The notes beneath the pieces are model-generated. The model ran no database searches and was not told the DNA's origin. It saw only the letters and a list, made by a program, of their open reading frames with translations. A program made the translations under genes and the position numbers. Shown piece by piece: positions 1 through 30,194 of a stretch of 30,194 nt of DNA (position 1 is its first letter; each line of letters starts with the position of its first letter). Source of the stretch: a virus; the IMG/VR virus record IMGVR_UViG_3300009136_000026, positions 1 to 30,194 of that record. One strand, 5' to 3'.

Positions 1-14
1 CCTGTTGATAGTCG

Positions 15-830
15 CTAGAAGTTCCCAGCAAACACGCCGTGCACCGTGATGACTTGGCTCTTTGCTTTGGCTGTTGACATCCCAGCGCACAAGCCGCACG
101 CTGCGCAGGATGTACCTCGTGCCTCGGAGGCGCACACCTGCTCGTTATCGAATAGTTCGTCGTCCTCACCCTTCACTCGGAAGTAGCGCCAGCCCATGCG
201 CATGGCTTCAAGCCTCTCGGCTGGGGTGTCTACGCTTGCCATAAGCCAGTGCCACTCGGGGCCAAGGTTGCGCCATTGGTGCGTATACCCGGTGTACTTC
301 CTGACCACATCCCGAATCGGTTCCCAGATGTGAACAGGCACCGCACTCGGGTCGCCATAGGCTCCGAAGCGTACCCAGGTGTCGCGGAGTAGCTCTCGTG
401 CTGACTCGGGGTCAAGCCACGGGTAGTTCCCTCGCTTGTATGCTTTGTATACCGAGAGAGGAGCTTTGTGGAGTACCACGTAGCATGAGCCCACCTTGGC
501 CATGCTGCCGTTGGGTTGCCGCTGCCACTGCCTATGCTTACAGTCGCCGCATACGGCCACGTCTAGCCCTTGCTGGTTAGCCTTAGTGGGTGCTACGTCT
601 TGCAGTAGGATCCAAACCTGGATCATGTCATCCGTCTTATCGTTCTTGCTCGGGCGGTTAAGCCCCGTTGCAATGACGACGATGCCCTGGCTCGGGTCTA
701 GTTGGCTCGGGCCCTCGTACAAGATGACCCCGTTGGAGATGTTGCCGAACCTGCCCCGGAACATCCGGCGTGCTCGGATCCGTAGCTGTTTCATTTTGTC
801 GCGGTGGTATGCCGCAAATCCTCTTAGCAT
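15..830 (-). CDS. Conserved phage protein of unknown function, two cysteine clusters (271 aa)
   Basis: A TTG at 887 would give a longer frame, but the ATG at 830 has an AGGAGG Shine-Dalgarno directly upstream (831-840, minus strand), so I use it. The protein has a CGDCKHR motif (Cys94, Cys97) followed by GSCYV (Cys116), then a KAPLSVYKAYKRGNYP stretch, a GAYGDPSAVP motif (about 156-165), and a C-terminal cluster with Cys233, Cys242, Cys245 and Cys248. The spacing suggests metal binding or an iron-sulfur site, but this is inference. From memory, proteins with this CGDCxHR...GSCYV...AYKRG...GDPAAVP pattern recur in phage genomes without an assigned function. It is the last leftward gene seen and lies opposite to the replication and structural genes. 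Coding status is secure; function is unknown. Confidence 0.85.
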   Translation of the reverse strand: MLRGFAAYHRDKMKQLRIRARRMFRGRFGNISNGVILYEGPSQLDPSQGIVVIATGLNRPSKNDKTDDMIQVWILLQDVAPTKANQQGLDVAVCGDCKHRQWQRQPNGSMAKVGSCYVVLHKAPLSVYKAYKRGNYPWLDPESARELLRDTWVRFGAYGDPSAVPVHIWEPIRDVVRKYTGYTHQWRNLGPEWHWLMASVDTPAERLEAMRMGWRYFRVKGEDDELFDNEQVCASEARGTSCAACGLCAGMSTAKAKSQVITVHGVFAGNF

Positions 831-971
831 TCGTCCTCCTAATAAAGTTGCTATAAAGGCAGGCCTTACACCTGCTCGGATGCTCAACCCATCTGGGTTG
901 TGTTATTGCTTCGGGCACTGACCACATCTGACCAGTGCTTGCGGCTCCTGTTTGGGGTGAGCGCCCCTGTG
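831..971 (-). other. Intergenic gap of the leftward cluster with a small hairpin
   Basis: No convincing gene lies here. A perfect short inverted repeat, CAACCC-ATCT-GGGTTG (885-900), sits between the 67-aa gene and the 271-aa gene. No T-run follows it on the minus strand, so it is not a typical terminator. It may be a processing or stability element. The AGGAGG site of the 271-aa gene is at the left edge of the gap. Confidence 0.35.
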
Positions 972-1175
972 TTAGCTAGTCCATACCTCCTCCTGTGGTT
1001 GGTTCTTACGTAAGGCTAGGTCCAAGTTATCGACGGCTTGTAGCGCCCCGCAAATTAGGTCCTCAAACGGTGTCCCGTATAGTGCGCGGCCTGCTCTTTC
1101 TAGTGCTCCTATGGCTTTCTTAGTGTGGATGCGGGCTTCGGCCCTTCGTTGTACTCCATACTTGCGTGTGGTCAT
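972..1175 (-). CDS. Small hypothetical protein (67 aa)
   Basis: The ATG at 1175 is preceded by AGGAG at five bases' spacing (minus strand, 1181-1185). The upstream in-frame extension to 1244 lacks a site and would overlap the next gene, so the short start is preferred. The protein has a basic N-terminal third (TTRKYGVQRR, HTKKAIGALERAGRAL), then an acidic amphipathic helical part (FEDLICGALQAVDNLDLALRK). No family is recognised. It lies 14 bp downstream of the 72-aa gene, in a leftward operon of small genes. Confidence 0.65.
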   Translation of the reverse strand: MTTRKYGVQRRAEARIHTKKAIGALERAGRALYGTPFEDLICGALQAVDNLDLALRKNQPQEEVWTS

Positions 1176-1189
1176 GTTCTCTCCTGTGT

Positions 1190-1408
1190 TTAGGGTGCGA
1201 TGACAAGCTGGCGCTTGAAGTTGTTGGTAATTTTGGCGCCCCATTCGGCAGCGCTCATTGGCTTGGCTTCCTTGCCAGTCATGACGACGGGCTCGGTCTT
1301 GCGCTTAGTGCGCACCGAGGACTTGATCCCCGTGGTGCGCTTTGTCTTGAGCCTATCGTGGCTCGTAGCCAAACGAACATACCGCTTGACTCCTGTCATC
1401 TTTCTCAT
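1190..1408 (-). CDS. Small basic hypothetical protein (72 aa)
   Basis: Start ATG at 1408, with AGGAGGG six bases upstream on the minus strand. The protein is rich in Lys, Arg, Thr and Val (KRYVRLATSHDRLKTKRTTG; KSSVRTKRKTEPVVMTGKE), with a C-terminal AAEWGAKITNNFKRQLV segment. The charge suggests nucleic-acid contact, but no known fold is recognised. It begins 9 bp after the stop of the 99-aa gene, which supports co-transcription. Confidence 0.7.
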   Translation of the reverse strand: MRKMTGVKRYVRLATSHDRLKTKRTTGIKSSVRTKRKTEPVVMTGKEAKPMSAAEWGAKITNNFKRQLVIAP

Positions 1409-1417
1409 GCTGCCCTC

Positions 1418-1717
1418 CTATTGATAAGCGCCGTGCAAATCGTCAAGAATGTTTCGACATACGTCGATAGGGGCGACCGTTTCAGCCGCCAGTGCAATGC
1501 TCAACTGGTCGATGAGGAACACATAGAGCGCGTCAAGCTGCTGATCAAGCTCCGGGCACGGCGCCGTTGGCAGCGCTCGAATTTCCCCTATGATCGCTTG
1601 AACTCGCTTGACTCGAAAGGTGACGATATCCTTTCGGTCGCGGTCATAGGCCTCGATAGCCTCAGCTAAAAACCGAACGGCTGCGCAGTGTAACATTTCA
1701 AGTGTCTCGTTTGTCAT
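1418..1717 (-). CDS. Small helical hypothetical protein, first main gene of leftward operon (99 aa)
   Basis: Start ATG at 1717 with GGAGGT upstream on the minus strand (1724-1729). A longer frame to 1804 would run through the inverted repeat and has no ribosome site. The protein begins MTNETLEMLHCAAVRFLAEA and looks all-helical (AEAIEAYDRDRKDIVTFRVKRVQAIIGEIRAL; LDQQLDALYVFLIDQLSIALAAE). No family is recognised. Its Shine-Dalgarno lies in one arm of a long inverted repeat (1726-1771), which predicts translational control. Confidence 0.7.
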   Translation of the reverse strand: MTNETLEMLHCAAVRFLAEAIEAYDRDRKDIVTFRVKRVQAIIGEIRALPTAPCPELDQQLDALYVFLIDQLSIALAAETVAPIDVCRNILDDLHGAYQ

Positions 1718-1725
1718 GTGATAAC

Positions 1726-1771
1726 CTCCAATAGAACAGCAGGACCGTTGAGCCGTGCTGTTCAATTGGAG
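1726..1771 (-). promoter_or_regulatory. Inverted repeat sequestering the ribosome binding site of the 99-aa gene
   Basis: Arms 1726-1741 (CTCCAATAGAACAGCA) and 1756-1771 (TGCTGTTCAATTGGAG) pair over 15 of 16 positions with one U-U mismatch and a 14-nt loop. In the leftward transcript the 3' arm contains GGAG of the GGAGGT ribosome binding site for the ATG at 1717, so folding would block initiation. A long dyad could instead be a repressor operator on DNA. The pairing is seen directly; the regulatory role is inference. Confidence 0.6.
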
Positions 1772-1772
1772 C

Positions 1773-1793
1773 GCCCAGGTTGTCAGCCTGGGC
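1773..1793. other. Hairpin at the end of the possible leader ORF
   Basis: GCCCAGG (1773-1779) and CCTGGGC (1787-1793) are perfect complements with a 7-nt loop. On the minus strand the stop codon of the 39-codon ORF (TGA, 1785-1783) lies in the loop. It directly abuts the larger inverted repeat 1726-1771, giving two stacked hairpins. There is no strong T-run on either side. Confidence 0.5.
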
Positions 1794-1902
1794 AGCCCTC
1801 CCATTTTGTCGCGTTGGGGGCTGTATTCACAAGGCCTCCAAACCTCGTTTTCAGCACCCGCCAGGTATTACCGCCGATTCCCGTCTGTTTATACTCAGAC
1901 AT
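1783..1902 (-). CDS. Possible 39-aa leader peptide or small protein
   Basis: A short minus-strand frame starts at the ATG at 1902, about six bases after a G-rich GGGGGGA site, and reads MSEYKQTGIGGNTWRVLKTR then FGGLVNTAPNATKWEGCPG to a TGA at 1783. The composition looks like ordinary protein, with two Trp and mixed charge. It ends 11 nt before the first arm of the inverted repeat that covers the next gene's ribosome site, the geometry expected of a leader peptide controlling translation. It could also be a chance frame in structured RNA. The upstream site is itself within a hairpin (1908-1928). Confidence 0.35.
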   Translation of the reverse strand: MSEYKQTGIGGNTWRVLKTRFGGLVNTAPNATKWEGCPG

Positions 1903-2186
1903 CACTAGTCCCCCCAGAATTCGGGGACATATTCGTGTCGGCTGGCCTCAATTTCCAAATAGAAGCCCCAGGTTAATCTGCACCTTCCTGCAGAAATTTC
2001 AACGAGGAGGCAAAGGGTGCCCCGTTGGTTCTTTCTCTTCCCCTGGGTACTGAATCACCGAGGAGAAGCCCCACACGCGGCGCCGTTAGGCGTCTCTTCC
2101 TACCATGTGAGGGTGTGACCATGGCCGACAATATCACCGGCCGCCCTTAACGCCGATTAGACGCGAGACCGAGGTCCCTGGGTTAC

Positions 2187-2204
2187 CCAGTCCGTGAGGA
2201 CTGG
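2187..2204 (+). other. Seven-base-pair hairpin with a GNRA-type loop
   Basis: CCAGTCC (2187-2193), loop GTGA (2194-2197), GGACTGG (2198-2204). As plus-strand RNA this is a perfect stem capped by a GUGA tetraloop of the GNRA class, typical of folded functional RNAs. The minus-strand loop would be UCAC, which is not a special loop. This favours a rightward transcript. Confidence 0.5.
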
Positions 2205-2278
2205 CTAGCTTGTGTGTCGATGGTCACGGGCCGCGCAAGTCCCCCATAAGGGAAAGAGTGCGGCAATGTCAGAGAGCG

Positions 2279-2312
2279 GTGCGTCGGGGTTTCCCCCTTG
2301 GCACACTTTCTT
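2279..2312 (+). terminator. Possible rho-independent terminator (rightward)
   Basis: GTGC (2279-2282) pairs with GCAC (2301-2304), and inside it GGGG (2286-2289) pairs with CCCC (2293-2296) around a TTT loop, with a small internal loop between the stems. ACTTTCTTT follows. The stem is interrupted and the tail is not a pure T-run, so it is only moderately convincing. If real, it ends a rightward RNA covering the hairpin-rich segment. Confidence 0.3.
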
Positions 2313-2340
2313 TATACCCTTGGTTGGTTCCGGTTTGCAA
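2311..2340 (-). promoter_or_regulatory. Weak candidate leftward promoter
   Basis: On the minus strand TTGCAA (2340-2335) and TATAAA (2316-2311) are separated by 18 bases. The first matches the -35 consensus in four of six positions and the second matches the -10 in five of six. Transcription would start near 2304 and give the leftward operon a leader of almost 600 bases. The -35 falls in the palindrome GTTTGCAAAC (2333-2342). Confidence 0.25.
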
Positions 2341-2579
2341 ACATCTTTTTTATTTAATCAACGATGTGGGCGTTTAAACTGGATTATTAAGGGGGGAAAA
2401 ATGGGAACCGATAAGGGGAACAAGGGGAAATGTAGAGCCCGCGCACGAATAGGGGGTGACAGATAGGGCTAAACGATAGCGGGAACGCCCGTTAATATCG
2501 CCACCCAAAATGTGAGCAGTGTTTACATTGGGCAACCTTCCCACGCCACGCGCCACGCGTGCGCCACGCACCTACGCGC
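2321..2579. other. Non-coding sequence with no secure feature
   Basis: Only very short frames occur. One of 20 codons starts at 2401 after a good GGGGGGA site, but its repetitive Lys/Gly/Arg composition gives no support. The segment contains purine-rich runs (2390-2430) and a small CGGG/CCCG hairpin (2480-2491). I see no gene or known RNA. Confidence 0.3.
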
Positions 2580-2690
2580 GGGGGTACGGGTGTGTGTACG
2601 TGTGTGCGCCTATGCGTGTGTGTGTGGGTGTGCGCCTACGTGTACGCATGTGTGCGGGCGTGTGCGCATGTGTGCGCGCCTATGCGCGAG
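2540..2690. repeat. Alternating purine-pyrimidine GT/GC-rich low-complexity tract
   Basis: From about 2580 to 2690 the plus strand is dominated by alternating TG, CG and TA steps with imperfect repeats of a unit like GTGTGCGCCTATGCG (about 2600, 2628 and 2670). The preceding 2540-2580 repeats CGCCACG. Such alternating sequence favours Z-DNA under negative supercoiling. All three rightward frames stay open, which produces cysteine/valine-rich artefact ORFs rather than genes. It directly abuts the first GACATTCTGTCAA repeat. Confidence 0.7.
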
Positions 2691-2967
2691 GACATTCTGT
2701 CAACGGTTCTGACATTCTGTCAACGTAAAACCGGAACCGTCGGACATTCTGTCAAATCGCCAGCAAGGGGTCAAATCAAGCTCTGGAGAGGTTTGGCCTT
2801 CTTCCCCTACCCCTACCCCTGACCGAGTGCTGAAACAATTCCCGGCTTTCAACCTACCCTATCGGGCAGTCTTCCCTTTGCGCGCGCCATGCGTTGACAC
2901 GTCAAGGGGTATCATCCTCGGACAATCTGTCACAACCCACACGCCACACGTCGGACAATCTGTCACA
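2690..2967. repeat. Five spaced copies of a GACAWTCTGTCA dyad repeat
   Basis: Three copies of GACATTCTGTCAA start at 2691, 2711 and 2743. Two copies of GACAATCTGTCACA start at 2921 and 2954. Each has a small dyad, GACA-3 nt-TGTC. Start-to-start spacings are 20 and 32 bp in the first group and 33 bp in the second, near two and three helical turns. The pattern suits binding sites for a dimeric regulator or a replication initiator. A related palindrome, TTGACACGTCAA, lies at 2894-2905. The repeats are seen directly; the ligand is unknown. Confidence 0.8.
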
Positions 2968-2988
2968 CACACGCTGTATACCCCATCG

Positions 2989-3015
2989 CCCCCTTTGGGG
3001 GTGGCCTTTTGCCTT
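2989..3015 (+). terminator. Possible rightward terminator
   Basis: CCCCC-TTT-GGGGG (2989-3001) is followed by TGGCCTTTTGCCTTTTG. The stem is strong but the T-run is broken by GCC. No rightward gene lies upstream, so it may stop stray transcription before the origin-like region, or be part of it. Confidence 0.3.
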
Positions 3016-3099
3016 TTGCCATAGGAGTCCCAGAAACGCACGGCGGTTTTTCGCATATCCTCTGTTTATATTTTATAGTAGGCGTATAAACTCCACTTG

Positions 3100-3440
3100 A
3101 CATTTTCTTTACTGTCTGTAACCCTCTGTAACCTCCTTGTAACCTCAATTATTATAGTTATATACTTACTTATCTTAGATTAGGTTACAAGTTACAGAGA
3201 ATTTCACTTACGCATATAGAAAAAACAAACATAACGATTTATTCTTACCCTAATAAACAAAAAGACATTTATATTACACACATTTACTATATATATGAAC
3301 CGGACTTTTCTGTAACCTGTAATTTTAGCTCCCACCAATCCGCCATAGCTTAGGGGCAAGCTACCATAAATCGAGGTTACAGACTAGGTTACAGTAGGTT
3401 ACAGGCAGTCAACTTTCTGTAAACCCTAAAGTAACTTCTA
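3100..3440. other. Predicted replication origin: AT-rich core with GGTTACA iterons
   Basis: TGTAACC occurs at 3117, 3127 and 3138 (10-11 bp apart). The inverse GGTTACA occurs at 3183, with AGTTACA at 3190. TGTAACC recurs at 3311, and GGTTACA at 3375, 3387 and 3397 (12 and 10 bp apart). Degenerate copies lie at 3319, 3418 and 3429. The stretch 3145-3310 is very AT-rich, unlike its surroundings. Helically phased repeats around an easily melted core, beside a primase-helicase gene, are the classical layout of an iteron origin. No origin activity can be shown from sequence alone. Confidence 0.6.
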
Positions 3441-3469
3441 AGAATGCGGTGTGAGCCCCTGTATAGCAG

Positions 3470-3491
3470 CAACACACCTTATAAGGGGTTG
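3470..3491. promoter_or_regulatory. Dyad upstream of the replication promoter, possible operator
   Basis: A perfect 10-bp palindrome CCTTATAAGG (3477-3486) is flanked by CAAC (3470-3473) and GTTG (3488-3491). It ends about 20 bases before the -35 box at 3512, a suitable place for an activator or repressor site. The winged-helix protein encoded just downstream is one candidate ligand. Confidence 0.35.
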
Positions 3492-3511
3492 TAAGAAAGT
3501 GAAGAAGTAGT

Positions 3512-3540
3512 TTGACAGGTTTCCTCCACTCGCTTATACT
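3512..3540 (+). promoter_or_regulatory. Strong sigma70-type promoter for the replication genes
   Basis: TTGACA (3512-3517) is a perfect -35 and TATACT (3535-3540) a five-of-six -10, with the ideal 17-base spacer. Transcription would start near 3547, giving a leader of about 18 bases that contains the AAGGAG site (3554-3559) for the ATG at 3565. This indicates transcription by the host's housekeeping RNA polymerase. Confidence 0.85.
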
Positions 3541-3564
3541 ACCTACATTCCCCAAGGAGTAACA

Positions 3565-3894
3565 ATGTCTGCAAAAATCACCAAAACAGCGAGCTACTAC
3601 AGCTTAGAAGAGATTGCGAAGAAGCTCTCCGTCCATGTCAACACCGTTCGCAACCTAGTCAAGTCCAAGCAGCTTCCTGCCGTGAAAATGGGCGCTCAGT
3701 GGCGTGTAAACAAGCGTGACCTCGTCACCTACCTCGAAGAAAACACCAAACGCGCCTTCGAGGACCTCCCTGAGTTCCAGTGGCCAGAGCGACCCACGGC
3801 CCCTCCCACTAGGGCCACCCCCGAAGATGTCATCTACCCAGTTGACACCACCCCCTACGTTGACGAAGATGCCCTAGCCCTATTTGACGAATAA
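3565..3894 (+). CDS. Excisionase-family (MerR-like) winged-helix DNA-binding protein (109 aa)
   Basis: Residues 11-60 match the excisionase/helix_turn_helix_17 pattern: SLEEIAKKLSVHVNTVRNLV, a short wing (KQLPAVKMGAQWRVNKRDL) and a closing helix (VTYLEEN). The C-terminal half is proline- and acid-rich and probably disordered. Despite the family name, such proteins often act as transcription regulators or replication accessories. No integrase is seen here. It is the first gene after the strong promoter and 18 bp ahead of the primase-helicase, so a role at the adjacent repeats or its own promoter is likely but unproven. AAGGAG sits five bases before the ATG. Confidence 0.85.
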   Translation: MSAKITKTASYYSLEEIAKKLSVHVNTVRNLVKSKQLPAVKMGAQWRVNKRDLVTYLEENTKRAFEDLPEFQWPERPTAPPTRATPEDVIYPVDTTPYVDEDALALFDE

Positions 3895-3912
3895 CCCTCC
3901 GAGGACTCTGCT

Positions 3913-6384
3913 ATGCACCCCCCCGCAGCTAATCGCCCGGAAATCCTGGCGACCCTCCGTAGTCTTTTCACTGACGACGACATTGTTGAGCTTCGTGTGC
4001 TTTCCAAAAGCGACTACGGGGGCAAGACCCGCGCAAAGTCGGGCTATTTCAACGATCTGGAGTTGTTAGCAACAACAGCAGCAGCCTGCTCTGATGATGG
4101 CGCCACTGGTGTCTACATCACCATGAGCAAAATCAACCCCGCGCTGTTTGCCCGCAGTCCTAACCGCATCACGCAAGGGCTGCCAGCGACAAGCGACGAT
4201 GACGTCCAAGAACACACCTACCTCCTTATCGACATCGATCCAGAGCGCCCAAGTCACGTATCTGCATCGCATGCAGAGAAGAAACTCGCCGCTCAGGTGC
4301 TAAGAACCATCTATCTCAGCCTAGACGCCGAAGGTTGGCCCCAACCCATCGTCGGAGACTCGGGAAATGGGATGCACCTCGTCTACAAAGTCGGCCTTAA
4401 GCCGAATGACCCCATAATCAGGCGTTTTTACGCCGCACTTAGCCTCTTCTTCGACAGCGATGGGGTAACCATCGACCAAAAAGTCTTCAATCCAGCCCGA
4501 ATCTGGAAGCTATACGGCACTGCCGTGAGAAAAGGCGCAGATGTCGAAGACAGACCCTGGCGTTTGGCCAAGGTCCTAAAAATACCAGAAGAGTTCAAGC
4601 GGGTTCCTAAGAAACTCGTAGAACAATTCGCGAAACGCGCCCCTGAGAATCGGGGCGCCATGAATTCTGCGAAAGCTCGTCGCCTGGACCTGTGGGTCTC
4701 GGCGCATCTGCCCACCGTAGGCGATCCCATTCCGTGGGGGGATAAGGGACGGAAGTGGGTTCTCGATCAATGTCCATTTGACGAGAATCACCGTGACCGG
4801 AGCGCCTATATCGTGCAAACGCACAGCGGTGAAGTGTATGCGGGGTGCTTACACAAAGGCTGCGTTGGAAGCGGCAGGAAAGGGTGGCGAGCTTTCCAGG
4901 ATAACTTCGGTCGGCTGAATACAGCCAGCGGGGACGAGGCCGCCGCGCCTGCACAAACCGCTGGCTCTTCAGCCACCCTACCAGGGCTAACCGACCTCGG
5001 AAACGCTAAAAGACTGGTGCAGCGATTCGGTCAAGAGATCAAATACGTCCCCAGTTGGTCCAAATGGCTCAGCTACAACGGCAAACGCTGGGAACTAGAC
5101 GAGACAGGGCGCATTATGCGTCTGGCAGAAGAAGCCGTCGCCGACATATTTGGAGAAGCTGCCTCTGAGAACGATGCTGAGCGTAGCCGTAAGCTTTACA
5201 AGCACGCGGTGAAGTCAGAGTCCTCTCGTTCACTACACGCAATGGTGAGTTTGGCTTCGAGTGAGCCAGGTATGACCGTACCTATCCGTAAATTCGACTC
5301 GGACCACTGGAAGATTAACGTCTCCAACGGGACCATTGACCTGAAAACAGGTCAGTTAATGGCATTCAACAAAGAAGATAAGATAACGAAGCTCTGCCCG
5401 GTAGAATACGACACCAACGCAACGTGCCCCATCTGGGATAACTTTCTCCACGAGATTTTCGACGGTCGGATCGATCTCATCTCATTCATCTACCGCTACC
5501 TCGGCTACTCCCTCACGGGCTCAGTCCGAGAACAGAAGCTTATTTTCCTCTACGGCACCGGGGCGAACGGGAAGTCGACCTTCCTCAACACCATCCAACG
5601 CATGATGGGGACCTACTCAAAGCAAGCGGCCCCAGAGTTGCTCGTAGCCAGCAAGAGCGGACGGCACCCGACCGAGGTCGCCGACCTCATGGGCGCCCGC
5701 CTGGTTGTCAGTGCAGAGATTGACCGGGGCAAGTCCCTCGCAGAGGCCTCTATCAAGCAGATGACTGGGGGTGACCCCATCAAAGCCCGGTACATGAAGC
5801 AAGACTTCTTCGAGTTCCTACCCACCCACAAGCTTTGGTTAGCAGCAAACCACAAGCCCATAATCAAGGGCAACGACGAGGGGATTTGGCGAAGGGTACT
5901 TCTGGTTCCCTTTGAGGTCAGCATCCCAGAAGAGAAGCAAGACAAAGAGCTAGACAACAAGCTCTTCGGTGAGCTTCCCGGCATTATGAACCGGCTGGTA
6001 GCAGGGTGCCTTGATTGGCAACGCAACGGACTGAACCCCCCCGATTCAGTGGCCTATGCCACCCAAGAGTACCGCGAAGAGCTTGACCCGATGAAGCCCT
6101 TTTTCCTAGACCGTTGTGAGCTTGACTCGGAGCACTCGATTAACCCGAAGAACCTGTACAATGCCTACATCGACTGGTGTGAAGAGAGCCACGAGCGCGC
6201 AATGAACCCACGCTTCTTTGCAATGCTCATGAGGGAGCGAAACTTCAGGCAGGGTAAGCCCTCGAAGAAAGGTTCTGCCACCACCTACCGCCCTTGGCTG
6301 GGTATTAAGCTCCGAGGCGATACTCCAATTAGCCCGCGTGACTTAGGTCAGCTAATCACCGTCGAGAAGTGGAATGAAAGCTGA
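3913..6384 (+). CDS. P4/D5-type primase-helicase (823 aa)
   Basis: The N-terminal region looks like an archaeo-eukaryotic primase fold: metal-binding LLIDIDPERP (Asp107, Asp109), then SGNGMHLVYKV (150-160) and IWKLYGTAVRKG (197-208). Next is a putative zinc site (Cys287, His293, Cys312, His314, Cys317), a D5_N-like helical region (about 370-540), and a superfamily 3 helicase with Walker A GTGANGKST (548-556), Walker B LVVSAEID (597-604), a sensor motif LWLAANHKP (641-649) and the arginine stretch GIWRRVLLVPF (657-667). Such enzymes prime and unwind DNA at phage and plasmid origins. It sits about 500 bp from the iteron-like region. The start has GAGG eight bases upstream. Length is typical of the family. 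Confidence 0.93.
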   Translation: MHPPAANRPEILATLRSLFTDDDIVELRVLSKSDYGGKTRAKSGYFNDLELLATTAAACSDDGATGVYITMSKINPALFARSPNRITQGLPATSDDDVQEHTYLLIDIDPERPSHVSASHAEKKLAAQVLRTIYLSLDAEGWPQPIVGDSGNGMHLVYKVGLKPNDPIIRRFYAALSLFFDSDGVTIDQKVFNPARIWKLYGTAVRKGADVEDRPWRLAKVLKIPEEFKRVPKKLVEQFAKRAPENRGAMNSAKARRLDLWVSAHLPTVGDPIPWGDKGRKWVLDQCPFDENHRDRSAYIVQTHSGEVYAGCLHKGCVGSGRKGWRAFQDNFGRLNTASGDEAAAPAQTAGSSATLPGLTDLGNAKRLVQRFGQEIKYVPSWSKWLSYNGKRWELDETGRIMRLAEEAVADIFGEAASENDAERSRKLYKHAVKSESSRSLHAMVSLASSEPGMTVPIRKFDSDHWKINVSNGTIDLKTGQLMAFNKEDKITKLCPVEYDTNATCPIWDNFLHEIFDGRIDLISFIYRYLGYSLTGSVREQKLIFLYGTGANGKSTFLNTIQRMMGTYSKQAAPELLVASKSGRHPTEVADLMGARLVVSAEIDRGKSLAEASIKQMTGGDPIKARYMKQDFFEFLPTHKLWLAANHKPIIKGNDEGIWRRVLLVPFEVSIPEEKQDKELDNKLFGELPGIMNRLVAGCLDWQRNGLNPPDSVAYATQEYREELDPMKPFFLDRCELDSEHSINPKNLYNAYIDWCEESHERAMNPRFFAMLMRERNFRQGKPSKKGSATTYRPWLGIKLRGDTPISPRDLGQLITVEKWNES

Positions 6385-7237
6385 TTCAGAACAGGGGGGT
6401 GTACTAAATTCGGAAGAAGAGCCAAGTAAGTACATACTCAAGACAGGGAAGATCCACCCACCCAGCGCATTCGTCAAGTGCCCCCTGTTCTTTACGGCAT
6501 TACGGGCTGAGAGCAGTGTGCGTACAGTACCCTACCCTTTGGGCCCAGTGCCTCCCCATCTGCTCAAGTACGGGGAAGAGTGCCGGGGGTACCCCTACCG
6601 CTGGGCTAAGTACAACCGGCGCTATGTCCGCAAGGGTTACGCTGGGATCAAGGAGTGGCTTGATGGGACACCGTCTGTCCGGGAGTGGTTCCATGAACCA
6701 AATGCCATGGTCGCCCCGAAGTCTTGGCCAAAGGAAGTGCTCCGGTCTTGGGGTAAAATTCCGGTTCCTCACCCCTATGAAGTGGCCTCAATGAAGCGAG
6801 GCACCATTCCCATGAGTCTCTGGTGCCACCCTAGCGTACAATTATTACGCACCTTCGCATGGGGGGTCTCACTCTCCTACCTATCGAGGATGACTGGAGA
6901 CCCAAGACCTTGGATAATTACTGCTTTGCGCGAAGGAACCGAGATGCTAGCCAACGATCCTCGGTTCCAATTATGGGCGCTGAATATCGATTGGGAAACA
7001 ACGGCATGGCCACCCCAACTTGATGGTGGTATTTTGGAGAGACTGAAGTTTAGGCATAAACTAATCACAGCCCCTCACTACATGACAAAACCCGAGCTAC
7101 TAAAGCTTACAGAGTCCCCCTTATTCTGGAAACTGGTGAAACAGAATGTGTTTAAGACCAGAAAAAACAAGTTACGAAAGGGCCTATACTGGGGTCGAGT
7201 AGGCGCCCCCCACTTTTTAGGAGTACAAGATGGCTGA
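6374..7237 (+). CDS. Hypothetical protein between replication and packaging genes (287 aa)
   Basis: The start overlaps the last 11 bases of the primase-helicase gene, implying translational coupling. The protein is rich in Pro, Trp, Tyr and Arg, with segments such as YRWAKYNRRYVRKGYAGIKEWL, KSWPKEVLRSWGKIPVPHPY and LRTFAWGVSLSYLSRMTGDP. The C-terminus is basic (KTRKNKLRKGLYWGRVG). No catalytic motif or family is recognised. The position suggests a role in replication or in handing DNA to packaging, but that is only context. Its stop overlaps the small terminase start by 8 bases. Confidence 0.8.
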   Translation: MKADSEQGGVLNSEEEPSKYILKTGKIHPPSAFVKCPLFFTALRAESSVRTVPYPLGPVPPHLLKYGEECRGYPYRWAKYNRRYVRKGYAGIKEWLDGTPSVREWFHEPNAMVAPKSWPKEVLRSWGKIPVPHPYEVASMKRGTIPMSLWCHPSVQLLRTFAWGVSLSYLSRMTGDPRPWIITALREGTEMLANDPRFQLWALNIDWETTAWPPQLDGGILERLKFRHKLITAPHYMTKPELLKLTESPLFWKLVKQNVFKTRKNKLRKGLYWGRVGAPHFLGVQDG

Positions 7238-7646
7238 GAAGAAGAAGACAAACTATGCCAAGGGCGGCGGCCAGACGAGTGAGGGCTCGGACTACCGAAG
7301 CTGGTTGACACTCGTCCCCGAGGAGAAACGAAACACTGTAGCCAAGCTGATTAAGGAAAACCCGGTCAGCGACTACAAAGGCGTCATTGGACTCTCCCAG
7401 ATGATGCTTGCTGAGCTAGTCGAAGGGAATCTAACCCCAGCGGTTTCTCGGGAAGCTAGGCACTGGACTGAATTGATATTCACCGTCATCGCCACAGAGA
7501 ACACCGCCACAGGGACGCCCGAAGCAGCCTACAGTGACGTAATTACGGCTTTGGTAGCAGTGCGCAGAGAGCAACCTAAACTCGAAGCCGCCTACACAGT
7601 CGTTGAGGCAGAGGCGCCAGAGAAGATCCTTGTCAACGGAGAATAA
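7230..7646 (+). CDS. terS: Probable terminase small subunit (138 aa)
   Basis: Assigned mainly from position: it overlaps the large terminase gene and has the usual size. AGGAG precedes the ATG. The N-terminus is basic (MAEKKKTNYAKGGG), followed by helices (SWLTLVPEEKRNTVAKLIKE; YKGVIGLSQMMLAELVEGNL; REARHWTELIFTVIATE) that could form the oligomeric core, and an acidic tail. Small subunits recognise phage DNA and start packaging. No clear helix-turn-helix is visible, so the call rests on synteny. Confidence 0.6.
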   Translation: MAEKKKTNYAKGGGQTSEGSDYRSWLTLVPEEKRNTVAKLIKENPVSDYKGVIGLSQMMLAELVEGNLTPAVSREARHWTELIFTVIATENTATGTPEAAYSDVITALVAVRREQPKLEAAYTVVEAEAPEKILVNGE

Positions 7647-9351
7647 CTCAGCCGCTGATGCCTTAGAGGCTCTATCCGATCCCGCACTCAGCCTGCGGGC
7701 CTACGGAAAAGTGCATGACCAATCGAGTGGCCGTGAGGTTGCCTACGACCCGTTCAAGATTACGAAGAAGTTGCAGTCTACGTTGCTTGCATACGTCTCC
7801 AATCCACCTAAGACAGAGCACGGGCAGACAAAATGGCTCACCCTACTCGGGTATCGTCAAGGGGGTAAGTCCCTTGTCGCTGAGCTATGTGCCTATACTA
7901 AGACCGCCTACACACCGGGCTGGGACCACATTTGCATAGCAGACACCAAAGCTCGTGCAGAGTATTTGCATCAAAGGGTCCACTTCTGTCATGCAAGATG
8001 GCCAGAGGCTATCCGCTCCCCTACTGTACCAAACCGAGAAAGCCGTCAGTTGACCTTTGCCGAAACAGCAGGGGGCAAGATGCGTGTCTTGTCCGGTGAG
8101 TCAGGCGCAGTCGGTATCGGCCAGTCTCCCGATAGCTTTCACGGCTCTGAGCTTCCCTACTGGGCCAGTGCTGCCGAGCAGTTCACGCTTATTTACCCTT
8201 CGATGATTAACCGGGATCATTCGCTAATGATGTTGGAGGCGACCCCCTCTCCGATGGATGCCCCGTCAGCCGAGTGGTGGCATGACCAATGCCGTGACGC
8301 AAAGCAGGGGGTTAGCCGCCACGTATATGCTTTCTTCCCCTTTTGGGACTCTAAGCTCAACCGTCGAGCGTGGCCCGAGGGTGCGCGTTTGGAAATTGAG
8401 GAGCTTAAGCTACTTGACCGATACGGGCATTTGGGGTTGGAGAAAGAGAACCTGGCCTTTCGTCGGTTAATGTTAGACGTTGACCCGGAGATCCGCAGGA
8501 ACCCGGACTTGTTCGGGGTGTATTATCCTTTTGATGACATCACCTGCTGGCTTGCAGCGAGCAACTCTGTCATCCACCCGAGCCTACTTACTCGCCACCG
8601 GGAGAAGATCCTCACACCCTGGATCGACCCTTATGTGGAATACGAAAAACCGGAGCCAGGAGCCGTCTATGTCATCGGGGTCGACCCTGCTGGTTATGCT
8701 TCTCGTGACCATGCTGCTTTTCAGGTACTTAAGGTCTACGAAGGGGAGTGGACGCAGGTAGCCTGCTTCGCCACAAATACAGAGCCACTACCGTTCACAC
8801 GCAAAATCCTAGAGACGGCGCGGAAATACAACAACGCCACCGTGGCTGTAGAGTCAAACGGGGTCGGAGCCGCTGTCTTAGCTCTGCTTGAAGAGATGGA
8901 GTGCAAAAACGTCTACTACGAAAAGGCATACAGACCCGGTATCGCAGCCACATCGAAGTCCGTAGACCAGATGCTAAGCTGGCTACAAGAGGCACTAAAA
9001 GATGAGCTTGTGCTCCATGATGCAGACACGGTAGACCAGTTAACTAGCTACAAGCACGACAAACGGGTAGAGAGAACGGCATCAAACGAGATTTTATACG
9101 GCAAAGGCCCCGGCAAGAGGCGCCGAAGTCGTCACCACTGGGATAAGATTTCTGCCCTACAGATGGCCATCGTGGCTGCCCGTCGAGCCCCCCAGCGATT
9201 GAAAAAAGGTTCGGAAGATAGTATAGAAGAGAACGTGGTCCTGTTCCGAGATATGACCTGGAACCAGGTTGAGAAATACCGGAAGGAAGAGACTCAGCGA
9301 AAGGGAAAAGATAAGAGTCGCAGACGCGCTCGATACCGGAGGAGGCGATAA
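7630..9351 (+). CDS. terL: Terminase large subunit, ATPase-nuclease (573 aa)
   Basis: The ATPase part has Walker A GYRQGGKS (74-81), a Walker B-like HGSELPYW (171-178) and a coupling motif LEATPSP (202-208). The C-terminal RNase H-like nuclease has VIGVDPAG (Asp352), VAVESNG (Glu408) and HHWDKISALQMAI (Asp505), the expected acidic triad. The protein packages DNA into the prohead and cuts it. The N-terminal ATG is missing: I choose the TTG at 7630 (MSTENNSAADALEAL), with a weak AGAAG site upstream and a 17-base overlap with terS. A TTG at 7603 is possible but has no site. The C-terminal tail is strongly basic. Confidence 0.93.
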   Translation: MSTENNSAADALEALSDPALSLRAYGKVHDQSSGREVAYDPFKITKKLQSTLLAYVSNPPKTEHGQTKWLTLLGYRQGGKSLVAELCAYTKTAYTPGWDHICIADTKARAEYLHQRVHFCHARWPEAIRSPTVPNRESRQLTFAETAGGKMRVLSGESGAVGIGQSPDSFHGSELPYWASAAEQFTLIYPSMINRDHSLMMLEATPSPMDAPSAEWWHDQCRDAKQGVSRHVYAFFPFWDSKLNRRAWPEGARLEIEELKLLDRYGHLGLEKENLAFRRLMLDVDPEIRRNPDLFGVYYPFDDITCWLAASNSVIHPSLLTRHREKILTPWIDPYVEYEKPEPGAVYVIGVDPAGYASRDHAAFQVLKVYEGEWTQVACFATNTEPLPFTRKILETARKYNNATVAVESNGVGAAVLALLEEMECKNVYYEKAYRPGIAATSKSVDQMLSWLQEALKDELVLHDADTVDQLTSYKHDKRVERTASNEILYGKGPGKRRRSRHHWDKISALQMAIVAARRAPQRLKKGSEDSIEENVVLFRDMTWNQVEKYRKEETQRKGKDKSRRRARYRRRR

Positions 9352-11795
9352 TGTCATCCATAGCAGACGCCCGTAAGATAGCTGCAATGAGAGCTATGGC
9401 CGGGAAAGAGTTTGAAGATCCCGAGGCGTTGGCTCAGATGACTGCGCGAGCAAGCGGGACCAAGGTCCCCTTACCAGAGCGGCCTATCGGACAGCAGGTT
9501 GAGCAAGAGCTTGCAGCAGCGCCACCAGAGCCACGAGAAGGTGACTCAATTATGTCCCAAGAGGGGCGCCTCAAGGAAGTGGGGGCCACTGGGATGGTTC
9601 CTGCGGCACGTAGGGTAGCGGCACAGAGGGCTTTTCTGAAAGATGCCTCGCCCTGGGGTAGTGCGGAGATGGCCTATGAGGGCGGGAAAAAGGTTGTATC
9701 GGGTGTAAAAGAAGGCTCACCTAAAAAAGTAGCCATCGGAGCCGCCCAGGGGGCTGCTGGTACGGGGATGTTGGGGCTCGACATGGCGGGGCTGGGTCTC
9801 CTTACCACAGGGACAGGCCCACTGCTTAGGTCAAAGCTCGCAGAAGCGGTGGCTTCGCTGAAACCAGGGCAGAAAATAGCCACCCAAGGCTTAAGGGCTG
9901 AACTGACGAAGCGGGGAGTAAGAAAGCCCGAGATGAACGCCACTCAGCTAGACAGCTTGGTCAAGGCAGCAGAAGAGCGTGGGCAGAAGAGCATTTCAAA
10001 AGAGGAGATCCTTGAGCACATCGAGGAGACTCCTGTCGGCATTACCGAGATTGCGAGAGGGCGCCTCCCTGAGACCCCCGAGATGAACGCCCTTGCAGAT
10101 GAGATGGGTTATGCCTGGCACGGGGGCGCCGATGAGCTACTCGACAAACTGAGCATACCTACCCCTGACGCTCCAACCGGGTCCTTAAAGTATGCTGGCT
10201 CCATCGGCACCCCTGGGTACACGGCCGAAAACCTCGATTGGAATCAGATTAAGGAATCCCCTGAGAAACTGGCCCGAATCTGGCCGGAAGGCTGGGAGAA
10301 GTGGTACCCTGAGATGCAAGACCCTATCCTAGATTTTATAGAAAGCGACACGAGGAAGCGCCCGGCCCTTAAGGCGTTAGATACCCTAATCAGCCATCAT
10401 GAACATGCCAGAGCCCCGAGCCCGTATATTCCCGCACAGTTATTACGGGAAGCAGGAGAGGAATTGGGCGCTATGGTGGCGCAGGGACTCGAAGGTCATC
10501 GCATCGTCGACGGAAAGCGCAAGAGCATATTACCGGCCTCAACCAGGCACGCGATTCCCAACCAGCCGAACAGCCTGGGACAGGATGTGATCGAACAGGA
10601 CGCGATTCAGGTAACGGGCCTGATGGATAAGGCCCTAGAAGGCCTTAGGAAGTATCGAGAAGCGGCACAGGACGTGATTGCCCGAGAAGGGGATATTGGC
10701 TTGTTTGACCTAAAAGCGGTAGACCAAGTACTTGGGTATTATGCGGATTGGCCCGCGTATAAGGCGAAGCTCTTAGCGCACAGTAAGGTTTTAGACGAGA
10801 TTAGGGGCGACCCCGCTTGGCAAAAGTATGTAGACGCCAATAAGCGCCTCAAAGAGGCAAAGGGCGCCCTAGAAGGGAGACCAACACGCTGGGAACACAT
10901 GGCAGCACATGCCCCAGGGGGAGAGAACTATGGAGAGACAACTCTTCATCTTGAGACTAAAGCACTAAAAGATGACCCCTTTGAGTCATCCCACTGGGCC
11001 GAAGACAACGCTGTGGTCCACTTCCGGCATACAGATAGGATTGACGAGCAGGGACGTAGGATTTTGTTTGTGGATGAGATTCAGTCCGACTTGCACCAGC
11101 AGGGGAGGCTACGCGGCTATTCCCCCGAAGAGAACTTCGCTATACGGGAGAATTTAGAGGATCAAATTAAAACTCTAGAGGATGACCTACGGCGAAACGA
11201 AGCCCGTCGCCTCAAACTGGGCCCTTTTAAAGAGAGAGGCAAGAGAGGGTATCTGGCGCAGGAGTGGATGTTGATAGATTCAACGCTCCTCTCCCCCAAG
11301 GATGTCGAGATCCTCAAAGAAAAGCTCAACAAAGCAGAGGTTCGGCTTTCAACAGCGAATCGAGGGCCTGTGCCCGAGGGTATGTTCAAAGGGACGAAAG
11401 AGTGGACAGGGCTTGCGCTAAAGAGGATCATGCGTAAAGCAGCAGAAGAAGGCTATCAGGGCGTTGCGTTTACACGGGGCAAAGACGCCATGAAATATAG
11501 CTATATGAAGCCCGAGGGAGCGTATTACTATGACACAATCGTCCCCAGTGTGGCAGCGAAGATAGCGGCACCCAAAGGTGTCTCTAAAGCCAAGATAGAG
11601 AAGACTAAAATTGCCATCCCCCAGGCTCCAGACGAGGTTACTTTAGAGGCGTTCCCTGTAGTCTGGTTAACCGATGCAGTTAAAGGTAGAGCGATGCTCC
11701 CTTATGATAAGTTCGCAACCGTGTTAGCAGCAGGCGCATCGGGCGCAGCAGGAGCTAAAGCATTACAAGATCGCAAAGGCGAAGAGGAACAGTAG
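9351..11795 (+). CDS. Large polyvalent-type phage protein between terminase and portal (814 aa)
   Basis: Starts at the TAATG junction with terL after a strong GGAGGAGG site. Residues about 555-590 hold HFRHTDRIDEQGRRILFVDE then IQSDLHQQGRLRGY. Later come LALKRIMRKAAEEGYQGVAF (about 688-707) and YYYDTIVPSVAAKIA (about 725-740). This pattern is familiar from multidomain phage proteins of the 'large polyvalent protein' type, which can be injected with DNA. Near residue 250, MGYAWHGGADELLDKL faintly resembles the YHGT entry motif of ADP-ribosyltransferase-like domains. An N-terminal Ala/Gly-rich stretch (about 110-150, KKVAIGAAQGAAGTGMLGLD) may be membrane-active. Function is unproven; it may be an internal virion effector. 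Confidence 0.75.
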   Translation: MSSIADARKIAAMRAMAGKEFEDPEALAQMTARASGTKVPLPERPIGQQVEQELAAAPPEPREGDSIMSQEGRLKEVGATGMVPAARRVAAQRAFLKDASPWGSAEMAYEGGKKVVSGVKEGSPKKVAIGAAQGAAGTGMLGLDMAGLGLLTTGTGPLLRSKLAEAVASLKPGQKIATQGLRAELTKRGVRKPEMNATQLDSLVKAAEERGQKSISKEEILEHIEETPVGITEIARGRLPETPEMNALADEMGYAWHGGADELLDKLSIPTPDAPTGSLKYAGSIGTPGYTAENLDWNQIKESPEKLARIWPEGWEKWYPEMQDPILDFIESDTRKRPALKALDTLISHHEHARAPSPYIPAQLLREAGEELGAMVAQGLEGHRIVDGKRKSILPASTRHAIPNQPNSLGQDVIEQDAIQVTGLMDKALEGLRKYREAAQDVIAREGDIGLFDLKAVDQVLGYYADWPAYKAKLLAHSKVLDEIRGDPAWQKYVDANKRLKEAKGALEGRPTRWEHMAAHAPGGENYGETTLHLETKALKDDPFESSHWAEDNAVVHFRHTDRIDEQGRRILFVDEIQSDLHQQGRLRGYSPEENFAIRENLEDQIKTLEDDLRRNEARRLKLGPFKERGKRGYLAQEWMLIDSTLLSPKDVEILKEKLNKAEVRLSTANRGPVPEGMFKGTKEWTGLALKRIMRKAAEEGYQGVAFTRGKDAMKYSYMKPEGAYYYDTIVPSVAAKIAAPKGVSKAKIEKTKIAIPQAPDEVTLEAFPVVWLTDAVKGRAMLPYDKFATVLAAGASGAAGAKALQDRKGEEEQ

Positions 11796-13607
11796 ATGGC
11801 ACTGACACCAAAGCAGATCCGTGGGATCATAGAGACCCACAAGACGAAAACACGGACAGAGCGCACCTCATGGGACCGCTGGCGTAGCTGGTACCTCTCC
11901 GAGTACTGGCGTGCTTCTAGCGAACAGCCACAAGGGTCTGGTCCCATCCTCGGTGAGGAGGAGATCAACTTCGAGACCAACTACCCCTACGCCTACATCG
12001 ATACGATGATCGCAAACGTCTGCCCGACAAACCCCCAGGTCACAGTTGCAGCGAAGCGCGAAGACCTACGTGAGGTGGCTAAGTTTCGAGAAGCCTTGAT
12101 TAACGATGTGTTTAGTCGGAATAACACCCACACACTGCTGTGGAAGACAGCAACCCACACCTCGATATGTGGGCGCGGGTTCCTGAAAGCCGTCTGGAAC
12201 TTCAATAAGCAGATGACCGAGTTCTTCAGTGTTGATCCTCGGTTTGTGTTCTTCGACATGTCGGCCCCTCGCTGGGAAGACCTCCGCTATCTTATCGAAG
12301 TTACTGTCCTGACAAAGGAAGAGTTTAAGCAACGAGCAAAGCGCAAGGGCGGAAAAGGCGCCATGTATCGCCCGAAGGTCGCAGAAAAGGCCCAGTTCGG
12401 GGGCTACCCCACCTGGCTTAAAGACAGCGTCCGCAACAAGGATGCCATCAATCAGGCGAGCGTTGAGGTCTACAACTGGGTTACCGTCTACGAAGTTTAT
12501 GACTTCCAGGGCGAAGGGAAATACTATCACATGCTGGACAATGTCGAGGAGGCCCTCTTTGAGGGGGAGCTTCCTTACCGTTATGTCCGTAATCCGTTTG
12601 CCATGCTTCAGTTCAATGACAATATGTCGGACCTTGGTGGTATGTCTGATGTGAAGCTAATTAGCTCTCTTCAGGAGCGTCTGAACGAGATCGATACACT
12701 AGAGCTATGGCACGCCCATGCGTCTACCCCGGTTCTCCTGGTCAATACGGGGCTTGTCGATAACCCCGAATCGATAACGACGGCACTGCGGGACGCAAGT
12801 GAGCCGGGCTCGATGGTCGCTGTCATGGGTAAGGCGAGCGCGCCTCTGCGGGATCTGATTGGACAAACCCCGACACCCCAGTTTCAGCCGTCGTTTAGCC
12901 AGATGCGGGAACGCTGCACCCAGGTTATTGAGTTTATCTTGGGTATCCCCCAGTACAGCCGTGGTGTCGTGGGCGTTGCTGATGTTGCCACCGAAGTGGC
13001 CTTGGCCGATACGGCTACTCGTACCCGGAACGGTCGTCGCATCAAAGCTGTTGAGGACCTAGTTACGCTACTGGGCAACAACGTCATTGGCCTTTACGAG
13101 GAGTTTCTTCCCGAAGACACCATGCTTCCGTTGCGGTTAACAGGTAGCCGTGAAATCCTAGAGGTAACTCGTGACGCACTCCGAGTGCGAGATCAACGCG
13201 ACCCCAACGAGGGCCCAATGGACTATGACTATGCTGCGGTCCCTTACTCCCCAACAGAGAACCACTCCTTAATTCAACTACAAAAAGTGCAACAATACAT
13301 GCCTTTGCTTTTAGAGTCACCTCAAGTTGATAAAGAGAAACTGATACTCAAGTTGCTCGAATTGCTGGAGCTAACCGGCATTATGCAAGACACGCCTCCG
13401 CAGCCCGAGATGCCCGGTATGCCAATGCCCGGTATGGAGGGTATGCCGATGCCCGCACCTCAAGGGCAGGATACACTAACAACGGGGGGTCTTCCTCCTG
13501 GTGTAGAGGAGCCTCCCCAAGTGCCCTTACCTGCAGGTGGGGCTGGATCTTCGGCACCCGTGTCACCACAAAGTATGTTACAACAGATTATCACTCGCAA
13601 CCAATAG
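11796..13607 (+). CDS. Portal protein (603 aa)
   Basis: The ATG follows the preceding TAG directly, with GAGGAA upstream. Portal features include an N-terminal helical region (SWDRWRSWYLSEYWRASS), FETNYPYAYIDTMIANVCPT, WKTATHTSICGRGFLKAVWN, a FFSVDPRFVFFDMSAPRWED segment, SLQERLNEIDTLELWHAHAS, and a stem/crown part with VIEFILGIPQYSRGVVGVAD then VATEVALADTATRTRNGRRI. The portal dodecamer forms the DNA channel at one capsid vertex and docks terminase and then the adaptor. The C-terminus carries a Met/Pro/Gly repeat (MPGMPMPGMEGMPMP) and is probably disordered. Length is typical of podovirus portals. Confidence 0.88.
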   Translation: MALTPKQIRGIIETHKTKTRTERTSWDRWRSWYLSEYWRASSEQPQGSGPILGEEEINFETNYPYAYIDTMIANVCPTNPQVTVAAKREDLREVAKFREALINDVFSRNNTHTLLWKTATHTSICGRGFLKAVWNFNKQMTEFFSVDPRFVFFDMSAPRWEDLRYLIEVTVLTKEEFKQRAKRKGGKGAMYRPKVAEKAQFGGYPTWLKDSVRNKDAINQASVEVYNWVTVYEVYDFQGEGKYYHMLDNVEEALFEGELPYRYVRNPFAMLQFNDNMSDLGGMSDVKLISSLQERLNEIDTLELWHAHASTPVLLVNTGLVDNPESITTALRDASEPGSMVAVMGKASAPLRDLIGQTPTPQFQPSFSQMRERCTQVIEFILGIPQYSRGVVGVADVATEVALADTATRTRNGRRIKAVEDLVTLLGNNVIGLYEEFLPEDTMLPLRLTGSREILEVTRDALRVRDQRDPNEGPMDYDYAAVPYSPTENHSLIQLQKVQQYMPLLLESPQVDKEKLILKLLELLELTGIMQDTPPQPEMPGMPMPGMEGMPMPAPQGQDTLTTGGLPPGVEEPPQVPLPAGGAGSSAPVSPQSMLQQIITRNQ

Positions 13608-13622
13608 GCTGGAGAAGTCCCG

Positions 13623-14282
13623 ATGGCTACCGCAAAAGAAATGAGAGACAGTGTCGCTGACAATGCCTTTAAGACCGCGCCGAAAGAAGAGGTTTCCATA
13701 AAAGACACTCTGACTGTCGATGAGCCCCCTGAGCTAGAGCAGTTTTACGGGAAAGGCCCAGGCAAGAACTACATCAATCCAGACGGGGACCCGTACTCGT
13801 ACCGGGTGTATGACGATGGCTCGATCGAGATTATTGCTGGGCCCAGCGGAGTCGGTACCATCCTGACGGAAGGTAAGATGCACGGGGTGATTAAAAAAGA
13901 GTTGCTCGGCGCAGAACCTACGCCAGAAGATGTGGCAGAAATGGAGCGACTTAGCTCACCTGCCCCCGAGATCGAGATACCTATCCCCGAGATCGAGGAG
14001 CCTGACGCTGCCATGGCATCGCTAGAGGGCACAATGCCAAACTATATCGCTGACGAAGAGCACCTGGGGCAACTGCGTGAGGGTTTTGAAGAGAGCCTTC
14101 CTCAAGAAGCTTTAGCTGAGCAAAGCGCACTAGATACAGCCGAAGCAGAGTTAATGGAAGAACCCCTACCCGAAGAGCCCCCTAAAGAAGCACGGGGGAT
14201 GACACCTTTTCCCAGTGGCGGGATTGAAAAACTGTACAATCTAGCCAAACGGCTTCTTGCCGAAGAAAAGGCTGCCAGCTAA
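13623..14282 (+). CDS. Acidic head-module hypothetical protein with GDPY-type motif (219 aa)
   Basis: GGAG precedes the ATG. Residues 55-93 (GDPYSYRVYDDGSIEIIAGP and onward to VIKKEL) form a compact beta-type motif that recurs in the 613-aa protein at 26301-28142. The remainder is very acidic and Pro/Glu-rich (PEIEIPIPEIEEPDAA; EAELMEEPLPEEPPKEA), with a helical C-terminus (GIEKLYNLAKRLLAEEK). No family is recognised. Its place between portal and the scaffold genes suggests a minor virion or assembly protein. Confidence 0.8.
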   Translation: MATAKEMRDSVADNAFKTAPKEEVSIKDTLTVDEPPELEQFYGKGPGKNYINPDGDPYSYRVYDDGSIEIIAGPSGVGTILTEGKMHGVIKKELLGAEPTPEDVAEMERLSSPAPEIEIPIPEIEEPDAAMASLEGTMPNYIADEEHLGQLREGFEESLPQEALAEQSALDTAEAELMEEPLPEEPPKEARGMTPFPSGGIEKLYNLAKRLLAEEKAAS

Positions 14283-14650
14283 TGCCTATCTATGATGTCA
14301 GATGCACTGCGGGATGCGGCTACTTCGAGGACGTGTTTGCCTTACTGGCTGACGCCGACGAGATGCTTTGCTCGGAGTGCTCCGAGCCGGTGGTCAGGGT
14401 TATTAGCCCAGTTAGGACGATAGGGCCGACTTTCTCTAAACCTTTAGAGGTTAAACAAATTGGACGCACCTTCCATAGCGAAAGTGAGTGGCGTACTTAC
14501 CAAAAAGAGAACCCTGATGTTGAGATTTTAAGTGCCTCTAGTGGTGCTTGGCGAAAACACAAGGATCAAGCACGAGAGAAGCAACATAAGAAGGCAAAAT
14601 CTCAAGGCTTTCGGGACCCTGAGCACATGAAAAATTCCGCAAACCCTTGA
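14282..14650 (+). CDS. FmdB-type zinc-ribbon protein (122 aa)
   Basis: Begins at the TAATG overlap with the preceding gene. The N-terminus MPIYDVRCTAGCGYFEDVFA with Cys8 and Cys12, then LCSECSEPV with Cys30 and Cys33, matches the FmdB/putative regulatory zinc-ribbon pattern. The first pair is spaced CxxxC rather than the usual CxxC. The rest is basic and helical (AWRKHKDQAREKQHKKAKSQ). Short FmdB-like proteins are common in phage head gene clusters, but their role is not established; zinc and nucleic-acid binding are plausible. Confidence 0.75.
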   Translation: MPIYDVRCTAGCGYFEDVFALLADADEMLCSECSEPVVRVISPVRTIGPTFSKPLEVKQIGRTFHSESEWRTYQKENPDVEILSASSGAWRKHKDQAREKQHKKAKSQGFRDPEHMKNSANP

Positions 14651-14692
14651 CGTTGTGTTTATTTTTTAGTAAACGAATACTGGAGATCTCGT

Positions 14693-15028
14693 ATGCCCTA
14701 CGAAGAGAAAGAATCGTATACTACCGAGGAAATGGCTGACTATATCGCCAATGAAGCCGGAAGCGGGGCTGAGCTTTTGCAAATGCTCGCCTCACACGGG
14801 TTCCAGTTGTCCTCGGGGACACCTTCAGCGGAATCCCCTTGCGAAGAAGCCGCAGAAGAAATGGTTGAGGAGTCCGAAGAAGCCGAAGAAGAACCGGCGA
14901 TGATGCTTCCTCCGATGCCTGATATGGTTCCTAAAAAGAAACCGGCTGGGCTAGACATCGTGGCGCTTCGCGTAGGTGCTTCTAAAAAAGCCATTGACAA
15001 GCATAAGGGAGGCTCAGATGAACGATGA
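14693..15028 (+). CDS. Small acidic hypothetical protein (111 aa)
   Basis: GGAGAT lies seven bases before the ATG. Residues about 8-40 are helical (TTEEMADYIANEAGSGAELL). The centre is very acidic (EEAAEEMVEESEEAEEEPAM), and the C-terminus has a Met/Pro stretch followed by a basic end (KKKPAGLDIVALRVGASKKA). No family is recognised. The stop overlaps the scaffold start by 11 bases, so it belongs to the head-assembly block. Confidence 0.75.
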   Translation: MPYEEKESYTTEEMADYIANEAGSGAELLQMLASHGFQLSSGTPSAESPCEEAAEEMVEESEEAEEEPAMMLPPMPDMVPKKKPAGLDIVALRVGASKKAIDKHKGGSDER

Positions 15029-15899
15029 CGCTTTGGAAGGGGGGGCAGTAGCCGAGGTCGAAAGTTCGGTCGTTGAGGCTTCTCCCGTCTCTGATTCTCC
15101 TGTTGCAGACGACGGTGCTGCCTCTTCTTCCTCCCCGTCGACTGAGGTCGTTGATGCGCCTGAAACTCCTAATTTTCCCTCTTATGATGATTTCGGTTGG
15201 GATAATTGGGCTGGAGAGGTCTCGAATCTACCGGAGATGGTCCAACCGTGGGCGCAAAGGGTATACGACCAGCGCCAAAGCTGGGTGGACAGCAAGATTG
15301 CGGAGAGTACCTCTGAAGCGGATCGTGTAAAAGAGATATACAATGCGCTACTCGATGGGCATGATGACCCTCGTTACGGCGAGCTAAATACAAAACACGA
15401 AGCGCTACAAAAGAAATTTGATGAGTTGACAACTTCTTCGACAACGGCGCAAGAAGAGTATACGGCTTTTAAGGCAGAGATTGACCAAGCGATTGAGCAA
15501 GAAGCGAATCGTTATGCCGACTGGTTTGAACGAACTCACGGACATTTATTCCAAGAACCAGCCGCCGTCGAGAAAATGGATACTCTCCTGAAAGAAGGCT
15601 GGGAAATTGATTATGTACCAGCGCTTGTGGCGTTGCCAGATGAGGTCATCGCGACAGCGACCAAAGCACTAAAAGATGGCGTTCCGGCTAAATATGCTAT
15701 ACAGTTAGCTCAACAAAATGTCCCAGCTAAAACTGCCCCAGCACCGCGTCCAGCGGCGAAGATAACTTCGGGTGCCACGTCAGCCCCGGCTGTCCCCCAC
15801 CAGCTAAAGCAAAACAAAAACCAAGTAAACACTATTGATGACATGAGGTTCAATGCGGCCCAAAACGCATTTAAGCGCCACTCCGGTGGTAGGAGGTAA
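15018..15899 (+). CDS. Probable capsid scaffolding protein (293 aa)
   Basis: The ATG at 15018 has GGGAGG upstream and is preferred over an in-frame start at 14976 without a site. The N-terminal 50 residues are acidic and low in complexity (Ser, Ala, Val, Asp). A central charged helical part with coiled-coil character (LNTKHEALQKKFDELTTSST; AFKAEIDQAIEQEANRYADW) follows, and a short basic C-terminus (RFNAAQNAFKRHSGGRR) could bind the coat protein. It lies immediately before the capsid gene. Scaffolds guide prohead assembly and then leave. The sequence itself is poorly conserved, so the call rests on architecture and position. Confidence 0.75.
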   Translation: MNDDALEGGAVAEVESSVVEASPVSDSPVADDGAASSSSPSTEVVDAPETPNFPSYDDFGWDNWAGEVSNLPEMVQPWAQRVYDQRQSWVDSKIAESTSEADRVKEIYNALLDGHDDPRYGELNTKHEALQKKFDELTTSSTTAQEEYTAFKAEIDQAIEQEANRYADWFERTHGHLFQEPAAVEKMDTLLKEGWEIDYVPALVALPDEVIATATKALKDGVPAKYAIQLAQQNVPAKTAPAPRPAAKITSGATSAPAVPHQLKQNKNQVNTIDDMRFNAAQNAFKRHSGGRR

Positions 15900-15904
15900 C
15901 TAAA

Positions 15905-16975
15905 ATGGCTATTAGCCCTGACGTACTCGCATCGGCTCTGCAGGAGTTAATGCCTGGTTATTCGGAACTATTCACCAAGTGGCACCCAATTCTTGAGAAA
16001 GTGGTCACCAAGGGGAACATCGATCGTGATGTCCTTACGGGCCCTTATCGGGAATTCGCTGTTGTCACTGACGGTCCTGGTACTGTTACCCAGATCCTTA
16101 CCGGATCTGAAGTAATTGCCGGTGGGCGTAACCAGAACGCGGTACGGGGCGACACATTCGCACCTCGTCTGATTTATGCGTTCGACGTTCCTGGCAAGGA
16201 CCTTGCTGAAGCAAACGGCGCCATGGATTTGGCTCGCATCATTCAGCACTACCCAGAGTTGGCTCTCGGTGATTTCCACGAGCGAATTGCACGTCAGATC
16301 GCAGTCGGTGACGGCCTAGATGTTGGTGGCTTCCTCACCCTTAACGGTGACACTACCTACAATCCAAACGGTACAGCCCGAGCCGGTGCCCTGGAGTTTG
16401 CCCCAACAACGGGTCAGACCAATACGGTTTTCAACCTACCAAAGCCGGGTACGGCTGGCTGGGTAAACCAGTATGGTAACATCACGTCGTTTGCGACTAA
16501 CGGTCGTAGCGAGATGCGTCGTGTGTACTATGCGGCATCCCGTCAAGGCAAGACCATGGGTCCAGTTGACCTGCTTCTCGGAGACGAGAACTCTTACCTC
16601 AACTACATTGAAGATCTGGATGACCAGGTCCGCGTAGTCAAGGTTGAAGGCGACAAGGCCCCTGCTCAAATTCGTCAGGGTGTTAAGTTCCTCGATGCGG
16701 ACTTCTTCCTCGAAGATGCTCTTGACCCAACGGCTGCTGCCTTTACTGACCCGAACGCACGTCGCGGCGTCATCTACATGATGAAGTCAGCTTCGTGGTA
16801 CACCTATACTCTCGGGCATGACGCATCGAAAGAGACGAAAGGCGACTTCGCCGTTCGCGGGCCTTTCCGTATCCCAGAGCAAGACGTTTTCCGTTACGAA
16901 ATCGTTCTTAACATGGGTATGCACACTAACCAGTTACGTTGCAACGGTGTCGTTGTCGGCGGCGGAACACCCTAA
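15905..16975 (+). CDS. Major capsid protein (356 aa)
   Basis: Strong AGGAGG site before the ATG, 5 bp after the scaffold stop. The size, position after scaffold, and sequence (MAISPDVLASALQELMPGYS; LARIIQHYPELALGDFHERI; GPVDLLLGDENSYLNYIEDL; FAVRGPFRIPEQDVFRYEIV) fit an HK97-fold coat protein of podovirus type. It appears enriched in CGT and AAC codons, as expected for a highly made protein, but this was judged by eye only. It forms the icosahedral shell; the two following genes probably decorate it. Confidence 0.85.
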   Translation: MAISPDVLASALQELMPGYSELFTKWHPILEKVVTKGNIDRDVLTGPYREFAVVTDGPGTVTQILTGSEVIAGGRNQNAVRGDTFAPRLIYAFDVPGKDLAEANGAMDLARIIQHYPELALGDFHERIARQIAVGDGLDVGGFLTLNGDTTYNPNGTARAGALEFAPTTGQTNTVFNLPKPGTAGWVNQYGNITSFATNGRSEMRRVYYAASRQGKTMGPVDLLLGDENSYLNYIEDLDDQVRVVKVEGDKAPAQIRQGVKFLDADFFLEDALDPTAAAFTDPNARRGVIYMMKSASWYTYTLGHDASKETKGDFAVRGPFRIPEQDVFRYEIVLNMGMHTNQLRCNGVVVGGGTP

Positions 16976-16982
16976 TTAGGGT
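16969..16982. repeat. Perfect 14-bp palindrome at the capsid gene stop
   Basis: ACCCTAATTAGGGT is its own reverse complement and includes the capsid gene TAA. As RNA it would give only a short stem, so a terminator is unlikely. It might be an RNA processing or DNA-binding site between the capsid gene and the decoration genes. Confidence 0.4.
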
Positions 16983-16997
16983 TCTTAGGAGGTTATT

Positions 16998-17477
16998 ATG
17001 TCTGGAGGACCAGGAACAGCAATGGGGATCAGCGTTACGCTAGTAACAGCAGATCAACAAGCACCCTTAGGTTTTATTCATACAGTCCCAGCAAGCGTGA
17101 GCCCAACAGGGCTTGGGCCTACCGACTGGATTTACATCCAAGCAGATCCCGCAGGCGCTGACCTACAGCCAGGGGAGATCATTAGTACAGGTAGTGGACC
17201 GGGGGTTGTCGCGAAGGCGGCTATTGCCCTTACGCCCGCAGCTTGTATTGGTGTGGCTCAGCACGAGATCGCAGCCGGTTATTGGGGATTCATCCTTAAG
17301 TCTGGTTTGGGGAATACCATCGATGACGGTTCCTACGGGACTCTTGCCGGGGCAGGCATCGTCTGTGGCGGGGGTGGAAATGCAACCGAAGCGGCTGCGC
17401 TTACGGACGCGGTTATCGGCGTTGCACTAGCCGCACCCGGTGTGGGTGTACTGGCTCTTAGTCGTATCCTACTGTAA
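16998..17477 (+). CDS. Probable capsid decoration protein, copy 1 (159 aa)
   Basis: Strong AGGAGG site before the ATG. The protein is Gly/Ala-rich and beta-predicted. It shares a plan with the next gene: TAMGISVTLV, then LGFIHTVPA, DWIYIQADPAGADLQPGEII, CIGVAQHEIAAGYWGFILKS and GVLALSRILL. Directly following the coat gene, it has the usual size and GVAQ-type repeat of capsid-stabilising proteins, so decoration of the shell is inferred. It is not recognised as a named family member. Confidence 0.65.
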   Translation: MSGGPGTAMGISVTLVTADQQAPLGFIHTVPASVSPTGLGPTDWIYIQADPAGADLQPGEIISTGSGPGVVAKAAIALTPAACIGVAQHEIAAGYWGFILKSGLGNTIDDGSYGTLAGAGIVCGGGGNATEAAALTDAVIGVALAAPGVGVLALSRILL

Positions 17478-17499
17478 GTCACCTTAATCGGAGGTAATC

Positions 17500-18030
17500 A
17501 TGGCCCGCACTGCAATGGGTATCAGCACAACACAACTGTCTACCTGGGACGGAGCGGCGCCACCTACGCCAGATGAGTGGAGGGCATTGTTTCAGATGCC
17601 CTTCGGTTTCATCCACGTAGAGCCTGCGACAATAAACGGGCCTGCTAAAGAGTGGGTCTACGTCTACATCGACTCGGCCGTTGCCGTACCCGCTGGGACA
17701 CCTCTCTTCGTCTTTAGCGCGACTACAGATCGGTGCCGCCCGGTGCTTGATACGGCTCAACTGGACTCTCCAGTTATTATTGGGGTGACTCAACAAGAGT
17801 TTCCTCCTTATTCGGCTGGGTTTGTCCTGCGGTCAGGAATCGGGCAATGCTTGATTGCTGGTGCCGGGGCTAATTTTGATCTGCTTACGACACCAGCGGG
17901 GGCAACTCCTGGGGAAGCTGACGTTCACGCAGCGGGCTCTGCAGCAGCGGCGCCGCGCGGCACCTTCGGTTATATCGTAATCGGTGCTGGAGCAGGCCTT
18001 GTGTTTGTGAACCTCGATTGTCGGGGGTAG
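17500..18030 (+). CDS. Probable capsid decoration protein, copy 2 (176 aa)
   Basis: CGGAGG site before the ATG. It aligns by eye over its length with copy 1: TAMGISTTQL, FGFIHVEPA, EWVYVYIDSAVAVPAGTPLF, IIGVTQQEFPPYSAGFVLRS and GAGLVFVNLDC. The 22-bp gap and shared order of motifs indicate tandem duplication followed by strong divergence. The copies may occupy different sites on the capsid lattice. The role is inferred from position and composition. Confidence 0.65.
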   Translation: MARTAMGISTTQLSTWDGAAPPTPDEWRALFQMPFGFIHVEPATINGPAKEWVYVYIDSAVAVPAGTPLFVFSATTDRCRPVLDTAQLDSPVIIGVTQQEFPPYSAGFVLRSGIGQCLIAGAGANFDLLTTPAGATPGEADVHAAGSAAAAPRGTFGYIVIGAGAGLVFVNLDCRG

Positions 18031-18036
18031 TCTTTT

Positions 18037-18052
18037 GGGTGTAGGATCACCC
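18037..18052 (+). other. Small hairpin between decoration and adaptor genes
   Basis: GGGTG (18037-18041) and CACCC (18048-18052) pair around a 6-nt loop, just ahead of the GGGAGGG site of the adaptor gene. No T-run follows. It could modulate expression of the downstream tail genes relative to the capsid genes, but the stem is short. Confidence 0.3.
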
Positions 18053-18067
18053 TAACGGGAGGGTTCT

Positions 18068-19822
18068 TTGAATCTAAAAGATATACGCAACGCACTTTTC
18101 TCTCAGACCGATTGGGCACCTACTCAGTCGGCTGAGGCAGTCGCACGCCTTAACGGCTTTATAAATCGGGCTTACAACGACGTTTGTCTTGAAGCCCCTT
18201 TTATGTTTTTTGAGTCTCAGGTTAAGTTTGCCACTCAACCCGATGCGGCCTCTATGCAGGCTGCTGATACGGTGTCGCTACTGACGCCAGACCTCACCAC
18301 CCCGATGGTACCGGGTGGGGTGAACCCCTGGGTATTTAGGCAGGACGCCATCGTTGGGTCAGCCGGGTTTACCCAGTGGGAGATCGACCGGTCTTGGGAT
18401 GGCCGCATGATCGAGCTTGAGGTCCCTGACCCCACAACAGGTAAGATTATCACTTACCGAAACCGTATCCGAGCCGTGTGGCAGCAGTCGATCGGGGAAG
18501 TAGCACAGGCCTTTCACTTCTCGGTCGTCACACCGTGGCCCTATCAGAAGCTAGGGGCGGGTCCGTTTAAGTACCGAGTCTACTCCGAGCGGTACTACCT
18601 ACCAGATGATCTAATCCAGGTCCGCTCTATGCGGCTCTTTAAGGACAACCGTAACTGGCCCTTGAGCATTATTGGCCAAGAAGACGCAGAGGCGTACTCG
18701 TTTGCTGATTCACCTAAGGTAACGTCACATGGTCTCCCCCGGACCCTTTTTAGGCGGGAGCACTTCCAATTACCGGGACCAGCAGTTGCCCCTACAGCGG
18801 AGCTAACTCCCGTCGAAGACCCTCGCTTCTGGCTCGGACCAGAGCCTGCAGGAACCTTCGAATACGTTATCACCTACTGCTGGGGTAAACGGGATCTCAT
18901 GTTTCGTAACCCAACAATGGGCTACCACTTAGGTTACGCAGACCAATGGGAAAACCGGAAGCTACCCTTTTATACGGAAGCGTTCGACACGGGCCCCCAA
19001 GAAGTCTCCGAGAATAGATTTAGAGAGCCACTATGGGAGTCATCCCCCTCGCCTTTATCCGCGACGGTAACGACAACAAACCCCCCAGACCAAGGTGTGC
19101 CAACACAGGCTATCAGGTTGACACTGCCCAACATAGAGTACATGCAGGGCTTCCTTACTGAGGGCAACCAGAATTACCCTCCTGGAGTTCCCACGCCCTT
19201 TCGCAGGGAGAACTTCCGTCAAAGTGGCTGGTGGGTCAGAATTTATCGGCGTCGTATCGCAGAAGACTTCACGAATTATGAGGACCTCACGACGATCTCC
19301 GGTGCTGACCCTAACTCGGGGGGCGCCACGATAACGGGGCTACGGAAGCTGGATCTCCCAAAAGCGTTCTTTCTGCTAGCCGAAATGAAAGTCGACGACA
19401 CCAACGAAGGGCTCTTCTACGACAATGGTCGCATTATCCCGGACTATCACCGCCGGTTAAGGGAAGTTCACGGGTACCAGTCCATTCAGATTTATCCTTA
19501 CCCAGACGACCGTTACGAAATTGATGTGCGCTGTGTCCGTAGGCCCCCTAAGCTCGTCGATGACCAGGACACCCCTTTAATTCATGCCGAGGCAATCGAT
19601 CTAATTATCCATCGATCCCTTATGTTCCTCTATGAGAACATGGGTAATCCTCAAATGGCTGAGCTTGCGCGAACGCGCTACCAAGATAATCTATTTACAC
19701 TGTCAAAGCGTTACGGCGATTTACGCCCACCTGCGGTTCCGACTCTAAGACGGTTCTCGCGAGCACGCTCTGGCTGGGACCAGCGTGGTCAGTTGCGCCG
19801 TTGGTGGACAGTGAAGACTTAA
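18068..19822 (+). CDS. Head-tail adaptor-like protein, enlarged (584 aa)
   Basis: Starts with TTG at 18068 after a good GGGAGGG site; no ATG fits. The N-terminal MNLKDIRNALFSQTDWAPTQ and AVARLNGFINRAYNDVCLEA resemble the first helices of podovirus adaptor proteins that sit under the portal. The C-terminal helices (LIHAEAIDLIIHRSLMFLYE; PQMAELARTRYQDNLFTLSK) also fit. The central 350 or so residues are beta-rich and make the protein much longer than the roughly 200-aa adaptors of T7-like phages. The position before the nozzle gene supports the call. The large insert may contact the capsid or collar. Confidence 0.65.
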   Translation: MNLKDIRNALFSQTDWAPTQSAEAVARLNGFINRAYNDVCLEAPFMFFESQVKFATQPDAASMQAADTVSLLTPDLTTPMVPGGVNPWVFRQDAIVGSAGFTQWEIDRSWDGRMIELEVPDPTTGKIITYRNRIRAVWQQSIGEVAQAFHFSVVTPWPYQKLGAGPFKYRVYSERYYLPDDLIQVRSMRLFKDNRNWPLSIIGQEDAEAYSFADSPKVTSHGLPRTLFRREHFQLPGPAVAPTAELTPVEDPRFWLGPEPAGTFEYVITYCWGKRDLMFRNPTMGYHLGYADQWENRKLPFYTEAFDTGPQEVSENRFREPLWESSPSPLSATVTTTNPPDQGVPTQAIRLTLPNIEYMQGFLTEGNQNYPPGVPTPFRRENFRQSGWWVRIYRRRIAEDFTNYEDLTTISGADPNSGGATITGLRKLDLPKAFFLLAEMKVDDTNEGLFYDNGRIIPDYHRRLREVHGYQSIQIYPYPDDRYEIDVRCVRRPPKLVDDQDTPLIHAEAIDLIIHRSLMFLYENMGNPQMAELARTRYQDNLFTLSKRYGDLRPPAVPTLRRFSRARSGWDQRGQLRRWWTVKT

Positions 19823-19836
19823 CAGGAGAAGAGAAG

Positions 19837-20070
19837 ATGACCGAGTTAATTTGCGGTGGTGTTTACCACAAAGAAATCAATGGGCGCCGGTACGAAGCAC
19901 TTTGTACAAGCGTTGTCACCCAGACAAACGGATCGAGGCAGGGGAAGCTAGAGTTGTATGGTTACGCGACAGAACGGGTAACTGAGGGCTCTGAAGAGCT
20001 TGACCAGTATACTCTGATAGCGGCACCTACTCCCCAGAATACAAAGATCCGGCGACGTAAGGCGAGCTAG
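19837..20070 (+). CDS. Small hypothetical protein (77 aa)
   Basis: The start at 19837 has AGGAG upstream and does not run deep into the adaptor frame, unlike the in-frame start at 19801. The protein reads as a small beta-type domain (ICGGVYHKEINGRRYEALCT; SRQGKLELYGYATERVTEGS) with a basic end (KIRRRKAS). The stop shares one base with the GTG of the next gene. No family is recognised; it is probably a minor tail or assembly protein. Confidence 0.65.
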   Translation: MTELICGGVYHKEINGRRYEALCTSVVTQTNGSRQGKLELYGYATERVTEGSEELDQYTLIAAPTPQNTKIRRRKAS

Positions 20071-22496
20071 TGGCAGATGACCGTCCCAGAGTAGAGGTAG
20101 GTCCCCTTGCGATTCGTATCGCGAGTGGCAACCTATTTTTACCCGACGACATCGGGGCACGAGTTAGTAACTTGTATCCTACAGAGGAGGGGACCCTACG
20201 CTCTGTCGAAGGGCCCCTACCTTTACTTCCTGATTATGCTACAGGGGGCGCTCCTGCGAGTGCGACTGAAGCAGACATCACTGTGCCCCAGTACGGGGAC
20301 ACGCATGGGATTTTTCATGCAACGTTGGGCCAAGGCGGCCCACGAGACATTCTGCTCGTACACACGGGGACAGAGGTATGGGAGTTTGAGGGCTGGAACA
20401 GGGGTTGGAGCAAGCTAATAGGGTTTTCGGCGGCAACGGAGACTGCGGAGATCCTCAATTCAAAGCGACCCGACTTTCCCACCCAGTTCGAGGCCACCCA
20501 GAATGGTATTGTTATTGTCCCCCAGAACGCCCGAGCCTACTTCTATGATGGTACGACTATTGCTCCTTTGGGTTATACTGAGGCTCCTGGCGCACCTGTG
20601 GGGCATGGGCCTAGCAACTCCTTAGACATCCCTGATTACGCGGGGGTGACCGACATTCAAGCCGATCACCGCGAGACTCAAGGCGGGAGCCCTATCTTTA
20701 GGCGGAGGGCAGGTCAAAATGACGAGAGCTACGCTTGGGATGCCCTGCAAGGTCGTCCCAGCGGTATGATCGCTTCGTTTGGTCACGGTCGACTAGGCCT
20801 CACTAGAAATCCGATTAACTTTGCTGGTGCAGGCACAATCGTTAATCCGGTTGATATACCAGGAGGAAGAGGAAATGACGCGGCTGCACCAGCAACTCGT
20901 TATACCTCTTCCCGTAGACCTATTGATCCTCTAGCTGCTGGGGCCTTTACTGTCGGCGGTTGGCTAGAACCTGGTGCGTGGCGTTGTCGCGCTCAGTTTG
21001 TCGATCAGTGGGGCAATCTCTCCCCATTATCAGGGGAAAGCAACGAAGTTACGTTTGAACAGCAATACGCCACAGACTTTGTCATTACTGACGAGCTTAC
21101 CTCCGTCGCTCCCGACCTATCGACGAACTACCATTATAAAGGTCAGTCCTATGTGGCTCAAGCGGACAGGGCTCGGAAACAGATTGCCTGGTCTGGTTTG
21201 GATCGAGGACCAAGACGTACCGTAGGGCGTATTCTTTACCGAACACAAGACCTAAAGAATTCTGGTACGGCTAAGTATTTTGCGTTGCCCCTAAGCGCTA
21301 TGGGAGCACAGGCCCTTCCGATTACAATCCCAGATAACGTTGTAGACACATACCCGGATAATATCCCAGACCCATGGCTTGCTGAAGAAGCACCTGACGT
21401 AGCTCCTGTCCCCGTGTTTAAGCTCTGTCGTGTGGCATTTGGGCGCCTCTGGGCCGCCAACACGAAAGATTCGCCTGGTCTGCTGCACCCGTCAGTCCCA
21501 GGGCTCTGGGGCACCTTTTTGCGTGGGCAAGAGATGTACCCTGATCCTAGGGGTGCCGAGATCACTGGACTGTGGCATGTGCCTCAAGGGCTTCTCGTCT
21601 TCACAGAGGGCTCTACCTACCTGGTCACTTCTAACACAGATAGCCCTGGGTTTAACTCCGTTACGGTTAGCTCTGAGGTGGGTTGTACTGCTCCAAACTC
21701 AATCCAAACTCTTAAGACCGGTGCTGTCATTTGGCTCGGGACAGACGGCTTCTATTCGTTTAGCGGAGTAGATGACTATAGCCGAGGCGTTACTCTCATT
21801 TCCACGGATGTAGATACGTTTGTCGATCGAGTAACCCAAAGTAGAAGACGTCAAGCCTGCGCTGCGGTAGACAACAAAACAGGTGAGTATCGCTGCTGGG
21901 TTTCATTTGACGGCGGTATTGAGAATAACCGCTGTTTTATCTACGATGGCGTTGGGTGGCGCACTCGCACGGACGTAGGGGCTAGTGACGTGTGCGTTAC
22001 GCGGGACCACCGTGACTATATGGTGGCTTCTGGTAAGGTGGGCAACACCAATGGTGTTTGGGTGCTTGACCACGAAGCAGTCACGTATGGGCCACCAGCG
22101 ATTGCTTTAAGAGAATCGGTCGTCGAGACAGCGTGGCTTACTGCCGCAACATCAAAAGAACGCAAGACAGGGCAGGTTCTCTACTTGTGGCTGCGAGAAA
22201 CGGCTAATCTCACGTTAACTATTGAGGTTATGCGCGACTGGCGTAATACGATCATCGAGACGACTACAGCGACCCGATACGCAGGGGACGACATCCCAGA
22301 CTTCTGGTCAGAGACTCCTCTGGGCTCGGATGATCTGTGGCAGAAAAAGCGACCTTACTGGACACGAGCCGCTGTTTATATCCCGTCCGCTGAAGTCTTT
22401 AAGTTCCGCATTCGCGGCGTAGGAAAGTGGGAATTCGTTGGGGTCCAGATAGCCGAGTCGCTTCGAGGTGCTGGTGGCGCTAGAATACCACCATAG
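20070..22496 (+). CDS. Tail nozzle / tail tubular B-like protein (808 aa)
   Basis: GTG start overlapping the preceding TAG by one base, with a weak GGCGAG site. The sequence has the repeat-rich beta character of nozzle and packaged-DNA-stabilising proteins: GRLWAANTKDSPGLLHPSVP, the GLWHVPQGLLVFTEGSTYLV turn, GCTAPNSIQTLKTGAVIWLG and TDGFYSFSGVDDYSRGVTLI are typical propeller-blade strands. Such proteins form the distal channel of short tails (T7 gp12 and P22 gp10 class). Length and position after the adaptor agree. There is no sign of a frameshift. Confidence 0.72.
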   Translation: MADDRPRVEVGPLAIRIASGNLFLPDDIGARVSNLYPTEEGTLRSVEGPLPLLPDYATGGAPASATEADITVPQYGDTHGIFHATLGQGGPRDILLVHTGTEVWEFEGWNRGWSKLIGFSAATETAEILNSKRPDFPTQFEATQNGIVIVPQNARAYFYDGTTIAPLGYTEAPGAPVGHGPSNSLDIPDYAGVTDIQADHRETQGGSPIFRRRAGQNDESYAWDALQGRPSGMIASFGHGRLGLTRNPINFAGAGTIVNPVDIPGGRGNDAAAPATRYTSSRRPIDPLAAGAFTVGGWLEPGAWRCRAQFVDQWGNLSPLSGESNEVTFEQQYATDFVITDELTSVAPDLSTNYHYKGQSYVAQADRARKQIAWSGLDRGPRRTVGRILYRTQDLKNSGTAKYFALPLSAMGAQALPITIPDNVVDTYPDNIPDPWLAEEAPDVAPVPVFKLCRVAFGRLWAANTKDSPGLLHPSVPGLWGTFLRGQEMYPDPRGAEITGLWHVPQGLLVFTEGSTYLVTSNTDSPGFNSVTVSSEVGCTAPNSIQTLKTGAVIWLGTDGFYSFSGVDDYSRGVTLISTDVDTFVDRVTQSRRRQACAAVDNKTGEYRCWVSFDGGIENNRCFIYDGVGWRTRTDVGASDVCVTRDHRDYMVASGKVGNTNGVWVLDHEAVTYGPPAIALRESVVETAWLTAATSKERKTGQVLYLWLRETANLTLTIEVMRDWRNTIIETTTATRYAGDDIPDFWSETPLGSDDLWQKKRPYWTRAAVYIPSAEVFKFRIRGVGKWEFVGVQIAESLRGAGGARIPP

Positions 22497-22504
22497 GGGG
22501 CCAC

Positions 22505-23272
22505 ATGGCTTGGAAGTATCCGAGGCACCGTGTATCAAATGTCGGTGTGATTGAAATTGATGATGTCAATGAGAACTTCCGTGGTGTTGTTGAGGAAGCT
22601 AGTGGCGAACTGAACGAGCACAACTGGGCAGCGGGGTCTTGGTCGAATAGATTGACAGACTTAGCCGATGATGTCGGTATGCGCGTTTGGAAGAACCAGG
22701 TGTTAGTGGCGCCAGGCGTAGGCGGCGGTGCCCTTCCTTACGGGGACGAGATCGCTCCAGGAGCCTTCGTGGTTGAGGAGACTAAAACGTGGCAGCCGAT
22801 TGATGACCTTACCCTTACCGTAGACAGTACGGGAGGCACACTATGGGTTTTGTCGTCAATGGCAACCAGACTGCCTTGGTATAGAGAGTTCATACCGGCA
22901 GGCACACAGTTTGGGATACCCGAGTATACGGCTTTTGGCGCAATGTTTGCCATTCGGCTCAATGGCCAAATTTTAGAGCAATCTCTCGTGGGTTCGGGAG
23001 ATCTAACAAACGACAAAATGACAACTACAGTTTACCGGGCTACCCCACCAGGTTGTGGTATTTTGTCCTTTAATAGCCCCGCACCGGCTGCTCTCCACGC
23101 AGGGATTGTGGTTGAGGCCATTATACCCGTAGCTCCTGGGCAGCATACGGTTGAGGTCGTAGTAGCCACTCCTCAACCGAGCCGCCCTAAGTCCCAGGTG
23201 GCAACAGAGCAAGCCTGGTGGAGAAAACTAGTGAATACCCGTCAGATCACCCTCTTAGAGTTAAGGAGATAA
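22505..23272 (+). CDS. Spike/collar-type virion protein 1 (255 aa)
   Basis: A G-rich run precedes the ATG. The N-terminus (YPRHRVSNVGVIEIDDVNEN, then FRGVVEEASGELNEHNW) has the look of a virion-attachment segment, and the rest is beta-rich. The C-terminal APGQHTVEVVVATPQ and RQITLLELRR resemble the end of the 297-aa protein two genes downstream. The position after the nozzle suggests a collar, head-fibre or receptor-side protein. Enzyme motifs are not seen. Confidence 0.6.
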   Translation: MAWKYPRHRVSNVGVIEIDDVNENFRGVVEEASGELNEHNWAAGSWSNRLTDLADDVGMRVWKNQVLVAPGVGGGALPYGDEIAPGAFVVEETKTWQPIDDLTLTVDSTGGTLWVLSSMATRLPWYREFIPAGTQFGIPEYTAFGAMFAIRLNGQILEQSLVGSGDLTNDKMTTTVYRATPPGCGILSFNSPAPAALHAGIVVEAIIPVAPGQHTVEVVVATPQPSRPKSQVATEQAWWRKLVNTRQITLLELRR

Positions 23273-23273
23273 G

Positions 23274-24152
23274 ATGCCTGATCTAGTCTATCCCTACCTT
23301 GTAGAGGGGGCTGTTTTTAATGCGTTCTCGCTTAATAGCCGGTTTGGTGCCACTGGAGCACCAGGCTTTGGCGTCAATGCCGTGATGCCTTATGCGGCAA
23401 AGCGCGGCGCATTCCAAGAAGAACACCTCCCGACAACCGGCATTGTTGCTGGGGAAGCCTTTTCTGACTTAACGGTCAAAATTGATCCGGCAAGTGACCA
23501 GTTTGTTGACCACAAGTATATTTATGGGGCCGCAGTCACTCCCCCCTACCCTGTGCTGAGTGACGGCGTCCAAAACCTAGAGGTTTTACTCCCCGGAGGG
23601 ATCGATTTAGCAGCGGGGATGGCCGGGGCGCAGAAGGTTGGGGGTGTCCTAATTTTGGCGAACGTCCATTTCATGTTAGCACGCACGGTAACGCCGCTTG
23701 TTAAAGACGGCCCTCTTGGTTTTATGGTCGCTGCCCAGATCCTGGACGGGAATACAGGAGATTGGGAGCAGGTGGTTTTCTCGGAGCGGTTTTCTAATGA
23801 ACGGATCATAGCCACCCAGACGACAGGAGGCAGCGGCTTTGCCGCAGGCACCCCCTTAGGGGATGGCCCCTTTGACAGGCCTCGAAGTGGGGGTAATTAC
23901 GACGAATCTGATGATTGGACTTACCAGGATATTCCTATCCGGCTGTGGTTAGATTCGGATGTACTCACTGCTGAGGGGCTAGATGGGTCAAACATCCAGG
24001 GTTTCCGAGTAGTGGGTGCTGTGGTAGACTTAGGTACGCCTGGCCAACCGATAGGTTATCAGCCTGCCATCCCCTTAACGGGATCTGCCCAGGCCTACTA
24101 CCGAGAAGCTAACCTAAGTGTTATCCCGTTTCATGCCGAGATCATGCCCTAA
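23274..24152 (+). CDS. Spike/collar-type virion protein 2 (292 aa)
   Basis: Excellent AAGGAG site, 1 bp after the previous stop. The protein is beta-rich, Gly/Pro-rich and without coiled coils: YLVEGAVFNAFSLNSRFGAT, GVLILANVHFMLARTVTPLV, DIPIRLWLDSDVLTAEGLDG, and a terminal NLSVIPFHAEIMP. It probably forms the same structure as its two neighbours, judging from size and tight coupling. No family is recognised. Confidence 0.6.
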   Translation: MPDLVYPYLVEGAVFNAFSLNSRFGATGAPGFGVNAVMPYAAKRGAFQEEHLPTTGIVAGEAFSDLTVKIDPASDQFVDHKYIYGAAVTPPYPVLSDGVQNLEVLLPGGIDLAAGMAGAQKVGGVLILANVHFMLARTVTPLVKDGPLGFMVAAQILDGNTGDWEQVVFSERFSNERIIATQTTGGSGFAAGTPLGDGPFDRPRSGGNYDESDDWTYQDIPIRLWLDSDVLTAEGLDGSNIQGFRVVGAVVDLGTPGQPIGYQPAIPLTGSAQAYYREANLSVIPFHAEIMP

Positions 24153-25045
24153 TGCCTACAATCAACCTCATCAATACCCCATTCGTAGATGGAGATACCC
24201 CCACAGGTACCGAGATCAGTGAGGTCTTCTACCTCCCTGCGGCTGTGCCAGTATCACTTGAGGGGATAAACGGGTGGCTAGATAAAGACAATGCCGATGC
24301 CTCGTTTAGCCAAGTAACCTACGACCAGGTCCAAGAGAATACTTTTCAAACTACGGGGCACGCATCAGGCACGGCGAACTTAGACTATTTCGACTACTGG
24401 TTTAAGAGTGTCGATCTGCATCAAGCAATTTCGTTAGCCCCAGAGGTGTACCCTGACCCGAGGGACTTTTTAAGCTTTTTTAAGGCGATTCCCGGAGGGG
24501 CCACCACTTTTTACCTACCCTATCGGTCAACTGTGGTCTTCTCTTGGACGATACTGTGGGGTAATGACTCACGCATTGCCAACACGTCGGGACCTACCCC
24601 TTCTTACCCGGAATGGGGAAGCCGCTGGCGCCCTGGTTCGGACACAGTCACGGCTTTTTTTCTGGATAATAGCTTTGTTGAGGGACAACTGCGCCAAGCA
24701 AGCCGGTCGATTTACGCCTTGGAAAAAGCGGACCTAGGGCAAACCTGGGACCCAAACGATACGGCAACAGCCCAAACGTGGGATCTTAACGATCAATGCC
24801 ATGTGGGGATGATTAAGAATCGCTACTGGCAAGGACACCATGTGGCCGACCTACCTGCAGGCTGGCATTCTGCCAGTTTACGCCTACTTGGCAGCGGCCA
24901 CGACGTAGTATCAGGACTACCAAAACCACAAGAAGCCCCGGTCCCCGTGGGCGCAGATGGGTATACTTATCGAGCCCAGAGGCAATCGCGTGTGTGGGCA
25001 CGCTCATTACGTTATGCTGCATTTAGAAGAGGAGGAGGTGAATAA
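24152..25045 (+). CDS. Spike/collar-type virion protein 3 (297 aa)
   Basis: Starts inside the preceding TAATG. The N-terminal FVDGDTPTGTEISEVFYLPA and VSLEGINGWLDKDNADASFS suggest an anchoring segment. The centre has beta strands (ATTFYLPYRSTVVFSWTILW) and Trp-rich loops with a duplicated T-W-D-x-N-D phrase (QTWDPNDTATAQTWDLNDQ). LPAGWHSASLRLL with the terminal RVWARSLRYAAFRR parallels the end of protein 1. A receptor-binding or collar role is inferred only from context. Confidence 0.6.
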   Translation: MPTINLINTPFVDGDTPTGTEISEVFYLPAAVPVSLEGINGWLDKDNADASFSQVTYDQVQENTFQTTGHASGTANLDYFDYWFKSVDLHQAISLAPEVYPDPRDFLSFFKAIPGGATTFYLPYRSTVVFSWTILWGNDSRIANTSGPTPSYPEWGSRWRPGSDTVTAFFLDNSFVEGQLRQASRSIYALEKADLGQTWDPNDTATAQTWDLNDQCHVGMIKNRYWQGHHVADLPAGWHSASLRLLGSGHDVVSGLPKPQEAPVPVGADGYTYRAQRQSRVWARSLRYAAFRRGGGE

Positions 25046-25779
25046 TGGCACGATGGCAAGACGCAGTACCAATGCCGGATCAACAGGCTAAAGAAGATAC
25101 GCCACAGACACCACCACGGTCTCAGGGGACTAAACCAAAGGCCCCTTCAGGATTACCCCCTATTCCCGAAGACGAGTTTGTGGGGCCACCGCCACTGACG
25201 CCCGATCAGATCGCAGCAGATCGGAGACAGCTAGCAGCCGACCTCTGGGAAAGGGGCCTAGCCCAACCTATGGCACCGTCAATCCCAGAAGCTGTCCCCT
25301 ATGTGGCAGAGCCTGCAGTCGATGCGGCGCTTGAAATAGCCCAGGCGTATGGCCTTGACCCAGACACAGATAGAGAAGAATTACAAGCCTTGCTTAAGTA
25401 CCGAGAACTAACTGGCAAGAGCCCTGTCCCCCAAACGTCTTCAGTAGCAGAAGTCAAACGACTACTCACAACTTTTGGTGAAGGCGGCCAAGTGGCGATG
25501 CCGGATAGGTTGGTCGGGGGAAGATGGCCTGATTTTAGTCAAGCACCCACTACTCAGTACCCGTTATTTGACCTTCTGAATCAGATCAGGCTTACCCCTA
25601 AGGGCATCGAGACGGATACCCCTACTCAGATAGTAGAGGGAAAAGTATCCGACCCTAGAGAATGGCCTGCTAAAGCCGAGCAAGCTCAGGCGGTTAGAGA
25701 CAAACAGGCTCGACTCCAAGAAATTCAAGCCCAGATTAAGACGCTACAAGGCGAGTATGATAACTTACTCCAACAGTGA
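25045..25779 (+). CDS. Proline-rich and coiled-coil virion-module protein (244 aa)
   Basis: A strong GGAGGAGGT site precedes the ATG, which shares a base with the previous stop. The N-terminal third is proline-rich (TPQTPPRSQGTKPKAPSGLP, then PIPEDEFVGPPPLTPDQIAA) and probably disordered. The middle is helical, and the last 35 residues form a likely coiled coil (AEQAQAVRDKQARLQEIQAQ). No family is recognised. The location between spike genes and alanine-rich proteins suggests a core or ejection protein. Confidence 0.6.
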   Translation: MARWQDAVPMPDQQAKEDTPQTPPRSQGTKPKAPSGLPPIPEDEFVGPPPLTPDQIAADRRQLAADLWERGLAQPMAPSIPEAVPYVAEPAVDAALEIAQAYGLDPDTDREELQALLKYRELTGKSPVPQTSSVAEVKRLLTTFGEGGQVAMPDRLVGGRWPDFSQAPTTQYPLFDLLNQIRLTPKGIETDTPTQIVEGKVSDPREWPAKAEQAQAVRDKQARLQEIQAQIKTLQGEYDNLLQQ

Positions 25780-25788
25780 GGTTTTCTA

Positions 25789-26289
25789 ATGAAATTTTAC
25801 GATAGCAGGACGCCCACAGGGATGACAGTGGGGGGCAAAACTAAGCTTGGGGGCAAGGAGTCTGCGAGAGCAGAGAAGGCTCTCGGCTTAGCCGCAATGC
25901 AAACATTGAGATCGGACCCGGCTAGCCTCGGGCAGACTCAAGGGGAGATAGACCTCGGGGCGGCCCAAGCGAAACGAGCAGGGGGAGCAGAAGGGGAGGC
26001 TGCTTATCGCGGACAACAACCCGGTGTAAATGCCCAACTTCAGGCGCAGAAAGCAGCCCAAACTTTAGCTATGGCCCAACGTGCAACAGGCTTAGAGGCT
26101 CGACAAACCGCACTCAATAAAGAGACAGCGGGGGCTGCCCTCAAAGCGGCGGCACCAGTGGCGGGCATGATACCAGGGGTAGGTCCTGCCGTCTCTGCGG
26201 GACTAAGCGCCGCAGGGGCTATTGTTGATCCGAAGTACACTTCGGAAGGCGAGCTAGTTGGTGCTATTACGCCCAAAATGAAGGGATAA
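25789..26289 (+). CDS. Ala/Gly-rich probable internal (ejection) virion protein (166 aa)
   Basis: GAGG site before the ATG. The protein is rich in Ala, Gly and Gln, with a long helix (NAQLQAQKAAQTLAMAQRAT) and a hydrophobic glycine-rich segment near residues 115-145 (AGAALKAAAPVAGMIPGVGP, then AVSAGLSAAGAIVDP). Small Ala-rich proteins of this kind are typical of the injected internal proteins of podoviruses, which insert into the host envelope. That assignment is by analogy of composition and position only. Confidence 0.6.
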   Translation: MKFYDSRTPTGMTVGGKTKLGGKESARAEKALGLAAMQTLRSDPASLGQTQGEIDLGAAQAKRAGGAEGEAAYRGQQPGVNAQLQAQKAAQTLAMAQRATGLEARQTALNKETAGAALKAAAPVAGMIPGVGPAVSAGLSAAGAIVDPKYTSEGELVGAITPKMKG

Positions 26290-26300
26290 AGGGGTAGATC

Positions 26301-28142
26301 ATGGCAGACATACGAGAACTGACTAAGCAATTTCAACGAGACAAATTGCGTCGGACAATGCTCGAAATGGAACGGGTAGGCCGAGAGGCACAGGGCCGTC
26401 AGGGGGGCATTGACCCGTTTACTGCCGAAGAGCTTGGTAAGAGAGCCTCTCCGTACTACCGAACTCGTGCCGAAATTGATCAGGACATTGCCAGCATTAA
26501 CGCCTTGGCAGCCGAGTATGCCGCTGCCCAGAAAGCACTTCTCTCGGCTAAAACCTCGGGAGAGAAAGCCGACGCAACTCAACGACTAGAGTGGGCAATA
26601 AAGAAAAAAGAGTCTGCGGCTGAAGCACAAAGACTAAAGTATGGCACGAAAGCCGAGGAAGCTCTTAGAACCTTCGATGCAGGACAAGAAGACTACGAGA
26701 AATTTGTTGAAGGGGACGATAAAAACAGGCTTTCTCCCGCAGACGTGGCATCGCTACAAGCAAACCCACAACAACAGATGTTGAAGTCCAGTGCGGGAGC
26801 GTTTACGACGCTAATTGGGGCACTACCGCAACTTCCCGCAGCAGAGGCCAAAAACCTTATTGAAGACTATGCAGAGGCGGCCAATGTTACTCCAGAGCAA
26901 TTTAGGAAAGAACTGTCTGATACGGCAGTCAGAGATGACGAGGACGGCCATCTTCGACGACTAAATAAAATTGTCCAAGACGTGGATGCTAAACATGCGG
27001 CTTTAGTCGAAAAGTATTCTTCGCCTGAAGAACTTCAAAAAGATTTAGCGAATACTCTCGAACGGACATCGGCTGGCGTGGACTGGGGGGAGTACCCAGG
27101 CGCTGATGCAGCAGGAGGAATGACCCCGGAAGAATGGGCTCAACGGAGCGCGATGGCGCGAGCAGAGGGTCCTTTTGATCAGTATCGACAACAGTTGGCC
27201 GAAGAGATCATGGCAGAGGATGCCCCCGAGACTCCTTATCGGGACGCCTGGGAGGAGTACACTTCCACCCCTGAATTTACTAAAGAAGCGGAAGACCTGT
27301 GGGGCAAAAAAGGACCTTTTACGGAAGCAGAGGCGCGAGTTGTTTTCCGTAAGTTAAAGCAACGAGGACGACAGGAGGCAGGCGCTGCGAGGAAGGAGGG
27401 CCGAGGCCTAGAGTTAGGTGGACGAGCTTCTGCTGAAGCAGCCATGCCCGCTGCCGCAGCAGAGACAGAGACGCCTGTGACCGAAGCCCCCGAGGAAACA
27501 GTTCCTGTGACCGAAGCGCCTGAAGCTGCAGAGACACTTATTTCGTTAAAAGGTGACCCCTACGAGTACAAAATTGTGGGGGATAATGTATCTGTTAGGG
27601 AGCCCGGTGGGAGTTGGCTCGACATGCCCCTTAAGGGCGTTACGAAGCTAATCGGAAATATGACGGCAGCGCCAGGGGAAGTAACTGTTACCGGAGCACC
27701 TCTCCCTGAGGCCCTTGCGGCTGCTACCGGTGTTGTTTCGGTCTTGCCTGAAGCGCCCATGGCCGAAATCCCGGCTCGGTTGCCAGGCACTCCGGTGCCC
27801 CCGATCACCGGGATGCCTGGGACTGAGGCACCAGTGGCGCCCCCAACAGTAGCAGACCTCGCCCGGCAGTCTATCACGGATCGCTACGATACGAGTTGGA
27901 TGTCAAAGCCACTTGGTGTCGACGAAGTTGAGATGCTCCCTGAAGAAGAGGAGCAGGTCGCTGTAGATGTAGCAAAAATGCCTGAACCGGTGCCTGAGCA
28001 ACTGCCTCCAGGGGCCCTCCCAGGAGCACCTGGACAAACTCCTGGTCGAGCAACAGGGCAACAGGCTTGGCAACAGGCTACCAGAGGACTGGTTCCTCAA
28101 GAGAGGGTTAACCGGGCTGCTCTGCGTAACTTTGGGCGATAA
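26301..28142 (+). CDS. Large helical internal virion protein with GDPY-type motif (613 aa)
   Basis: GGGGT precedes the ATG. Residues 1-370 are highly charged helices (ELTKQFQRDKLRRTMLEMER; AEYAAAQKALLSAKTSGEKA). A short repeat, PVTEAPEETVPVTEAPE (392-408), acts as a linker to the GDPYEYKIVGDNVSVREPGG motif (418-437), which resembles residues 55-93 of the 219-aa head protein. The rest is Pro/Ala-rich with GTPVPPITGMPGTEAPVAPP. No catalytic motif is seen. It is probably part of the virion core or ejected set. Confidence 0.6.
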   Translation: MADIRELTKQFQRDKLRRTMLEMERVGREAQGRQGGIDPFTAEELGKRASPYYRTRAEIDQDIASINALAAEYAAAQKALLSAKTSGEKADATQRLEWAIKKKESAAEAQRLKYGTKAEEALRTFDAGQEDYEKFVEGDDKNRLSPADVASLQANPQQQMLKSSAGAFTTLIGALPQLPAAEAKNLIEDYAEAANVTPEQFRKELSDTAVRDDEDGHLRRLNKIVQDVDAKHAALVEKYSSPEELQKDLANTLERTSAGVDWGEYPGADAAGGMTPEEWAQRSAMARAEGPFDQYRQQLAEEIMAEDAPETPYRDAWEEYTSTPEFTKEAEDLWGKKGPFTEAEARVVFRKLKQRGRQEAGAARKEGRGLELGGRASAEAAMPAAAAETETPVTEAPEETVPVTEAPEAAETLISLKGDPYEYKIVGDNVSVREPGGSWLDMPLKGVTKLIGNMTAAPGEVTVTGAPLPEALAAATGVVSVLPEAPMAEIPARLPGTPVPPITGMPGTEAPVAPPTVADLARQSITDRYDTSWMSKPLGVDEVEMLPEEEEQVAVDVAKMPEPVPEQLPPGALPGAPGQTPGRATGQQAWQQATRGLVPQERVNRAALRNFGR

Positions 28143-28147
28143 CGGTT

Positions 28148-30194
28148 ATGTCTCTTTTGCCTTCCGAAACGCCTCCTGTGCCCGAAGAGGAGGCCCCTAC
28201 GCCTGCGCCTAAGAAGGCAGAGACTTCTCTTAAAGAGATCGTTGAGAAAGAAAAACAAAAAGCAGACTATATCCATAAAACGGCACCTAGGCTCAAGTCT
28301 CCGCGAGACGCTGCGCTTGACGAGCTATACAAGCGTGATGGTGCGCTCCGAGGCTTTACGGAAAACACTCCCGAAGACAAAGAGAAGTTTGCTGACTGGC
28401 TAGTGGACGACATCTTGGAGCGTCGGTATAGCTCAACTTCAATTGACCCTGTAACTAAAGACATTTTTCGTTATGAGGCAGTCAACCGGTATGGGGAAGA
28501 AGTACCTGAGTACTCGAAAAGAGCTAGTGACTTTGCTCGTGCCCTACGAAACGGGCACAGAGAGGCGAAAAAGCGACAGCGGGACATTGAGGGCCTCAAC
28601 CAAGTAATTCGAGAAGCGACCCCTAAGCTGGGACGCCCAGACTTAGTACGGATTGCTGTGACCGCGTCAGGTGAAAAGGGCGACGAAGTACCTGACTGGA
28701 GAAAAGACACCAAAGGGGCACAGTTACTTCGCGAGCGTACCGGAGGCTTGTATGCAGGTACAATGCTGGGCAACACCGTCGGCATTAAGTTTGACCCACG
28801 CGCCCTTAAGCACCAAACCCTAATAGAGTCTCTCTCTGAAGAGGATGTAGACCCAGAAGATCGGGACGACCTTCGGAAGCTCAAACGGGGCTACAAAGCC
28901 GCATCGAAACGCACCGCGAGTAGCATTGACTGGGGCGAAACTGTACCACCGGAAAGCCTCATCTACTTTCAAGCGCAGCTACCGAATGGCCAATGGGGAT
29001 TTGATGCAGGCTTAGAAAAAGCCAAGTATAAGCAGGCAGCCCGCGCAGTCCTAGCACAAAAGGAAGGGTATGCTTCGATCCCAGCGCTGCTTCAAAAGGC
29101 ACCATCAGACCTGGTTAAAAAGATCTCTGCCGAAGCAGAAAAACAAGCTGAAGAAGCCATTACTCAACTTGAGCTACAAAGCCTAGATAGTGTTCTCTTC
29201 CTTAAAGACACGCGGAAGTTCGCTAAAGACCTAAGGGCAGGGAAAGACCCGTTAGCGACTTTTTCTGTTGCCTTAAACCTAGGTAAAATGCTCAAAGCCG
29301 CAGGCGTTATTGACGAAGAGCAGTACGAAGACATCGCCCAATTTCGTGCCCCTTGGATGAGGGTGGTCTACCCCCAAGCCAGCGAGAAATACGGGGTGGG
29401 CTCGCTTCATTATGCGCGGACAGCAGAGCAGATGGGCTCGGGGAAGCTAGACCAGTTCTTCAACTTTGGCCCCTGGACACCTATTTTCTCATGGCTGCTG
29501 GACCCAGACGAAAACATGGAGTTTGGTAGCGAAGACCACCTCGTGAAGATGGGGAAAGACTACAACCTATTCAGTGAAGTAGGCCAGCTAGGGGAAGAGC
29601 TAAACGAACTGGAAAACCCGCTTACCGGTAACCGGTTCTTCGAGGGAGATTGGGGTGAAACGGCCAAACAACGAGCCGGGTTTGGGGCAGCCCTGGGGTT
29701 GACCCTGATGGAGCCGGACTTGTTTACTGCGCTGCTCTTCGGACCAAAGCTTGTGGCAGCACCAGTTAAGGCTGCAGCTAAAGCAGGCTTCGGGGTAGGG
29801 GCACTGTCTGACATCGGCACTGTTCGGCGCGTCAGGCGGGCAAAAGACGAAGTGGCGTCCACTCTTAAGGCGTGGCAACAAAAGCCTCCAGAGACTGTTG
29901 ACGAAGCGATGGAGATAGTCCGTAACCTTACTAAAGCGGGCTTTGCAGATACGGCTAAGTCAGTTCAGGCGCATGTAGCGGCCAAGGTGGGAGCCACGGC
30001 AGGGGGCGGTTTTGACATCGGACCTGACCTCAAGCGTTTGGCTGGTCAAGCTGACAAGGCCCTAGCTGATCCCACGGACATGTCTTCTGACATTGCTTCT
30101 ATCATTAGTAAAGCCGGGATCGAACTGGAGACTGCCCAGGAAGCTAGCTCTGTTGCAAGCGCACTCACTTGGTTTACCACAAGTATTCTTAAGG
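28148..30194 (+). CDS. Very large internal virion-type protein, cut by the window end (at least 682 aa)
   Basis: An open frame from the ATG at 28148 runs to the end of the window without a stop, so the gene is partial. The start is 5 bp after the preceding stop, with only a weak upstream site. It begins MSLLPSETPPVPEEEAPTPA, then charged helices (SLKEIVEKEKQKADYIHKTA), a mixed region (PWTPIFSWLLDPDENMEFGS) and Ala-rich helices (GPKLVAAPVKAAAKAGFGVG). Size and place at the end of the structural block fit a giant ejected core protein. An enzymatic domain may lie beyond the edge; none is visible here. Confidence 0.75.
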   Translation, partial: MSLLPSETPPVPEEEAPTPAPKKAETSLKEIVEKEKQKADYIHKTAPRLKSPRDAALDELYKRDGALRGFTENTPEDKEKFADWLVDDILERRYSSTSIDPVTKDIFRYEAVNRYGEEVPEYSKRASDFARALRNGHREAKKRQRDIEGLNQVIREATPKLGRPDLVRIAVTASGEKGDEVPDWRKDTKGAQLLRERTGGLYAGTMLGNTVGIKFDPRALKHQTLIESLSEEDVDPEDRDDLRKLKRGYKAASKRTASSIDWGETVPPESLIYFQAQLPNGQWGFDAGLEKAKYKQAARAVLAQKEGYASIPALLQKAPSDLVKKISAEAEKQAEEAITQLELQSLDSVLFLKDTRKFAKDLRAGKDPLATFSVALNLGKMLKAAGVIDEEQYEDIAQFRAPWMRVVYPQASEKYGVGSLHYARTAEQMGSGKLDQFFNFGPWTPIFSWLLDPDENMEFGSEDHLVKMGKDYNLFSEVGQLGEELNELENPLTGNRFFEGDWGETAKQRAGFGAALGLTLMEPDLFTALLFGPKLVAAPVKAAAKAGFGVGALSDIGTVRRVRRAKDEVASTLKAWQQKPPETVDEAMEIVRNLTKAGFADTAKSVQAHVAAKVGATAGGGFDIGPDLKRLAGQADKALADPTDMSSDIASIISKAGIELETAQEASSVASALTWFTTSILK

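Follow-up and report, generated by a model that had tools for sequence, protein, structure and literature searches.

A mirrored array of GGTTACA iterons as a probable replication origin, and a P4-family primase-helicase as its likely reader, in an uncultured phage

Clusters of short repeats beside a primase-helicase gene raise the question of whether they form a replication origin and, if so, which protein recognises them. We addressed this question for positions 3100-3440 of the IMG/VR record IMGVR_UViG_3300009136_000026, analysed over its full length of 30,194 bp (hereafter, the window), which represents one whole virus record and possibly a fragment of the genome. Because a terminase and matches to P22/SU10-like portal and adaptor proteins are found in the record, we assign it, on the basis of these gene matches, to a tailed phage.

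The first-pass annotation of this region had described at least eight exact copies of GGTTACA or TGTAACC, arranged in opposing groups with 10-12 bp spacing around an AT-rich stretch and lying within 500 bp of a primase-helicase gene, and this description was borne out. Exactly eight exact sites occur in the 30,194-bp record, all inside 3117-3403 (287 bp): on the minus strand at 3117, 3127, 3138 and 3311, and on the plus strand at 3183, 3375, 3387 and 3397. Sites with one mismatch are present at 3190 (AGTTACA, directly abutting the site at 3183) and at 3418. Once near-matches are added, ten sites over 290 bp draw a full mirror, R3-F2-[AT core]-R2-F3. Specifically, the left outer cluster R3 (3117-3144, minus strand) holds three TGTAACC sites with start-to-start steps of 10 and 11 bp, while the right outer cluster F3 (3375-3403, plus strand) holds three GGTTACA sites with steps of 12 and 10 bp. 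The inner pairs are both stepped by 7 bp: F2 (3183-3196, plus strand) joins GGTTACA to AGTTACA, and R2 (3311-3324, minus strand) is made of TGTAACC followed by a degenerate TGTAATT at 3318. In addition, a 27-nt inverted repeat (85%) pairs 3108-3134 with 3386-3412; its right arm includes the conserved GGCAGTCAA that follows F3 (3404-3412, plus strand), an approximate mirror image of which, TTGAC/TTTAC-n-TGTAACC, precedes R3.

No 7-mer of any kind exceeded four copies per 300 bp in 100 resamplings matched to the local composition, against the eight of GGTTACA in the real sequence, and chance clustering of this motif is therefore excluded. When 3100-3440 was resampled 2000 times, GGTTACA itself occurred at most twice. 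The core between the inner pairs (3197-3310) is 73.7% AT, compared to 46.3% for the whole record, and belongs to the most AT-rich DNA that the record contains: all 114-bp stretches with at least 68% AT start in the array region. We regard this core, whose sequence is not conserved among relatives, as the putative melting region (DUE).

The array ends at 3403, 510 bp before the primase-helicase ATG at 3913, slightly more than the distance first annotated. It is intergenic, between leftward genes and a rightward operon, and the gene order is fixed: the array is followed by the gene for an HTH_17/excisionase-family small DNA-binding protein of 109 aa (3565-3894, plus strand) and by that for a P4-family (D5/SF3) primase-helicase of 823 aa (3913-6384, plus strand). 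The operon is preceded by a sigma-70-like promoter, TTGACA-17-TATACT (3512-3540, plus strand, 11/12 matches). Such an intergenic position with a strong promoter close by would suit operators or activator sites that control the HTH/primase operon or the leftward genes, with no origin involved. We consider this very unlikely: the promoter and the iterons do not overlap, ten sites over 290 bp mirrored round an AT-rich core exceed operator practice, and in two other contigs (L072 and L080) the same arrays sit 3' of helicase genes.

A search for the repeat in related phage genomes, which had been suggested as a check, recovered the same array layout, with almost all spacings conserved, at ten viral loci, nine of them independent relatives (L002 and L003 are near-identical), whose primases are 64-92% identical. 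The F3 steps of 12 and 10 bp are kept in all relatives, and all 21 bases of its three sites (21/21) are invariant in an 11-sequence alignment. The F2 pair is likewise kept in all relatives as (A/G)GTTACA(A/G)GTTACA; at R2 they retain TGTAAC(C/T)TGTA or TGTAACCTGTG, and F3 follows R2 at a distance of 64 bp in most of them. At least the two inner sites of R3 are present in 10/10 aligned relatives, the first R site being replaced in some by an additional GGTTACA at the extreme left. The DNA between sites is not conserved, while almost all spacings are. In six relatives, with records of 36-56 kb, the GGTTACA array is the sole dense cluster. Because the layout has persisted in nine independent relatives despite divergence of the DNA between the sites, we conclude from this alignment that the iteron sites are under selection. 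A blastn search of the array region against phages and plasmids returned matches solely in the primase coding region, and a literature search for the GGTTACA motif found no phage origin paper. The conserved layout, the fixed synteny and the similar layouts in the phages named below strongly support the annotated reading as an iteron-type origin.

As for other origin markers, the annotated lack of a classical Rep nearby was confirmed, no Rep family being found among the scanned proteins of the record, and the DnaA box (TTWTNCACA) is absent throughout the 30,194 bp. GC skew, which had been put forward as a check, was uninformative: in four of the five genomes the cumulative minimum falls 1-5 kb away from the array, roughly at the switch in gene direction, and a sharp inversion at the array was not seen. 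With the minimum near but off the array in most genomes, and confounded by gene direction, GC skew was set aside as an origin marker.

A second repeat family lies between the array and the leftward genes, at 2691-2965, where five copies of GACA(A/T)TCTGTCA (dyad GACA-NNN-TGTC) are found and none is expected by chance. Nearly all relatives are without it (L003 has three copies), and for this reason GACAWTCTGTCA (x5) was set aside as a part of the origin; these dyads are possibly operators. Upstream of them, a GT/GC-rich imperfect repeat tract (TGTGTGCGCCTATGCG...) spans 2580-2690. Further to the left, the minus strand encodes at 1418-1804 a FliS-like protein (flagellin chaperones; PF02561, score 38.6 bits, cutoff 26.7), matched among the checked relatives in L001 only, at 38% identity.

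With regard to the protein that reads the repeats, the annotation had left the choice open between the small DNA-binding protein and the primase-helicase. The latter scores 335.2 bits against TIGR01613 (primase_Cterm; curated cutoff 108.7), which places it in the P4 family, and 122 bits against D5_N (PF08706), with the Walker A motif GTGANGKST of an SF3 core. Its predicted domains are an AEP-like N-terminus, a D5_N/SF3 helicase and, at the C-terminus, a winged helix of the RFX type (roughly residues 725-803); at full length, it matches AsfvPrimPol and primase-helicases of the poxvirus D5 type. A model of the last 159 residues had a mean pLDDT of 74, the winged-helix part being mostly at 85-91. 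The best fold matches of this model are the RFX DNA-binding domain (Z 9.8), the AsfvPrimPol C-terminus (Z 8.0) and the P4 origin-binding domain (1ka8), the last with a Z of 7.4 that is too low to exclude a merely common fold. Winged-helix identity is 59-99% in GGTTACA carriers, compared to 29-39% in relatives without GGTTACA, with L164 and L186 deviating: these two carry GGTTACA and a winged helix resembling the one in L024. When they are compared to L024 and L026, the recognition helices are similar and it is mainly the wing that differs.

These four contigs also document a change of repeat among close relatives. The helicase cores of L024 and L026 are 75-80% identical to those of L164 and L186; the repeats are GGTTACA in L164 and L186, and TTTGTGG and ACTACG in L024 and L026, where mirrored arrays with an AT-rich core lie 5' of the same two genes (L024, 620-1000; L026, 870-1170). 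A mirrored array upstream of the same two genes is found in L021 as well (3640-3960), and the repeats of L017, L019 and L021 are of the CGAGGAC type. Judged from these comparisons, this is iteron swapping on a conserved scaffold.

GGTTACA arrays extend beyond the close relatives. At least 120 stretches with GGTTACA triplets were found in viral contigs, against 38 for a reversed-motif control, almost none of them mirrored. Among the matches listed, two or more opposite copies within 400 bp were present at 61/106 non-redundant loci, compared to 2/33 controls (Fisher p 5e-8), and the big ORFs adjoining the arrays, again among the matches listed, include ones that are VapE-like, DUF5906/D5, DUF927 with Cch HTH_56, Toprim-AAA, Prim-Pol, AAA_25 and NrS-1-polymerase-like. 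Clear replication proteins accompany 12 of 20 hand-picked array loci and 2 of 10 controls; the control exceptions, L212 and L227, carry reversed-motif arrays near primase genes, and the reversed motif may be the iteron there. The F3 pattern occurs in seven bacterial genome contigs as well; in one of them, from Clostridium brassicae (L080), the array directly adjoins a Toprim-AAA protein. In L066 a GGTTACA array (10510-10720) lies within the 3' end of a Prim-Pol/AAA_25 ORF, so that coding sequence and iterons overlap. A separate observation on these contigs concerns L114, in which an intein interrupts the terminase large subunit (2316-4487, minus strand).

Packaging, attachment and partition elements can also hold short repeated sites, and the array could be a packaging, recombination/attachment or partition site, although none of the present results points to such a role. 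The array is, however, syntenic with the primase-helicase and not with an integrase, parA or terminase, and arrays in other elements accompany replication genes, which makes such a function extremely improbable.

The same survey bears on the small protein. The array could be an origin, or part of one, at which the HTH_17 protein binds the iterons and recruits the primase-helicase, in the manner of lambda O or P1 RepA. Its HTH_17/excisionase score is good, and its gene is located between the array and that for the primase in those relatives whose contigs reach far enough, and likewise in L017, L019, L024, L026, L164 and L186. Nevertheless, the recognition helix varies among GGTTACA carriers, reading VHVNTVRNLV in the window and VSERTVQRLI in L164, and is shared by L024 and L026, which have other repeats. 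Furthermore, HTH_17 is restricted to the D5 clade: where GGTTACA arrays stand by VapE, Cch, Toprim-AAA or Prim-Pol genes, a relative of it is absent from the fetched partial contigs, a weak match in L080 excepted. We therefore hold iteron binding by the HTH_17 protein to be unlikely. Since arrays stand beside other primase-helicases without HTH_17, and since its recognition helix does not track the repeat, the primase-helicase is, on these comparisons, the likelier iteron binder; of the two candidates first annotated, its C-terminal winged helix is favoured.

All together, these data suggest that 3100-3440 is very probably a replication origin whose iterons are bound by the phage's own P4-family primase-helicase. 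We infer iteron binding, oligomer state, melting, direction and the start of replication as follows. The primase-helicase (3913-6384) would bind the GGTTACA iterons via its C-terminal RFX/P4-alpha-type winged helix and assemble, most likely as two head-to-head hexamers, on the two mirrored sets, of which one is made up of R3 and F2 and the other of R2 and F3. The in-phase outer clusters would bend the DNA, and this bending, together with the assembly, would melt the AT-rich core of 114 bp that separates the inner pairs, so that each strand receives one helicase ring. The AEP-type N-terminal domain would then prime bidirectional, DnaA-free theta replication, with the HTH_17 protein more likely acting as an operon regulator or accessory factor than as the iteron binder.

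A broader reading, which we put forward tentatively and as more doubtful than the origin itself, is that GGTTACA represents a portable origin code: a mirrored 7-bp iteron read by several initiator-helicase superfamilies (D5/P4, VapE, Cch/DUF927, Toprim-AAA and Prim-Pol/AAA_25) in phages, satellites and bacterial elements, with relatives swapping the iteron and keeping the layout. Such recognition could rest on a common C-terminal winged-helix type or on convergence and, if true, an iteron swap on a kept layout would create compatibility groups. As for the locus itself, the analysis locates a putative origin, together with its likely initiator, in a phage lineage that is uncultured. Because the iterons differ between closely related members and the scaffold stays the same, the family offers a ready system for studying how RFX/P4-type winged helices read DNA; it also lends itself to tracing the evolution of origin specificity between phages and their parasitic satellites.

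Mirrored sites about an easily melted stretch recur in many viruses and satellites with this kind of enzyme. Among known systems, a close likeness is to PICI/SaPI origins, in which two iteron sets surround an AT-rich region (PMC6092414) beside a primase/helicase initiator. In 2018 this design was said to be common to PICIs and to no other known bacterial replicon (PMC6092414); the present data suggest that it extends to tailed phages with P4-family primases. The initiator helicases of SaPI and SCCmec bind iterons through C-terminal domains, as was demonstrated biochemically for Cch2 (PMC7581432), and we propose the same for the primase-helicase. Unlike PICI/SaPI origins, the array lies 5' of the operon and not directly 3' of rep, inner pairs with a 7-bp step accompany the outer GGTTACA triplets, and the replicon is a tailed phage that encodes a terminase and a portal of its own. 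SCCmec shares the presumed use of the C-terminal domain and differs in its MCM-like Cch2 and AAGTG iterons, a mirrored double set not being described there. Classical iteron plasmids (Rep_3/RepA type) differ in having a Rep gene near the iterons, absent here among the scanned ORFs, and DnaA boxes.

The P4 alpha/ori-crr replicon (NC_001609; 1ka8) shares a P4-family primase-helicase with a C-terminal winged helix, predicted here, and short iterons in both orientations. The P4 iteron CTGTTCACC and that of the window, CTGTAACC, differ in the middle, and the former is one base longer; the GGTGAACAG type I iterons of P4 are absent here, where the sites are GGTTACA(G). In addition, P4 has two separate cis sites, ori and crr, compared to one cluster in this 30-kb, possibly incomplete record. 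A clear array of the inverted-iteron kind was not seen in Wrath, Percival, AbbeyMikolon or Methanoculleus L4768. Inverted iteron clusters about an AT-rich core by a P4-family primase are found in Lactobacillus phage A2 (AJ251789), inside the annotated rep_origin, and in Bacillus phage phi105; their iterons, ACGGGAGG and AAGTAACA, respectively, are not GGTTACA, and both arrays lie just 3' of the primase gene. Marcoliusprime (AGGGACGG) and Listeria FHC15313 (CAGGGCA) likewise carry inverted clusters round an AT-rich core just 3' of a P4-family primase, while in Streptomyces plasmid pSVL1 a GTCGCT array lies upstream of a Prim-Pol/primase pair. In conclusion, the layout and the protein family were already known; what is new is the iteron, its location upstream and the lineage of phages in which it occurs.
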